A DNA stretch of 64,000 nt from contig NZ_ML762432.1 in NCBI RefSeq assembly GCF_009498735.1, positions 74,956-138,955 of the forward strand, in the 5' to 3' direction. Made by a program: the position numbers and the translations under genes. This stretch comes from Gracilibacillus oryzae (GTDB lineage: Bacteria; Bacillota; Bacilli; Bacillales; Amphibacillaceae). The notes under the pieces are model-generated. The model was given only the letters and a program-made list of their open reading frames with translations, searched no databases and was not told the DNA's origin. This document shows positions 1 to 64,000 of the stretch, piece after piece (position 1 is the stretch's first letter; every line of letters starts with the position of its first letter).

Positions 1-853
<853 letters not shown>

Positions 854-863
854 GCATATAACC

Positions 864-903
864 AAAAGATGGACTCTGACAACCAGAGTTCATCTTTTTT
901 TAT
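864..903 (+). terminator. Rho-independent terminator of eno
   Basis: The left arm AAAAGATG-g-ACTCTG pairs with CAGAGT-t-CATCTTTT around a short loop and runs into a T tract. It lies 11 bases after the eno stop codon. Confidence 0.9.
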
Positions 904-977
904 ATAACAAGCAGAAGATATAACAGAAAGTGTAGTGCGAAGAATGACTCAGCTGAAGTGTGCAATATTGCCGTTCC

Positions 978-1090
978 GTAAATAAACTTCGCTTTCCATG
1001 GGCGTCTGTCAAGCCTCCTCGCTCGCAAAAACCGCTCACTGCGGGGTCTCGCCTAGGACTCTGATCCCATAGGAGACTACGTTTATTTAC
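978..1090. repeat. Structured intergenic repeat, copy in reverse orientation
   Basis: The element is bounded by a perfect 10-bp inverted repeat (GTAAATAAAC at 978-987, GTTTATTTAC at 1081-1090) with a second inner pairing ATGGG/CCCAT (998-1002 and 1066-1070). Read on the minus strand it contains AGTCTCCTATGGGATCAG, GAGACCCCGCAGTG and GGAAAGCGAAGTTTATTTAC. This resembles a repeat common between genes in Bacillaceae and is related to the element at 1227-1348 on the other strand. The eno-to-rhodanese gap (854-1518) holds no gene I can support. Confidence 0.6.
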
Positions 1091-1226
1091 TCCACTAGAA
1101 TTACAGTTCTTTATTTTTAAAATGCTGATATTACGGCATATAATTTACGTGCAACGTCATATTTGATATAAACACCACATTCAGTTCACTATTCGTTGCT
1201 CTCATTGGTCTAGAACTCTATAAATA

Positions 1227-1348
1227 GCTGGGGGAAAATAGGAGACTCTTGTGGGAACAGCGCGAGCTGAAGATCCACTTGTTAAAGTGGGTTTCTTTAA
1301 CAAGTTAGCTGAAGCCGTGCCCACAGAAAGCGACTGTTTTCCCCCAGC
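1227..1348 (+). repeat. 122-bp hairpin repeat element
   Basis: The ends form a perfect 12-bp inverted repeat, GCTGGGGGAAAA at 1227-1238 and TTTTCCCCCAGC at 1337-1348. Inside are GTGGG/CCCAC (1251-1255 and 1320-1324) and a perfect 11-bp central stem ACTTGTTAAAG / CTTTAACAAGT (1277-1287 and 1295-1305), flanked by AGCT on both sides. The sequence GGAGACTCTTGTGGGAACAG and the 3' GAAAGCGACTG are typical of a Bacillaceae intergenic repeat. No ORF is present. The nested pairing suggests a folded RNA or a cruciform-forming mobile element remnant; its function is unknown. Confidence 0.65.
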
Positions 1349-1455
1349 GGAGCAATTGCATTTACAAAATTAGTACCTGAGTGCAACCATAATCAATGTC
1401 CGAAAATACGGCTTATGTTTAAATATAAAGTCTAAACAGTTCCGAGGGGCTAACA

Positions 1456-1486
1456 TTGCGCTATTGGGCGGTTTACGTGTTATAAT
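1456..1486 (+). promoter_or_regulatory. Probable sigma-A promoter of the rhodanese gene
   Basis: A consensus -10 TATAAT at 1481-1486 sits about 33 bases before the start codon. The best -35 (TTGCGC, 1456-1461) is weak and 19 bases upstream, so only the -10 is convincing. Confidence 0.45.
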
Positions 1487-1518
1487 GTGGATGATTAATT
1501 TATTTGGAGGTAACTACT

Positions 1519-1830
1519 ATGAAAGAAATACAGCCTGCTGAGTTAGCTGAGAAATTGAAAAGCGGAGAAAAGCTGAATATTATTGATGTAAGAGAAGATG
1601 AAGAAGTTGCAGGAGGTATCATTCCTGGTGCAAAACATATTCGATTAGGCGAAATTCCAGAGCGTATCAATGAGTTAGAGGAAGGTAAACATTACTATAT
1701 GGTTTGCCGTTCTGGAGGACGCAGTGGCCGCGCAACAGAATATTTAGAAGCAAAAGGTATTCAAGCAACAAATATGGCTGGCGGGATGCTGGCATGGGAA
1801 GATGATGTAGAAATACCAGACGAGAAGTAA
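1519..1830 (+). CDS. Single-domain rhodanese-like sulfurtransferase
   Basis: This 103-residue protein is one rhodanese domain, expected to carry sulfane sulfur on a cysteine persulfide in the cytoplasm. The active-site loop is CRSGGRS with the cysteine at residue 63, preceded by the IIDVRE motif near residues 21-26 that opens rhodanese domains. The start chosen is the ATG at 1519, because TTGGAGG lies at 1504-1510; a start at 1504 would put that ribosome site inside the gene. It is monocistronic, with a promoter-like -10 upstream and a strong terminator downstream. The sulfur acceptor is not evident from context. Confidence 0.9.
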   Translation: MKEIQPAELAEKLKSGEKLNIIDVREDEEVAGGIIPGAKHIRLGEIPERINELEEGKHYYMVCRSGGRSGRATEYLEAKGIQATNMAGGMLAWEDDVEIPDEK

Positions 1831-1852
1831 TTAGACAATTGTTGTCGATATA

Positions 1853-1890
1853 AAATAGGCTTATCCTGTAAAGGATAAGCCTATTTATTT
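1853..1890. terminator. Bidirectional terminator between rhodanese and ptsI
   Basis: A perfect 14-bp stem (AAATAGGCTTATCC at 1853-1866, GGATAAGCCTATTT at 1873-1886) lies between two convergent genes. T-rich sequence follows on the plus strand, and the minus strand also continues into A/T-rich sequence, so it can serve both genes. Confidence 0.85.
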
Positions 1891-1915
1891 CTAGAAAGGA
1901 TTTTATCTCTATATA

Positions 1916-3631
1916 TTACTGATTTGTTTTCTCACGAACAAAAGCTTCTACTTCATCAGCAGTGTTCATGCTTAACAGCTGATCTTTGAATGATTGCATC
2001 TCTTCTTTTGACAGGCCTTTGATTTGTGTACGAGCAGGTAAAATAGATGTTGCGCTCATACTGAATTCATCTAAACCTAATCCTAAAAGAATCGGAATTG
2101 CAATAGAATCACCAGCCATTTCTCCACACATTCCAGCCCATTTGCCTTCAGCATGTGCTGCCTCAATAACATTGTTAACAAGGTTTAAGATAGCCGGGTG
2201 GTATGGTTGGTATAAATAACTAACACGTTCATTCATACGGTCAGCAGCCAGTGTGTATTGAATCAAATCATTTGTTCCAATACTGAAGAAATCAACTTCT
2301 TTCGCAAATTGACGTGCAATTACAGCCGTTGATGGGATCTCAACCATAATACCAATTTCAATGGAATCAGAGACTTCCACACCTTCAGCAATTAATTTGT
2401 CTTTTTCTTCTAATAAGATTTTTTTTGCCTGACGGAATTCATCTAACGTTGCAATCATTGGGAACATAATTTTTAAGTTTCCATATGTACTTGCACGAAG
2501 AAGTGCGCGTAATTGAGTACGGAAAATATCATCACGTTCCAGACAGAGACGAATTGCACGGTAACCTAAGAATGGGTTCATTTCATCAGGTAATTCCAAA
2601 TATGGTAATTCTTTGTCTCCACCAATATCAAGTGTACGAACAACAACAGGTTTTTCGCCCATTTGTTCTAATACAGATTTATAAGCATCAAACTGCTCAT
2701 CTTCAGTAGGCAGACTATTTTTACCCATATAAAGGAATTCGGTACGGTAAAGACCAACACCTTCACCACCATTGTTTAATACACCTTCTACGTCTTCTGG
2801 TGTTCCGATATTAGCTACTAATTCCACATGAGTTCCATCTGAAGAGGTAGTAGGCTCATCTTTTAGTTTTGCCCATTCTTGTTTCTGTTTTTCAAATTCT
2901 TCTTGTTTTTGCGTATATTTAGTAACTTCATCATCTGAAGGGTTAATAATAACTTGTCCATCAATTCCGTCAATGATCAGAAGATCTCCTTCTTTAACAG
3001 TTGAAGTAACTTCTTTTGTACCAACTACTGCCGGAATTTCAAGAGATCTAGCCATAATTGCAGAGTGAGAAGTTCTACCGCCAATATTTGTTGCAAAACC
3101 TTTAACAAATTGCTTGTTTAATTGAGCAGTATCAGATGGTGTTAAATCTTCTGCAATAACAACAACTTCTTCATTGATTAAAGCAGGATTCGGGAATGAT
3201 ACATTCAATAAATGTGCCATTACACGTTTTGTTACGTCTTTAATATCCGCAGCTCTTTCTCTCATATATTCATTGTCCATATTTTCAAACATTTGAATAA
3301 ACATTTGAGCTGTTTCATCTAACGCAAATTCTGCATTAACCTTATCCGTTTCAATCTTATCTTTAATTGGATTAATTAATTCCGGATCACTTAACACAAG
3401 CAAATGAGCAGAAAAGATTTCAGCATGTTCGTCTCCAAGAGAAGTTCTCGCATGTTCTTTAATCTTTTCTAATTCTGATTTAGAAACTTCTAATGCATTT
3501 GTCAGGCGTTCTACTTCACTTTTTGCATCTTCAATCGCTTTCTTCGTAAAAGAAAGGTCTGGAACTGCCAATTTATATGCTTTCGCTATGGCGATACCAT
3601 TTGATGCTGCAATACCTGTTAAAATACTCAT
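1916..3631 (-). CDS. ptsI: PTS enzyme I, phosphoenolpyruvate-protein phosphotransferase
   Basis: Enzyme I takes phosphate from phosphoenolpyruvate and passes it to HPr, feeding all PTS sugar permeases. The 571-residue length is normal. The phosphorylated histidine is H189 in [13 protein letters not shown]; the PEP-binding C-terminal domain shows EFLYMGKN near 298-305, [10 protein letters not shown] near 425-434 and the catalytic Cys502 in [10 protein letters not shown]. Its ribosome site (AGGAGAG) overlaps the ptsH stop codon, which implies coupled translation. It is the last gene of a two-gene minus-strand operon ending at the terminator at 1853-1886. No ptsG lies next to it, unlike in B. 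subtilis. Confidence 0.98.
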
Positions 3632-3638
3632 GAAAGAA

Positions 3639-3908
3639 TTACTCTCCTAGTCCTTCTGATTTAATTACTTCCACTACACCGTCTACAGCTTCCTGCTCAT
3701 CAGAACCTTCAGCAATAACTTTGATTTCTGCACCTTGAGGGATACCAAGTGACATAACTCCCATGATTGATTTCAGGTTAATGGACTTTCCGTTATATTC
3801 TAAAGTCATATCTGAAGAATAGCTTCCTGCTTTATTTACAAGAACTGTCGCCGGGCGAGCATGAACTCCTGTTTCGTCTGTGATTGTTACTGTTTTTTCT
3901 ACTGCCAT
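3639..3908 (-). CDS. ptsH: HPr, phosphocarrier protein of the PTS
   Basis: HPr (89 residues) relays phosphate from enzyme I to sugar-specific enzymes II. The phosphorylated histidine is in TGVHARPA (H16 counting Met, His15 by convention), and the regulatory serine is in LKSIMGVMS (S47, Ser46 by convention), the site of HPr kinase. HPr-Ser46-P is the co-effector of CcpA, which links this gene to the cre-like sites further along the window. A good AGGAGG ribosome site precedes the ATG, and ptsI starts 7 bases after the stop codon. Confidence 0.98.
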
Positions 3909-3957
3909 AGTAAAAAACCTCCTGTTAAATATATGATTAATGTATTGCTACCTTTTA

Positions 3958-3987
3958 ATTTTACTCTTTTTTATTGTTAATTTTCAA
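3958..3987 (-). promoter_or_regulatory. Candidate promoter of ptsHI
   Basis: Read on the minus strand: TTGAAA (3982-3987), an 18-base spacer, then TAAAAT (3958-3963), about 50 bases before the ptsH start codon. The match to sigma-A consensus is moderate. Confidence 0.45.
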
Positions 3988-4068
3988 GATATCGATTGAA
4001 AAGTTTAAAATTTTTGTAAAAAATCAATAAAAGTAGCAACATCATTATAATGACTGTATGTCGAATTA

Positions 4069-4983
4069 TCAAGTAATTTGTTTATTGATCCAGTTTAGTA
4101 TATCCCGAAATACTATTTCTTTTTCATGTTCGTTAAGTATTTCATGTCTCATTTTCGGATATATCTTTAATTCCTTATCATCTGATGGATATAAACGCGC
4201 AACAGAATTCATGCCTTCTCCGTAGTTTGTCACAGGATCGTCTTCTCCCGACAGAAATAATAGAGGAATTTGTTTGTTTATCTGAGCAATTGCCCGTTTT
4301 TGCTGGATCTTGTCAATTCCTTCATATAAATCATAAAAAAATTGATTTGTTGGGATAAAGCCGCATAAAGGATCTTTTATATATTCTCTGACCAATTCTC
4401 TGTCCGTAGAGAGCCAGTCAAATTCTGTTTCCTTCTCCGTTCTCTTGTTGTACTGATTAAATGTGAGTTTATTCATAAATTGGCCAGGAGCTGTCTTTTC
4501 CTTTATTCTGGATATTGATTTAACAAGCGCTTTTCCTGCTTTTAATATAGAGGAAGGTTGGTACCCTGTCCCGATTAAGACAACTCCGGAAACATTCCTT
4601 TCCTTATGTAAAGTTAAATACCTTCTGGTAAAGAATGATCCCATACTATGTCCAATTAAGAAGATAGGCAATGCAGGGTTTTTCTGTTGAATACACTCGG
4701 TGATTTCCATTAGATCGCGAACAGCCCGGTCAAATCCGTCCTCATGGCAAAAGTACCCCATCTTGTTTTGCTTTTCACCTGTTCTCCCATGCCCTCTATG
4801 ATCATTTCCATATACGAGTATGTTCTGACTATTAAGGAATGTTGCGAAATCATCATACCTTTCGATGTGTTCTGCCATACCATGGACGATTTGAACAATT
4901 GCACGCGGACTTTTCACTTGATTCCACATCCTTAAATAGACAGGAATTTGATCAGACATTGCCAGCCATTTACTTGTTTGCAT
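4069..4983 (-). CDS. Alpha/beta hydrolase, monoglyceride lipase/lysophospholipase type
   Basis: This 304-residue cytoplasmic hydrolase resembles the Hydrolase_4 (serine aminopeptidase S33 / monoacylglycerol lipase) family. The probable catalytic triad is S113 in IGHSMGS, an aspartate at 248-249 in LSGEDDP and H280 in KMRHEIL; VHGMAEH near 33-39 forms the oxyanion region and GNDHRGHGRTG near 59-69 is typical of the family. The start is the ATG at 4983, preceded by GAGGTGAT; an upstream start at 5013 would include the ribosome site. There is no signal peptide. It is monocistronic and divergent from secG. The true ester substrate cannot be told from sequence. Confidence 0.85.
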   Translation of the reverse strand: MQTSKWLAMSDQIPVYLRMWNQVKSPRAIVQIVHGMAEHIERYDDFATFLNSQNILVYGNDHRGHGRTGEKQNKMGYFCHEDGFDRAVRDLMEITECIQQKNPALPIFLIGHSMGSFFTRRYLTLHKERNVSGVVLIGTGYQPSSILKAGKALVKSISRIKEKTAPGQFMNKLTFNQYNKRTEKETEFDWLSTDRELVREYIKDPLCGFIPTNQFFYDLYEGIDKIQQKRAIAQINKQIPLLFLSGEDDPVTNYGEGMNSVARLYPSDDKELKIYPKMRHEILNEHEKEIVFRDILNWINKQIT

Positions 4984-5146
4984 TATCATCACCTCTATGA
5001 TTGGTAGGTTCACTATATTTTACCATGTCTACAACTGCTTTTGGAACATCCTCTATAATAGAAAAATTGCAAAAAAACTTGCTAAACATAGACATATTGT
5101 GCTAAATTGATATTATGTATTTGTACGTCTAGGAGGTGTTTGCAAC

Positions 5147-5380
5147 ATGTTAGCAACAACGGCAATGATTTTGCTAATTATTGATGCAATCGTATTAATT
5201 GTTTTTGTATTATTACAATCAGGAAAAAGTGCAGGTTTGTCTGGAGCTATTTCAGGTGGAGCTGAACAATTATTTGGCAAGCAAAAAGCAAGAGGAATTG
5301 ACGCAGTACTGCAAAAAGGTACAATCATTACAGGAGTGTTATTCTTTCTGTTAACTTTTTCTATTGCTTACTTGTTATAA
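5147..5380 (+). CDS. secG: Preprotein translocase subunit SecG
   Basis: SecG is a small membrane subunit of the SecYEG export channel. The 77 residues contain two hydrophobic segments (about 3-21 and 57-77) joined by the conserved glycine-rich loop [21 protein letters not shown] consensus AGGAGG precedes the ATG. It begins the conserved block secG-est-rnr-smpB-ssrA; an imperfect hairpin separates it from est. Confidence 0.97.
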
Positions 5381-5416
5381 TTCCCTTGTATTAGGAATAG
5401 GGTCATAACAATAATA

Positions 5417-5455
5417 AGGGCATCCTTTGCAATAATGCGAAGGGTGTTCTTTTCA
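5417..5455 (+). terminator. Possible weak terminator or attenuator between secG and est
   Basis: An imperfect stem (AGGGCATCCTT-t-GCA with TGC-g-AAGGGTGTTCT) precedes TTTTC. It may reduce rather than end read-through into est. Confidence 0.45.
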
Positions 5456-5488
5456 ATTACAGAATCATACGGAAGGGAATGAATCCAA

Positions 5489-6229
5489 ATGAAAATGAAA
5501 CAGCCTGAGCCATTTATGTTTAAAGGAGACGAGCGTGCGGTATTACTATTACATGGTTTTACTGGTCATTCTGCAGATGTAAGAATGCTTGGAAGATACT
5601 TGAACAGTCTGGGATATACATGCTATGCCCCTATTTACCGAGGTCATGGAAAATCACCGGAGGAACTGATCGATGTCACTGCAGATCAATGGTGGGAAGA
5701 TGTGCAGGAAGCCTATCAGTATTTAAAAAAAGAAGGATACGAAAAAATTGCAGTTGCCGGACTTTCCCTTGGAGGTGTATTAGGTCTAAGGCTTGCATGT
5801 AATAATCCGCTTCAGGCAGTTGTTACAATGTGTTCGCCTATGTTCTTTGATAATGAAGAACAATTAACGATTGGATTCAGACAGTTTGCGAAAGAATATA
5901 AACAATTAGAGAAAAAAGATGATGAGACAATTCAAGAAGAGATAAACCGATTGTTGGAAAATTCTAAAGAACTGTTTAAGCAAATTGCTGAATCAATTGA
6001 ACGCGTAAAAGAAGATATTGATATGCTCTATACACCAGCATTTGTTGTCCAGGCGACAAATGACAAGATGATTAACACAGAAAGTGCGAATTATATTTAT
6101 CAGACAGTTGAATCTGATCAGAAACTGATTAAATGGTACGAAAACGCCGGTCATGCAATTACATTTAGTAATGCTAAGGATGAACTACATAAAGATATTG
6201 CTGAATTTTTCGCATCACTTGACTGGTAA
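5489..6229 (+). CDS. est: Carboxylesterase, Est30-like
   Basis: This 246-residue esterase matches the Geobacillus Est30 family in length and motifs: oxyanion region LLLHGFTGHS (19-28), nucleophile S93 in AGLSLGGV, acid D192 in QATNDKM and H222 in NAGHAIT. Family members hydrolyse short to medium acyl esters; the physiological substrate is unknown. It always sits between secG and rnr in Bacillus, as here. The ribosome site GGAAGGGA supports the ATG at 5489; an ATG two codons later (5495) is an alternative. Confidence 0.92.
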   Translation: MKMKQPEPFMFKGDERAVLLLHGFTGHSADVRMLGRYLNSLGYTCYAPIYRGHGKSPEELIDVTADQWWEDVQEAYQYLKKEGYEKIAVAGLSLGGVLGLRLACNNPLQAVVTMCSPMFFDNEEQLTIGFRQFAKEYKQLEKKDDETIQEEINRLLENSKELFKQIAESIERVKEDIDMLYTPAFVVQATNDKMINTESANYIYQTVESDQKLIKWYENAGHAITFSNAKDELHKDIAEFFASLDW

Positions 6230-6269
6230 TTTGCCATAATAATAATAGAAATAGAAAGAGGTGAATTGG

Positions 6270-8546
6270 ATGGATCTACAACAGAAATTATTGGATTTTT
6301 TTCAAGAAAATGCGACTAAACCACTATCTGTCCAAGAAATAGAAGAAAGTTTGCAATTGGATAGCAGTGAAGAATTTACCGAGCTGATGAAAGCATTAAA
6401 TCACTTAGAGAATAACGGTGAATTAATCCGGACAAAGAAAAATCGTTATGGTTTGCCAGAAAAAATGAATCTGATTCGAGGAAGAATTCAGATGCATGCA
6501 AAAGGGTTTGCTTTCCTCATTCCGGATGATGAAGCAATGGAAGATGTCTATATAAATGCCGCTGATTTACAGTCAGCAATGAATGGTGATATTGTCTTCG
6601 TAAGAGTAGACCAGAGAGATGATGACGGAAAACGCGCGGAAGGTGTTGTTGTCCGGATTATCGAAAGACATACAAAGCAAATTGTCGGAACATACGATGA
6701 CAATGGAGCATTTGGCTTTGTTATTGCAGATGATAAAAGAATTCCTAATGATATCTTTGTACCGAAAGGACAGTCTAAAGGGGCGGTCAGCGGTCATAAA
6801 GTTATTGTAGAAATCACAAAATTCCCTGAAGGACGAATGAGTGCAGAAGGGGAAGTTGTTCAAATTCTGGGACATAAAAATGATCCTGGTATGGACATTT
6901 TATCCATAATTTATAAAAACGGCATAGCGATCGATTTCCCTCAGGAAGTACTGGATCAGGCAGAAAGTGTTCCAGAGAAAATTTCTGAGGCAGATTTAAA
7001 AGATCGACGGGATCTAAGGCAAGAAACTATTGTGACGATAGATGGTGCAGATGCGAAAGACCTAGATGATGCAGTTACCGTATCAAAACTTTCTAACGGT
7101 AATTATAAATTAGGTGTATATATTGCTGATGTGACTCATTATGTGAAAGAAGATTCTCCAATTGATAAGGAAGCATTTGAAAGAGGAACAAGTGCTTATT
7201 TAGTTGATCGCGTAATTCCGATGATTCCACATCGATTGTCAAATGGAATTTGTTCATTAAATCCACAGGTGGACCGTCTTGTACTTGGTTGTGATATGGA
7301 GATCAATGCAAAAGGGGAAGTTGTCAGCCATGAAATTTTCCAGGGTGTCATTAACACAACAGAACGAATGACATACAAAGCAGTGAACCAGATATTAGTT
7401 GAGGACGATCAGGAGCTTAAAGAACGATATAACTCTCTTGTACCAATGTTTGAAGATATGCGTGATCTGGCCGAAATTCTTCGTAATAAGCGCTTTGGCC
7501 GTGGTGCAATTGATTTCGATTTTAAAGAAGCACAGGTGCTTGTTGATGAATCTGGAAAAGCAGAGGATGTAGTAATAAGGGAACGATCAGTTGGTGAAAA
7601 ACTAATAGAGGAATTTATGTTATGTGCCAATGAAACAATTGCCGAGCATTTCCATTGGATGGATGTTCCTTTTATTCATCGTATTCACGAAGATCCAGAC
7701 CCATCAAAATTACAGACATTCTTTGAATTTATTGCAAGGTTTGGGTATGTCGTAAAGGGAACCTCGAATGAAATTCATCCACAGGCATTACAGCAAGTAT
7801 TGGATGAAGTTCAAGGAACAGATGAAGATATGATAATTTCTAAGTTGATGTTGCGCTCAATGAAGCAGGCCAAATATGATCCTCAGAGTATTGGTCACTT
7901 TGGTTTAGCAACAGAGTTTTACACTCATTTTACTTCACCGATCAGACGTTATCCGGATTTGATTGTCCATCGTCTTATTCGTACTTATTTAATTGAAGGA
8001 AAGCTAGATGCAAAAACGAGAAATCATTGGAAAGAGAAAATGCCTGACATCGCTCGTCAAGCTTCAATGAAAGAAAGAGCAGCAGTTGACGCAGAACGAG
8101 AAGTGGATGACCTCAAGAAAGCCGAATTTATGCAGGATAAAATTGGCGAAGAATTTGAGGGTGTTATCAGTTCTGTAACAAACTTCGGTTTATTTGTGGA
8201 ATTGCCGAATACAGTAGAAGGATTAGTTCATGTCAGCTATTTAACTGACGATTATTATCATTTTGATGAACGATCTTATTCCATGATCGGGGAACGAACA
8301 GGAAATGTGTTTCAAATAGGTGATGCCATCACGGTGAAAGTCGCTCAAGTTAACTTAGATGAGCGCTCTGTCGACTTTGAAATTGTGGGAATGAGACCGA
8401 GAAAAAGCAGAGAAAGAAAAGAAGAGCCAAAAGTCATAAATGCAAGAAGAGATAAAGGCGGTTTGAAAAAGACTGCCAAAAAAGCGCAAAAATCTGGTGT
8501 GAAAGCAAAGAAAAAGAAAAACGGTCGAAAAAAGAAGCGGAAATAG
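6270..8546 (+). CDS. rnr: Ribonuclease R, 3'-5' exoribonuclease
   Basis: RNase R degrades structured RNA and works with SmpB-tmRNA in destroying stalled messages, which fits the neighbours smpB and ssrA. The 758-residue protein shows an N-terminal winged-helix region (about 1-65), two cold-shock domains (about 68-215), the RNB catalytic domain with [10 protein letters not shown] at 258-267 (metal-binding aspartates), an S1 domain (about 625-705) and a lysine-rich tail. The start is the ATG at 6270; the in-frame GTG at 6261 lies inside the ribosome site AGAGGTG. It is probably co-transcribed with est, since no terminator separates them. Confidence 0.97.
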
Positions 8547-8573
8547 AAGTGCTTTCGAGCCTTCTGTTTCCTG

Positions 8574-8690
8574 TTTTTACACGTTAGGAAATGATAAATA
8601 CTGCACGGAAGTGTTGGACTGCGTAGTGGAATTTTTAAGTTCCAGATAAAATAACCCATTTGCTAAAAGGTGAGCGAATGAGCGTTTTTC
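8574..8690 (+). repeat. Intergenic repeat family 1, copy A
   Basis: The segment starts TTTTTACACGTTAGGAAATG and ends in an imperfect hairpin (AACCCATTTGCT with AGCGAATGAGCGTT). It aligns over its whole length with 48637-48770 (copy B) and, more weakly, with 26120-26235 (copy C). There is no ORF. It fills most of the rnr-smpB gap. Confidence 0.65.
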
Positions 8691-8780
8691 TCATTCAAAT
8701 TATGTAATTGCTTCCTCCATTAGCGCATTTTTATGATTTTTGCTACAATATGTTTACGTAACATTTAGGAGGAACAAGCC

Positions 8781-9242
8781 ATGGTAAAGAATGACGGAAG
8801 AGCAATCGCCCAAAATAAGAAAGCAAGACATGATTACTTTATAGAAGAAACCTATGAAGCAGGAATAGTACTGCAAGGTACAGAGATTAAATCTATTCGT
8901 AAGGGACAAGTAAATTTAAAAGACAGTTTTGCAACAATCCGAAATGGAGAAGTATATTTAAATAATATGCATATTTCTCCATATGAACAGGGGAACCGCT
9001 ACAATCATGAACCAACACGAGCAAGAAAATTATTACTCCACCGCAAACAAATTGATAAACTAATCGGTGAATCAAAACAAGCGGGATATTCTTTAGTTCC
9101 ATTAAAGGTTTATATCAAAAACGGTTTTGCCAAGATATTAATTGGGCTGGGTAAAGGGAAGAAAAAATATGATAAGCGTGAAGATTTAAAACAAAAGCAG
9201 GCAAAGCGGGATATGGACCGTGCGATAAAAGATCGAGGCTAA
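8781..9242 (+). CDS. smpB: SsrA-binding protein SmpB
   Basis: SmpB binds tmRNA and brings it to stalled ribosomes for trans-translation. The 153-residue length, the N-terminal [20 protein letters not shown], the central [20 protein letters not shown] and the basic C-terminal tail [20 protein letters not shown] are diagnostic. A strong AGGAGG ribosome site precedes the ATG, and TGCTACAAT about 45 bases upstream looks like an extended -10. The tmRNA gene follows 140 bases downstream with its own promoter. Confidence 0.98.
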
Positions 9243-9268
9243 TAACGGAAATTGGAAATCTTGTTTAC

Positions 9269-9296
9269 TTGAATTTTGCTAGAGATGTGTTATAAT
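9269..9296 (+). promoter_or_regulatory. Promoter of ssrA
   Basis: TTGAAT (9269-9274), a 16-base spacer and TATAAT (9291-9296) lie about 87 bases before the mature tmRNA 5' end, leaving a leader to be trimmed. Confidence 0.6.
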
Positions 9297-9382
9297 TATA
9301 TTTGTTGATTCGGTTAGACAATTCATAACAATTTCATATATAAGAGCTTAGATAACTCTTATCCGTATCTTCTTATTATTAA

Positions 9383-9747
9383 GGGGACGTTACGGATTCG
9401 ACAGGGGTAGGTCGAGCTCAGGTTGCGCGTCGAGGTTACGACTCGTAAAACGTTAACGCCAATAATAACTGGCAAAGAAAACAATTACTCTTTAGCAGCT
9501 GCCTAAGCACTGACTAAAGGATCCTTCCTGCCATCGCCCATGTGGCAGATTGAAGGGTCTCACTTATTAGTGGGCTACGCTGTGATCCTCCGTCTGGGGA
9601 TTTGCAGAAGAGACTAATCAGACTAGCTGCTCGGACGCCTGTTGGTAGGCAGAACAGTTAGCGAAATCGCGAATATACCAACTACACGTGTAGAAGCCTG
9701 AGTGCCGATATCCTTGGACGTGGGTTCGATTCCCACCGTCTCCACCA
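9383..9747 (+). ncRNA. ssrA: Transfer-messenger RNA (tmRNA, 10Sa RNA)
   Basis: The 5' end GGGGACGTTACGGATTCGAC and the 3' end GGGTTCGATTCCCACCGTC followed by TCCACCA are the tRNA-like half; GGGGACG pairs with CGTCTCC, and the CCA end is encoded. The tag reading frame runs 9471-9503 and reads GKENNYSLAAA then TAA, so the full tag is expected to be A-GKENNYSLAAA after the alanine brought by the tmRNA itself. Most bacilli end in LAA; here the last three residues are AAA. smpB is immediately upstream. Confidence 0.98.
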
Positions 9748-9770
9748 ATACATATGTTGGTGGTTTTTTT
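9742..9770 (+). terminator. Terminator overlapping the tmRNA 3' end
   Basis: CCACCAA (9742-9748) pairs with TTGGTGG (9757-9763), followed by seven T. The left arm is the end of the tmRNA itself, so terminator folding and acceptor-stem folding compete. Confidence 0.85.
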
Positions 9771-9835
9771 GTGTTTTCGGACTATCTCATAAGTTTACTC
9801 TATTCATTTGTTTATAATAGAATATATTAATGTTC

Positions 9836-9869
9836 AGCGCCAATCTGCCGTTACAGATGGCGCTTTTTC
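9836..9869 (+). terminator. Hairpin with T tract, probable terminator
   Basis: AGCGCCAATCTG (9836-9847) pairs with CAGATGGCGCT (9854-9864), with one bulged base, followed by a TTTTTCT run. It lies between tmRNA and the sensor kinase and may be a second terminator. Confidence 0.65.
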
Positions 9870-9891
9870 TCATTATATAACGTAGGTTGAT

Positions 9892-9921
9892 TTGACGCTG
9901 GCAGATATAAATAAGTATAAT
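9892..9921 (+). promoter_or_regulatory. Promoter of the sensor kinase-regulator operon
   Basis: TTGACG (9892-9897), an 18-base spacer and TATAAT (9916-9921) lie about 54 bases before the kinase start codon. Confidence 0.6.
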
Positions 9922-9935
9922 AAAATTGCATTATG

Positions 9936-9949
9936 TGTAAGCGTTAGCA
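9936..9949 (+). promoter_or_regulatory. cre-like operator (CcpA) before the sensor kinase
   Basis: TGTAAGCGTTAGCA matches the cre consensus TGWNANCGNTNWCA except for one position. It lies just downstream of the predicted transcription start, where CcpA would act as a roadblock. Confidence 0.55.
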
Positions 9950-9974
9950 AAAATTTCAGAAATGAAGTGATTCA

Positions 9975-11756
9975 ATGATCCATCTACTGAAGACTTATTA
10001 CAGAAATTTAAGGCTTAAACATAAAATGGTTATTTTAACATTCCTTGTCTTGCTTACATTCAGTATAGGCGGGGTATCAATCCTTCAATATGCCTTTCAT
10101 CTGTATAATAAAGAAATCTACCGTCAATCTGCCCAAGCGTTACAGGTATCGACCAACTCCATTGAAGCGGAATTGAGAAAATTAGAAAGACTGTCTTATC
10201 AAATTTCAACAGATACATATGTTCAGTCATACTTGATCGAATTGGCTGATACAGAATCTAGCTACAATCGATATATGATTGGTGCAGAGTTAAGGAAAAG
10301 GCTAATAGATATTGGGGCACTTAGTAAATATGTACAATCAATTCAGGTATATGATAATTTTGACAGAGAATATGCCAGCGGTATAGCTTTAAAGAATTTG
10401 AGCAAACAAAGATTAAATCAGATAAAGAGATTAACGGAACAAGAAGAGGGCGGTGCTGCCTGGTTATCACCGACAGAGGAGGATGATTCGATCATTGTTG
10501 CACGGGATATCCGTGAGTATTTAACTTTCTCTTTTGAAAAATTAGGGACAGTGGGAATTCGTGTGGACATTAAAGAAATTGTCAACGAGATTACTAGTAA
10601 TCTAGAGGACGAGGATACGAGCTTCTTAATATTTGATCAGGAAGAAACACAGATTTTTACAAATGAAACGCCAATTGAAAAGGTAAAACCATCACACTTT
10701 GCGCTTAATAAACAAGGGTACCAAATAGTAAAAATTAATAAAGAACGATATTTCCTGACATACTCAGAAGCCAGTGATTTAGGCTGGACTTACATGATAC
10801 TTACTCCATACAGTAACTTGTTTATGGTCATAACCCAAGCAAGAACTGCTGTTTTTGTTACATATTTAGCTTTATTCTTATTCGTCATCTTCTTAGGTTC
10901 TAAATTTACTGGCACGATTGTCAATCCAATTGAAAGCTTAAACCGCAAAATGAAAAAGGTGCAGACTGGTCATTTTGATTACGAGGATTTAAACACAGAA
11001 AGTTATTTTACGAAAGATGAAGCTGGCCAAATGCATGAAAACTTTAAAAAAATGATGAACCAAATCAATTATTTAATAGAAGAAAACTATAAAAAGCAAT
11101 TGTTAATTAAGGAATCTGAATTCAAAGCATTGCAAGCTCAAGTAAATCCGCATTTTTTATATAACACATTAGAATCAATTAATTGGTCAGCCAAAATTGC
11201 CGGAGAGAAAAAGATTTCACAAATGGCCGAATCACTTGGCTATGTTCTCAGAGCTTCCATCAATATGAAAAGCACACTTATTCCATTAAGTGAAGAAATA
11301 TCAATTGTGGATCATTATATCACCATCCAGAAATACCGTTTTGAAGACAGGCTTTATTTTACCAAACATATTCCGGAACATTTACTTAGAATGGATGTTC
11401 CTAAATTTATATTACAGCCACTTGTAGAAAATTCAATCCGTTATGGCTTACAGGAAATGATGGGCAGGTGCGAGATAATCCTGGAAATTAAAGAAACGGT
11501 GCAGAATATTGAAATAATCATCAGTGATAACGGACCGGGAATGACAGTTAGTCATCTGCACAATGTTAGGAAAGGAGAGTACGAGCCTAAAGGAAACGGA
11601 ATTGGGTTAAAAAATATAAGTGAACGGATTAAAATTTTATTTGGTAATGATTATGGACTACGAATGGAAAGTGAACAAAATAAAGGGACAAAAGTTGTGA
11701 TTATCCTGCCAAAGGAGGCAAAAGATCAATATGTACAAAGTGCTGCTGGTAGATGA
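9975..11756 (+). CDS. Sensor histidine kinase, YesM-like (LytS/YesM family)
   Basis: This 593-residue membrane kinase has a first membrane segment (about 17-39), an extracellular sensor region (about 40-290), a second segment (about 291-312), a HAMP linker, and a His_kinase domain with the phosphoacceptor H393 in QVNPHFLYNTLES. The ATPase domain follows with LVENSIRYG (N box), DNGPGM and GNGIGLKNI. Such kinases sense extracellular carbohydrate and phosphorylate AraC-type regulators. Its 3' end overlaps the regulator gene by 26 bases, indicating coupled translation. The ligand is unknown; a sugar is inferred from the importer downstream. Confidence 0.93.
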   Translation: MIHLLKTYYRNLRLKHKMVILTFLVLLTFSIGGVSILQYAFHLYNKEIYRQSAQALQVSTNSIEAELRKLERLSYQISTDTYVQSYLIELADTESSYNRYMIGAELRKRLIDIGALSKYVQSIQVYDNFDREYASGIALKNLSKQRLNQIKRLTEQEEGGAAWLSPTEEDDSIIVARDIREYLTFSFEKLGTVGIRVDIKEIVNEITSNLEDEDTSFLIFDQEETQIFTNETPIEKVKPSHFALNKQGYQIVKINKERYFLTYSEASDLGWTYMILTPYSNLFMVITQARTAVFVTYLALFLFVIFLGSKFTGTIVNPIESLNRKMKKVQTGHFDYEDLNTESYFTKDEAGQMHENFKKMMNQINYLIEENYKKQLLIKESEFKALQAQVNPHFLYNTLESINWSAKIAGEKKISQMAESLGYVLRASINMKSTLIPLSEEISIVDHYITIQKYRFEDRLYFTKHIPEHLLRMDVPKFILQPLVENSIRYGLQEMMGRCEIILEIKETVQNIEIIISDNGPGMTVSHLHNVRKGEYEPKGNGIGLKNISERIKILFGNDYGLRMESEQNKGTKVVIILPKEAKDQYVQSAAGR

Positions 11757-13257
11757 TGAGCGGATGATTTTAGACGGAATTTCGATTATTGTGGACTGGG
11801 AAAATCATCAAACAGAATTGATTGGAAAAGCAATGAATGGATTAGAGGCATTAGCTTTGATAGAAGAGGAGGAGCCGGATATCGTGATTACAGACATCAC
11901 GATGCCCGGCCTTGATGGAATCGGTCTTGTTGCCAAAGCGAGCGAAAAGTTCCCTTCTGTAAAATGGATATTTTTATCAGGTTACGATGAGTTTGAGTAT
12001 GCAAGACAAGCAATGAAATTTGGTGTAAGACACTATCTCTTGAAACCATGTAATGAAAATCAGATTTCAGAAGCCTTAAGTGAGTTAATATTAGAAAAGA
12101 AGGAAGAAGAGCAAACTCTCCAATATATGGAGACGATTCAGCAAGAAGCCTCTAAATTATCTGAATATGAACAGGAAGACATATTAAAGCGATTTCTTAC
12201 CGACATAACACCTGCAAAAGAATTGTATGAAAAAATGAGCAATATCATTTACTCGAAATTTGAAAGGGATCAATATCAATTGATCCTATTTCACTGTGAA
12301 AAAGCAAATACAATGTTAGCAGAAAATCAATGGGCTGATTTGGCCGCATTTTTTGATACGAAAGCACTTATAAGTACAATTATTGATAATAACTTACTTG
12401 TGTTATTGGAAGCAGATAATAAAATTGCGGAAAAAATTAAATTATATCAAGATACAAGGCAAAACAACTGGTCAATAGTTATCTCCCCGCAATACTCCGT
12501 AAAAGGGATTATAGATACCAAATTGAATTATTATGATCTCATTATGCAACTATTTTATCAATCTAAAGGACAAGTTATTTCATCTGATAATTTTATAGAA
12601 TTTCAAACAAATATTGAAGACACTTCACAACTAGATTTAAACCAACTGATTGTTCATTTAAAGAAACAATCTGATGAAAAAGCTATGACCTTGATCACAC
12701 AGTTTGGCGAAGAACTGAAACAACATAAAATCAGTCCTAAAATTGCCAAAGGATATTTCATTCAATTTTATCTGCTGTTAATGAGTAAACTTCATTCTGT
12801 CATGCAGGAAGACCGATTTGAAACAATTTCAAAATTGGAAAGTTTTTTACATTTAGAAACATTTTATCACTTCTTTGATCAATTGTTTACGGAACTAATA
12901 AAAACTGACCCAGCACCAAGAAGGTATTCTGCAGTTGTACAACAATTAATGGAATGGATAGAGAAAGAAATCCATAATCCAGAATTATCATTACAATGGT
13001 TAGCGAATAATTGTCTTTTTATGAATGCTGATTATTTAGGCAAGGTATTTAAAAAAGAAGTTGGTCAGCGTTTTTCTTCCTATGTTACTAATGCCCGAAT
13101 TAATAAAGCGATTGAAATCATTGAATTGGAAGAAGATATCAAAGTTTTTGAATTAGCGGAAAGACTGGGCTTTGGTACGAATCCGCAATATTTTAGCCAG
13201 CTGTTCAAAAGGATCAAAGGATTCACACCATCAGAAATCATCAAAAATCCAGATTGA
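11731..13257 (+). CDS. Response regulator with AraC-type DNA-binding domain, YesN-like
   Basis: The 508-residue protein has an N-terminal receiver domain with phosphoacceptor D55 (IVITDITMPG), acidic pair D8-D9 and K105 (LLKPC), a variable middle, and a C-terminal AraC/XylS double helix-turn-helix (about 405-505; NPQYFSQLFKRIKGFTPSE). AAAGGAGG precedes the ATG, which lies inside the kinase reading frame. By analogy with YesN it should activate the transporter operon that starts 130 bases downstream. That promoter has a -10 but no good -35, as expected for an activated promoter. Confidence 0.93.
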   Translation: MYKVLLVDDERMILDGISIIVDWENHQTELIGKAMNGLEALALIEEEEPDIVITDITMPGLDGIGLVAKASEKFPSVKWIFLSGYDEFEYARQAMKFGVRHYLLKPCNENQISEALSELILEKKEEEQTLQYMETIQQEASKLSEYEQEDILKRFLTDITPAKELYEKMSNIIYSKFERDQYQLILFHCEKANTMLAENQWADLAAFFDTKALISTIIDNNLLVLLEADNKIAEKIKLYQDTRQNNWSIVISPQYSVKGIIDTKLNYYDLIMQLFYQSKGQVISSDNFIEFQTNIEDTSQLDLNQLIVHLKKQSDEKAMTLITQFGEELKQHKISPKIAKGYFIQFYLLLMSKLHSVMQEDRFETISKLESFLHLETFYHFFDQLFTELIKTDPAPRRYSAVVQQLMEWIEKEIHNPELSLQWLANNCLFMNADYLGKVFKKEVGQRFSSYVTNARINKAIEIIELEEDIKVFELAERLGFGTNPQYFSQLFKRIKGFTPSEIIKNPD

Positions 13258-13344
13258 GAAACCGCTTACGAAAACTCTTTTTTTTAAACATTTATCTCTG
13301 TTTTTTCTATCATAGAATATTGTGGAAAAATGATATGATTAATC

Positions 13345-13358
13345 TGTAATCGCTTACA
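13345..13358 (+). promoter_or_regulatory. cre operator (CcpA) before the sugar ABC operon
   Basis: TGTAATCGCTTACA fits the catabolite-responsive element consensus and is nearly palindromic. It starts 6 bases after a -10-like TATGAT (13334-13339) and 32 bases before the start codon, so CcpA with HPr-Ser46-P would block initiation when preferred sugars are present. Confidence 0.75.
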
Positions 13359-13389
13359 GTAAGCGTCTATAAAAAGGGGAGGGAAAGAA

Positions 13390-14709
13390 ATGAAAAAATC
13401 TTTGTATTTGCTGTTAGGTTTCATGACCGTATTAATCTTAGCTGCATGTGGCGGTGAAAATGGTACGGAGGAAACAAACACAGATGGCGGAACAGAAGAA
13501 ACAGGGAATGAGTCCGGAGAGGCTTCTGGTGAGGATGTTACACTGCGAATCGCATGGTGGGGTGAGCAGACAAGACACGACAGTACATTAGAAGTAATCA
13601 AGATGTATGAGGAACAAAATCCCCACGTGACAATCGAGCCGGAATATGCAAGCTGGGAAGACTATTGGCGTAAACTAGCTCCACAAGCTGCAGCTAATGA
13701 ATTACCAGATATTATTGCAATGGATTTATCCTATCTTTCTCAATATGCACAAAACGGTCAGTTAGCTGACTTGACACCATTTCTGGAAAATGAAATTGAT
13801 GTGAGCAATATATCAGAAGACAATGTTAATGCAGGAAGAATTGACGATAATTTATTTGGCTTTAATTTAGGAGTTAATGCAGTAGGATTCCAATATAATC
13901 CACAGAAATTATCAGAGATCGGATATGATGAAATTCCTGAAGGATGGACTTGGGATGACTTCCAGGAAATGTCCCAGGCAGCTGCTGATGCAGGAATGTA
14001 TTTTGATAATGGATTCCAGGCAGATGTATTCTTCAACTACTATTTACGTACAAATGGGGCGCGTTTATATGCAGAAGATGGCAGCGGGTTAGGATATGAG
14101 GATGACCAATTGTTTGTAGACTTTTTCTCCATGACGACAGAAGAAGTGGAAAAAGGTGCAACACCTACCCCTGATTTCTTAGCACAATTAGCTGGGCCGG
14201 AAGATGATCCAATTATTAAAGGCGAAGGTGTAGGTATTTTCCAATGGTCGAATCAATTCGTTGGATTAGAGGAGTTATCTGGATTAGATTTTGAAATTGC
14301 ACCAATGCCTGGTCCAACCATGGAAGAGGGACTTTTCCTGAAGCCTAGTATGTTCTTCTCTGTTGCAGAGAATTCCGAAGCAAAAGCAGAAGCTGCAAAA
14401 TTTATCAGCTTTTTCGTCAACAATGTGGAAGCTAATAAAGTCATTTTAGGTGACAGAGGTGTGCCGATCAATTCGGAAGTGCTTGAAGCATTAAAATCAG
14501 AAGTTTCCGATTCACAAGCACAAGTATTCGAATATATTGAATGGGTTGAGAACAATAGTACACCTATGGGGCCGGCAGATCCGGCAGGTGCAGGAGAGAT
14601 TATCGAATTATTAACAAGTCTTTCTGAGCAAATGGCCTATGGAGAAATAACTCCGGAAGATGCAGCAACACATTTCAGAACACAGGCAGAAAGTATTCTA
14701 GGTAACTAA
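13390..14709 (+). CDS. Sugar ABC transporter substrate-binding lipoprotein
   Basis: The 439-residue protein is a family 1 (CUT1-type) solute-binding protein anchored outside the membrane. The signal peptide ends in a lipobox with the lipid-bearing Cys20 (LILAACGG). A long acidic Glu/Thr/Gly linker (about 23-50) separates it from the binding domain, which begins VTLRIAWWGEQTRH. The order of binding protein then two permeases, with no ATPase gene, is typical of CUT1 systems that share an MsmX-type ATPase. Sugar identity is not determined. Confidence 0.93.
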   Translation: MKKSLYLLLGFMTVLILAACGGENGTEETNTDGGTEETGNESGEASGEDVTLRIAWWGEQTRHDSTLEVIKMYEEQNPHVTIEPEYASWEDYWRKLAPQAAANELPDIIAMDLSYLSQYAQNGQLADLTPFLENEIDVSNISEDNVNAGRIDDNLFGFNLGVNAVGFQYNPQKLSEIGYDEIPEGWTWDDFQEMSQAAADAGMYFDNGFQADVFFNYYLRTNGARLYAEDGSGLGYEDDQLFVDFFSMTTEEVEKGATPTPDFLAQLAGPEDDPIIKGEGVGIFQWSNQFVGLEELSGLDFEIAPMPGPTMEEGLFLKPSMFFSVAENSEAKAEAAKFISFFVNNVEANKVILGDRGVPINSEVLEALKSEVSDSQAQVFEYIEWVENNSTPMGPADPAGAGEIIELLTSLSEQMAYGEITPEDAATHFRTQAESILGN

Positions 14710-14717
14710 TATTAGAG

Positions 14718-14755
14718 ATGATAGCTGATCTGATTATAGATCAGCTATCATTTTA
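14718..14755 (+). terminator. Hairpin between binding protein and permease genes
   Basis: A perfect 14-bp stem (ATGATAGCTGATCT at 14718-14731, AGATCAGCTATCAT at 14738-14751) is followed by TTTTAAAC. With only a short T run it probably acts as a partial terminator or mRNA stabiliser that gives more binding protein than permease. Confidence 0.8.
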
Positions 14756-14778
14756 AACAAGCTGGAAGGGAGCTGATT

Positions 14779-15678
14779 ATGTTGCAATCACATATGAAGC
14801 AGAATTTATGGGGCTACCTGTTTATTGGTCCATTTATTATTGGTTTCCTGGCCTTTACGATAATACCAATCATTTCATCTTTATATTTTTCCTTTACTTC
14901 ATATGATTTGTTTTCTCCACCACGGTGGATAGGTTTAGATAACTTTACTCAAATGTTTACAGAAGACCCGCGTTATTTACATTCATTAAAAATTACGTTT
15001 ATCTATGTATTTGCTGGTGTTCCTTTACGATTAGCGTTTGCCCTGATTGTTGCCATGTTGCTGAATACAGCATCAAGGGCAGTCGGTTTGTATCGTACCA
15101 TGTATTACCTTCCTTCATTAATCGGAGGAAGTGTTGCGGTTGCCATCATGTGGCGTCAAATCTTTGGTGATGACGGGATTGTTAATCTTGCGCTTGGTTT
15201 TATCGGTATCGATGCAGTCAGGTGGTTTGGGGACCCGACAGCAGCATTATGGATGTTGATTTTCTTATCAGTATGGCAATTCGGTTCCTCAATGTTAATT
15301 TTCCTGGCAGGATTAAAGTCAATACCACAGAGTTACTATGAGGCAGCAAGTGTTGATGGGGCAAGCTTTTTCCAAAAGTTTTTCAATATCACGCTGCCAA
15401 TGTTAAGTCCCGTTATTTTATTTAATGCTATCATGCAGACAATTGGGGCATTTATGACATTCGTACCTGCATTTATTATTTCAAAAGGTACTGGCGGTCC
15501 GTTGGATGGTACATTGCTGTACTCCCTATATTTATTCAAGCAAGGTTTCGAGTTCTTCCACATGGGCTATGCATCTGCTATGGCGTGGATCATGTTAATT
15601 ATTATTGCGATATTAACATCGATCATTTTCTTCACTTCAAGATTTTGGGTGCATTATGAATCAGAAGGGGGCAGATAA
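14779..15678 (+). CDS. Sugar ABC transporter permease, MalF type
   Basis: The 299-residue integral membrane protein has six predicted helices and the cytoplasmic EAA loop ([19 protein letters not shown], about residues 185-203) that contacts the ATPase. It pairs with the next permease to form the CUT1 channel. The start codon follows GGAAGGGAG by a normal distance. The next gene starts 2 bases after its stop codon. Confidence 0.93.
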
Positions 15679-15680
15679 AA

Positions 15681-16520
15681 ATGAAATCCAAACATATTAA
15701 AAAGCTGATTTACCATGTTCTTGTTGGTGGATTCGCTATTCTGTTACTCTATCCGGTTATTTGGCTTATTATGAGTTCCTTTAAACCAAGCTCAGATATT
15801 TTTGTGACAGCAGAGTCGTTAATTCCTAATCCTTTTGTCCTGGAAAATTATGCGATTGGATGGGAAGGTTTCGGTGATTACGGGTTTGGTACCTTCATTA
15901 AAAATACTGCTGTCTTTGTAGCGTTTGTATTAGTAGGTCATTTAATTTCCTGTTCCTTAATCGCATTTGGATTTGCTCGGCTGAAATTTGTTGGTCGGAA
16001 TTTCTGGTTTGCAATTATGATTATGACCTTGATGCTTCCATATGAAGTTGTCATGATCCCTCAATATATCATTTTCGCAGAATTAGGCTGGCTTAATTCC
16101 TTGAAGCCATTAGCTGTACCGGCATATTTCGGTCATCCATTCTTTATTTTCTTACTTGTTCAATTTATCCGGACAATTCCGAGAGAGTTGGATGAAGCTG
16201 CAACAATCGATGGCTGTAATACGTTCCAGATTTACTACAGAGTCATCTTGCCATTAATTGTACCAGCACTTGCCACAACGGCAATTTTTACATTCTACTG
16301 GACATGGGATAATTTACTTGGACCTGTTTTATATTTGAACAGCCCGGAGAAATACACTGTTTCAATGGCATTAAATATGTTTTTAAGTAATGAGACAGTA
16401 TCAAACTGGGGAGCAATGTTTGCAATGTCAACAGTTTCACTTATTCCGGTTTTTGTTATCTTCTTCATCTTCCAGCGTTATGTTGTCGAAGGAATCAGCA
16501 CAAGTGGTTTAAAAGGTTAA
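15681..16520 (+). CDS. Sugar ABC transporter permease, MalG type
   Basis: The 279-residue second permease has six predicted helices and an EAA loop ([19 protein letters not shown], about 168-186). Its C-terminal GISTSGLKG ending is common in MalG-type subunits. GGGGGCAG precedes the ATG. It completes the importer with the upstream binding protein; the ATPase must be encoded elsewhere. Confidence 0.93.
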
Positions 16521-16543
16521 AAACATCAAAAGAGGTGGGAAAA

Positions 16544-17176
16544 ATGCAAGCAGTGAATAAAGCCCTGGAATGGATTGCGAATGTTGCATACTTAAATATA
16601 TTATGGATCTTGTTTACACTTATGGGTGCAGTAGTTCTGGGGGTATTTCCTGCTACTGCAGCCACTTTTATGGTATCGAAAAAGTGGATTTCAGGGGATA
16701 GTGATATTCCGGTTTTTCAAACATTCTGGCAAACATTCCGCACATCTTTTAAAAATGCCAATATTCTTGGTTTTATTATAAGTCTGTTCGGATATATTCT
16801 TTATCTGGATTTTGTCTTTATTACCGTTGCTCCTCACAATTATGTGTTATTACTGACGATACCGTTTCTGTTTATCAGTCTTTTATTTTTTCTGACGGTA
16901 ATGTATGTTTTTCCTGTATTTGTTTATTATGAAATGAGGATCATCGAAGTTTTCAAAAGTTCATTCTTTATTATGATCCTGAATCCTTTAAAGACAATCA
17001 TTATGGCTTTTGGAGTGTTTGGGATCAGCTTTATTTTATGGCATCTTCAACCACTGCTTTTTTTCTTCAGTATAAGTTTGCTGTCGATCGCGCTAATGAT
17101 GCCGGCAAGGAAAGCTTTCGATAGAATTCAACAAAAGAAGGAACAATATGATGACAAGAAATTGGTAGAAGAATAG
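16544..17176 (+). CDS. YesL-like DUF624 membrane protein
   Basis: The 210-residue protein has about five hydrophobic segments and resembles the DUF624/YesL family, which is almost always found beside YesMN two-component systems and CUT1 sugar transporters. Its function is unproven. The ATG at 16544 is chosen because AGAGGTGG lies just upstream; the GTG at 16535 is inside that site. It is the last gene of the importer operon. No glycosidase or polysaccharide lyase accompanies the cluster. Confidence 0.82.
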   Translation: MQAVNKALEWIANVAYLNILWILFTLMGAVVLGVFPATAATFMVSKKWISGDSDIPVFQTFWQTFRTSFKNANILGFIISLFGYILYLDFVFITVAPHNYVLLLTIPFLFISLLFFLTVMYVFPVFVYYEMRIIEVFKSSFFIMILNPLKTIIMAFGVFGISFILWHLQPLLFFFSISLLSIALMMPARKAFDRIQQKKEQYDDKKLVEE

Positions 17177-17358
17177 AATAATTAATCTTATTTTTAAACA
17201 TAAAATACGAAATTGAAATATAAATGTAATATTTCGCTAATAAAAATGACATATTTCTATGTTACACTGTTGCTAGTGAATAGATAGAGATATTAATAGA
17301 TAACCCTTTACATCTATATTCGCTACTACATTTAATAGATTGAAGGCAGGGGAAACGA

Positions 17359-18600
17359 GTGCGAGATATGAAGTTATTTATGAAACAAGCAGCAGTAACT
17401 GCAACAGTTGTAACAAGTTTATTTTTTGTACATAGTAATTCTGTTCAAGCAGAGACAAAAGCCGAAATTCAAGCACAACGTTCTGAAATACAAACTGACA
17501 TAGAAGCAAAACAATCTGAAATTGAAAGCATTAAAGAAGAATTAATTACGTTGACAGAAAAATTGCATCGATTAGAAGAAGCGATTAAAGATAATGAGAA
17601 AGTAATGCAGGATACGGAAAATAATATCACGAAAGTAGAAGAAGAAGTAAAAAATCTTGAAGCCGAGATAAGTGAACTGCAAAAAGACATTGATCGCAGG
17701 AATGAGATTTTAAAAGAAAGAATTTCATCAATGCAGCAAAGTGGCGGAACAAGCAGTTACCTTGAAGTTCTTTTTGGAGCAACAGACTTTTTAGATTTTA
17801 TTGACCGCTTTTCACTAGTAACAAAAATAACAACTGCTGACCAGGACTTACTTGATGCACAGGAGACTGATAAGCAGAAGTTAGAAAACAACAAAGCTTC
17901 ACTTGATCAAAAGCTGTCTGAATTAGAAGAGATGGCGATTGAATATGAAGAAATGCAAAAACAGATTATAAATCAAAAAGACGAAAATGAAGCGGTTAAA
18001 GAAGAACTAGAGCAAAAGCAGGAAGCAAATCAGGAAGTACTGGATGACTTGGAAATTGAAGATGAAATCTTAGCAAATAAAGAAAAAGCTATAGAAGAAG
18101 CGAAACGTCAACAGGAAATATTACAAAGCCAGCCAGCTGCAAATGTAAATTCAGGATCTTCTGAACTTTCAAGTTTGCCGCAAAGTTCAGGATCTACTTC
18201 TGTTGCTACGGGAAATCTGCAGACAATTATAAATGCTGGTAACAGATATATTGGTAACTCTGTTTATGTTTTTGGTGGCGGAAGAAATGCATATGATATT
18301 GCAAATGGGCGTTTTGATTGCTCAGGTTTTGTAAGCTGGGCCTTCAGACAAGGTGGTATAAGCTTACCAGCTAGCACATCAGGAATGTCCGGAGTAGGTG
18401 TGAAAGTTTCCACAAGCGAAATGAAACCAGGTGACCTTGTATTCTTTAATACATATAAAACAAATGGCCATGTTGGTATTTACCTTGGAAACAATAAATT
18501 TATCGGTTCACAAAACTCTACAGGTGTAGCTGTCGCTGACATGAGCAGTGGCTATTGGGCAAGTACTTTTTCAGGACACGTACGCCGCGTAGTACAATAA
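17359..18600 (+). CDS. CwlO-like peptidoglycan endopeptidase (coiled coil plus NlpC/P60)
   Basis: This 413-residue secreted hydrolase has a signal peptide ending near residue 31 (HSNSVQA), a long coiled coil (about 33-255) of the type that interacts with FtsEX, a serine-rich linker, and an NlpC/P60 domain (about 290-413). Catalytic residues are C321 in GRFDCSGFVSWAF and H371 in NGHVGIYLG. The family cuts D-Glu-DL-amino acid bonds in peptides of the elongating wall. The GTG at 17359 is preceded by CAGGGGAA at good spacing; ATG at 17368 is possible. B. subtilis cwlO is WalR-controlled, but I see only partial TGTWA-like half-sites upstream. Confidence 0.9.
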   Translation: MRDMKLFMKQAAVTATVVTSLFFVHSNSVQAETKAEIQAQRSEIQTDIEAKQSEIESIKEELITLTEKLHRLEEAIKDNEKVMQDTENNITKVEEEVKNLEAEISELQKDIDRRNEILKERISSMQQSGGTSSYLEVLFGATDFLDFIDRFSLVTKITTADQDLLDAQETDKQKLENNKASLDQKLSELEEMAIEYEEMQKQIINQKDENEAVKEELEQKQEANQEVLDDLEIEDEILANKEKAIEEAKRQQEILQSQPAANVNSGSSELSSLPQSSGSTSVATGNLQTIINAGNRYIGNSVYVFGGGRNAYDIANGRFDCSGFVSWAFRQGGISLPASTSGMSGVGVKVSTSEMKPGDLVFFNTYKTNGHVGIYLGNNKFIGSQNSTGVAVADMSSGYWASTFSGHVRRVVQ

Positions 18601-18609
18601 TAAGAGGCA

Positions 18610-18646
18610 AAAAGTCAGGAACTTTTAATAAGTTCCTGACTTTTTT
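18610..18646 (+). terminator. Terminator of the CwlO-like gene
   Basis: AAAAGTCAGGAACTT pairs perfectly over 15 bp with AAGTTCCTGACTTTT and ends in a T run. Confidence 0.92.
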
Positions 18647-18658
18647 GTGTAAAAAAGA

Positions 18659-18688
18659 AAGAAAGGCCGTGATTGTCCGGCCTTTCTT
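18659..18688 (-). terminator. Terminator of the bacilliredoxin gene
   Basis: On the minus strand an 11-bp stem (AAGAAAGGCCG/CGGCCTTTCTT) is followed by TCTTTTTT, 11 bases after the brxA stop codon. Confidence 0.85.
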
Positions 18689-18698
18689 AAATAACCAT

Positions 18699-19127
18699 TT
18701 AGCAATATTTATTATATGCTTCAGTTAATTGGTTAATAATCTCTTCAACCTCAAAACCTTCAATCTGTTCTCTGGGAATAAAATACTGCAGCTCGCCGTC
18801 TTTAACGATTGCCATTGATGGAGAAGAGGGTTCGATATCCGTAAAATAAGATCTCATTTGGGCAGTTGCTTCTCTATCCTGACCAGCAAATACTGTCACA
18901 AGATTCTGTGGTTTCTTTTCATTTTTTAATGAATGTATTGCAGCAGGTCTTGCCAAGCCTGCAGCACAACCACACACTGAATTAATCACAACCAGAGCTG
19001 GTTGACTGTTCTCTTTCATAAATTGATCTACTTCTTCTGGTGTATTTAATTCTTCAAAGCCAGCATTGGTTAGTTCTTCTCTCATAGGTCGAGCGACTTC
19101 TCGCATGTATTCTTCATATGCATTCAT
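18699..19127 (-). CDS. brxA: Bacilliredoxin, BrxA/YphP family
   Basis: Bacilliredoxins remove bacillithiol from S-bacillithiolated proteins after oxidative stress. The 142-residue protein carries the characteristic CGC motif (C52, C54) in INSVCGCAAGLARPA. The N-terminal AYEEYMREVARPMREELTNAGFEEL matches the BrxA (YphP) branch better than BrxB. AAGGAGG precedes the ATG. It is monocistronic. Its presence implies bacillithiol is the thiol of this organism. Confidence 0.92.
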   Translation of the reverse strand: MNAYEEYMREVARPMREELTNAGFEELNTPEEVDQFMKENSQPALVVINSVCGCAAGLARPAAIHSLKNEKKPQNLVTVFAGQDREATAQMRSYFTDIEPSSPSMAIVKDGELQYFIPREQIEGFEVEEIINQLTEAYNKYC

Positions 19128-19174
19128 TCGTTTGTTCCTCCTTAAATTGCACCTATTATCAGCATTTTACCAAA

Positions 19175-20920
19175 TTACAATGAACTAGACGAATAATTTG
19201 ATTGACTTAATTTCACTTTCAACCAGCCTCTTACACTATTAATAAACCATATGTGGTCAAATTGCGGAATGTCGGTGAGATATATTTGCTTAACCTCTAA
19301 CACTTTTTCTTCAATCAATTTTGCACGGAGAGTTCCGTTTAATAATCCATCCGTTACAGGTGGTGTATAAAATTTCCCATCTTTCTCAAACACAACATTT
19401 CCAATTGTAAACTCTGTTATCTGTTTATTTTCATTCCAAAGCAATGTAGTTAAATAATCTTGTGGTAAATGCTGATCAAACTGCTGATAAATTTCTCGAT
19501 TCGTAGTTTTATGATACAAAAATACATTATCAATACTTACTGGTTCATTTGCCAAAACCGCTTTAATTGGTTGTTTGATTTGCTCAATTTTTTCTGATGC
19601 AATGGTACTGTTCCCGTCCTGGTTAAGCAGTAACCTAATTTTATACTTTCCCTCTGGAATATTATTTGCACAAGTTAACAATTGCTCAATGAGGTCCTCT
19701 TTTTTGCAATGAAAGGAAAAATAATTAGCCGAATTCATTAATCTTTGCAGATGATAATCAAGCATTGGATATTCTCCATTTTCTAATAAAATGGATTCAA
19801 GTAACGAAAATGATGGGCGATTTTCGACTAAAAAGGCTGCCTTTTGCATCCATTCCTCGTATTCACTTGCACTAGAGGAATTCCATGTTACACCACTTCC
19901 CGTCCCATAAAATGCATCCCCAGAATTATTATCAATCCACACTGTTCTAATAGGTACATTAAATATCGCTTGCCTGTCTGGTCCAATCCAGCCGATTGCC
20001 CCACAATAGACATCACGAGGGGTTGTTTCCATTTCAGCAATATATTTCATTGTTTCTACTTTCGGAGCACCGGTAATTGAGCCACATGGAAATAATGCTT
20101 GAAACCAGTCCCATACAGTTTTATTTTCTTCTATTTCCGCTTCAACGGTGGAAGTCATTTGATGTACTGTAGGATACTGCTCAATCTCAAACAATTTTTT
20201 CACATGGACACTGCCTGGTTTCGCAATTCGGCCTAGATCATTTCTTAATAGGTCAACAATCATAACATTTTCCGCACGATCTTTGACAGAGGCATGTAAT
20301 TGCTCTTGTAATTGCTTATCTTCCTCCATTGTTTTCCCGCGTTTAATCGTTCCTTTCATTGGTTTTGTAGTAATCATTCCATCATTTACTTGAAAAAATA
20401 ATTCCGGCGATATGGATAGAATCTGGTAATCATCAATGTCAATAAAGGCACTATATGGAGCTTGCTGATTTTTTCTTAATTGCTGATAGTACTGAAAACT
20501 ATTTCCTTGGAAATTAGCACATAGTCGAGTAGTGTAATTGACTTGATATGTGTAACCTTGCTTGATAAGTGATTTTATTTTTTTCATCATCTGATCATAA
20601 TGGTCGTTTATAATAGTATTCCGCCATGAGGAAATATTGTATGATAACTCTTGTCTTGGTACGGAAGTTGTTTCCTCTGCGAACACACCAAACCACACTA
20701 AAGGGAACGAACTCTTCTTATTTACTGCAAAATTATGATCAAACGCTGGTGCAGCCTCGTATGAAACAAACCCTGCAACATAATAGCCGCTATTTAATGC
20801 TCTTTCCACCTCATTAAATGCAGTGTCTGCATCTGCAATACTCCTTGCTGTAATCACTTTAATTGGATTAGCAAAGTTCTTTTCCATTCCACTGAAATCA
20901 AATTGGAGAAAGGGAGTCAT
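19175..20920 (-). CDS. pabB: Aminodeoxychorismate synthase component I fused to aminodeoxychorismate lyase
   Basis: The 581-residue protein joins two steps of p-aminobenzoate synthesis. Residues about 100-370 form the chorismate-binding domain; the PMKGT motif with K189 is that of aminodeoxychorismate synthase rather than anthranilate synthase, and GSITGAPK is at 280-287. Residues about 372-581 are a class IV PLP domain with the probable PLP lysine K471 (LYHKTTNREIY) and E503 (ITEFTIGNV), typical of PabC. The gene overlaps pabA by 4 bases, giving all activities for chorismate to p-aminobenzoate in two genes. B. subtilis instead has separate pabB, pabA and pabC. Confidence 0.93.
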   Translation of the reverse strand: MTPFLQFDFSGMEKNFANPIKVITARSIADADTAFNEVERALNSGYYVAGFVSYEAAPAFDHNFAVNKKSSFPLVWFGVFAEETTSVPRQELSYNISSWRNTIINDHYDQMMKKIKSLIKQGYTYQVNYTTRLCANFQGNSFQYYQQLRKNQQAPYSAFIDIDDYQILSISPELFFQVNDGMITTKPMKGTIKRGKTMEEDKQLQEQLHASVKDRAENVMIVDLLRNDLGRIAKPGSVHVKKLFEIEQYPTVHQMTSTVEAEIEENKTVWDWFQALFPCGSITGAPKVETMKYIAEMETTPRDVYCGAIGWIGPDRQAIFNVPIRTVWIDNNSGDAFYGTGSGVTWNSSSASEYEEWMQKAAFLVENRPSFSLLESILLENGEYPMLDYHLQRLMNSANYFSFHCKKEDLIEQLLTCANNIPEGKYKIRLLLNQDGNSTIASEKIEQIKQPIKAVLANEPVSIDNVFLYHKTTNREIYQQFDQHLPQDYLTTLLWNENKQITEFTIGNVVFEKDGKFYTPPVTDGLLNGTLRAKLIEEKVLEVKQIYLTDIPQFDHIWFINSVRGWLKVKLSQSNYSSSSL

Positions 20921-21504
20921 TTTATCACTTCCTTCGGTTTGTTTAACAGCAGGCTATTTTGTACAATTTCAAATCCATGCTCTGTTAAGATTGCTTCAGG
21001 ATGAAATTGTACCCCTTCAATTGCCAAATTGGTATGCTTTACTGCCATAATTAATTGGTCATTTGTTTCGGCTGTAATTAATAAATCATCCGGGAAGCTA
21101 CATTTGTCAGCTGCCAGCGAATGGTATCTTGTCACACTTAGTGGCGATGGCAAATTCTGAAATACACCAGTCTGATTATGAGAAATCGAAGAATTTATTC
21201 CATGCATTGGCTGGCCTGATGAAACAATCGATCCGCCAAAAAACTCTACAATAATTTGCATACCTAAACAAACACCGAAAATGGGGGTGTCTGTATACAA
21301 ATTTTTTAATATAGGCAGACAAATTCCCGAGTCCTTAGGCGTACCTGGACCTGGTGATAATACAATCAATTCAGGATCTAATGACTTGATTTGCGCAATG
21401 GAGATTTGATCATTGCGATAAACGACGACTTCTTTAGATAATTCCCTGTAATACTGGACCAGGTTATATGTAAATGAATCATAATTATCAATAATTAAAA
21501 TCAC
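20917..21504 (-). CDS. pabA: Aminodeoxychorismate/anthranilate synthase glutamine amidotransferase subunit
   Basis: This 195-residue class I amidotransferase supplies ammonia from glutamine. The catalytic triad is C79 (FGVCLGMQ), H168 and E170 (VQFHPEA). The N-terminal IIDNYDSFTYNLVQYY is standard. Its partner is the pabB-pabC fusion, whose start codon overlaps its stop. In B. subtilis this subunit also serves tryptophan synthesis; whether it does here depends on whether another trpG exists. A TATAAT lies upstream on the minus strand. The fusion points to folate supply as its main job. Confidence 0.93.
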   Translation of the reverse strand: MILIIDNYDSFTYNLVQYYRELSKEVVVYRNDQISIAQIKSLDPELIVLSPGPGTPKDSGICLPILKNLYTDTPIFGVCLGMQIIVEFFGGSIVSSGQPMHGINSSISHNQTGVFQNLPSPLSVTRYHSLAADKCSFPDDLLITAETNDQLIMAVKHTNLAIEGVQFHPEAILTEHGFEIVQNSLLLNKPKEVIK

Positions 21505-21588
21505 AATTTTCCCTCACTTTAAAATAACGTTAGTAAGTATTATATCTTAACAGTGAGTTTTTAAAAAGCTAGCAGAAATAATTGGTTT

Positions 21589-21939
21589 ATGAAGAGTCTG
21601 TCAGTAAAAGAAAAAGCGGAATATACGGATGAAGAAGCAGGAAAGTCGCAAAAAGAAGCAGGAAAGTCGCAAGAAGAAGCAGGGAAGTCGCAAGAAGAAG
21701 CAGGGAAGTCGCAAGAAGAAGCAGGGAAGTCGCAAGAAGAAGCAGGAAAGTCGCAAGAAGCAGCAGGAAAGTCGCAAGAAGCAGCAGGGTAGTTGCAAGA
21801 AGAAGCGGGAAAGTCGCAAGAAGAAGCAGGAAAGTCGCAAGAAGAAGCAGGAAAGTCGCAAGAAGAAGCAGGGAAGTCGCAAGAAGAAGCAGGAAAGTCG
21901 CAAGAAGCAGCAATAAAAGTACAAAAAGGAGCAAATTAA
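21589..21939 (+). pseudogene. Degenerate repeat ORF encoding GKSQEEA heptads, interrupted by a stop
   Basis: From the ATG at 21589 the frame reads MKSLSVKEKAEYTDEEA and then seven-residue units GKSQ(E/K)(E/A)A. A TAG at 21790-21792 replaces the AAG lysine of the eighth unit, after which the same frame continues through six more units to TAA at 21937. There is no ribosome site before the ATG and no recognisable domain. It may be a broken gene for a repetitive charged helical protein, or simply a minisatellite whose 21-bp unit keeps frame. The minus strand of the same DNA also lacks stops because of the period of 21. Confidence 0.4.
21640..21933. repeat. Tandem 21-bp repeat, 14 units
   Basis: The unit is GGAAAGTCGCAAGAAGAAGC plus A, repeated 14 times without spacers. 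Units differ by GGA/GGG, GAAGAA/GAAGCA and a few single changes; the eighth carries AAG to TAG and TCG to TTG, and the last is strongly diverged. The repeat lies between pabA and the Fur-controlled importer, and copy number is likely to vary between strains. Confidence 0.97.
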
Positions 21940-22008
21940 TATTTTCTTCATATAGATTAAGAAGCCGGTTTATCCTTATAGCAGCAAGGGGAAATCATTG
22001 ATCTCCTG

Positions 22009-22037
22009 TTGACTTTCTATATACTTTTCGTTATAAT
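22009..22037 (+). promoter_or_regulatory. Promoter of the siderophore permease operon
   Basis: TTGACT (22009-22014), a 17-base spacer and TATAAT (22032-22037) give a near-consensus sigma-A promoter, 72 bases before the first start codon. Confidence 0.8.
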
Positions 22038-22053
22038 AAAAACGCACTTGGAA

Positions 22054-22068
22054 TGATAATCATTTTCA
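22054..22068 (+). promoter_or_regulatory. Fur box of the siderophore permease operon
   Basis: TGATAATCATTTTCA matches the 15-bp Fur consensus TGATAATNATTATCA at 14 positions and lies just after the predicted transcription start. Iron-loaded Fur should repress the operon. Confidence 0.85.
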
Positions 22069-22108
22069 ATTATCACACTGAGAATTTAATAGGTTATGAG
22101 GATTACAT

Positions 22109-23062
22109 ATGAAACTTTGGATATTAGTGATTGCAACTATTATCCTGTCATTTATTTCATTATTCATAGGTGCAATTGATATTAAAATTAGTGATTTATT
22201 GGATTGGAGCTCTGATGAAACACAGATTTTCTTAATCAGTCGAGTACCTCGCTTAATGGCAATTATTTTGGCAGGAGCAGGAATGAGTATTGCGGGTCTG
22301 ATTATGCAGGCTTTAAGCCGCAATAAATTTGTTTCCCCGACTACGGCAGGAACGTTAGATGCAACAAAACTAGGAATCTTAATTTCTATGCTTTTTATTA
22401 CAAACGTAACTTATACACAGCAGGTTATTTTCAGCTTTGCCTTTGCTTTAGTCGGAACATTGGTATTTATGCAGCTTCTTGACCGGATCAAATTTAAAGA
22501 TGCTATCTTTGTACCATTAATCGGTATTATGTACGGGAATATTCTATCATCGATAACAACATTTTTTGCCTATGAGGCAGACCTTATTCAAAATATTTCC
22601 GCATGGTTAATGGGGAGTTTTACCTTGATTATCTCTGGCCGGTATGAATTGCTGTATGTAAGTATTCCAGCAGTTATTTTAGCTTATATTTATGCAAATA
22701 AATTTACAGTCGCAGGGATGGGGGAAGAGTTTGCGAAGAATTTAGGCCTGAGTTATAAAGTGGTATTAAATATTGGTCTTATCCTTGTTGCCATTATCTC
22801 GACAACAGTTGTATTAACTGTAGGGGTAATACCTTTCTTGGGACTAATTGTACCAAATATAGTATCCATCTACTTAGGGGATAATCTGCGCAAAACTATA
22901 CCATATACCATGTTATTAGGGGTCGTTTTCCTATTAATCTGTGACATTATTGGTCGTATTATTATTCACCCATATGAAATACCAGTCAATGTTACGGTGG
23001 CTGTTATTGGCAGTGCGATCTTCTTAATTATGTTATTTAGGGGGAGAGCATATGCGAAATAG
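22109..23062 (+). CDS. yclN: Petrobactin-type siderophore ABC transporter permease
   Basis: The 317-residue FecCD-family permease resembles B. subtilis YclN, part of the petrobactin (Fpb) importer. Diagnostic are the RVPRLMAIILAGAGMSIAGLIMQ segment near 49-71 and the NKFVSPTTAGT motif that follows; about nine hydrophobic helices are seen. It opens a four-gene system yclN-yclO-yclP-yclQ. The next gene starts inside its last 11 bases. Regulation by Fur is supported by the box 41 bases upstream. Confidence 0.88.
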   Translation: MKLWILVIATIILSFISLFIGAIDIKISDLLDWSSDETQIFLISRVPRLMAIILAGAGMSIAGLIMQALSRNKFVSPTTAGTLDATKLGILISMLFITNVTYTQQVIFSFAFALVGTLVFMQLLDRIKFKDAIFVPLIGIMYGNILSSITTFFAYEADLIQNISAWLMGSFTLIISGRYELLYVSIPAVILAYIYANKFTVAGMGEEFAKNLGLSYKVVLNIGLILVAIISTTVVLTVGVIPFLGLIVPNIVSIYLGDNLRKTIPYTMLLGVVFLLICDIIGRIIIHPYEIPVNVTVAVIGSAIFLIMLFRGRAYAK

Positions 23063-24005
23063 AACGAAATTACTATTATTATTTGTATTGGTCATTATTT
23101 CAGTTTTATTATACGGTTTTTATGATATTAAGGGCGGATTTGATTATGCGTTTCCGAGACGGATGATTAAAGTGGCGGCAATGGTTATTACAGGAATAGC
23201 CATTTCTTATTCCACCGTTGTATTCCAGACAGTTACACATAACCGTATTCTGACACCTTCTGTAATGGGACTTGGATCAATGTACGAGGTAGTCCAGACA
23301 GTAATCTACTTCTTTGCAGGTTCTATGTCAATCTGGATAGTAAATAAATATTTGAATTTTGGTGCAGCGATAACTGCAATGGTTGTATTCGCGCTCCTGT
23401 TATACCGGTTCTTGTTTCGTGCCGATAAACATCCAATCTATCTGCTTCTATTAATTGGGATGATTATTGGGACACTTCTTGGTAGTTTAGTAACATTTCT
23501 TCAAGTATTGATCGATCCGGTAGAATACTTAGGGTTACAATCTCTATTATTTGCATCTTTTACAAAAGTAAAAGCTGAATTGTTATACATAGCTTTCGGA
23601 ATTTTACTGATTGCCTTTATTTATGGATATTTCATCATGAAAAAGTTGGATGTTATGTCACTCGGCCGCGAGAATGCGATCAACCTTGGGATTAACTATG
23701 ACCGAATGGTAATGAATATACTAATCTTATCATCCGTTTTGATTGCTACATCTACAGCACTAGTAGGACCAATTACTTTCTTTGGTTTAATTGTGGCAAA
23801 CCTGTCCTACCAGTTTTTTGTGACATACAAGCATTCTGTTATCATACTTGGTGCCAGCTTGTTTAGTATTGTTGCTCTAGTAGGTGGTCAATTTCTTGTA
23901 GAACATGTCTTGGAATTGCGGACTACAATTAGTGTTATAATCAATTTCGTCGGTGGTATTTACTTTATTTACCTATTATTAAATGAAAGTAGGGCTGCAA
24001 AATGA
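23052..24005 (+). CDS. yclO: Petrobactin-type siderophore ABC transporter permease
   Basis: This second FecCD permease (317 residues) is equivalent to YclO and pairs with the preceding gene to form the membrane channel. GGGGGAG before the ATG serves as ribosome site. The conserved GRENAINLGINYDRM segment (about 199-213) forms the loop that docks to the ATPase. The ATPase gene overlaps its stop codon by 4 bases (ATGA). Confidence 0.87.
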   Translation: MRNRTKLLLLFVLVIISVLLYGFYDIKGGFDYAFPRRMIKVAAMVITGIAISYSTVVFQTVTHNRILTPSVMGLGSMYEVVQTVIYFFAGSMSIWIVNKYLNFGAAITAMVVFALLLYRFLFRADKHPIYLLLLIGMIIGTLLGSLVTFLQVLIDPVEYLGLQSLLFASFTKVKAELLYIAFGILLIAFIYGYFIMKKLDVMSLGRENAINLGINYDRMVMNILILSSVLIATSTALVGPITFFGLIVANLSYQFFVTYKHSVIILGASLFSIVALVGGQFLVEHVLELRTTISVIINFVGGIYFIYLLLNESRAAK

Positions 24006-24775
24006 TCGAAATAAAGGGACTAACGAAACAATATGGGAAAAAGCCTGTAGTAGAAGATGTCTCCGTAACAATCGAGCCAGGTATGATTACATCATTTATC
24101 GGGCCAAATGGGGCTGGTAAATCTACACTTCTTTCAATGGTAAGCAGATTATTGGATGCAGACACAGGAGAAGTATTACTTGATAAAAATGATGTGAAAA
24201 AATGGAAGTCAACGGAATTTGCAAAGCGTGTTTCTATATTGAGACAGGCAAATTATATCAATGTTCGGTTAACTGTAAGAGAATTGGTGGCTTTCGGGCG
24301 TTATCCTTATTCAAAAGGAAGATTAACTGCTGAAGATAACAGGTTTATTGATCAGGCGATAGAATATATGAACTTGAAAGATATGGAGGATAAATTCTTA
24401 GACGAATTATCCGGCGGGCAAAAACAACGTGCATTTATTGCAATGGTTATTGCCCAGGATACAGACTATATTTTACTTGATGAACCATTAAATAACCTGG
24501 ATATGAAGCATTCAGTACAAATTATGAAGATATTGCGCAAACTTGTAGATGAATTGGGAAGAACAGTTGTCATTGTCTTACATGATATTAACTTTGCCTC
24601 AGTTTATTCAGATCGTATTGTTGCATTAAAAGACGGAAAGCTTGTCAAGAATGGACCAACGAATGAAATAATTAATTCGGTTGCTTTGAGAGAGATTTAC
24701 GATATGGATATCCCCATTCAGGAACAAGATGGCTGCCGGATATGTGTCTACTTTAATTCGCACACTACCAGCTAA
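24002..24775 (+). CDS. yclP: Siderophore ABC transporter ATP-binding protein
   Basis: The 257-residue ATPase drives uptake through the two permeases. Walker A is GPNGAGKST (34-42), the ABC signature LSGGQKQRA lies near 137-145, and Walker B YILLDEP near 156-162, followed by the VIVLHDINFA switch-histidine segment. It resembles YclP. A strong terminator follows, so the binding protein yclQ is expressed from a separate Fur-controlled promoter. Confidence 0.9.
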   Translation: MIEIKGLTKQYGKKPVVEDVSVTIEPGMITSFIGPNGAGKSTLLSMVSRLLDADTGEVLLDKNDVKKWKSTEFAKRVSILRQANYINVRLTVRELVAFGRYPYSKGRLTAEDNRFIDQAIEYMNLKDMEDKFLDELSGGQKQRAFIAMVIAQDTDYILLDEPLNNLDMKHSVQIMKILRKLVDELGRTVVIVLHDINFASVYSDRIVALKDGKLVKNGPTNEIINSVALREIYDMDIPIQEQDGCRICVYFNSHTTS

Positions 24776-24789
24776 TTCAATCATGATAG

Positions 24790-24842
24790 AAAACGGCTTA
24801 AAGAAAAGTTTCCCCGATCCTCTTTCTTTAAGCCGTTTTAAC
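24790..24842 (+). terminator. Terminator after yclP
   Basis: A perfect 17-bp stem (AAAACGGCTTAAAGAAA at 24790-24806, TTTCTTTAAGCCGTTTT at 24823-24839) closes the permease-ATPase unit. Confidence 0.9.
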
Positions 24843-24893
24843 AACTTATAAATGATAAGTGGACAGAAAAATCAGAAAAAAGAAAAAATACTA

Positions 24894-24922
24894 TTGACGC
24901 TAATGGTAAGTCAGTATATAAT
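24894..24922 (+). promoter_or_regulatory. Promoter of yclQ
   Basis: TTGACG (24894-24899), a 17-base spacer and TATAAT (24917-24922). The Fur boxes begin at the last base of the -10. Confidence 0.8.
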
Positions 24923-24952
24923 GATAATTGTTATCAATGATAATGATTATCA
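24922..24952 (+). promoter_or_regulatory. Tandem Fur boxes before yclQ
   Basis: TGATAATTGTTATCA (24922-24936, one mismatch) and TGATAATGATTATCA (24938-24952, perfect) are separated by one base. Two adjacent 15-bp boxes, so close to one full DNA turn and a half apart, suggest cooperative and tight repression of the binding protein gene. Confidence 0.92.
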
Positions 24953-24988
24953 TTACCAAATAATAAATACATAAGGAGAGAGAATAGA

Positions 24989-26065
24989 ATGAAAAAGTGG
25001 CAATTAGCTATTTTATTTTTAGTTTTTGCAGTAATGTTAGCAGCATGTGGTGCAGATCAAGAAAGCTCAGCAAATGAGGCAGATGAGCCAGAAACAACAG
25101 AAGAACAAGCACCAGCTGATGAAGGTTCAGAAGAAGAAGGGACTGGGGAAACAGAAGCAACGGAAGACAGTGGCTCTGCATATCCAATGACAATTTCTCC
25201 AACTATTTCTGAATCGGAAGGCAGAGATGGAACAGCTTACAGCTTTGCGGATGTGGAGTTTGAATCTATGCCAGAAAATATAGTTGTGTTTGACTACGGA
25301 TTTTTAGATACATTAGATGCACTTGGTGTGGAAGGTATCGTAGGTGTGGCGAATGGAAGCACATTGCCAGAACATTTAGAAAAATATGCTTCAGATGAAT
25401 ATACAAATATCGGTAGTTTAAAAGAACCGTTACTTGAAGATATTGCTGCATTAGAACCTGATGTAATCTTTATCTCTGGTCGTCAATCAGCATTCTATGA
25501 TCAATTAAAAGAAATTACGCCAAATGTAGTATTCGTTGGAACTCAACAAGATGACTACTGGAACACATTCTTATCTTCAGTAGATGTTGCGGCTAAAATG
25601 TTTGGTAAAGAAGCAGAGGCAGAAGAATATCTTGCTAAATTTGATTCAGCACTAGAAGAAATTAAAACATTAGCAGGTGACTATGAAAACAGCTTAGTAA
25701 CAATGTACAATGAGGGAAGTTTATCTGGTTTTGCAACAAATTCCCGTTTCGGTTACATTTATGATGTATACGGATTTACACCAGTAACAGAAGATATTGA
25801 GTCTTCTTCTCATGGCTCTAACTTTGGATTTGAAGCAATATTAGAATTCGATCCACAAGTGTTATTTGTTATCGACCGTACAGCTGCAGTTAATGGAGAA
25901 TCTAACATTGATGCAGATATGGAAAATGATATTATCAAGCAGACAACAGCTTATAAAAATGACCAGATCGTTTACTTAGATGGTGCTTTATGGTACTTAA
26001 GCGGTGGTGGTTTACAGTCTGAACTTGATAAAATTGAAGAGGTTAAAGCTGCATTAAGTAAATAG
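24989..26065 (+). CDS. yclQ: Petrobactin-type siderophore-binding lipoprotein
   Basis: The 358-residue lipoprotein binds the ferric siderophore outside the membrane. The lipobox is VMLAACG with Cys20, followed by an unusually long acidic linker (about 23-65, rich in Glu, Thr, Asp and Ala). The domain resembles YclQ: VVFDYGFLDTLDALG, GSLKEPLLEDIAALEPDVI and the C-terminal ALWYLSGGGL. YclQ binds petrobactin and related catecholates; the ligand here is inferred. AAGGAGAG precedes the ATG, and a terminator follows. Confidence 0.9.
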   Translation: MKKWQLAILFLVFAVMLAACGADQESSANEADEPETTEEQAPADEGSEEEGTGETEATEDSGSAYPMTISPTISESEGRDGTAYSFADVEFESMPENIVVFDYGFLDTLDALGVEGIVGVANGSTLPEHLEKYASDEYTNIGSLKEPLLEDIAALEPDVIFISGRQSAFYDQLKEITPNVVFVGTQQDDYWNTFLSSVDVAAKMFGKEAEAEEYLAKFDSALEEIKTLAGDYENSLVTMYNEGSLSGFATNSRFGYIYDVYGFTPVTEDIESSSHGSNFGFEAILEFDPQVLFVIDRTAAVNGESNIDADMENDIIKQTTAYKNDQIVYLDGALWYLSGGGLQSELDKIEEVKAALSK

Positions 26066-26071
26066 CAGGAT

Positions 26072-26126
26072 GAGAGGGCCGTCCAAGGTGTGAAAGGTAT
26101 TTGACATCTTGACGGCTCTTTTTTAA
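26072..26126 (+). terminator. Terminator of yclQ
   Basis: GAGGGCCGTCCAAGGTGT pairs imperfectly with ACATCTTGACGGCTC and ends in six or more T. Confidence 0.8.
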
Positions 26127-26235
26127 TGTTAGAAACAGATAATTTCTGCAGGGAAGTTTTAGCGGTATTTTAGAAATTTTGAAATTTCAATTATAAGAAA
26201 AAATAACCAATTCGCACTAAGATGAGTGAAACCGA
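26120..26235 (+). repeat. Intergenic repeat family 1, diverged copy C
   Basis: The segment beginning TTTTTTAATGTTAGAAACAG and running through TTTCTGCAGGGAAGTTTTAG and ACCAATTCGC aligns with copies A (8574-8690) and B (48637-48770), but its terminal hairpin is degraded. The rest of the gap to cheX (26236-26554) shows only a short stretch near 26263-26295 resembling the right end of repeat family 3; I see no gene there. Confidence 0.5.
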
Positions 26236-26554
26236 AATATTCTAATCACCGCTCTAAATATCCGTATTGCCCCCACTGATCAATGTCTAGATTCTCGATT
26301 TATTTATTTCCTCATGCAATTTATTCATCACTATTTTCTTATTTTACTACTGGTTTTCAGTAGATTGCGTAGTTTCCTGATAAATTTATATAAAAAAACT
26401 CAATGAATATAAATAGTAGGTGTGCAGTTAGATGAGAGATATGACTATTTTTCTATAATTTCTTGTTGTGTAATGGGTGGAAATTAGGTAATATGAATTA
26501 CAGGAAGTAATTTTATACTATGATAGTAATCATGAGATAAGGAGACATGTACTG

Positions 26555-27022
26555 ATGACATCATCTAACGAAGTAAACATAAACGAAATCATTAAAGAAT
26601 TATATAATGGATCAGTTCAGTCTATTAAAAATGTAGTTCCAGTAGGTCATCAATTTGATGCGCCCAAATTAACAACAGATCCTCTGTTTGTAAAATATGG
26701 TGTATTAATTGGTTATAGTGGTTCTTTCAAGGGTGACCTGTTAATCCAAGCGAATCCCCAGGTTTTTAGTTCTATTGGAGAAGCATTATATGGAATGCAA
26801 TTACCAGAAGAAATGCTAGACTCTTTCTCGGGCGAATTAGGAAATATGGTGGCAGGCGGCTTATCGACTCATTTAGCTACTGCAGGGATTGAGACAGATA
26901 TTACCCATCCAACAATAATTAGCGGTGACGCGAAATTGTCGGGATTTAAAAGAGTATTAGAAGTAAAAATCCAGTACGAAAATATTGGGAATATGACAAT
27001 GTCATTATTGTTGAATCACTAA
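26555..27022 (+). CDS. cheX: CheX-like chemotaxis phosphatase
   Basis: The 155-residue protein fits the CheX/CheC/FliY phosphatase family, which dephosphorylates CheY-P. The single conserved E-x-x-N motif is E94/N97 in SGELGNMVAGG; CheC has two such sites, CheX one, so CheX is preferred. AAGGAGACA precedes the ATG. cheW and cheY follow in the same direction. The main chemotaxis-flagellar operon is not in this window. Confidence 0.85.
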   Translation: MTSSNEVNINEIIKELYNGSVQSIKNVVPVGHQFDAPKLTTDPLFVKYGVLIGYSGSFKGDLLIQANPQVFSSIGEALYGMQLPEEMLDSFSGELGNMVAGGLSTHLATAGIETDITHPTIISGDAKLSGFKRVLEVKIQYENIGNMTMSLLLNH

Positions 27023-27069
27023 TCATTCATGCGATTAAAATAAACTGATAAATTAAGTAGGTGAAGAGA

Positions 27070-27537
27070 ATGCAAGAAACACTTTCAAAAACAATTATTT
27101 TTAAACTGAATAACCAGGAGTATGGTGCAAACATTGCTCAGATTTTATCAATCGAAAAATTACAAGAGATTGTTGCACTGCCGCAAACATCTGACTTCAT
27201 TAAAGGAATTATCAACCTGCGAGGGACGGTTACCCCTATTATTGATCTGCGTACAAGGTTAGGGATGAAAGAAATGGAGGAAACCGAACAAACAAGAATC
27301 TTAATTGCAAAAGTGAAAGAGATTCAAATTGGATTGATTGTTGATGAAGCGACAGACGTCATTGACATTTCACCGGAAAAAATTGAACAAACACCTGAAT
27401 TAGTAAGGGATGTTGATCATCGGTATCTAAAAGGTGTTGCTAAATTAGAAGAACGTGGAATGCTGTTATTATTAGATTTAGATCATGTTTTAAGTATGGA
27501 AGAATTTACTGAAATACAACAAGTTGCACAAGATTAA
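27070..27537 (+). CDS. cheW: CheW-like coupling protein
   Basis: The 155-residue protein has one CheW domain, which couples chemoreceptors to the CheA kinase. Typical features are the N-terminal IFKLNNQEYGANIAQILSIE and the core FIKGIINLRGTVTPIIDLR near 47-65. The ATG at 27070 is preceded by AGGTGA; a start at 27061 would lie in that site. cheY begins 14 bases after its stop codon. Confidence 0.92.
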   Translation: MQETLSKTIIFKLNNQEYGANIAQILSIEKLQEIVALPQTSDFIKGIINLRGTVTPIIDLRTRLGMKEMEETEQTRILIAKVKEIQIGLIVDEATDVIDISPEKIEQTPELVRDVDHRYLKGVAKLEERGMLLLLDLDHVLSMEEFTEIQQVAQD

Positions 27538-27550
27538 TGGAGGTATAAGA

Positions 27551-27907
27551 ATGGCACAGGTACTAATTGTAGATGATGCAGCATTTATGAGAATGCAATT
27601 GAAAAATATTTTCACAAAATTAGGTCATGAGGTTGTAGGGGAAGCAGAAAATGGTCTTCAGGCAACAGAATTGTATGACCAATTAAAACCAGATATTGTT
27701 TCCATGGATATTACCATGCCTGAGATGAATGGTGTGGAAGCAACGAGAGAGATTAAAAGTAAAGATAGCAATGCTACAATTATTATGTGTTCTGCAATGG
27801 GGCAGCAGCAAATGGTGTTAGAGGCCATTAAAGCAGGGGCAAAGGATTTCATTGTGAAGCCATTTACAGAAGATAGAGTACAAGAAACATTAGACAAGCT
27901 TTTATAA
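27551..27907 (+). CDS. cheY: CheY response regulator
   Basis: This 118-residue single receiver domain has the phosphoacceptor D53 (SMDITMPEMNG), acidic D8-D9, S81 and K103 (IVKPF). As CheY-P it should bind the flagellar switch. GGAGG precedes the ATG at 27551. With a CheX phosphatase and a CheW in the same small operon, its signal lifetime can be set locally. Confidence 0.93.
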   Translation: MAQVLIVDDAAFMRMQLKNIFTKLGHEVVGEAENGLQATELYDQLKPDIVSMDITMPEMNGVEATREIKSKDSNATIIMCSAMGQQQMVLEAIKAGAKDFIVKPFTEDRVQETLDKLL

Positions 27908-27915
27908 ATAAGAGG

Positions 27916-28013
27916 AGGATGGGGCAAATGAATTATAATTCAAAAAGTCTCATGGGTCACTTTGACTTATGGTAACAGTCTGTTGAGTGACTGTTTCAGA
28001 TATGTCCCATCCT
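27916..28013. repeat. Inverted-repeat-bounded segment after cheY
   Basis: A 98-bp stretch is bounded by AGGATGGGGCA and TGTCCCATCCT (10 of 11 paired) and holds an inner AACAGTC/GACTGTT stem. On the plus strand a 15-codon ORF (MNYNSKSLMGHFDLW, ATG at 27928) has GGAGG nine bases upstream. I cannot tell whether it is a small repeat element, a structured terminator between convergent operons, or a micro-gene. Confidence 0.4.
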
Positions 28014-28041
28014 TCATTTCTATGCAATGTTTACCTGTATA

Positions 28042-29124
28042 TTACTGAGAAATATTAATTTGCTTTATATGAAATTTTACTATTGGAGTAATCTCAACAG
28101 CTGGATACCTTTGTTGCCATTCGTCTTTGTTCCAGTCTCTAAACTTACTTCTGGCAGATGCTCCTATCATTAAAGGATCAATTTCGGTTTCTTGAAATTC
28201 TTTAATTAAACGAACCGCGTCTTTTTCTAAATCTTTTCCTATTTCCTTTTCTAATTCCTCTTTTTCTCTGGTATTATCAACTGAAACACTTACCGTTTCA
28301 GCCAAAAAACCATCAATTGTTATGATTATATTAAGCTTATCTTTTGATACCCATTCTTTTTTATGGCTAGAGCGGATAGAAATGACATCTATCGATTGGT
28401 TTTTCTTTCTCCATTCAAACTGATATGTCCCATCCGTTATATTTTCAAACATTGACTTAAAGGTGAAAAATTGATCAGGTCCAATCTCATGTACCAATTT
28501 ATCTTTGGAAAAAAACCCTAAACCAATAACATCTGCAGCTGCAGTGCTTGTTGAGACAATTGGCATAAACGGATCCATCCCGTCACCACTGTTTTGATAA
28601 TTAAACAGATGAAGATTCATATTTGGTAAATTCCTCTTCATGTTGCTCTCCATTAAACTTTTAATATAGTGTGGAAAAGTTTGCTGTAATTCATATTTTT
28701 TTGCAAGAAGGTCTTCTGCCTTTCCTTTCACAATGACAGGATATAAATTTCTGCCGATATCAGGGATTTCATTTATCCCCTGCAGAATTTTTTTAATTCC
28801 TTTTTCAGCTAATTCTTCTCCAAACATAATGCTTGTTAATTTCCCTGTCTCTACTTGAAAAGGTGCTTTATTTTGAGTCTTTGCATTAATCCCTTGAACA
28901 GTTTTGGAGCGGCTCGTATAATAAGTATTCTCTCTTACACTTGTCTGTTCACTGAACCCATAAAGGGGGGACACAGCTGTGCCAATATATTGTTCTTTAA
29001 TCGGATCCCAGTCAAAGCCATAAAGCATAATTAATTCAATGTCATCAATAACGGTTGTTCTCACACAACCAGTTAATAACATGATAGTGCAAATGAATGT
29101 TAGAAGAATTTTATTAACTTTCAA
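28042..29124 (-). CDS. Spore germination receptor C subunit, Ger(x)C lipoprotein
   Basis: The 360-residue GerAC-family lipoprotein belongs to a germinant receptor in the inner spore membrane. The signal sequence ends in LLTGC with lipidated Cys20. The family's DDIELIMLYGFDWD start and the C-terminal Ger domain are present. It overlaps the B-subunit gene by 11 bases and is last in the operon A-B-C. The germinant cannot be inferred. Confidence 0.9.
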   Translation of the reverse strand: MKVNKILLTFICTIMLLTGCVRTTVIDDIELIMLYGFDWDPIKEQYIGTAVSPLYGFSEQTSVRENTYYTSRSKTVQGINAKTQNKAPFQVETGKLTSIMFGEELAEKGIKKILQGINEIPDIGRNLYPVIVKGKAEDLLAKKYELQQTFPHYIKSLMESNMKRNLPNMNLHLFNYQNSGDGMDPFMPIVSTSTAAADVIGLGFFSKDKLVHEIGPDQFFTFKSMFENITDGTYQFEWRKKNQSIDVISIRSSHKKEWVSKDKLNIIITIDGFLAETVSVSVDNTREKEELEKEIGKDLEKDAVRLIKEFQETEIDPLMIGASARSKFRDWNKDEWQQRYPAVEITPIVKFHIKQINISQ

Positions 29125-30217
29125 GGCGTTTTTTCACTCCCGTATGAATTATATGGCAAATGTAAAGAAAGGGAATATAAAGAAATAAGAGATACATACC
29201 TGCTTTGGTTAAAAGAGCAGACAGCTTTTCAACGATAAGATAATCACTCAATACAAACATACAAGCGACACCACTGATTGCAGATATGATAGAAATTCCC
29301 CGAAAAGAAAATTTTGTTAACCGATGAAAAGATTGAACACTGCCCCAGAAATATAACCCTGTTGTAGCAATGATGCTTCCAAAATGAAGGCTGATCCCGA
29401 CATATTCAAATCTTTCGATAAAAGGGAGACTGACTATTTTCCATACATGAAGGGCTGGCCAAGTTAATTGCTGAATTTGATTTTCACTAAAGTAAAAAAA
29501 ATCAGCAATAATAATGAGTAAATACAATAAGGTTGTATAGATATTTGCACTAATGGCCCATTTCCGGCTTTTATGGAATTGACGAATAAAAGGTGCGAAC
29601 AACAAGATAAGCTCCACACCTAAAAAACTGCTGACGATCGGTTCGACTGCCTTAATAATATTCAAGTAATCAGTACTGAGAATTGGAAGCAGGTTCTCGA
29701 TATGTCCAGTCTTAAAGGGAGTATAGACTGTGAATAGTAATGACAAAGGGATCCAGGCACTAAAAAAAGCAAATCCGACGATGATGCGAAAACCGCCTAA
29801 AACGATGTAAACAATAAGTAGGTAGATAATGAAATAAAACCATAGTAAAGATAAATCAGGGAAAAACCATACTTGAATGATTTCCACATATGACCGCAAA
29901 ACAAACATAGAGATGACCAGAAGATATATTCCGAAAAGAAAAGAAAGAAGATTACCAATGATTTTGCCAAATAATGTTTGATGAATATCAATCAAATCTT
30001 CGTGGGGAGGAATTAACCTCCATATTACAATAATTACAAGGGTGACTAAAAACCCTGTAATAAGTACACTGATCCAACTATCATATCCTGCAATTTTGGT
30101 GATCTTCCTGCCGAATGATAAAATCCCTTCTCCCATTTGTGAACTGAAAAGGATAAAAAAAATTAAAAATGGGGAAACCATTTGGCTTATATCGGGTTTT
30201 TGCTGCTGGGTGTTCAT
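29114..30217 (-). CDS. Spore germination receptor B subunit, GerAB family
   Basis: The 367-residue protein has about ten hydrophobic helices and belongs to the GerAB family of the APC transporter superfamily, thought to bind the germinant. The N-terminal ISQMVSPFLIFFILFSSQMGEGIL fits the family. It lies 8 bases after the A subunit and overlaps the C subunit. Confidence 0.9.
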   Translation of the reverse strand: MNTQQQKPDISQMVSPFLIFFILFSSQMGEGILSFGRKITKIAGYDSWISVLITGFLVTLVIIVIWRLIPPHEDLIDIHQTLFGKIIGNLLSFLFGIYLLVISMFVLRSYVEIIQVWFFPDLSLLWFYFIIYLLIVYIVLGGFRIIVGFAFFSAWIPLSLLFTVYTPFKTGHIENLLPILSTDYLNIIKAVEPIVSSFLGVELILLFAPFIRQFHKSRKWAISANIYTTLLYLLIIIADFFYFSENQIQQLTWPALHVWKIVSLPFIERFEYVGISLHFGSIIATTGLYFWGSVQSFHRLTKFSFRGISIISAISGVACMFVLSDYLIVEKLSALLTKAGMYLLFLYIPFLYICHIIHTGVKKRLES

Positions 30218-30225
30218 AATCTTTC

Positions 30226-31713
30226 CTACTTTCTCTTTCCGTTTTTCGCCGTTGTTCTTCTTGAATTCATTCGGTTTTTATCCCCGGTTGTTGTTAAAAT
30301 AGGCCGCTTTTTTTGCACACTAAATGGCAATCGGAAGAAGGAATCCTTTAAGTCTGGCCATCTCGGCGGATAAAATGGCTCTGTGTAAGGTCGCCCCAGT
30401 GAAGTTAATCTTAGTAAATGGGTAACCATAAACATAACTGCTATCGATATGCCGATAATTCCCCACATTTGTGCAAAAATAATAAAAGGAAAACGGATAA
30501 GACGGATCGTATTACCAATTCGGTAAATCGGTGTTGTAAAAGATGCCAAAGCCGCCAATGCTACCAATATGAGTAAGACATTACTTGTTAAGCCGGCTTC
30601 CACAGCGGCAGTACCAATTACAATTCCCCCTACGATACCAATGGTCTGACCGATTTTAGTCGGCAGCCTTGCTCCAGCCTCCCGCAATAGTTCAATCGTT
30701 AATTCAAGAATTAAAACTTCTAAGACTGGGGGGAAGGGGATATCTTTTCTTGAAGAAATAATTGTTCCCAATAAATCAATTGGCACAACATGATAATGAT
30801 AAGTCAAAACAGCGACATACAATGGCGTAACTAAAACAGAAAACATCACCGCAAAGATACGAATGATTCGAAATGCTGTTGCCAGAGGCCATGTCAGAAA
30901 ATAATCTTCATAAGATGCAAAAAATCCAACTAATGTAGTAGGCCCTGTTAATACTTGAGGAGAACCATCACAAATGATGGCAACTTTCCCTTCTATAAGG
31001 GCACTTGTTACACGATCAGGTCTTTCTGTGTCCATTAATTGAGCAAATGGTGATGCCGAATTATCTATTATCATTTGCCCGATAAAGGAGCTATCAGTTA
31101 TCTGGTCATATTCAATATCATTAATTCTTTGTATCACTGTATCAATATTATCTTGATTGGCAATCCCATCAATGTACACAACAGCAACAGACGTTTTAGT
31201 GATCTTTCCAACTTGCAGCACCTTCACTTGCAGTTGAGGCAATTTAAGTCTTTTCCTGATTAAGTTGATATTTGTATTTAAGTCTTCAATAAAGGCAACT
31301 TTTGGACCGAGTACACTAAATTCAATTTCAGGTTGTGAGACAGGCCTGTCTGTAATAAATATTGCAGGCATCAACAGTACCTGCTGCAGATCATGATTAG
31401 GAGCAATTGCAATATATCCAGATAATAATTTCTCTTCTATTATTTTTAAATCAGAGGTAATCTCTGTTTCATCAAAAGGAAGAATATTCATCAAATCGTG
31501 TAGGTTATTAATCGTTAAATCGTGGCAATATGGCAAAAGGTTTGTCTTAACCTTATCTGTATCAATTAACGATTGATAATAATATATGTTAAGGTTAAGA
31601 TTGCTTCCGAATTGCAATCTCTTAAAATCATCACTTTTTTGCATCACTTCTAATAATCCGGAAAAATTTTCAACAGGATTTGAATGGTGGGTTTTTCTTG
31701 ATCTGCGTAACAT
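30226..31713 (-). CDS. Spore germination receptor A subunit, GerAA family
   Basis: The 495-residue subunit has a soluble N-terminal region (about 1-240) and a C-terminal membrane part (about 250-430) with DRVTSALIEGKVAIICDGSP and PFPPVLEVLILELTIELLREAG, both typical of GerA proteins. It heads the A-B-C operon. The ribosome site is GAAAGGCG. A sigma-G-like promoter lies just upstream, consistent with forespore expression. It is divergent from the flavoprotein gene. Confidence 0.92.
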   Translation of the reverse strand: MLRRSRKTHHSNPVENFSGLLEVMQKSDDFKRLQFGSNLNLNIYYYQSLIDTDKVKTNLLPYCHDLTINNLHDLMNILPFDETEITSDLKIIEEKLLSGYIAIAPNHDLQQVLLMPAIFITDRPVSQPEIEFSVLGPKVAFIEDLNTNINLIRKRLKLPQLQVKVLQVGKITKTSVAVVYIDGIANQDNIDTVIQRINDIEYDQITDSSFIGQMIIDNSASPFAQLMDTERPDRVTSALIEGKVAIICDGSPQVLTGPTTLVGFFASYEDYFLTWPLATAFRIIRIFAVMFSVLVTPLYVAVLTYHYHVVPIDLLGTIISSRKDIPFPPVLEVLILELTIELLREAGARLPTKIGQTIGIVGGIVIGTAAVEAGLTSNVLLILVALAALASFTTPIYRIGNTIRLIRFPFIIFAQMWGIIGISIAVMFMVTHLLRLTSLGRPYTEPFYPPRWPDLKDSFFRLPFSVQKKRPILTTTGDKNRMNSRRTTAKNGKRK

Positions 31714-31737
31714 ACATATATCGCCTTTCTTTTTTGA

Positions 31738-31766
31738 TAGTTTGAGAAAATCGTGTAAATTTATGC
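31738..31766 (-). promoter_or_regulatory. Candidate sigma-G promoter of the ger operon
   Basis: On the minus strand GCATAA (31761-31766), a 16-base spacer and CAAACTA (31738-31744) resemble the sigma-G pattern GHATR / CATWMTA. It would give a short leader of about 18 bases. Confidence 0.5.
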
Positions 31767-31851
31767 ATGCTAGGAGTATTATTTATATTGAGTATATAAT
31801 TGGAATTCTTCATGTCGATTCGTTATGATCAATTTAAAGGAGGAGAAAGGA

Positions 31852-33012
31852 ATGCAGCAAAGAAATATATTTATCCAGTCAGAACGTCAGCAAAATCTAT
31901 ATGATAAAGCCGGAAGATTGGCTGAACAACTGTACAAAAGAAGAAAGCAGGCAGATGATGATGCATCCTTGCCGCTTGAAAATTTAGCCGATTTACGCAG
32001 AGAAAAATATCTATCCTTAACTTTACCCAAAAGCTATGGCGGAGAGGAACTGAGCCTTTATGAATTTTTGCTTATTCAGGAGAAATTAGCTGAGGGAGAT
32101 GGGGCAACAGCTCTTTCCATTGGCTGGCATTTAGGTGTGATCAAGGAATTAAGTGAAGATGAGCTATGGGATAAGAAGACATTCAATTATCTGGCACAGG
32201 AAGTTGGAAAGAATCAGAAATTGGTTAATAGAGCTGCCACAGAACCTGCGACGGGGAGTCCGACCCGTGGAGGAATACCTGAGACAACAGCGATAATGGA
32301 TGGAGATCATTACATAGTAAATGGCAGAAAAACTTTTACAACAATGGCCCAAGTGCTTGATTTTTATATCGTAACAGCATTTATAAAAGATAAAGATGCA
32401 GTGGGGTCATTCCTTATCCCGAAAGAAACAGCAGGACTGTCTGTAAATAAAACATGGGATACTCTCGGTATGAGGGGAACAGGAAGTGATGACCTGATTC
32501 TTGAAAACGTCAAAGTGCCATCCCAATTTCTTGTTGAGGTAAATGACAAACCAAGAAAACCTGGGCCAAAAGGGTGGCTGTTACATATTCCAGCATGTTA
32601 CTTGGGTATAGCAACTGCAGCTAGAAATGATGTTATCGAGTTTGCGAAGAATTTCCAGCCAAACAGCTTAAAGACACCTATATCTGAAGTAGAACATGTT
32701 CGACAAAAAGTTGGAGAAATTGATTTAAAGCTGCTTCAAGCAAGGCATTTTATGTACAGTGTAGCGGAAAAATGGGATAAGTTTCCTGACAAGAGAAAGG
32801 AACTGGCAGGAGAGCTTGGAGCAGTCAAAGTTGTTGCTACAAATAGCGCGAATGAGGTAGTTGATTTAGTGATGCGAATTGTTGGTGGGAGAGGACTGGC
32901 GAAAGCAATGCCATTTGAACAGTATTACAGAGATGTACGTGCAGGACTACACAACCCGCCTATGGATGATATGGTTATTCAATCACTTGCAAGAAACGCA
33001 TTTTCCTCATAA
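31852..33012 (+). CDS. Acyl-CoA dehydrogenase-like flavoprotein lacking the usual catalytic motif
   Basis: The 386-residue protein has the three-part acyl-CoA dehydrogenase fold: an N-terminal helical domain, a middle beta domain (VNGRKTFTTMAQ; TWDTLGMRGTGSDDLILENV) and a C-terminal helical domain with IVGGRG near 350. At the place where dehydrogenases show Y-E-G-T with the catalytic glutamate, it reads HNPPMDDMV. That departs from fatty-acid dehydrogenases and is closer to flavin monooxygenase members such as DszC, or B. subtilis YdbM-type proteins. The ATG at 31852 follows AAAGGAGG. It is monocistronic; substrate unknown. Confidence 0.8.
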   Translation: MQQRNIFIQSERQQNLYDKAGRLAEQLYKRRKQADDDASLPLENLADLRREKYLSLTLPKSYGGEELSLYEFLLIQEKLAEGDGATALSIGWHLGVIKELSEDELWDKKTFNYLAQEVGKNQKLVNRAATEPATGSPTRGGIPETTAIMDGDHYIVNGRKTFTTMAQVLDFYIVTAFIKDKDAVGSFLIPKETAGLSVNKTWDTLGMRGTGSDDLILENVKVPSQFLVEVNDKPRKPGPKGWLLHIPACYLGIATAARNDVIEFAKNFQPNSLKTPISEVEHVRQKVGEIDLKLLQARHFMYSVAEKWDKFPDKRKELAGELGAVKVVATNSANEVVDLVMRIVGGRGLAKAMPFEQYYRDVRAGLHNPPMDDMVIQSLARNAFSS

Positions 33013-33049
33013 CTGTGTTAAGCACTTTGTTTTGACTTATTTCATAGAA

Positions 33050-33204
33050 TAGGGTATCTCACATGAGTCTTATCAGAGCGGGTAGCTATTAGTACTAATC
33101 CTGCTTAAAGTTTCGAGTAACAGGAATCTGGGCGCTAAGCATTCTGATAAGTTTCGCTAATGATTAGTGAGGGATCAACATCCTGACTAGTCATAGTCTC
33201 ACGT
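33050..33204. repeat. Intergenic repeat family 3, copy 1
   Basis: The core GCTAAGCATTCTGATAAG, TTTCGCTAATGATTAG and CATCCTGACTAGTCATAG aligns with 56053-56121. The ends carry TATCTCAC and GTCTCACG, and the inner TGATTAGTGAGGGAT/ATCCTGACTAGTCA can pair. No ORF is present. It sits between the flavoprotein and the M14 peptidase genes. Confidence 0.55.
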
Positions 33205-33220
33205 TATAAGGAGGCTGTCT

Positions 33221-34123
33221 ATGAGCATCATTGTTAATCCTAAACAGGTCTATAGTTATACCAAAATGATGGAAGACATCTTATTATTAACGGAAGCATA
33301 CCCTTTTCTGCATAAAGAAGTGATTGGACACTCTGTGGAAAAGCGAAAGATAGTGGCAGTTAAAATCGGAACAGGGAAAAAAAGCATCATGCTGAATGGA
33401 GCACATCATGCAAGAGAATGGCTGACAACTGCTTTATTAATGGATATGCTCGAATATTATTGTCACCGTCATGAAAATGAGCAGGAGATTCGAGACATCT
33501 TTTCAAAAATCTCTCTTTGGTTTGTCCCAATGGTCAATCCAGATGGGGTAACGTTAGTTCAGGAAGGAGCAGATTCTTTTCCCCAGAAAGAAAGTTTAAT
33601 GGAAATGAATCAAGGATCTTCGGATTTTAATGGTTGGAAGGCAAATATCCGAGGCGTTGACTTAAATCGTCAATATCCAATGGACTGGGATTCAATAGAT
33701 GATAGAATTCAGAAACCTGCTTCAGCTATGTTTAAAGGTAGTCATCCTTTAACAGAGCCAGAGTCTATGTCTCTATATTTGTTTGCACTAGAGCATAAGT
33801 TTGATGCTGTAGCTTGTTATCACTCTTCAGGAGAAGAAATATTCTGGCAGTACAAATTAACAGGAGATCTTTACCATTCTGCAAAAAAGATTGTTGAACA
33901 GCTGGCAGAATTGACAGGATATCAATTAATAGATCCTGGTCCTAATCCGAGCGGCGGCGGATTTACGGATTGGTTTATTATGGTACAGAAACGGCCAAGT
34001 TTTACGATTGAAATTGCACCATATGTTGGACCAGTTCCTGTACCATTAGAGTATTATGATAAAATATGGCAGGAAAACAAAGAAGTAGGGATTACATTAG
34101 CGAAAGCATGCTTGCAAGGTTAA
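33221..34123 (+). CDS. M14 zinc carboxypeptidase, gamma-D-glutamyl-diamino acid endopeptidase type
   Basis: The 300-residue metallopeptidase shows zinc ligands H63 and E66 (NGAHHAREW), an arginine motif VDLNRQYPMDW near 147-157, a third ligand in ACYHSSGEEIFW near 197 and the catalytic glutamate in FTIEIAPYVG near 273. The family splits peptidoglycan or muropeptide bonds at D-Glu-diaminopimelate. Unlike YqgT or endopeptidase I it has no LysM domains and no signal peptide, so it may act in the cytoplasm on recycled peptides. AAGGAGG precedes the ATG. It overlaps the convergent glycosyltransferase gene by 4 bases. Confidence 0.87.
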   Translation: MSIIVNPKQVYSYTKMMEDILLLTEAYPFLHKEVIGHSVEKRKIVAVKIGTGKKSIMLNGAHHAREWLTTALLMDMLEYYCHRHENEQEIRDIFSKISLWFVPMVNPDGVTLVQEGADSFPQKESLMEMNQGSSDFNGWKANIRGVDLNRQYPMDWDSIDDRIQKPASAMFKGSHPLTEPESMSLYLFALEHKFDAVACYHSSGEEIFWQYKLTGDLYHSAKKIVEQLAELTGYQLIDPGPNPSGGGFTDWFIMVQKRPSFTIEIAPYVGPVPVPLEYYDKIWQENKEVGITLAKACLQG

Positions 34124-35265
34124 GCGTGCTTCGTTGTTTTTCTCTCTTCATTGATGACTTCCTGATATCCAGTAAGCAAATCCTCGAATTGATCTTCCCA
34201 TCTTTGTTTTTGTGCATATCGAACAGCATTTTCTTCTAATTGTTGCCGCCAAATACTATTTTCTAAAATGGATGCAATCGCATTTATATAATCATCTTTT
34301 TTCCCTTGTCGACAAAGCATTCCGGTAAATCCTTCCTGGATAATCGTTTTTACACCACCAGCATTTGCACCGGCAACGGGCGTTCCGCATGCGAGTGCTT
34401 CTAATACTACATTGCCAAATGTCTCGCTTTCGGACGGGAAGACAAAAAGGTCACTTGAAGCTAAAAAAGGTGCAACTTCCTTTTGTGATAAAAACCCGGT
34501 AATAGTGACATTTGCTGTCTTATGCTCCTCCAGGTACTGTTTAGATGGGCCATCTCCAATGATACTCCAGTGAATTTGTCTGTTTAGCTGCTCTGGTAAG
34601 TTTTTGAACAAATAAGCAAGTGTTTCAATATTTTTTTCGGGAGCTAACCTTCCGACATAGCTTAATATATATTTTTGTTTTATATTATATTTTTTGCGGA
34701 TTTCTGAATGATTATAATGAGGGTGGAAAACAGTTGTATCGACACCGCGTTTCCAAATTTGGATATTGTGAAAGTCTCTTTTTTGCAATTGACTGAAAGT
34801 GTGGGCAGATGGTACAAAAATACGTGACATTGACTGATGAAACCATTCCATATAACGCCAGAGTGGCCTGGATAATAAAGATAAATGATAATAATGCAAG
34901 TAATGATCAAAATCTGTGTGATAAGAACCAACTAATGGTATATTTAGCTTTTTTGCTAATTGTAATCCGCACAACCCAATCGAAAATGGTGTCGCCACAT
35001 GAATAATATCTGGTTCAAACGATAATAATAAATTTTTAATTTCTGTTTTCTTTGGTAAAGAGATTCTGCATTCTTTATATAGAGGAAATGGGAAGCTCGA
35101 TTGTGGATAAATCTGGTCCGTTGCTGATTCATTTCTCGTTTGCTTAGGGGATATAACGATATAATGGTGGTTGGAAGAATCCAAATATGTTGTGAGCCTG
35201 CCAAGAGTTTTTGCAACACCATTTACATCAGGAAGAAAAGTATCTGTAAAGATCGCAATTTTCAT
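34120..35265 (-). CDS. Glycosyltransferase family 4
   Basis: The 381-residue GT-B enzyme starts MKIAIFTDTFLPDVNGVAKT, typical of GT4 glycosyltransferases that build glycolipids or cell-surface glycans. The nucleotide-sugar-binding E-x7-E motif is in PSESETFGNVVLEALACGTP near 295-314. The start at 35265 is preceded by AAAGGATGTG; the frame stays open upstream to 35448, but that part overlaps the zur gene and has no ribosome site. Donor and acceptor are not determined. It lies after the zur terminator. Confidence 0.85.
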   Translation of the reverse strand: MKIAIFTDTFLPDVNGVAKTLGRLTTYLDSSNHHYIVISPKQTRNESATDQIYPQSSFPFPLYKECRISLPKKTEIKNLLLSFEPDIIHVATPFSIGLCGLQLAKKLNIPLVGSYHTDFDHYLHYYHLSLLSRPLWRYMEWFHQSMSRIFVPSAHTFSQLQKRDFHNIQIWKRGVDTTVFHPHYNHSEIRKKYNIKQKYILSYVGRLAPEKNIETLAYLFKNLPEQLNRQIHWSIIGDGPSKQYLEEHKTANVTITGFLSQKEVAPFLASSDLFVFPSESETFGNVVLEALACGTPVAGANAGGVKTIIQEGFTGMLCRQGKKDDYINAIASILENSIWRQQLEENAVRYAQKQRWEDQFEDLLTGYQEVINEERKTTKHA

Positions 35266-35354
35266 TTTTGTCACATCCTTTCGAGTATAACCTTTCATAC
35301 AAAGGATATGTCGAAAAAATGTAAAGAACAACTTATTTATGTAAAATGATTGTA

Positions 35355-35406
35355 AAAAGAAAAGGAAGGAAAATTCAAACACGCTGTTTCTGGTGATTGA
35401 ATTTCC
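35355..35406 (-). terminator. Terminator of the znuCB-zur operon
   Basis: On the minus strand GGAAATTCAA (35397-35406) pairs with TTGAATTTTCC (35368-35378) and is followed by TTCCTTTTCTTTTT, 8 bases after the zur stop codon. Confidence 0.75.
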
Positions 35407-35413
35407 CTGCAGA

Positions 35414-35821
35414 TTATTGACAAGAAGGGCAAAATCCGTAAATTTCAAACTTATGATCTTCTATCATAAATTGGTTTAGTTCCTGGCTGATTTGCTCCAT
35501 CGGACAATGATGGATTTCTTTGGTCACACCACAACTTTTGCAGATAAAATGATGGTGATGATGATGATCACATTTTAAACGAAAGTGTTTTTCTCCATTT
35601 AATTCTGTAGATTCCAGTATTCCTAATTGGTCAAATAAATGTAAATTACGGTAAATCGTATCAAAACTGATTCCTGTATAATTTGGTTCCATGTTCTCCT
35701 GGAGGTCTTTCGCTGTTCGGTATCTGTTTTCCTTTACGAAATAGCCAATCATATGCTCACGTTTTTCTGTATATTTATAACCTTTTTGTTTTAACAAGTT
35801 TAAAGCCTCTTGTACATTCAT
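35414..35821 (-). CDS. zur: Zinc uptake regulator Zur (Fur family)
   Basis: The 135-residue Fur-family repressor has an N-terminal winged helix (about 1-75) and a metal-binding C-terminal part. The structural zinc site is two CxxC pairs: C94/C97 (FICKSCG) and C131/C134 (FCPSC). A run of six histidines at 86-91 lies in the regulatory metal region. Assignment to Zur rather than Fur or PerR rests on the operon with the zinc ABC transporter and on the Zur-type operator upstream. It overlaps znuB by 4 bases. Confidence 0.9.
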   Translation of the reverse strand: MNVQEALNLLKQKGYKYTEKREHMIGYFVKENRYRTAKDLQENMEPNYTGISFDTIYRNLHLFDQLGILESTELNGEKHFRLKCDHHHHHHFICKSCGVTKEIHHCPMEQISQELNQFMIEDHKFEIYGFCPSCQ

Positions 35822-36690
35822 TCTATCACCTCGTTATTGGCTCGATGTTTTCTTTCTTTTAGGCGGTTGGTCACATTTTTACTGATAATCGTAAGAATCA
35901 ATAAGATTATTAACAGCATAACGATCGTACCACCTGGAGGAATTTCTAAGTAGTAACCACTAATTAACCCTAAAATCACAGCTGTTTCTCCATATATTAT
36001 CGCATAAATTATCGTTTGTTTAAATCCTTTTGCAATACGAATACTTGCAGCAACCGGTAATGTCATCAAAGAAGAAACTAATAAAACACCGACAATTCGT
36101 ATTGATGCTGCAATAACCAATGCTTTCAGTAAAATAAAAATAAAATGAATAGCTTTCCCGTGAATCCCTGTCACATTTGCATGTTCTTCATCAAATGAAA
36201 GTAAAAATAATTCCTTATAAAATAAGAAAATCACGACACATACAATAACAGCTATTATAATAATACTGTACAGGTCCTGCCTGCTTACAGCAGAAACCGA
36301 ACCGAATAGATAATTATACAAATCAGTATTAAAGCCATTGGCAAGTGAAATAAAAATGACGCTTAAACCGACACCGGCTGATAAGATAATAGGGATGGAG
36401 AGTTCCTGAAAAGCTTTATACACACTTCTAAGCCGCTCAATCAGTACTGAACCAATTACAGAGAAGCCTACACCTGAATAGAATGGGGTAAAGAATGGCG
36501 ATCCGGTTTTCTTCTCCATTAACAGCCCGAATGCAATTCCGGCCAAAGTAACGTGTGACAGGGCGTCAGCAAGTAATGACAACCTTCTCACTACAACGAA
36601 TGTGCCTAATAATGGTGCAATAATACCAATAATAATGCCCGTAAAAAATGTATTTCGTAAAAATTCATACTCTAAAAAATTCGCTAACAT
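35818..36690 (-). CDS. znuB: Zinc ABC transporter permease, ZnuB/AdcB
   Basis: The 290-residue permease of the ABC-3 family has about eight helices; FVVVRRLSLLADALSHVTLAG near 31-51 is the family signature. It imports zinc with ZnuC. The binding protein (AdcA/ZnuA) is not in this window and must be supplied from elsewhere. It sits 15 bases after znuC. Confidence 0.92.
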   Translation of the reverse strand: MLANFLEYEFLRNTFFTGIIIGIIAPLLGTFVVVRRLSLLADALSHVTLAGIAFGLLMEKKTGSPFFTPFYSGVGFSVIGSVLIERLRSVYKAFQELSIPIILSAGVGLSVIFISLANGFNTDLYNYLFGSVSAVSRQDLYSIIIIAVIVCVVIFLFYKELFLLSFDEEHANVTGIHGKAIHFIFILLKALVIAASIRIVGVLLVSSLMTLPVAASIRIAKGFKQTIIYAIIYGETAVILGLISGYYLEIPPGGTIVMLLIILLILTIISKNVTNRLKERKHRANNEVIE

Positions 36691-36705
36691 GAAGCTTCCT
36701 CCGTC

Positions 36706-37458
36706 TTAATGTTGATGTGTTACTAGATTTAACGGGTGACCGTAATAATCTGATAATTGTTCTTTTGATAATGATTGAAACGAACTGGGTTTTCCATGAA
36801 AATGCAATGTTTTATTCAAACATACAATTTGATTTGCATGCTGAGTCATTGTTCCGATATCATGGGTAACAAGTAGTAAAGTAATATTCTGCTTATTTAA
36901 TTCATGCAATAAATCAAAAAACTTCTCAACATTTTCAGCGTCAACTCCAACAGTCGGTTCATCTAGAATAATTAATTCCGGTTCACTGACAAGGGCTCTT
37001 GCAATGAAGATTCTTTGTTGCTGTCCTCCTGAGAGATTACCGATATTCTCATGGGTATATTCTGCCATTCCAACTTGTTCAATAGCCTGTTTTATTTTCC
37101 GTTTATCTTCTTTTGATAAACGCTTAAAATAGCCGAGTTTTGCTGTTAGTCCCATAGCAACAACTTCAGCTACTGTGGCAGGAAAGCCTCGGTTGAAACT
37201 GTTCGCTTTTTGAGAGACATAGCCAATCTTACTTTTCTGCTTATATTTTTGAACAGGGGTATCAAAAATCGTTATTTCTCCAGCTGTAGGTTTCTCCAGT
37301 CCAAGAATCAGTTTAATTAGTGTTGTTTTGCCTCCGCCATTTGGACCGACCAAGCCGGTAAAATCACCTTGCTTGATTTGAAAGTTTATATTCGACAGCG
37401 CCTGACGGCTTCCATAATGGAAACTTACATTTTTCATATTAACAATGGTATTACCCAT
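36706..37458 (-). CDS. znuC: Zinc ABC transporter ATP-binding protein, ZnuC/AdcC
   Basis: The 250-residue ATPase has Walker A GPNGGGKTT (38-46), signature LSGGQQQRIFIARAL near 138-152 and Walker B LIILDEPTVG near 158-167. It heads the minus-strand operon znuC-znuB-zur. TAGGAGA precedes the ATG. A Zur operator lies between the -35 and -10 of its promoter. Confidence 0.93.
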   Translation of the reverse strand: MGNTIVNMKNVSFHYGSRQALSNINFQIKQGDFTGLVGPNGGGKTTLIKLILGLEKPTAGEITIFDTPVQKYKQKSKIGYVSQKANSFNRGFPATVAEVVAMGLTAKLGYFKRLSKEDKRKIKQAIEQVGMAEYTHENIGNLSGGQQQRIFIARALVSEPELIILDEPTVGVDAENVEKFFDLLHELNKQNITLLLVTHDIGTMTQHANQIVCLNKTLHFHGKPSSFQSLSKEQLSDYYGHPLNLVTHQH

Positions 37459-37503
37459 AATTTATTCTCCTAACTTGTACAACTTCCACATAGTTCTAAG
37501 TCA

Positions 37504-37532
37504 ATTATATCGTAATCATTCCGTTTTGTAAA
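37504..37532 (-). promoter_or_regulatory. znuC promoter with embedded Zur box
   Basis: On the minus strand TTTACA (37527-37532), a 17-base spacer and TATAAT (37504-37509). The plus-strand sequence 37507-37527, ATATCGTAATCATTCC then GTTTT, matches the B. subtilis Zur consensus AAATCGTAATNATTACGATT at nearly every position and covers the spacer and -10. Zinc-loaded Zur would therefore exclude RNA polymerase and autoregulate. Confidence 0.85.
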
Positions 37533-37557
37533 TCAATTGAATTAATTCATCAAAATA

Positions 37558-37586
37558 TAAAAAAACTTGGCAGTTGGCCAAGTTTT
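37558..37586 (-). terminator. Terminator of the coat protein pair
   Basis: On the minus strand AAAACTTGGC-caact-GCCAAGTTTT is followed by a T run. The left arm overlaps the gene end. Confidence 0.88.
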
Positions 37587-37911
37587 AATGAAGGGGAAGC
37601 TGTTGTTTATCTTGCTGGAATTGCTGATAACTTTGTTGGCATTTCTGCATATCAGCCTGCTCAAGACTGTACCAGCCATTTTTGAACATAAGATTATATA
37701 GTTCTCTCTGGCAGTTCTGTGTTTCTTCAAACACATTTAATAGATCCTGATATAAAACCTGATTACTTGCTTCATTTAAAGCGGTACTATATGCCTGAGT
37801 TAAGTATTTTTCTGTAGCTAAAATATCTGTAGCAAAATCGCGATCATTCATAGCCTGTGTCTTCTGTATGGTAGTTTCCGGGTTTTGGACTTTTTTATTC
37901 ATTTGCTGCAC
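37585..37911 (-). CDS. CotF-family spore coat protein
   Basis: The 108-residue protein carries the coat F domain (MNDRDFATDILATEKYLTQA near 21-40 through YNLMFKNGWYSLE near 77-89), a small alpha-helical fold of spore coat proteins. The C-terminal tail is glutamine-rich. A GTG start at 37911 is chosen because AAGGAGG lies 8 bases upstream; an ATG three codons later is possible. It is the second gene of a pair. Confidence 0.85.
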   Translation of the reverse strand: MQQMNKKVQNPETTIQKTQAMNDRDFATDILATEKYLTQAYSTALNEASNQVLYQDLLNVFEETQNCQRELYNLMFKNGWYSLEQADMQKCQQSYQQFQQDKQQLPLH

Positions 37912-37924
37912 GTTTACTTCCTCC

Positions 37925-38179
37925 TTACATCATTTTCTGTTTTTGATCATTTAAGTGTTCGAGGATAAGCTGGTAATGTCTTTCATGCATCTGACAAGCT
38001 CCTTCAATTGCTTGGCGAACTTCAGGGATGGTACAGTTCTGAGCAAAGAAATGTGCTTTTTTAGCTGCATTTAAGTTCCAGGACAGCATATCTGTTAAAT
38101 AGAGATGATCTTTTGTTGTAATCATTTTTGGCGGCTGTGTCATCAACTGTGAACCCATTGGTTGTTCTTGCTGCTGCAT
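37925..38179 (-). CDS. Small spore coat-associated protein, YraE-like
   Basis: The 84-residue protein has ITTKDHLYLTDMLSWNLNAAKK near 20-41, similar to small partners of CotF-like proteins such as YraE. AAGGAGG precedes the ATG. It is 13 bases upstream of the CotF-like gene, and the two probably form one sporulation unit. Function within the coat is unknown. I could not find a convincing sigma-K or sigma-G promoter. Confidence 0.75.
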   Translation of the reverse strand: MQQQEQPMGSQLMTQPPKMITTKDHLYLTDMLSWNLNAAKKAHFFAQNCTIPEVRQAIEGACQMHERHYQLILEHLNDQKQKMM

Positions 38180-38322
38180 ACGACTTCCTCCTTAAATATC
38201 AGTTCGACCATATTTTGTTCTAAAGAAACAAAACTATACTAGAGGTGGTTTTCTTATTGCTTGCTTATTTGAGAATTCTTTAGGTAAAATAATGGAAACA
38301 AGCATGATGGAGGAAAGAAATT

Positions 38323-38679
38323 ATGGCAGTTCAATTTTATTGGTACCCTAAATGCAGTACATGCAGGAAAGCGAAAAAATGGCTTGATGAGAATAACATT
38401 ACTTATGAAGCGATCGATATTGTAGAAAGCCCGCCATCAAAAGAACAAATGGCTGTTATTATTGAAAAAAGTGATCATCCGATCAATAAGTTTTTCAATA
38501 CAAGTGGAAAAAAATATCGGGAATTGGGCTTGAAGGACAAGCTTACAGATGCATCTGAAGAGGATAAGTTAGATTATTTAGCTTCTGATGGTATGTTAAT
38601 AAAACGTCCGCTAGTAGTTGGCGAGAACCAGGCTACCATAGGGTTTAAGGAGGAAATATTTGACCAGACCTGGAAATAA
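38323..38679 (+). CDS. yusI: ArsC/Spx-family protein YusI
   Basis: The 118-residue thioredoxin-fold protein has C11-S-T-C14 (YPKCSTCRKA) and the RPLVVG motif near 95-100 of the ArsC/Spx/MgsR family. YusI-type members are not proven arsenate reductases. Conserved order yusI-gcvH-yusF-yusE supports the assignment. GAGGAAAG precedes the ATG. A 144-bp repeat separates it from gcvH. Confidence 0.88.
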   Translation: MAVQFYWYPKCSTCRKAKKWLDENNITYEAIDIVESPPSKEQMAVIIEKSDHPINKFFNTSGKKYRELGLKDKLTDASEEDKLDYLASDGMLIKRPLVVGENQATIGFKEEIFDQTWK

Positions 38680-38703
38680 CCTTTATATTAAAATAGAAGT
38701 GAG

Positions 38704-38847
38704 TGTTCAGAAAGTCGGCAAATAAGAAGCAAGAAGGTAGAGGCGGTGCAGTGAGGAGCATCGGAACGTATGGTTTGAATACGTGAGAAGCGGATTCACA
38801 AACCAACGAAGAGATGCGCCGCTTATCATTTGTTGACTTTTTGAACA
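38704..38847 (+). repeat. 144-bp intergenic repeat family 2, copy 1
   Basis: The element starts TGTTCAGAAAGTCGGCAAAT and ends ATTTGTTGACTTTTTGAACA, so its ends are imperfect inverted repeats. It aligns without gaps to 50626-50769, with about 15 differences. No ORF is present. Both copies lie downstream of a plus-strand gene and end a short distance before the next ribosome site. Confidence 0.9.
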
Positions 38848-38879
38848 TCCTCTAGAAGTATAAATTGGAGGTATTAGTT

Positions 38880-39263
38880 GTGAATTTAACAAAAGATCTA
38901 TTATTTTCCGAAGAACATGAATGGGTAAAAAAAGAGGACGGAAAGCTAAGGATCGGTATAACGGACCATGCTCAATCTGAACTGGGGGACATTGTATTTA
39001 TCGAATTACCAGAACCAGGTGATACAATAGAAGCAAATGAACCATTTGGAAGTGCAGAATCTGTTAAAACAGTATCGGAATTATACGCTCCTGTCAGCGG
39101 GAAAGTTGTCGAAGTTAATGGAGAGTTAGATGATAGTCCTGAACTTGTAAATGAATCACCATATGAGAAAGCATGGTTGGTTGTTGTTGAACCGAATGAT
39201 GAATCAGAGCTGGATAAATTAATGTCTGCTGAAGATTATAAGAACATGATTAATGAAGAATAA
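38880..39263 (+). CDS. gcvH: Glycine cleavage system H protein
   Basis: The 127-residue H protein carries lipoate for the glycine cleavage system and in bacilli also acts as lipoyl relay for other dehydrogenases. The lipoylated lysine is K63 in [14 protein letters not shown]. The start is the GTG at 38880, placed 8 bases after TTGGAGG; an upstream TTG at 38865 would overlap the ribosome site. No gcvT, gcvPA or gcvPB is adjacent. Confidence 0.95.
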
Positions 39264-39268
39264 TAAAT

Positions 39269-39302
39269 TTTAGCATTCGCAACTAATTCAGCGGATGCTA
39301 AA
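39269..39302 (+). terminator. Possible terminator after gcvH
   Basis: TTTAGCATTCGC pairs with GCGGATGCTAAA around a 10-base loop and is followed by TTTG. The T run is short, so termination may be partial. Confidence 0.45.
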
Positions 39303-39405
39303 TTTGTATAGTGTATATTAATTAGTCATAACTACACTAATTTGTTCCATACAATAAACTAAGCTGTTGTTAAATAGCATGTAGTCTGACGAAGTAGGTG
39401 AGCCA

Positions 39406-39756
39406 ATGCTGAATTTAGATACAAAGGTAATTATTGTAGAGGGCCGCTCCGATAAAGAAAAAGTAAAAAAACTAGTAAATGATCATGTGGAAATTGTTTG
39501 TACAAATGGAACGTTAGGTGTTGAACGACTTGAATACTTAATTGAAACCTATGATATGGATCACCGAGATGTATATATTTTAGTGGATGAGGATAATGCA
39601 GGAAAAAAATTAAGAAAACAGTTGTCAAAAGAACTGCCACACGCCACACACATCCATATAGATAAAGCATTTAGAGAAGTTGCAGCAACTCCGGAAGCTG
39701 AATTAGCTGTTGCTTTGGTTTCTTCTCGTATCATGATTAATCCGGATTATTTATAA
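39406..39756 (+). CDS. yusF: Toprim-domain protein YusF
   Basis: The 116-residue protein is a stand-alone Toprim domain with the catalytic glutamate in IIVEGRSDKEK (E12) and the DxD pair in VDEDNAGKK near 60-66. Related small Toprim proteins are ribonuclease M5-like nucleases, but YusF has no established role. The yusF-yusE spacing of about 11 bases indicates co-expression. Confidence 0.85.
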   Translation: MLNLDTKVIIVEGRSDKEKVKKLVNDHVEIVCTNGTLGVERLEYLIETYDMDHRDVYILVDEDNAGKKLRKQLSKELPHATHIHIDKAFREVAATPEAELAVALVSSRIMINPDYL

Positions 39757-39767
39757 AGGTGATGTTA

Positions 39768-40091
39768 ATGGAAGAATTAAAAGAGAAAACATGGAATATT
39801 CTTAATGGGGAAAAAGCAATTATTTTTATATACACACCATTCTGTGCTACCTGTCAGTTGGCAGAAAAAATGATTCATATTATCGAACAGGAAAACCAGT
39901 CGAGAGTCATTTATCAAATGAATGCTTCTTTTTATCCTGACTTTATGGCTGATAATAAGATTGAAAGTGTCCCAGCCCTGGTTTTCTGGGATGGTGCTAG
40001 GGTACAGGACAAGATATACGCAATGGAATCAGTAACAAAACTTTTCAACATAATTGGTGAATGGGAGCAAAAATGGAGTATTTCTCAATAA
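39768..40091 (+). CDS. yusE: Thioredoxin-like protein YusE
   Basis: The 107-residue protein has a thioredoxin fold with active site C26-A-T-C29 (YTPFCATCQ) and a cis-proline segment VPALVFW near 64-70. The CATC pair differs from the CGPC of canonical thioredoxin, so redox properties likely differ. AAAGGTGA places the start at ATG 39768. Its partner is YusF. Confidence 0.85.
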   Translation: MEELKEKTWNILNGEKAIIFIYTPFCATCQLAEKMIHIIEQENQSRVIYQMNASFYPDFMADNKIESVPALVFWDGARVQDKIYAMESVTKLFNIIGEWEQKWSISQ

Positions 40092-40189
40092 AATAAAGTA
40101 TTATGCATTAAATTTAATTAATTCAGAGGTGAATGAATCAAACTGATTTCAGTCAGAGATATTGCAGTCATACAGAACGACAGTCCGTT

Positions 40190-40217
40190 TTGTTGAATTG
40201 CCAGAGAATGTTACAAT
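40190..40217 (+). promoter_or_regulatory. Candidate promoter of the small ORF at 40248
   Basis: TTGTTG (40190-40195), a 16-base spacer and TACAAT (40212-40217) lie about 30 bases before the apparent start. Confidence 0.45.
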
Positions 40218-40247
40218 ATGATTGTAAATAACCGAAAGGATTGATTC

Positions 40248-40442
40248 ATTATTAATGACCATAAGCTTGATCTGAATTACACAACAGAGATGGAAAAAGC
40301 GATGCATCAAATGCATGGAGTTGGATATGCAGAATACAGTCGCAATCTTAAAAAAAGGTTAAGTGTGGAAAAAGAAAGAGAAAAAAGTTATGAGAAAAGC
40401 CAAAGAGTGATACAGGATGTCGAAAGATTAGTTCATAGATAA
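40248..40442 (+). CDS. Small basic protein with apparent ATT start, function unknown
   Basis: A 63-64 codon frame reads (I)INDHKLDLNYTTEMEKAM and continues through YAEYSRNLKKRLSVEKERE to VERLVHR and TAA. It is charged and probably helical. It has a promoter-like sequence, a GAAAGGA ribosome site (40233-40239) and a clean terminator, but no ATG, GTG or TTG at the right place: in frame there are ATT codons 8 and 11 bases after the site, and the first in-frame ATG is 48 bases in. Either ATT starts translation, as in infC, or an ATG was recently lost. I do not recognise the family. Confidence 0.55.
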   Translation: MINDHKLDLNYTTEMEKAMHQMHGVGYAEYSRNLKKRLSVEKEREKSYEKSQRVIQDVERLVHR

Positions 40443-40448
40443 TATAGC

Positions 40449-40491
40449 AAAAACAACAGTTACACGATATAAGTGAAGCTGTTGTTTTTTT
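40449..40491 (+). terminator. Terminator of the small ORF
   Basis: AAAAACAACAG pairs with CTGTTGTTTTT around an extended loop and leads into a T tract, 7 bases after the stop codon. Confidence 0.85.
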
Positions 40492-40835
40492 ATTTTCAAC
40501 TAACTAAATAGTAACTTTATGAACGATTTAACCAATTATGCTTTTATGCTGTTCCGTCGTAGGTTAGTTGTGACTAACGTTAAACTACACTATTATAACA
40601 GCAATTTCCTGTGTGTCAGGTTAGAATCTTATTTGAAGCGTTGATTCTGTGTTTGTAAAGTTGTCTTAATCGATAATATAGTCCAAGTTGTGGTATAATA
40701 TCTTTCGTGGATATCAGTCGAATATGGTTGATTATAGATTCGAAATAGTATAAGATTATAATGAGAATAAAGTGAGAATGAATGTAATTCCACTTGTAAT
40801 TAAGATAATATAAAATGTTTTGGAGGTATGTTTTT
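40492..40835 (+). other. Leader region of the suf operon, no gene found
   Basis: The stretch contains a short hairpin GTTAGTtgtgACTAAC near 40563-40577 and -10-like hexamers (TATAAT near 40695 and 40757). A 41-codon ATG frame from about 40522 has no ribosome site. I see no riboswitch; in B. subtilis an S-box metNPQ operon lies in front of suf, but the met genes are absent here. Confidence 0.6.
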
Positions 40836-41621
40836 ATGGCAGGTTCAACTTTAGAGATTAAAGATCTTCATGTTGAGATTGAAGGTCAGGAAATATTAAA
40901 AGGTGTAAATTTAACAATTAAGGGTGGAGAATTCCACGCTGTAATGGGACCAAATGGTACTGGTAAATCAACCCTGGCATCTGCAATTATGGGTCATCCG
41001 AAATATGAAGTAACAAAAGGACAGATCCTTTTAGACGGTGAAGATGTATTAGAGATGGAAGTTGATGAACGTGCACAGGCAGGTCTATTTCTTGCAATGC
41101 AATATCCAAGTGAAATCAGCGGTGTGACAACATCAGATTTCTTACGTTCTTCTGTTAACGCACATCGTGAAGAGGGTGACGAAATTTCTTTAATGAAGTT
41201 CATTAAAGAGATGGACGGTGCAATGGATTATCTTGAAATGGATAAAAATATGGCACAACGTTACTTGAACGAAGGTTTCTCTGGTGGAGAGAAAAAACGT
41301 AACGAAATTCTGCAATTAATGATGATTCAGCCAGCAATTGCAATTTTAGATGAAATTGATTCTGGTCTGGATATCGATGCATTAAAAGTAGTATCAAAAG
41401 GTATCAACAAAATGCGCAGTGAGGAGTTCGGCTGTCTGATTATCACTCACTATCAACGTTTACTTGATTATATAACTCCAGATCATGTGCATATTATGAT
41501 GCAAGGCCGTGTGGTTAAGTCAGGTGGACCGGAATTAGCTCAACGACTTGAGGCAGAAGGTTATGAGTGGATTAAAGAAGAATTAGGTATTGAAGACGAA
41601 ACTGTAGGACAAAACGCATAA
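40836..41621 (+). CDS. sufC: Fe-S cluster assembly ATPase SufC
   Basis: SufC (261 residues) is the ABC-type ATPase of the SufBCD scaffold that builds iron-sulfur clusters. Walker A is GPNGTGKST (38-46); the SufC-specific signature FSGGEKKRNEILQ and Walker B AILDEIDSGLD are present. TGGAGGT sets the ATG at 40836; an upstream frame start at 40815 is unsupported. It heads the operon sufC-D-S-U-B, in the Bacillus order. Confidence 0.97.
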   Translation: MAGSTLEIKDLHVEIEGQEILKGVNLTIKGGEFHAVMGPNGTGKSTLASAIMGHPKYEVTKGQILLDGEDVLEMEVDERAQAGLFLAMQYPSEISGVTTSDFLRSSVNAHREEGDEISLMKFIKEMDGAMDYLEMDKNMAQRYLNEGFSGGEKKRNEILQLMMIQPAIAILDEIDSGLDIDALKVVSKGINKMRSEEFGCLIITHYQRLLDYITPDHVHIMMQGRVVKSGGPELAQRLEAEGYEWIKEELGIEDETVGQNA

Positions 41622-41638
41622 AGGTTAGGAGGTATCGT

Positions 41639-44602
<2,964 letters not shown>

Positions 44603-44631
44603 AGAAAAAATCCAAAACAGGAGGTAATAAC

Positions 44632-46029
44632 ATGGCGAAAAAAGCACCTGAAATAGGCGAATATAAATATGGCTTTCATGATAGAGATATTTCCATTTTT
44701 CGTACAGAAAAAGGTTTAACACGAAATATCGTGGAAGAAATTTCTCGTATGAAAGAAGAACCAGAGTGGATGTTGGAATATCGTTTAAAAGCATTAGAGC
44801 AATTTTACAAGAAACCAATGCCTCAGTGGGGCGGTGACTTAGCAGAACTTGATTTTGATGAGATCACTTATTATGTAAAACCATCCGAGCGCTCGGAGCG
44901 TTCTTGGGATGAGGTGCCTGATGAAATTAAACAAACGTTTGATAAACTGGGTATTCCTGAAGCAGAACAGAAGTATCTTGCTGGTGTTTCTGCCCAGTAT
45001 GAATCAGAAGTTGTTTATCACAACTTAAAAGAAGATCTTGAAAATTTAGGAATTGTCTTTAAAGATACAGATACAGCTTTAAAAGAGAATGAAGACTTAT
45101 TCAAAGAGTATTTTGGAAAAGTTATTCCTTCTTCTGATAATAAGTTTGCTGCACTGAACTCTGCTGTTTGGTCTGGTGGATCATTTATTTATGTTCCAAA
45201 AGGAGTAAAAACAGATACACCGTTACAGGCATATTTCCGAATTAACTCAGAAAATATGGGACAGTTCGAACGTACACTTATTATTGTTGATGAAGGGGCT
45301 TCTGTCCACTATGTTGAGGGTTGTACAGCACCGACATATACAACGAACTCATTGCACAGTGCGGTAGTAGAGATTTTTGTTAAAAAAGATGCTTATTGCC
45401 GTTACACTACAATCCAAAACTGGGCAAACAATGTATACAACCTTGTTACAAAACGTGCAACATGTGATGCAAATGCAACGATGGAATGGATTGATGGAAA
45501 TATTGGCTCTAAATTAACGATGAAATATCCGGCAATTATCCTTAAAGGAGAAGGTGCTCGCGGTAATACCCTTTCTATCGCATTAGCGGGTAAAGGACAA
45601 CACCAGCATGCTGGTGCCAAAATGCACCATTTAGCACCAAATACTTCTTCTACAATTGTATCTAAGTCCATCTCAAAACAAGGCGGGAAAGTTACCTATT
45701 TAGGTATGGTACACTTTGGACGTAAAGCAGATGGGGCAAGATCTAATATTGAATGTGATACGTTAATTATGGATAATAAATCAACTTCCGATACAATTCC
45801 ATACAATGAGATTTTAAATGAAAACATCTCATTGGAACACGAAGCGAAAGTTTCGAAAGTATCTGAAGAACAATTATTCTATCTGATGAGCCGTGGTCTT
45901 TCAGAAGAAGAAGCGACAGAAATGATCGTAATGGGCTTTATCGAGCCATTTACGAAAGAACTTCCAATGGAATATGCGGTAGAGATGAACCGTTTAATCA
46001 AGTTCGAAATGGAAGGTTCAATCGGATAA
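44632..46029 (+). CDS. sufB: Fe-S cluster assembly protein SufB
   Basis: SufB (465 residues) is the main scaffold subunit. Family motifs include [10 protein letters not shown] near 224-233, [21 protein letters not shown] near 310-330 and [14 protein letters not shown] near 424-437. AGGAGG precedes the ATG. It ends the operon before a strong terminator. Confidence 0.97.
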
Positions 46030-46038
46030 TGAAAGAGC

Positions 46039-46075
46039 AAAACCTTGCTGCAATGATATGCAGCAAGGTTTTTTA
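46039..46075 (+). terminator. Terminator of the suf operon
   Basis: AAAACCTTGCTGCA pairs with TGCAGCAAGGTTTT over 14 bp and continues in T. Confidence 0.93.
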
Positions 46076-46257
46076 TGTCTGAAAAGAAATAAGATAATCA
46101 AATATGACACCAAGTTTTACCGTATTAGGTTAATGATCTGTTACAGGAAAAATTCTGATATTCCATAAAATAGGCCATATTAGCTATTTATTCCCTTTTT
46201 ATATTTTTGTAATATTTATAAGAGAACTAACTAATTAGAATTTGAGGGTGAATAGTA

Positions 46258-47622
46258 TTGTTGAAAAGTAAACTTATTATTACAGGACTTGTTATGTTCG
46301 TGCTTCTTCTAGCAGGATGTTCAAATAATGAGAATGAGACAAATCCGGCAGATATGCAAGAACAGACAGATTCCTTAGTGAAAGACGATAAAGAGTCAGC
46401 TTCAGATACAGATAATTTAGACCATTTACAATTTTCGAATGCTGAAGAAAGAATGCAATTAGACTTGGAGAATGCGGAATTTAATGGGGAACAATTTAAT
46501 GAGGATGAGGTACAACGTATAGTGGAGCAGCTTCCAGAAAATCTAACACCTGAGGAGTATTATTACAAATTACTTTCATTGATAGGAGAAGATTACCGGA
46601 AATATTACCAGTTTTTTAACAGTGTAGAGACTTCTTTCGAATCTGCGACTTCCCAGCCAGATGAGATAAATAGAGAAGGGGAGTCAGACCTCTCACCAAT
46701 AAATGTATCTATACTCTTTGATGCTAGTGGAAGTATGGATGAAATGATTTCAGGAAAAACCAAAATACAATTAGCCAAAGAAGCAGTAAATTCTTTTGTT
46801 GCCAGTTTGCCGGAAATTGTTAATATTTCCTTGACTGTTTATGGTCACAAAGGAACAGGGACAGATAATAAAGAACTTTCCTGTAAAAGCATAGAAGAAA
46901 TATATCCACTTTCTTCCTATGATGAAGATTCTTTTCAGGCTGCATTAGATTCATTCTCTTCCGCGGGTTGGACACCACTTGCTGGAGCAATGGTATCAGC
47001 AACTCAAAAGTTATCAAATGCAAATGGAGATAATGAAGAGAATATTGTATATATTGTGAGTGACGGCATGGAAACATGTAACGGTGATCCTGTTATAGCA
47101 GCTAAAAAGTTAAATCAATCTAGTTCAAATGCAATTGTAAATATTATCGGTTTTGATGTTAATGATGAAGGCCAGCAACAATTAAGAGAAGTGGCAAGCG
47201 CAGGTGCGGGAGAGTATTCTACTGTCAGAACGGAACAAGAATTAACAAGCTATTTTAATAGTCAGAAAACAAAACTAATTAACCAATGGTATGGTTGGGA
47301 AGCAGAAAATGTCAATAAATACTATGCATCAGAATCAGAAAGAGTAAATGAATTGTATAATATGGAAACCGAAATGGTCAACATAGCCTATAATGAGGAA
47401 ACACGTTTAAAGAATTTAACCTATCATCTTGACCAAACTATAGATGCCGATTGGGATAAAGTCAGGGAAATTGTGAATGATACTGGGGATGAAATAAGAG
47501 AATATGTCAGATCAGCTGCTGATGCCTATCGAGCGGAAATCAGAAGTGGGGGAGATCAGAATAGAGATAGTATTAGAAATAAAGCAGGTAATGAACGAGA
47601 CAAGCTTCGTGGTAAGCAATGA
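46258..47622 (+). CDS. Von Willebrand factor A domain lipoprotein
   Basis: The 454-residue protein starts with a signal sequence and lipobox LLLAGC (Cys21), then an acidic linker (about 25-60), a helical region, and a VWA domain (about 157-340) with the metal-binding DASGS motif in ILFDASGSMDE. The C-terminal 110 residues are charged and helical (NKYYASESERVNELYNMETE). It resembles VWA proteins such as B. subtilis YwmC/YwmD in type, but its role is unknown. The start is one of two adjacent TTG codons (46258, 46261) after GAGGGTGA. It is monocistronic. Confidence 0.82.
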   Translation: MLKSKLIITGLVMFVLLLAGCSNNENETNPADMQEQTDSLVKDDKESASDTDNLDHLQFSNAEERMQLDLENAEFNGEQFNEDEVQRIVEQLPENLTPEEYYYKLLSLIGEDYRKYYQFFNSVETSFESATSQPDEINREGESDLSPINVSILFDASGSMDEMISGKTKIQLAKEAVNSFVASLPEIVNISLTVYGHKGTGTDNKELSCKSIEEIYPLSSYDEDSFQAALDSFSSAGWTPLAGAMVSATQKLSNANGDNEENIVYIVSDGMETCNGDPVIAAKKLNQSSSNAIVNIIGFDVNDEGQQQLREVASAGAGEYSTVRTEQELTSYFNSQKTKLINQWYGWEAENVNKYYASESERVNELYNMETEMVNIAYNEETRLKNLTYHLDQTIDADWDKVREIVNDTGDEIREYVRSAADAYRAEIRSGGDQNRDSIRNKAGNERDKLRGKQ

Positions 47623-47670
47623 AATATATTGCCTGAATGGATAAATCAACTGATAAGCTTTATAATAGAA

Positions 47671-47703
47671 GAGAGTTCGTTTAATGAACTCTCCTTTTCT
47701 TTT
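47671..47703 (+). terminator. Terminator of the VWA gene
   Basis: GAGAGTTC (47671-47678) pairs with GAACTCTC (47686-47693) and is followed by CTTTTCTTTT. An ATG in frame with yunE lies inside this hairpin, which argues against using it as start. Confidence 0.8.
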
Positions 47704-47731
47704 ATACATACATAAAAATGGAAGTGATATT

Positions 47732-48565
47732 TTGGTCATTATAATTTGTTTACTTATCGGGTTATTTTCTGCAATGCTTGGCAGTATTGTTGGACTCGGT
47801 GGTGGAGTTATACTTGTGCCGACTCTGCTGATTTTACATACAGCTACGGACTTATTTGACTGGGCAACAGCAAGTACCATTGTCGGTATTTCATTAGTGA
47901 TCATGGTTTTTACTGCGTTGTCTTCTACTTTATCTTATGCCAAGTTAAAGAGAATTGATTATAAAAGTGGGATTTACTTTATTGCCGGAAGTTTACCAGG
48001 CGGGATTTTAGGCTCTTGGCTGAATCAATTTGTGGAAACAGATACTTTTTCAATCTTTTTAGGTATTTTTATGTTGCTTATTTTTACAAGCTTCTTATTT
48101 CAGAGGCGAAATTTGAATAGAAATACTGAACCAACAGAAAAGAGTAAGCACAAAGTCTATCGGGAAACACTGATAGGAACTGAAAAACATTACTATTCTT
48201 TTTCACCCGTTACAGCGATTGCTATTGCGTTGGTTGTAGGTTTATTATCTGGCTTTTTTGGAATTGGTGGGGGGTCATTAATGGTTCCGGCTATGATTTT
48301 GTTGTTCCACTTTCCACCACACATTGCAACAGCAACATCTATGTTTATGATTTTATCACTAAGCACTGTAAGTTCTTTTACTCATATTATGTTAGGACAT
48401 ATCGAATGGTCTTACGTCTGGGCTTTTATTCCGGGAGCATGGGTTGGGGGCAGACTCGGAGCAAAAGTCAGTCAAAAAATGTCAAGCAAAGCTGTGGAAG
48501 CTTTATTGAGAATCGTCCTTTTGTTAATTGGTTTACGATTGATCTGGCAAGGATTCTTTTCATAA
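47732..48565 (+). CDS. yunE: TauE/SafE-family anion permease YunE
   Basis: The 277-residue membrane protein has about eight helices and the two glycine-rich repeats of the family (GLGGGVILVP and GIGGGSLMVPAMIL). TauE/SafE members export or import organosulfur or other organic anions; the substrate is unknown. The start is TTG at 47732 with GGAAGTGAT just upstream; the earlier ATG at 47684 is within the preceding terminator. The order yunE-yunD-yunC-yunB follows B. subtilis. Confidence 0.85.
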   Translation: MVIIICLLIGLFSAMLGSIVGLGGGVILVPTLLILHTATDLFDWATASTIVGISLVIMVFTALSSTLSYAKLKRIDYKSGIYFIAGSLPGGILGSWLNQFVETDTFSIFLGIFMLLIFTSFLFQRRNLNRNTEPTEKSKHKVYRETLIGTEKHYYSFSPVTAIAIALVVGLLSGFFGIGGGSLMVPAMILLFHFPPHIATATSMFMILSLSTVSSFTHIMLGHIEWSYVWAFIPGAWVGGRLGAKVSQKMSSKAVEALLRIVLLLIGLRLIWQGFFS

Positions 48566-48636
48566 GTTGATTTTGGTGTATTACAGATGTTTAGCGTTGC
48601 GATAAATATCCAATGCTTTATAGACCATGGTGAAGG

Positions 48637-48770
48637 TTTTTGTTTACACGTTAGGATAGCATAAACTATCTGCAAGGGAGTATTTATCGACGTAATAGAA
48701 AGTTTGAAGTCCAAAGTATAAGTAAAACTAACACATTCGCTAAAGGACGAGCGAATGTGTTAGTTTTACT
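48637..48770 (+). repeat. Intergenic repeat family 1, copy B, with perfect 21-bp hairpin
   Basis: The copy starts TTTTTGTTTACACGTTAGG and ends in a perfect 21-bp inverted repeat: left arm 48721-48741 (key core AACACATTCGCT), 8-base loop, right arm 48750-48770 (AGCGAATGTGTT core, ending TTTTACT). The yunD ribosome site AAAGGGGGA begins at the next base. It can serve as terminator for yunE and as a 5' structure for yunD. It aligns with copies A (8574-8690) and C (26120-26235). Confidence 0.8.
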
Positions 48771-48785
48771 AAAAGGGGGATTAAA

Positions 48786-50177
48786 TTGGTAGAACAATTG
48801 CATTTTTATTATTCGAATGATTTACATAGTCACTTTGAAAATTGGGGTAATATTGTACAATATCTTAATGAAAAAAAAGCAAAGCATTCTATTGATAAAC
48901 AACCATACTGGATTGTAGATATAGGGGACCATGTCGACAGAGTGCATCCTATATCAGAAGCATATCTCGGCAGAGCGAATGTTGAGTTAATGAACAAGGC
49001 AGGATATGACTTTGCTACAATTGGTAATAATGAAGGAATCACATTAGAGTTTGACGATTTATATCATTTATATGATGATGCTGAATTTCAAGTGACTTGC
49101 GCTAATCTGGCATCCATAAATACGAAAGATCCCTTATGGTTACAAGAACACATAACAACAGAAACGGAATCTGGTATACGTATAGGGCTAGTTGGATTGA
49201 CTGCTCCATTTAAGCCTTTTTATCAACCGCTGGGTTGGAATGTGGATTCACCTTATAATTTCCTGGAAAGCAGGTTAAAACAGGTGAAAAAAGATGTTGA
49301 TATTTTGATTTTGCTGTCACATTTAGGATGGACAGAGGATCAATATATCGCTACCCATTTTTCGGAAATTGATGTGATTATCGGTGGCCATACCCATCAT
49401 CTACTTAAAAATGGGGAATATATCAACGAAACACTCATAACGGCAGCTGGTAAATATGGTTTTTATGTTGGAGAAATCCACCTGGAGTGGGATCATCAAC
49501 AAAATAAAATCACTAAAAAACAGGCTTTTGCTGTTGATACATCAATATATGAAGGTGATCAGGATACAGAAAATTTAGTACAGCAAATATCCAATGATGC
49601 GAATAAACTGCTGGGGGAATCAGTTACAACATTAGAGCAAATGTATGAAGTGAATTGGTATGAATCTACACCAATCATAGAAGCACTGACAGCTCATTTG
49701 CTAAAATGGACAAAAGCAGATGTAGCTATGCTTAATGCAGGGATCTTATTAGAGAGTCTGCCCCAGGGTACTGTATCATATGGTGACATTCACCGAACAT
49801 GTCCCCATCCAATTAATCCATGTGTCGTGGAACTGAGAGGAATAGAATTAATTGAAGTTGTACGGGGAGCCCTTAGTAATGAATTGACAAACTTTAAACT
49901 TAAAGGGTTTGGATTTCGCGGAAAAATAATCGGTAAGATTGTTTTTAGTGGAATTGAAGTAAAAACATACCTAGATGAGCAAGGGAATGAACATGTTAAA
50001 ACAGTTTTATATGAAGGAAAAGAAATCGTCCATAATCAGATATATCATTTAGCAACGGCTGATATGTTTACATTTGGAAATATGTTTCCAGAAATTGCGC
50101 GGTCAGAGATGAAAAAGTTCTTTCTTCCTGAATTTATACGAGATTTATTAGTAGATTTATTGAAGAAAAGCGTTTAA
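48786..50177 (+). CDS. yunD: 5'-nucleotidase-type metallophosphoesterase YunD
   Basis: The 463-residue cytoplasmic protein has an N-terminal calcineurin-like metallophosphoesterase domain (SNDLHSH near 10-16, IGDHVDR near 46-52, IGNNEG near 79-84, GGHTHH near 202-207) and a C-terminal 5'-nucleotidase domain (about 285-460). GNNEG replaces the usual GNHE. It lacks a signal peptide, unlike secreted nucleotidases. The start is TTG at 48786, seven bases after AAAGGGGGA. Substrate unknown. Confidence 0.88.
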   Translation: MVEQLHFYYSNDLHSHFENWGNIVQYLNEKKAKHSIDKQPYWIVDIGDHVDRVHPISEAYLGRANVELMNKAGYDFATIGNNEGITLEFDDLYHLYDDAEFQVTCANLASINTKDPLWLQEHITTETESGIRIGLVGLTAPFKPFYQPLGWNVDSPYNFLESRLKQVKKDVDILILLSHLGWTEDQYIATHFSEIDVIIGGHTHHLLKNGEYINETLITAAGKYGFYVGEIHLEWDHQQNKITKKQAFAVDTSIYEGDQDTENLVQQISNDANKLLGESVTTLEQMYEVNWYESTPIIEALTAHLLKWTKADVAMLNAGILLESLPQGTVSYGDIHRTCPHPINPCVVELRGIELIEVVRGALSNELTNFKLKGFGFRGKIIGKIVFSGIEVKTYLDEQGNEHVKTVLYEGKEIVHNQIYHLATADMFTFGNMFPEIARSEMKKFFLPEFIRDLLVDLLKKSV

Positions 50178-50233
50178 ACACAAGCACATCTTTTTAGGCA
50201 GAACATACACTTTAGTGAGAGGGGTGTGTTCTG

Positions 50234-50539
50234 ATGATGGAAGTAAAACCGGTAAAAGTAGATGACCATACATTTATTGCGATAACAGTAAAGTTACCAT
50301 ATACCACACTTTTAGTTATCGCAAATGAAATTGGCTATGTCATGTGCGGAGCTTTAGATGTGGACCTGTTAAATGAGAAATTAAGTGATCGTCCAGTTGT
50401 AGCAGGACGTGCTGTCGGTGTAAGAACAATTGATGATTTACTCGATGCAAAATTAGAAAAAATCACAAATACTGCCCAATCTTATGGCTGGGAAAAGAAT
50501 ATGGAAGTGAAAAAAGCACTACTTTTAATTGCGGAATAG
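50234..50539 (+). CDS. yunC: DUF1805 protein YunC
   Basis: The 101-residue protein matches the YunC/DUF1805 family: VVIANEIGYVMCGALDVDLL-like core near 29-48 and AGRAVGVRTIDDLLDAKLE near 57-75. Function is unknown. Two adjacent ATG codons (50234, 50237) follow GAGAGGGGTG. In B. subtilis it is followed by yunB; here a repeat and an HD-GYP gene come between. Confidence 0.88.
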   Translation: MMEVKPVKVDDHTFIAITVKLPYTTLLVIANEIGYVMCGALDVDLLNEKLSDRPVVAGRAVGVRTIDDLLDAKLEKITNTAQSYGWEKNMEVKKALLLIAE

Positions 50540-50625
50540 TTAAATGAATCTATTTTTTTCTACGAAGTTTGTCTAAAATACTAGAAAATTGACATTTTAT
50601 CTGCTAATCTTGAAATATATGTGCG

Positions 50626-50769
50626 TGTTAAAAAAGTCGGCAAATAAGAAGCAAGAAGGTCGAGGCGGTACAGTGAGGAGCATCAGAACGTAGGCTTTGA
50701 ATACGTGAGAAGCAGACTCGTAAACCAAAGAAGAGATTCACCGCTTATCATTTGGTGACTTTTTGAACA
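50626..50769 (+). repeat. 144-bp intergenic repeat family 2, copy 2
   Basis: Starts TGTTAAAAAAGTCGGCAAAT and ends ATTTGGTGACTTTTTGAACA; same length and orientation as 38704-38847. Similarity extends a few bases beyond the ends (TCCTCTA). No ORF. It lies between yunC and the HD-GYP gene. Confidence 0.9.
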
Positions 50770-50810
50770 TCCTCTATAAAATATTCTGAAACGTAATTAT
50801 AGGAGTAAAT

Positions 50811-51920
50811 ATGAGGCTAGTATCTACAGTATTGTTGCAAGAAGGGATCGAATTAGCCAGACCAATTTATGATAAGAATGGTCGTATTCTTGTGCAGAAA
50901 AATGTCAAATTAACAAATAACATGGTTAGAAGATTAAAGACTGGTGAAATCACCTATGTTTATATCAGGGATAAGTATACAGATGATATTTTAATTACAC
51001 CTGCTATCTCTGATGAAGAGAGAATCGAAGCAATCAACAAGATTAAACAATCCTTTCAATCGTTCAAGAAAGAGGATATAAGAAAAGGCAGTCATTTGAT
51101 TGATGAATCTTCTGAAAAATTAAATGATGTCGTCAAGGGACTCATTGATAAATTACTAGTTCAGGATGAAGTAATGAACTATTTATCTGATATCTTAGTC
51201 ACCGATAATTATGTATTTCAACATTCAATAAATGTGACAATTTATACATTAGCGTTAGCCCGGAAACTGAACTTTAACAAGAAAGAATTGCAAGTGATCG
51301 GGTTAGGTGCACTATTACATGATATTGGAAAGATCTATATCCCTACAGAAATTTTAAATAAAAAAGGAAAACTGGATGATACGGAATTTAAAATAATGAA
51401 GGCACATACGGAATATGGGTTTGAATTGTTAAGAAAGAGTCACAGCTTGCCGCTTTTAGCTGCCCATTGTGCCTTTCAGCATCATGAACGCATGGACGGG
51501 TCTGGATATCCAAGAGGTTTATCAGGTGATAAACTGCACCCGTATGCAAAGGTGTTAGGAATCGCAGACGTATTTGATGCTGTTACTAGTAATCGTGTAT
51601 ATCGTGCTGCTATGCTGCCACACAAAGGTTTTGAAATACTGAGTAATGGTGCTGACCGTCAATTTGATGCAAAGATGGTGGAGCTTTTTAAGGAAACGAT
51701 ATCGACTTATCCAAACGGGATAACCGTCCATCTAAATGATGGCCGTAAGGGAGTTGTAACACAACAAAACGTGAAATTTCATGAACGTCCGGTCGTCAGG
51801 GTGTTACAAGAAAACCAGCATCCAGTTAAGCCGTATGATTTAGATTTATCATTAAATCAGAATGCTGTCATTATTGATGCAGACAATCCTGCAATTTATC
51901 ACAGTGCTAATGGTCTGTAA
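50811..51920 (+). CDS. HD-GYP domain phosphodiesterase, probable cyclic-di-GMP hydrolase
   Basis: The 369-residue protein has an N-terminal region (about 1-115, opening MRLVSTVLLQEGIELARPIY) and an HD-GYP domain (about 125-310). Key residues are H170-D171 (LLHDIGKIYIP), H224-H225-E226 (FQHHERMDG) and G232-Y233-P234. HD-GYP enzymes hydrolyse cyclic-di-GMP to pGpG or GMP, but some act on other cyclic dinucleotides. No membrane segment is seen. It is inserted between yunC and yunB relative to B. subtilis. Confidence 0.87.
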   Translation: MRLVSTVLLQEGIELARPIYDKNGRILVQKNVKLTNNMVRRLKTGEITYVYIRDKYTDDILITPAISDEERIEAINKIKQSFQSFKKEDIRKGSHLIDESSEKLNDVVKGLIDKLLVQDEVMNYLSDILVTDNYVFQHSINVTIYTLALARKLNFNKKELQVIGLGALLHDIGKIYIPTEILNKKGKLDDTEFKIMKAHTEYGFELLRKSHSLPLLAAHCAFQHHERMDGSGYPRGLSGDKLHPYAKVLGIADVFDAVTSNRVYRAAMLPHKGFEILSNGADRQFDAKMVELFKETISTYPNGITVHLNDGRKGVVTQQNVKFHERPVVRVLQENQHPVKPYDLDLSLNQNAVIIDADNPAIYHSANGL

Positions 51921-52008
51921 TATCCCTATTGAAATTATTTTTTCTCACCAGTAAAATATCTATTTGTCCCCTCCTTCTCATATAAATTTAGGGAAGGGGG
52001 GTTTTAAA

Positions 52009-52785
52009 TTGAAAAGGGCGAGAAAAATAGCTGCACCTCCAATGAGGCAAATCGCTTATATCTCTTTATTGTTATTCATAATTTGCATGATCTCCAGTTT
52101 ATTAATTGTAAATGAAGGGATCAAACCAGTCCTGCTCGAAATTGCAAAAGTGAAGGTAAGTCAAATAGCGAACCAGGCAGTGGGGATTGCTGTAAATAAA
52201 AAAATATCAGAAGATTTAGAAAATGATAAATTAATCCAATATGAAGTTGATGAACAAGGCAGAGTAGTAAATTATATTTTTAATTCGATTATTGAGAATC
52301 GCGTCCAACGCAATATTCAATATCGTGTAGAGAATTTTCTGAAGTTACTTGAAGAGGGAGACAGACCTGAAATTGGTGTGCCGCTCGAAGTGGAAATGGA
52401 GCTGGAACCATCAGAAAAAAAGTTACTGGATGAAATCAGGAAAAGAGGCCTTCTTGTTGAAGTGCCATTAGGCCAGACTTTAGGCATTCCATTATTAGCA
52501 AATTTAGGACCGAAAATCCCTGTAAATATGGAAGTAATTGGTTTTGTTGAAACATCCATAACAAGTGATATTGTTGAAACAGGGGTCAATGGTGCTTATA
52601 TTCACGTCAATGTTCATATTGAGGTAGAAATGCGAGTTGTTATTCCTTTTGCTTCAGAACCGGTCAGAGTAGTGCAGGATATTCCTGTAACAAAAGTATT
52701 CCATCCAGGTGATGTGCCAGACTATTACCAGGACGGTGAAGGTGATTCTAATTTATCAGTTCCTCTTGATCCGCCAATTGATTAA
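52009..52785 (+). CDS. yunB: Sporulation protein YunB
   Basis: The 258-residue protein has a single N-terminal membrane anchor (about 12-36), followed by an extracytoplasmic domain. In B. subtilis yunB is a sigma-E gene needed for efficient sporulation. Recognisable stretches are NEGIKPVLLEIAKVKVSQIANQA-type sequence near 38-58 and the IPVNMEVIGFVETSITSDIVE region. The start is TTG at 52009, after AAGGGGGG. The C-terminal tail is acidic. Confidence 0.85.
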   Translation: MKRARKIAAPPMRQIAYISLLLFIICMISSLLIVNEGIKPVLLEIAKVKVSQIANQAVGIAVNKKISEDLENDKLIQYEVDEQGRVVNYIFNSIIENRVQRNIQYRVENFLKLLEEGDRPEIGVPLEVEMELEPSEKKLLDEIRKRGLLVEVPLGQTLGIPLLANLGPKIPVNMEVIGFVETSITSDIVETGVNGAYIHVNVHIEVEMRVVIPFASEPVRVVQDIPVTKVFHPGDVPDYYQDGEGDSNLSVPLDPPID

Positions 52786-52930
52786 TACTTTGATCAGTAG
52801 TAGTATTTCCAGACGTTTTGCGTTACTTCAATATGTGGTAGTACCATATGAAAATTCTCTATAATTCTCAGAATATTTCTAAATTTAACGAGTTATCAGA
52901 TATAACAGAATGATCTTACTTAAATTACCT

Positions 52931-52960
52931 TTGACAAGTTATTTGAATATTCGTTATAAT
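52931..52960 (+). promoter_or_regulatory. Strong promoter of the Na+ symporter
   Basis: Consensus TTGACA (52931-52936), an 18-base spacer and consensus TATAAT (52955-52960), about 84 bases before the start codon. Confidence 0.82.
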
Positions 52961-53043
52961 TTGAAAGGTTATCAGCACAAAAACAAAACTAGTTTCTATA
53001 TTATATTTATTATAATACTAGAGAAGAGAAAGGGGATTTTTTT

Positions 53044-54525
53044 ATGGAACAACGCTCTCAGTGGGGAACTAGAATCGGTTTTTTACTTGCAGCAATTGGT
53101 TCAGCAGTTGGTCTAGGAAACATTTGGCGTTTTCCAGCGACTGCATTTGAAAACGGTGGGGGTGCGTTCTTTGTCCCGTATTTATTTGCACTATTAACAG
53201 CAGGTATTCCTCTCTTAATAATGGAATACACAATTGGTCATAAATATCGAAGTTCTTCACCTCGAAGTTTTTCCAAAATTAGTAAGGGGATGGAATGGAT
53301 TGGTTGGTGGCAGGTACTTATATCATTTGTAATTTCAACTTATTATCCAATCATTATAGCATGGTCTATCATGTATACTTATTTTTCGTTCGGAACAAAG
53401 TGGGGGGACGATCCAACGGCCTTCTTCGTCTCTGATTTCTTAAATAAATCAGATGCTGGGATCTTTGGATCAATAGTTCCGTCTGTATTAATTCCAGTAA
53501 TCTTTGTCTGGATCTTTGTTTTCTTCTTCCTGGGACGTGGGGTGAAGAAAGGGATTGAATTTGCCAATCGTATTTTTATCCCTACATTATTAATTGTCTT
53601 TATTATTATCGTGATAAGAGCATTAACCTTACCTGGAGCAATGGAAGGATTGGATGCGTTCTTTAAACCGGACTGGAGCAGAATTATGGATGGTTCTGTT
53701 TGGATAGCAGCATATGGACAAATCTTCTTTAGTTTATCCATTGCTTTTGCTATTATGATTACTTATGCTTCCTATTTACCCAAAAAATCTGATATAACAA
53801 ACAACGCGTTTATTACAGGATTTGCGAACTCATCATTTGAGTTATTGGCAGGTATTGGAGTTTTTGCTGTGTTAGGATTTATGGCTACTCAAACATCACA
53901 GCCTGTATCAGAAGTTGTCCAGAGTGGGGTAGGGCTTGCATTTATGGTATTCCCGGAGATTATTAGTCAGATGCCTGCATCAAGTTTCTTTGGAGTTTTA
54001 TTCTTTGGAGCATTAGTACTTGCAGGTATTTCTTCCATGATTTCTATTTCCGAGACATATATTGCAGCAGTTCAGGAAAAGTTTTCGATATCACGTGGCA
54101 AGGCATTAATGTTTGGTGGAGGCTTAGCATTCTTAGCATCCTTGTTGTATGCAAATCAAGGCGGATTAAATTTACTGGATACAGTGGATTACTTTATTAA
54201 TAATTATGGTGTGGCACTGGCTGGTCTGTTTGAGGTAGTAGCGATCGCCTGGTTTGCTAAAGGATTAAGGGACTTACAAACTCATGCGGATAATATCTCC
54301 GACATAAAACTAGGAATATGGTGGAGAATTTCACTTGGTGCAATTACACCTGTAGTGCTTGGCTTTATGATGCTGCAAAACTTGAAGACAGATCTTTCCC
54401 GTCCATATGAGGACTATCCAATTGAATTCTTGTTTAATTTCGGTTGGCTTGTTGCAATTGGAGCTATGCTCATTGGTGCATTAATTTCCACAAAAAAATG
54501 GCCGAAAAATGATAAAGAAGCCTAA
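53044..54525 (+). CDS. Neurotransmitter:sodium symporter family amino-acid transporter
   Basis: The 493-residue protein has about eleven to twelve helices and the LeuT-family signature LAAIGSAVGLGNIWRFPATA (residues 14-33), whose unwound GLGNIWRFP segment holds sodium and substrate. It resembles B. subtilis YocR/YhdH. Sodium-coupled uptake of an amino acid is expected; which one is not determinable. A 32-residue membrane peptide gene follows 18 bases downstream. It sits between yunB and lytH, an insertion relative to B. subtilis. Confidence 0.9.
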   Translation: MEQRSQWGTRIGFLLAAIGSAVGLGNIWRFPATAFENGGGAFFVPYLFALLTAGIPLLIMEYTIGHKYRSSSPRSFSKISKGMEWIGWWQVLISFVISTYYPIIIAWSIMYTYFSFGTKWGDDPTAFFVSDFLNKSDAGIFGSIVPSVLIPVIFVWIFVFFFLGRGVKKGIEFANRIFIPTLLIVFIIIVIRALTLPGAMEGLDAFFKPDWSRIMDGSVWIAAYGQIFFSLSIAFAIMITYASYLPKKSDITNNAFITGFANSSFELLAGIGVFAVLGFMATQTSQPVSEVVQSGVGLAFMVFPEIISQMPASSFFGVLFFGALVLAGISSMISISETYIAAVQEKFSISRGKALMFGGGLAFLASLLYANQGGLNLLDTVDYFINNYGVALAGLFEVVAIAWFAKGLRDLQTHADNISDIKLGIWWRISLGAITPVVLGFMMLQNLKTDLSRPYEDYPIEFLFNFGWLVAIGAMLIGALISTKKWPKNDKEA

Positions 54526-54543
54526 AGAAGGAGGTCCATATAA

Positions 54544-54642
54544 ATGTCCACAAGTGCAATTATCATGGCAGTAATAGGTGCTGTAATTATATGGGGCGGA
54601 CTATTAGTAAGTATATTAAAAGCGAAAAAAGCTTCTAAGTAA
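54544..54642 (+). CDS. MetS-type small subunit of a Na+ symporter
   Basis: A 32-residue protein reads MSTSAIIMAVIGAVIIWGG and ends LKAKKASK: one hydrophobic helix with a basic C terminus. AAGGAGG lies nine bases before the ATG. Small peptides of this shape accompany NSS transporters, for example MetS with MetP in Corynebacterium, where the small subunit is needed for function. Position and spacing make it a partner of the preceding symporter. Too short for many gene finders. Confidence 0.85.
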   Translation: MSTSAIIMAVIGAVIIWGGLLVSILKAKKASK

Positions 54643-54647
54643 AAATA

Positions 54648-54680
54648 ACTCCGTAAGGCACTCTAGCCTTACGGAGTATT
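54648..54680. terminator. Bidirectional terminator between the symporter unit and lytH
   Basis: ACTCCGTAAGGC (54648-54659) pairs perfectly with GCCTTACGGAGT (54666-54677). On the plus strand it is followed by ATTTCTTT; on the minus strand it includes the lytH stop codon and is followed by TATTTTTACTTA. Confidence 0.85.
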
Positions 54681-55619
54681 TCTTTCCCATTTTTTTAAGT
54701 AGGGATATGGATCGAAAGACCACTCACTTTTCCCATCATCTTTATACATACCATAATGAAGGTGAGGCGGGAATTTTCCAGATGTTCCAGGCGGCCCGTA
54801 TCCACTTGAACCTACCGATCCGATTGTATCACCAGCTTCTACAATATCGCCAACTTCAATTCCCTCGGCAAATCCGTTTAAATGAGCGTAATAGTGGTAT
54901 CTGTTATAAGTATCCCGAATACCAATTCGCCATCCGCCAAACTTATTCCATCCTTTTAATTCTACGATTCCAAATGTTGTGGCCCTGACAGGTGTTCCAT
55001 AATTAGCAAAAATGTCTGTTCCTTCGTGAATCCTTCTGCCACCGAATCCGCGAGCATCTCCCCATGTATTGCGATAGCTGTAATTGTATCCCTTTGGAAT
55101 GGGGAAAGATGTCGTATCAAACGTGAGTCGATTATACTGCTTCATTAACCTTGCATAATTCATAATAGACAGGACAGCTAAATCACGGTGATAGTAGTTC
55201 CATAAAGCAGCTTTGATGTCTTGTTCAGAATGTCCGTAGCGCTGAAGGTAATTGCCAACTGTATACAAAATATCTAAATCATTCTCTATATGCGCCAATC
55301 CATCCCCATCACCGTCTTTTCCTGTCCCGTGAAACATTGCAATCATATTCGGGTCAGTAGAAGCAGGTGGAGCAAGTCCGTACCATTTTTGCTCAGATAT
55401 CTGAATATCGATAAGCTGGTTTTCTTCTGATGACTTTCTGATATTTGATTAATACTGGTTCATTGCTGCATAATAATACCATGGAATATTTGTGACTGCT
55501 TCCATCTGTTTAAACATGTTAATTTTTTGTTCTTCCTCATCCACATTTTCTTCAGCATATGCTATAGTAGTAAGAAGAAAATAACTAGAGACAACGATTA
55601 AAAAAACGCGTTTAATCAA
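54669..55619 (-). pseudogene. lytH: lytH (M23 endopeptidase of spore cortex), interrupted by a nonsense codon
   Basis: Read from TTG at 55619 (ribosome site AAGGAGGAAA), the frame gives a signal peptide (IKRVFLIVVSSYFLLTTIAYA), then IPWYYYAAMNQY, then TAA at 55449-55451, and continues in the same frame with SNIRKSSEEN to a complete M23 domain ending at 54669, about 316 codons in all. LytH is 326 residues in B. subtilis. Zinc ligands are visible in GGRRIHEGTDIFA (H, D) and PPHLHYGMY (HxH). The protein trims cortex peptides to single L-alanine side chains. The stop most likely replaces a GAA or CAA codon. A restart at 55346 would lack the signal peptide. Confidence 0.85.
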
Positions 55620-55748
55620 AAAATTTCCTCCTTATGGAATTATTTTATTTATGTAATTAGTTTAAGTAGTAATCAATATTTCATTCTAGCAACATTTTCT
55701 ATTTAAGGTAATAGCAGTGCGGAATAGAACAGGAGAGTGTCACGGAAT

Positions 55749-56024
55749 ATGGTGGAAATCCAGGGAAAAACTTATCAGGTTATAAAAGAATTTCGCGAAG
55801 GGTTTGACGAAAAAGCTTTTAAAGAACGATACAGTGAAGTGCTAAGTAAATATGATTTCATTTTAGGTGATTGGGGATATGAACAATTACGATTGAAGGG
55901 TTTTTATGATGATCAGAACCCGAAAGCAACATTTGATACAAAAATCAGTACATGTGAAGATTATTTGTATGAATATTGTAACTTTGGCTGCCGTTATTTT
56001 GTAGTGAAACAAATTAACAAGTAA
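55749..56024 (+). CDS. yutD: DUF1027 protein YutD
   Basis: The 91-residue protein matches YutD: FILGDWGYEQLRLKGFYDD near 40-58 and TCEDYLYEYCNFGCRYFVVK near 70-90 are family hallmarks. Function is unknown. AGGAG at 55731-55735 is closest to a GTG at 55737 (too close) and an ATG at 55749 (13 bases); the ATG is preferred, with some doubt. The B. subtilis neighbour lipA is missing between lytH and yutD. Confidence 0.85.
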   Translation: MVEIQGKTYQVIKEFREGFDEKAFKERYSEVLSKYDFILGDWGYEQLRLKGFYDDQNPKATFDTKISTCEDYLYEYCNFGCRYFVVKQINK

Positions 56025-56026
56025 GC

Positions 56027-56137
56027 AAATAGGTGAGATAAATGAATCAGATTGCTAAGCATCCTGACGAGTTTCGCTATTGATCAGCGGAGATCAAATA
56101 ATCCACTGATCGATGCCAGACTTTATCCCACCTATTT
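56027..56137. repeat. Intergenic repeat family 3, copy 2
   Basis: The ends AAATAGGTGAGATAAA (56027-56042) and TTTATCCCACCTATTT (56122-56137) pair at 15 of 16 positions; an inner TGATCAGCGGA/TCCACTGATCG stem is present. The core GCTAAGCATCCTGACGAG, TTTCGCTATTGATCAG matches 33134-33167. Lying between convergent yutD and the DUF3055 gene, it may also end transcription. Confidence 0.75.
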
Positions 56138-56177
56138 TATTTTCAAATTATTATTAAGTTTGACAGAATTAATTTGT

Positions 56178-56444
56178 TTATGTTAACAATGGTTTAACAT
56201 ATGCTCTGAAGTCTTCTGCTTCCATTTCATTATATTGAAATGCATGCTCGACATAATTAGCTTTATCAATTGTATTTAGTTGAATTCTGGAGTATTTATT
56301 TTTATTTAAATCAATAACAATATGATCTGGATTAAATGCAGGGGAAGAAATTATCGCAAGATCGAAACGAGTTGTTTTTCCTTTGAAACTGACGAGGCGT
56401 GTTTGATTCGTTTCGGTTTCATTTTTTATATAGGTAAGTTCCAT
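56178..56444 (-). CDS. DUF3055/SAV0927-family small protein
   Basis: The 88-residue protein has TRLVSFKGKTTRFDLAIISS near 13-32 and YVEHAFQYNEMEAEDFRAYV near 65-84, resembling the DUF3055 (SAV0927) family of cytoplasmic proteins with no known function. The start at ATG 56444 follows AAAGGAGTG; the longer frame from 56480 would place this site inside the gene. A TATAAT lies upstream on the minus strand. Confidence 0.7.
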   Translation of the reverse strand: MELTYIKNETETNQTRLVSFKGKTTRFDLAIISSPAFNPDHIVIDLNKNKYSRIQLNTIDKANYVEHAFQYNEMEAEDFRAYVKPLLT

Positions 56445-56536
56445 ATGCTTCACTCCTTTTCTTTTATTATATCCTAGCAAATTGAAGTTATGGAGTAAAG
56501 TATATCCATTATAGCTGTTATGAAGGAGAGGTAATT

Positions 56537-56971
56537 ATGTATTTTGTTGATATGAACAGCTTAATTCATAAATTGAATTTTTTCGACAATAAGTTAAAAT
56601 TGTATCACCAAGTAAAAATGGATACAGAAGTAGATAAATTAGGCCTGGAACGGTTGACTCATGTGTTAATTGAATCCTTTCTGGATATTGGCAATATGAT
56701 GATCGACGGTTTTGTAATGCGTGATCCAGGAAGTTATGCTGATATTATTACCATTTTAGTTGACGAAAATGTGCTCAAGAAGGAAGATGAAGAAGCATAT
56801 CAGGCATTAATAAACATAAGAAAAGATTTAGTTTCCAATTACGAAAATGTTGATCACCAATCGATTCAGCACATTCTCGATAAATATTTTCAAGTGTTTG
56901 AGCAGTTTAGTAAGGATATAAAAAGCTACCTAGCAACCGAAATGGGAGTTGCCAATACTTTCACGGAATAG
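56537..56971 (+). CDS. yutE: DUF86/HepT-like protein YutE
   Basis: The 144-residue all-helical protein fits YutE of the DUF86 (HepT-like) family. HepT toxins use an R-x4-6-H-x-Y motif; here the corresponding place reads IRKDLVSNYENV, so the histidine is replaced by asparagine, and no MNT antitoxin gene is adjacent. A toxin role is therefore unlikely. GAAGGAGAGG precedes the ATG. In B. subtilis yutF (a NagD-like phosphatase) follows; here the molybdenum cofactor cluster does. Confidence 0.82.
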   Translation: MYFVDMNSLIHKLNFFDNKLKLYHQVKMDTEVDKLGLERLTHVLIESFLDIGNMMIDGFVMRDPGSYADIITILVDENVLKKEDEEAYQALINIRKDLVSNYENVDHQSIQHILDKYFQVFEQFSKDIKSYLATEMGVANTFTE

Positions 56972-56972
56972 T

Positions 56973-56988
56973 TGTGATGTTATTCACA
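56973..56988 (+). promoter_or_regulatory. FNR-binding site before moaA
   Basis: TGTGATGTTATTCACA is a perfect match to TGTGA-N6-TCACA, and the dyad extends one more base on both sides. It is centred near 56980.5; a -10-like TAATAA at about 57012-57017 would put the transcription start near 57022, so the site lies at about -41.5, the class II activator position. The fnr gene itself is inside the cluster. Confidence 0.85.
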
Positions 56989-57048
56989 ATAAAAGTTTGG
57001 AAAGTATGGTTTAATAAATTTATACAGTAAGTTAAGGGAGCGGATTAG

Positions 57049-58065
57049 ATGCAACAACAAGTCATTACAGATAAATTTGGCCGAGTATTACAGGATTTGC
57101 GTATTTCGGTGACAGATCGTTGTAATTTTCGCTGCCGGTATTGTATGCCAAGGGAAATTTTCGGCAAAGATTTCGCCTTTTTACCGAAAGATCATTTATT
57201 ATCATTTGAAGAGATCGAAAGACTCGCATCAGCCTTTTTGCAGCTTGGTGTAAAGAAAATTCGTTTAACAGGTGGAGAGCCGCTGTTACGAAAAGATATT
57301 GTGACATTAGTGGGGAAATTAGCAAAGTTAGAAGGCTTAGAAGACATTGGTCTTACTACAAATGGTGTGTTATTAGGGAAAATGGCAGCAAAACTTAAAG
57401 AAGCAGGTCTGAAACGTGTGAATATAAGTCTAGACGCTATTGATGATAAGACGTTTATGGCAATTAATGATAGTCATGTTCCAACAAACACTGTAATTAA
57501 AAGTATTCAGCAGGCAAAAGAAGCAGGGTTAATTGTCAAGGTGAATATGGTGGTAAAAAAAGGGATGAATGACCATGAAGTATTACCAATGGCAAAGTTT
57601 TTTAAAGAGTTAGGTGTCACGTTACGATTTATCGAATTTATGGATGTAGGACAGACGAATGGATGGGATTTCCAGCATGTTGTGACAAAGAAAGAATTAT
57701 ATGAAATGATCAGCAAAGAACATGACCTGGAACCTGTAGAGCCGGCTTATTTCGGAGAGGTAGCGAAACGCTACAGATACAAAGGAACAGATACGGAAGT
57801 CGGTTTTATTACCTCTGTTTCAGAGTCTTTCTGTTCATCTTGTACAAGAGCCAGAGTTGCTGCTGATGGTCATTTTTATACATGCTTATTTGCAGGTACC
57901 GGCTTTAACCTGAAAGATATTATGCGTGCAGGTATCAGCGATGAAGAACTAAAGAATACGATTGTTAGCCGCTGGGAGAAAAGAGAAGACCGTTATTCAG
58001 ATGAAAGGACAGAAGAAACAGCCAAAAACCGCAAAAAAATCGAGATGTCCTATATTGGCGGCTAA
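57049..58065 (+). CDS. moaA: GTP 3',8-cyclase MoaA
   Basis: MoaA (338 residues) is a radical SAM enzyme for the first step of molybdopterin synthesis. The N-terminal cluster ligands are C25, C29 and C32 ([12 protein letters not shown]), the C-terminal cluster is in [15 protein letters not shown] plus a third cysteine near TCLFAG, and the protein ends in the required GG. AAGGGAGCG precedes the ATG. It heads a cluster moaA-moeB-moeA-moaE-moaD-mobB; moaC, its partner for the same step, is not in the window. Confidence 0.97.
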
Positions 58066-58089
58066 TTATTGAAGTGGGGTATACAAACA

Positions 58090-59103
58090 ATGACTGTAAT
58101 GGATCGCTATCATCGCCAGACACTATTTCAACCAATCGGTCAAAACGGCCAGGAAAAATTATCACAAAAACATGTCCTTATCGTTGGTTGTGGAGCATTA
58201 GGTTCCTCAATAGCAGAAATGTTAGCAAGAGCAGGTATAGGAAAGCTGACACTAGTAGATCGCGATTATGTTGATATAACCAATTTACAAAGACAGCATC
58301 TTTTTACAGAGGATGATGTTTCCAACCAAATGCCAAAAGCGATTGCAGTTAAAAAAGCTCTGGAAAAAATTAATCATCATGTTGTCACAGAGGCAAATGT
58401 AGCTGATGCAACTGCTGAGAATTTACCGCAGTTTATCAAGGGTGCAGACATTATCATGGATGCAACAGACAATTTTGATATCCGATTTATTCTTAATGAT
58501 ATTTGCCAGAAAGTTAATATTCCATGGATATTTGGTGCATGTGTAGGAAGCTCCGGCATGTCCTATACGATTATACCGAAAGAAACGCCATGCCTTGATT
58601 GTTTGTTAAAAGTAACCCCGATGTTTGGTGCTACTTGTGATTCCGTTGGTGTAATCGGTCCAGCTGTCCAAATGGTTGTTTCCCATCAAGTGACAGAGGC
58701 AATGAAATTATTAGTTGGGGCAGATGAACAATTACGTTCGAAACTAGTTTTATTCGATCTTTGGCATAATCAGTTTCAAATGATCGATGTCACAAAGGCG
58801 AAAAGCGATACGTGCACTAGTTGCAGTGAGCATGCGAGCTATCCGTATTTACAATATGAAAACCAGCAAAAAACGGAAGTGTTGTGCGGCAGAGATACTG
58901 TTCAGATCCGTGGCAAACGATATGATTTTTCTTTATTGGCAAAGAAACTGGAGGAGTTCGGTGTTGTAACAGAGAATCCTTTTTTAGTTTCTGTTAAAAC
59001 GGAAAATGTTAGACTCGTTTTCTTTAAAGATGGCAGAACTTTTGTACATGGAACGAATTCGATTGAACACGCCAAAAAAGTTTACTATCAAATGGTCGGG
59101 TAA
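58090..59103 (+). CDS. moeB: Molybdopterin-synthase adenylyltransferase MoeB (ThiF family)
   Basis: The 337-residue enzyme activates the C-terminal glycine of MoaD with ATP. The nucleotide motif is VGCGALGSSIAEMLARAG near 29-46; the zinc ligands are C-x2-C pairs in PCLDCLL and TCTSCSEH. A C-terminal extension (about 250-337) contains no rhodanese active site. The ATG at 58090 is preferred to the TTG at 58069; the ribosome site is weak. Confidence 0.9.
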   Translation: MTVMDRYHRQTLFQPIGQNGQEKLSQKHVLIVGCGALGSSIAEMLARAGIGKLTLVDRDYVDITNLQRQHLFTEDDVSNQMPKAIAVKKALEKINHHVVTEANVADATAENLPQFIKGADIIMDATDNFDIRFILNDICQKVNIPWIFGACVGSSGMSYTIIPKETPCLDCLLKVTPMFGATCDSVGVIGPAVQMVVSHQVTEAMKLLVGADEQLRSKLVLFDLWHNQFQMIDVTKAKSDTCTSCSEHASYPYLQYENQQKTEVLCGRDTVQIRGKRYDFSLLAKKLEEFGVVTENPFLVSVKTENVRLVFFKDGRTFVHGTNSIEHAKKVYYQMVG

Positions 59104-59118
59104 AGGATGGATTCTATA

Positions 59119-60354
59119 ATGGAAATACGAAACCCAATAACAGTAGAAGAAGCAGCAAAAAGGGTGATGGCCTGCCGGAAGTACGGTGAGGTCGAATATG
59201 TTGATATTACAGCAGCTAACGGCAGAGTGTTAGCTCAAGATATAATTGCTGACCATGATGTCCCTTCATTTGATCGCTCACCATATGATGGTTTTGCAGT
59301 AAGATCGATTGATACAAAGACAGCGGCTGCTGACAATTCCATTCTGCTGAATGTAGTTGGCCACATTGGAGCAGGGAGTGTCTTTAAGCAAGAGTTGAAA
59401 GAAAAAGATGCGGTCAGAATTATGACAGGTGCTGCTATTCCAAGAGGTGCTGACACAGTTATTATGCTGGAAGATACCGAGCAGGCCGGAGATAATCAAA
59501 TATACATTAAAAGGGAAATGAAACATCATCAGAATATTTCCTTCCAGGGAGAAGATGTAGAAAAAGGCAGTGTGATTGTTTCTAAAGGAAAACTGATTAA
59601 TCCTGGGGTGGTTGCGTTATTGGCAACATTCGGATATAAACAAGTACCTGTCAGTAAAAAGCCTGTCATTGGTGTTATTGCAACAGGCAGTGAGCTGCTC
59701 GAGGTGGATCAGGCTCTGGAAGAAGGGAAAATAAGGAACAGTAATGCTTATATGATAATGGCACAAATAGAGCGGTCAGGTGCAACTGCAAAATATTACG
59801 GCCAATTTAGTGACAAGTTAGATATCTGTATTCAACAAATGCAAGTGGCTATGTCGGAAGTAGATTTTCTAATTACAACAGGCGGAGTTTCTGTTGGTGA
59901 TTTTGATCTATTGCCTGAAATCTATGATTATTTTCAAGCAGAAGTGCTCTTTAATAAAATTAAAATGCGGCCAGGCAGTGTGACAACAGTTGCTCAGTTA
60001 AATAATCAACTATTATATGGACTTTCTGGTAATCCTTCTGCTTGTTATGTAGGTTTTGAACTATATGTGAAACCAATTATTGATGCCTTTCTTGATAGAG
60101 ATCAGATAGGTCTTAAAACAGTTAAGGCAACATTAACAGAAGATTTTCCTAAATCTAACCCTTTTGACAGGTTTATTCGTGGCCATTATGTTATCAAAAA
60201 TAGCCAAGTAACCGTTGCGCCTTCTGGTAAAGACAAATCTAATATGGTTCATTCTCTAGCAGAGGCAAATTGCTTTATCCGTCTGCGCGGGGGAACTGCT
60301 GCATACAGTAAGGGAGAAGTTGTGGATATTTACTTACTGGAAAATCATAGCTGA
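59119..60354 (+). CDS. moeA: Molybdopterin molybdenumtransferase MoeA
   Basis: MoeA (411 residues) inserts molybdate into adenylated molybdopterin. Typical segments are DVPSFDRSPYDGFAVR near 51-66, MTGAAIPRGADTVIMLED near 97-114, and TTGGVSVGDFD near 254-264. The ATG at 59119 has AAAGGA at 59102-59107; the ATG at 59107 overlaps it. It follows moeB by 15 bases. Confidence 0.95.
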   Translation: MEIRNPITVEEAAKRVMACRKYGEVEYVDITAANGRVLAQDIIADHDVPSFDRSPYDGFAVRSIDTKTAAADNSILLNVVGHIGAGSVFKQELKEKDAVRIMTGAAIPRGADTVIMLEDTEQAGDNQIYIKREMKHHQNISFQGEDVEKGSVIVSKGKLINPGVVALLATFGYKQVPVSKKPVIGVIATGSELLEVDQALEEGKIRNSNAYMIMAQIERSGATAKYYGQFSDKLDICIQQMQVAMSEVDFLITTGGVSVGDFDLLPEIYDYFQAEVLFNKIKMRPGSVTTVAQLNNQLLYGLSGNPSACYVGFELYVKPIIDAFLDRDQIGLKTVKATLTEDFPKSNPFDRFIRGHYVIKNSQVTVAPSGKDKSNMVHSLAEANCFIRLRGGTAAYSKGEVVDIYLLENHS

Positions 60355-60367
60355 GGGAGCATAAATC

Positions 60368-60832
60368 ATGACAGATAAATTGTTTGAAATTGTGGAGGAA
60401 CCAATTTTACTAGAAGATATGATAAAGAAAGTAAAACGAAGAGAAGCAGGGGCGATTACAACATTTATCGGAACTGTTAGAGAATTCACCAAAGGAAAGC
60501 GAACAGTTTTCCTGCAATATCAAGCATATAAGCCAATGGCAGAGAAAATGCTCGCCCAAATCGGCAAAGAGATTGAGGAGAAATGGCAGGATACTTGTGT
60601 TGCAATAACCCACAGGGTTGGAAGATTAGAAATAACAGAGGCCGCTGTAGTAATTGCCGTTTCTTCTCCTCATCGAAAGGCGGCGTATGAAGCGAATGAG
60701 TATGCCATTGAGAGGATAAAACAAATAGTCCCAATCTGGAAAAAAGAAAAATGGGAAGATGGCGATGAATGGATCGGGGATCAGTTAGAGCGAATTGAAT
60801 ATCCAACAGGCCAGCCTAATATAAAGGAATGA
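60368..60832 (+). CDS. moaE: Molybdopterin synthase catalytic subunit MoaE
   Basis: MoaE (154 residues) with MoaD converts cyclic pyranopterin monophosphate to molybdopterin. Conserved parts are GAITTFIGTVRE near 28-39, the HRVGRLEI segment near 79-86 and the catalytic lysine region VPIWKKEKWEDG near 120-131. The moaD gene begins 4 bases after its stop codon. Confidence 0.95.
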   Translation: MTDKLFEIVEEPILLEDMIKKVKRREAGAITTFIGTVREFTKGKRTVFLQYQAYKPMAEKMLAQIGKEIEEKWQDTCVAITHRVGRLEITEAAVVIAVSSPHRKAAYEANEYAIERIKQIVPIWKKEKWEDGDEWIGDQLERIEYPTGQPNIKE

Positions 60833-60836
60833 GAGT

Positions 60837-61070
60837 ATGATAAACATATTATTATTTGCCCAGATGCAAGAAGAGGTCGGTAAAGAAAAAATTGCAGTAG
60901 AGATGGAAAAAACCACAGTAAAAGAATTAAAAGAATATCTTCAAATGCATTACAAGCTGACACAGCTAAACGAGTCAATGGTTGCTGTTAATGAGGCATA
61001 TGCATTAGAAAATGATGAAGTTAAAACAGGAGACACTGTAGCCATAATCCCCCCTGTTAGTGGAGGGTGA
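60837..61070 (+). CDS. moaD: Molybdopterin synthase sulfur carrier subunit MoaD
   Basis: MoaD (77 residues) is a ubiquitin-like sulfur carrier ending in the essential IPPVSGG. Sulfur is carried as a thiocarboxylate on the last glycine after adenylation by MoeB. Stop and start with moaE are nearly contiguous. A 17-bp palindrome (61081-61097, GGACAGATTATCTGTCC) follows without a T run. Confidence 0.94.
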   Translation: MINILLFAQMQEEVGKEKIAVEMEKTTVKELKEYLQMHYKLTQLNESMVAVNEAYALENDEVKTGDTVAIIPPVSGG

Positions 61071-61173
61071 GATAGGATAGGGACAGATTATCTGTCCATA
61101 ACTCGTCAGACATCTTACCAGAAGTATTCATTAGAATTGATACAATATTATCAAGCTAAAAATTGCAGAGAGT

Positions 61174-61686
61174 GTGTGTACATTGTATGTTATTCAGATA
61201 GTCGGTTATAAAAACAGTGGCAAAACAACCGTTGTCACTGAGTTGGTTAGAAGATTACAAGGGGATGGATATAATGTCGCTACATTAAAACATCATGGAC
61301 ATGGCGGCGAACCAGACTATGCAGCGAATACAGATACAGCTAAACATTGGATGGCTGGCGCAGCTGCAACTACGGTATTTGGCGAAAAAACATTGCAATT
61401 GCAAATCGAAAATCAGAATATAACTGTGGAGAGAATTTTAAGTCTATACGAAGAACTTAAGATTGATATAACAATTATGGAAGGGTTTAAGCAGTTAAAT
61501 TTCGGCAAAATTGTTTTAATCCGTAATCAAGACGATATTCATTTACTAAAAGATTTAACCAATATAAAAATGGTTTATTCGCAGGATCTTCGCATAGATG
61601 AAACGAATAAACCATTGTATAGAAAGAAAGAAAATTTATTGGATGATGTGCAAAAACAATTCATAACATTCGGCAATCTTCATTAA
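61174..61686 (+). CDS. mobB: Molybdopterin-guanine dinucleotide biosynthesis protein MobB
   Basis: MobB (170 residues) is a P-loop GTP-binding adaptor with Walker A GYKNSGKTT (about 11-19) and the LKHHGHGG motif. It assists MobA in attaching GMP. The start is uncertain: GTG at 61174 (given here) or TTG at 61183, both after GCAGAGAG. It is separated from moaD by about 100 bases and converges with fnr, ending 4 bases inside it. Confidence 0.88.
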   Translation: MCTLYVIQIVGYKNSGKTTVVTELVRRLQGDGYNVATLKHHGHGGEPDYAANTDTAKHWMAGAAATTVFGEKTLQLQIENQNITVERILSLYEELKIDITIMEGFKQLNFGKIVLIRNQDDIHLLKDLTNIKMVYSQDLRIDETNKPLYRKKENLLDDVQKQFITFGNLH

Positions 61687-62408
61687 TCAATATTGCATAC
61701 TTCAATTGGACAACCTTCACAGCCAATTTCATCACGCAGAAATTGTAGATCTTTCACAATAATATGACCGGTTTTATTTACATGAATAATATCTAACTTA
61801 CGCAATTCACTTAACATGCGATTAACACTCTCTCTGGTAGCTGCACAAAAGTTGGCTAATTGCTGGTTGGTTAGAGACATTTCGATAAGTATTCCTTCAT
61901 TTGTCTCTATCCCATAACTATTGGTAAGACGAATTAAAGTACTATAGAGTGCACCTTTCTTGCCATTTAATAATAAATCCCGTATTTTAGACTGAAAAAT
62001 ACGCATATGATTGCTAACCCAGCGCATGAATTCAAATGTCAGAGCACCATCATTAATTAATGCTTTTTCTAACCTGTCGCGATTGATGACAAGCACCTCT
62101 CCAGATGTCATCACTCGGGCACTTAATAAATATTTTGCATCATCACTAAATAATGTCAGTTCACCGATTAAATCATTTGTTTTGCAGATTCTTAAGGTTA
62201 GTTCTTTCCCATCTGCAGTTAATTTCTCAATTTGAATAATGCCTGATTTCAATATATATATTTCTTTTGCATCCATTCCTTCCTGGAATAAAAAAGTATC
62301 TTTGTGCGTTCTTTTTGTATGACTGATAGATTCTAATAATCTTCTTAATTCATGGGAGATTGAGTTATTATGCTGACGATGTTGGTGGATTTTTTTAGCG
62401 GTTTGCAT
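61683..62408 (-). CDS. fnr: FNR-type oxygen-sensing transcription regulator
   Basis: The 241-residue Crp/Fnr-family regulator has a cyclic-nucleotide-type sensor domain (about 25-135) and a helix-turn-helix (CAATRESVNRMLSELRK near 186-202). The C terminus holds C230, C233 and C238 (GCEGCPIEVC), the arrangement of B. subtilis Fnr, which binds a 4Fe-4S cluster with three C-terminal cysteines and an aspartate. Most other FNRs use N-terminal cysteines. The start at ATG 62408 follows GGAGGG; the frame is open further upstream but without ribosome site. It lies between mobB and mobA on the other strand. Confidence 0.93.
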   Translation of the reverse strand: MQTAKKIHQHRQHNNSISHELRRLLESISHTKRTHKDTFLFQEGMDAKEIYILKSGIIQIEKLTADGKELTLRICKTNDLIGELTLFSDDAKYLLSARVMTSGEVLVINRDRLEKALINDGALTFEFMRWVSNHMRIFQSKIRDLLLNGKKGALYSTLIRLTNSYGIETNEGILIEMSLTNQQLANFCAATRESVNRMLSELRKLDIIHVNKTGHIIVKDLQFLRDEIGCEGCPIEVCNID

Positions 62409-62602
62409 GGTTGAACCCTCCGATAAAATGAGCCTGTAATGGCCCATTGATAAATGTATTACCATACGCATACTAACGTAAATGGAAAAATACAACTTTT
62501 CTTATATAAACATCATAACATACAATGTGAAAAATTGAGCGAGAGAAATATACAGATTTGTTACATAATCGTGAATTTTTTGTGAAGGGAGGGAAGATAA
62601 AA

Positions 62603-63178
62603 ATGAAAATAACTGGTGTTATATTAGCGGGTGGTGAGTCGAGGCGTTTTGGAAAACCGAAAGCTTTTGCTAAATATAGAGGGAAAGAATTTTATCTTCA
62701 CAGCATTGAGGCGATGGGGCATATTACCAGCAAAGTTTCTATCATTGCAAAAAAAGAGCATTTCCCTTTTTATTCAAACGACTTCCATGTTTTGGAGGAT
62801 GTCAAAACATTTCGGGGATTAGGGCCTTTAGCAGGATTATATACGATTATGGATTATGAAGATTCCGAATGGTATATGACGTTACCTGTGGACACCCCTC
62901 GAGTGAATGAAGCTGTCCTGAAAACTTTGCTTCCCTGTCAGAATGAAGCTGTTCAAGCATATGTTCCGATTGTTAACGATCGAATACAGCCATTGGTTGC
63001 CATCTATCATCATTCAGCAAAACAAACTATTTATGATCTGCTGGTAAATGGGAAAAGGTCCATGAGAGATTTATTAAATAACATTCATGTAAAATATATT
63101 CCTTATGATAAAACGGAAGAAAGGTATTTCCAAAATATTAATACTCAAGCAGAGTTTTTAAATCTACCATTGGAGTGA
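62603..63178 (+). CDS. mobA: Molybdenum cofactor guanylyltransferase MobA
   Basis: MobA (191 residues) joins GMP to molybdopterin to make the guanine dinucleotide cofactor. The nucleotide-binding motif is LAGGESRRFGKPKA near 8-21; LGPLAGLY near 74-81 and the metal-binding VDTPRV near 97-102 follow. GGGAGGG sets the start at 62603. It is divergent from fnr and overlaps the ribosome site of the next gene. Confidence 0.93.
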   Translation: MKITGVILAGGESRRFGKPKAFAKYRGKEFYLHSIEAMGHITSKVSIIAKKEHFPFYSNDFHVLEDVKTFRGLGPLAGLYTIMDYEDSEWYMTLPVDTPRVNEAVLKTLLPCQNEAVQAYVPIVNDRIQPLVAIYHHSAKQTIYDLLVNGKRSMRDLLNNIHVKYIPYDKTEERYFQNINTQAEFLNLPLE

Positions 63179-63186
63179 ATCAGCAT

Positions 63187-63573
63187 ATGTCGAAAATCAA
63201 TCGAATAATGTGGACGATCGGAGGTTTGCTCAGCCTTGTCACTGGTGTTATCGGAGTTATTATTCCCATTCTGCCTACAACACCTTTAATTATTCTAGCA
63301 GCCTTTTGTTTTGGAAAGTCATCACCTGCCTTACATTATTGGCTTGTGACTAATCGTTATTTTGGTCATTATATAACTGATTACCAGAAAGGGCGGGGGG
63401 TGCCAATTAGAATTAAGGTTTTTGCAGTTATCATAGTATGGATCAGTGTTTTATTTACCTTAATTATTATTCCACTGCTGTTTGTCAAAATATTCATGCT
63501 ATTTATTGCACTTTCGGTAACGATCTTTATCTTCACGTCTCCTTTATTAAAAGCAAAAACCCCTGAAAAGTAG
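63187..63573 (+). CDS. DUF454 (YbaN-family) inner membrane protein
   Basis: The 128-residue protein has a glycine-rich hydrophobic start (IGGLLSLVTGVIGVIIPILP), the conserved PTTPLIILAAFCFGKSSPALHYWL segment (about 28-50), and two more hydrophobic helices. YbaN-family proteins are widespread and uncharacterised. The ATG at 63187 follows GGAG at the mobA end. Why it is linked to mobA is unknown. Confidence 0.85.
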   Translation: MSKINRIMWTIGGLLSLVTGVIGVIIPILPTTPLIILAAFCFGKSSPALHYWLVTNRYFGHYITDYQKGRGVPIRIKVFAVIIVWISVLFTLIIIPLLFVKIFMLFIALSVTIFIFTSPLLKAKTPEK

Positions 63574-63582
63574 GGGTTTTAA
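63556..63582. terminator. Bidirectional terminator at the end of the DUF454 gene
   Basis: AAAACCCCT pairs with AGGGGTTTT; the stop codon lies in the loop region. The convergent yutG gene ends 4 bases downstream. Confidence 0.8.
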
Positions 63583-63585
63583 GGA

Positions 63586-64000
63586 TTATTCTTCGTCACT
63601 GCCTTCCTTATTTGCTGTACTGTGGGCCAGTCTTGAGGAGGCTGCTGCAGCAATAGCCCCAACAATATCATCAAGAAATGTGTGGCAATCACCTTCTGAT
63701 TTGTCATTTAATTTTTCTAATATTCCTGGTTTAACCTTGTCAATATATCCGTAGTTTGTAAATCCGATAGAACCATAAACATTAACGATTGATAAGGCAA
63801 TAACTTCATCAATTCCATATAAACTTTCATCAGTTGCAATGATTTCCTGTAAAGGCGATGATAATTTCTTTTGTTCAGCAAGTACATCTAATTCAATACC
63901 TGTTAAAATTGCGTTCTGTACTTCTCTTTTCATGAGAACACGGTCAACATTTTCATAACATGTTTCCATTGTTAAATTTTCCTGATATTTGTTTTGAAGG
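63586..64000 (-). CDS. yutG: YutG, phosphatidylglycerophosphatase A family, N-terminus outside window
   Basis: The visible part matches YutG/PgpA: VQNAILTGIELDVLAEQK, ATDESLYGIDEVIALSIVNVYGS-type core and GDCHTFLDDIVGAIAAAASSRLAH. The frame stays open upstream of the Met at 63969 (reading LQNKYQENLT), which matches the family, so the gene continues past the window edge and that Met is internal. PgpA-type proteins dephosphorylate phosphatidylglycerophosphate; YutG activity is not settled. In B. subtilis it lies in the yutD-yutG region, as here. Confidence 0.9.
   Translation of the reverse strand, partial: LQNKYQENLTMETCYENVDRVLMKREVQNAILTGIELDVLAEQKKLSSPLQEIIATDESLYGIDEVIALSIVNVYGSIGFTNYGYIDKVKPGILEKLNDKSEGDCHTFLDDIVGAIAAAASSRLAHSTANKEGSDEE

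Follow-up and report, generated by a model that had tools for sequence, protein, structure and literature searches.

An early stop codon in lytH of a Gracilibacillus, probably a recent null allele, and a lysozyme-like domain in the intact LytH protein

LytH (YunA) of B. subtilis, the L-Ala-D-Glu endopeptidase of the spore cortex, is responsible for the muramic acid that carries one L-alanine alone, according to the part of PMC9662197 drawn upon here; in the corresponding part of PMC10653849, LytH is listed together with sigK. A lysozyme-like domain is mentioned in neither part and, in the titles and abstract openings of the literature searched, neither such a domain in LytH nor a natural loss of lytH is described. 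The gene reported below shares with B. subtilis LytH the M23 domain and a location close to yunB and to a yutD-like gene, likeness in length and layout being drawn from relatives and not from a B. subtilis sequence; it differs in being interrupted at codon 57. The same domain order as in LytH is also found in seven Bacillota proteins (L109-L114, L121), which have an SLT domain, an EF-hand-like loop and an M23 domain; these proteins keep the GxMQFMP and YN motifs, which are changed in LytH. MltF and Slt35/MltB are alike in fold to the N-terminal half of LytH, when compared by VIA-align, and the position of their glutamate is consistent, but LytH has no direct profile match to E. coli MltB or MltF. 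The closest solved M23 domain is that of 3nyy, a putative LytM-like endopeptidase from Ruminococcus gnavus (Z 18.6, 47% identity, 145 residues), aligned over residues 169-316 only of the LytH model.

The window, i.e. the whole stretch of 64,000 nucleotides that was analysed, is part of contig C9 of a 4.63 Mb draft assembly in 53 contigs, 100% complete and 1.02% contaminated. The closest named LytH protein is that of Gracilibacillus ureilyticus (85% identity), followed by those of other Gracilibacillus: the genome is therefore placed in or beside this genus. Features of the locus are reported in Table 1. The lytH frame lies between a sodium-transporter gene, itself beside yunB, and a divergent yutD-like gene. 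The same neighbours recur in 26 named lytH loci, some of them short: a yutD-like gene is present in all 26, yunB in 23, the transporter in 21 and yunC in 16. By both orthology and conserved neighbourhood, the window gene is thus lytH. No second LytH is found in its own genome, where the other three matches are M23 hits at 33-37% identity. One stop-containing match in the same genome (C9:40081-40422) was considered as a second broken gene and rejected, since it forms the last part of an open frame of 478 codons.

Table 1. Position, strand and supporting evidence of the features of the lytH locus; positions are those of the window
Feature	Position	Strand	Evidence or remark
yunB, intact (sporulation protein YunB)	51964..52785	+	Pfam, 166.7 bits (cut-off 111.9)
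Sodium-dependent transporter gene	53044..54525	+	Pfam; adjoins lytH in 21 of 26 named loci
lytH reading frame, interrupted	54669..55619	-	read directly; orthologues in 16 of 16 congeners
Sole in-frame restart 3' of the stop, 225 aa	54669..55346	-	ATG at 55346
Peptidase_M23 domain, residues 197-295, undecayed	54735..55031	-	Pfam PF01551
Putative lysozyme/lytic-transglycosylase-like domain, residues ~28-164, cut by the stop	55128..55538	-	profile and fold comparison
DGDGDG loop of the N-domain, residues ~102-116	55272..55316	-	region of the Pfam SLT_2 matches in relatives
In-frame TAA, codon 57	55449..55451	-	glutamate in relatives
Putative signal peptide, ~22 residues	55554..55619	-	boundary by eye; helix 2-17 in the model of the G016 protein
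AAGGAGG ribosome-binding site	55627..55633	-	7 bases 5' of the TTG start; kept in relatives
yutD-like gene, divergent from lytH	55737..56024	+	Pfam; beside lytH in 26 of 26 named loci

The frame consists of 317 codons and contains, besides the terminal stop, a single internal one. A first-pass annotation, made from the sequence alone, had reported this TAA: direct reading of the frame gives the same coordinates and codon number. The good ribosome site and signal peptide that it had described are likewise present, as AAGGAGG before the TTG start and a signal-peptide-like N-terminus. Its description of a complete, undecayed M23 domain also holds: PF01551 scores 75.9 bits (cut-off 28.7), and the motifs HEGTD, YYAH and HLH are all found in the translation, HxxxD and HxH being the zinc-ligand motifs of M23. 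Translation would end at the stop, giving a first product of 56 residues, i.e. the signal peptide and about 34 more.

The stop is private to the window copy, as seen by the comparison with relatives that the first-pass annotation had proposed as a check. All 17 genomes of the genus, including the one under study, hold lytH; the 16 congeners have the same frame, fully open in 15 and frameshifted near the C-terminus in one (G001). Codon 57 is glutamate in every relative aligned: all 16 congeners, all 26 named loci (which extend to Paenibacillus and Cohnella), all 45 rows of the alignment of relatives (A1) and all 29 class-wide loci, own locus excluded; the four sets overlap. When 250 Bacilli genomes were searched with a whole-length profile, 171 gave a match at E <= 1e-40; among the matches listed, one in 150 has an internal stop, and that one is the window lytH. 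No further isolate, with or without the stop, was found, and the stop is known from one assembly.

The age of the stop was evaluated by a codon model on six sequences with an assumed tree, where synonymous sites are saturated and estimates are rough. Omega on the gene's own branch is 0.03-0.04, compared with 0.045-0.054 elsewhere, and forcing it to 1 is 8.3 log-likelihood units worse. A neutral phase at the tip of this branch has its best length at zero, the log-likelihood dropping by 1.67 at 0.07 and by 2.83 at 0.10 substitutions per codon. As the own branch is longer than 3 substitutions per codon, its neutral share would not exceed a few per cent, as a rough figure. For nine neighbouring genes, the same test likewise gives an own branch free of any neutral phase. 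Given the purifying omega and the zero neutral phase, an old pseudogene was rejected: since the stop is private and the rest of the frame is not under relaxed selection, the stop is either recent or a base-call error, the two options that the first-pass annotation had put first.

Between these two, an error of base calling or of assembly, or else a mutation confined to the sequenced culture, with lytH intact in the species, is considered rather unlikely. The undamaged remainder of the frame and its unrelaxed selection would be expected from an error, the assembly is a draft of 53 contigs, and an error-like homopolymer frameshift occurs in lytH of congener G001. The TAA, however, is a clean substitution and not a homopolymer slip, and the genome is complete to 100% with 1.02% contamination. 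Comparison with the matching 72 kb of the closest genome, G016, also speaks against an error: of 77 frames of at least 80 codons, 63 match the window, four of them with a stop inside. Two of the four stops fall in over-long upstream starts and one in an antisense shadow frame, leaving lytH as the only real break; the window sequence is therefore not generally error-ridden. The stop is thus probably present in the organism, rather than in the reads only.

The G001 frameshift is located in a C homopolymer close to the C-terminus, and the G runs of this gene contain additional bases (L020/L021). The sequence is identical to the G. boraciitolerans record L060, and the G001 assembly is 95% complete and 5% contaminated; the damage is probably a sequencing error.

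A third option of the first-pass annotation, that the stop is read through or recoded to give a full-length protein, found no support and appears hardly credible: although the downstream frame is undecayed, no relative examined shares the stop, and the structure 3' of it is not unusual (z 0.01). No Rfam element lies near the stop, the sole Rfam match being the tmRNA at 9383-9747. A TTA anticodon is missing from 23 of the 25 tRNA places, as read by ARAGORN in a draft tRNA set that is clearly incomplete (the input was 11 of 25 tRNA loci, spanning all 25 places; two at contig ends were not called).

Nor is a shortened LytH at all probable as a source of residual M23 function. The restart frame does contain the entire M23 domain, but its ATG lies 35 codons past the stop and, on inspection, the frame has neither a visible ribosome-binding site nor a signal peptide. 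The spore cortex is situated outside the mother-cell membrane, and the restart product would lack the signal to be exported there. Because the only in-frame restart has no export signal, no LytH should reach the cortex. The window copy, stopped at codon 57, does not encode an exported full-length LytH, and was classed as a lytH null allele.

Judged from its other genes, the organism seems capable of sporulation. Those for SigK (369.5 bits), CwlD (263.1 bits), PdaA (321.7 bits) and SleB (325.3 bits) are all over the cut-off and in open frames, yunB is intact, and a gerA-type operon is present in the window. In a family survey of 159 genomes, a strong LytH match is missing in seven (G038, G039, G040, G111, G115, G116, G126). 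Six of these seven also have weak CwlD matches (best E no better than 1e-66), that of G111 being stronger (6.1e-72): loss of LytH therefore mostly accompanies decay of a cortex gene. The window genome is unlike these LytH-less family members, its CwlD being intact. Upstream of lytH, G016 retains a block of sequence that other species share in part; the sigma-K consensus gave no consistent promoter site there in any species.

The preferred explanation, held at a probability of about three in four, is a recent null allele of single-copy lytH in an otherwise sporulation-capable Gracilibacillus, the intact protein being composed of a lysozyme-like N-domain and an M23 domain. LytH function would then be lost and the cortex changed. 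With the SigK, CwlD, PdaA, SleB and YunB genes intact, the strain is predicted to form spores while exporting no LytH. By analogy with B. subtilis, its cortex would have no muramic acid bearing a single L-alanine, and longer, cross-linkable stems would be kept. If the stop is real, the strain offers a natural test of a LytH-less cortex in spores of a halophile.

A single isolate that lost lytH is nothing unusual; of greater interest is that the comparison revealed a second, conserved domain in this cortex enzyme. By profile and model comparison, LytH residues ~28-164 are a divergent lysozyme/lytic-transglycosylase-like domain, homologous to the lysozyme-like superfamily. Codon 57 would specify its invariant, putatively catalytic glutamate, in a half of the protein that the first-pass annotation had overlooked. 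That the stop landed on this very codon is most simply a coincidence, since any early stop would be equally harmful.

At the sequence level, Pfam SLT_2 at E up to 10 is matched by 29 of 45 full-length LytH relatives and by 31 of 45 N-domains, the best at 1.7e-5. Among LytH members shown singly, L063 scores 24.5 bits against a SLT_2 cut-off of 24.3, the others 11-17 bits or nothing; in L005, the intact copy closest to the window gene, SLT_2 is not matched, even at E up to 10. A SLT_2 search of 299 Bacillota genomes gave matches in 12, above the cut-off in 11. Nine SLT_2 loci were examined: seven had the required SLT motifs, while L115 and L116 failed the motif filter and were left out. Four of the seven SLT proteins were scanned, and all four contain SLT_2, SLT and M23. 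When the profile of the LytH N-domain is compared with that of the seven SLT domains, hhalign reports a 97.5% match (E 8.7e-12, 113 columns), with the glutamate aligned. Controls stay low: 3.1% for the reversed profile, 5.4% for the best of 50 column shuffles, 0.5% for the unrelated YunB. The Bacillota SLT profile, in turn, matches E. coli MltB at 98.4%, its glutamate landing on residue 162, which is a glutamate, E162 being the catalytic residue of MltB. Compared directly with single E. coli sequences, the LytH N-domain profile gives only 3.4% for MltB and 3.9% for MltF, i.e. no match: the link to them therefore runs through the Bacillota SLT+M23 proteins. An hmmsearch of PDB sequences with the N-domain profile returned only implausible hits, none beating chance.

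Fold comparison points in the same direction. AlphaFold models the G016 protein with confidence, at a pLDDT of 88.7 as a whole and of 91.3 for the N-domain alone. Searches with the whole model are filled by M23 proteins; with the N-domain model, Foldseek finds nothing at E <= 0.001, yet lysozyme-like enzymes make up 29 of its 33 weak hits, a count that includes 4kt3 and the phi6 lysins. In VIA-align, the matches include MltF (Z 9.9, rmsd 3.2, 105 residues, 17% identity), Slt35 (Z 9.5, rmsd 3.7, 117 residues, 9% identity) and SltB1 (Z 9.5). All 23 rows, counted in the same way, belong to the lysozyme-like superfamily; for a helical domain, a Z of about 10 does not settle the matter by itself. 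In the autolysin E row, residue 1 of the model is placed at 111 so that, if ungapped, the glutamate (model residue 28) falls on E138, the catalytic mutant residue named in the title of that entry. By the same offset, the glutamate hits what are presumably the catalytic residues of Slt35, MltF, SltB1, MltC, FlgJ and Auto, and misses those of SltB3 and the Ralstonia chitinase.

The glutamate of the N-domain is kept, as is most of its DGDGDG loop, which resembles a calcium-binding loop such as that of Slt35. GxMQ and YN motifs are typical of lytic transglycosylases: in LytH, GxMQ is absent and the asparagine of YN is replaced by an invariant tyrosine. On account of these two changes, LytH is not filed as an active lytic transglycosylase, and the N-domain may be either an altered glycosidase or a domain that holds the strand. 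Chances appear even that it is an inactive, strand-binding relative of lysozyme, where the glutamate has a structural or ligand-binding role and not a catalytic one. This would fit the altered GxMQ and YN motifs, and also the description of LytH as an endopeptidase alone, in the parts of PMC9662197 and PMC10653849 drawn upon here; against it, the glutamate is unchanged in every intact copy aligned, and such invariance argues that the residue does have a role.

A more tentative proposal, on the doubtful side, is that LytH is bifunctional in spore-forming Bacilli: the lysozyme-like domain would cut or read the cortex glycan, perhaps at muramic delta-lactam, by means of the invariant glutamate, with M23 trimming the adjacent stem peptide, and the strain would be a natural knock-out of both. 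In the preferred explanation given above, intact LytH consists of an N-terminal lysozyme-like domain with an invariant glutamate, followed by the M23 L-Ala-D-Glu endopeptidase, the former probably gripping, and perhaps cutting, the cortex glycan strand while the latter trims the stem. Judging by the fold of the N-domain and its invariant glutamate, LytH would act on the glycan strand besides the peptide; a two-domain LytH would bear on the placement of single-L-alanine side chains along the cortex.

Elsewhere in the window, a tmRNA gene (+ strand, 205.5 bits) occupies 9383-9747. The germinant-receptor operon (GerA, spore permease and GerAC-type genes, identified by Pfam) is located at 28042-31713, on the - strand, and is missing from the otherwise collinear stretch of G016.
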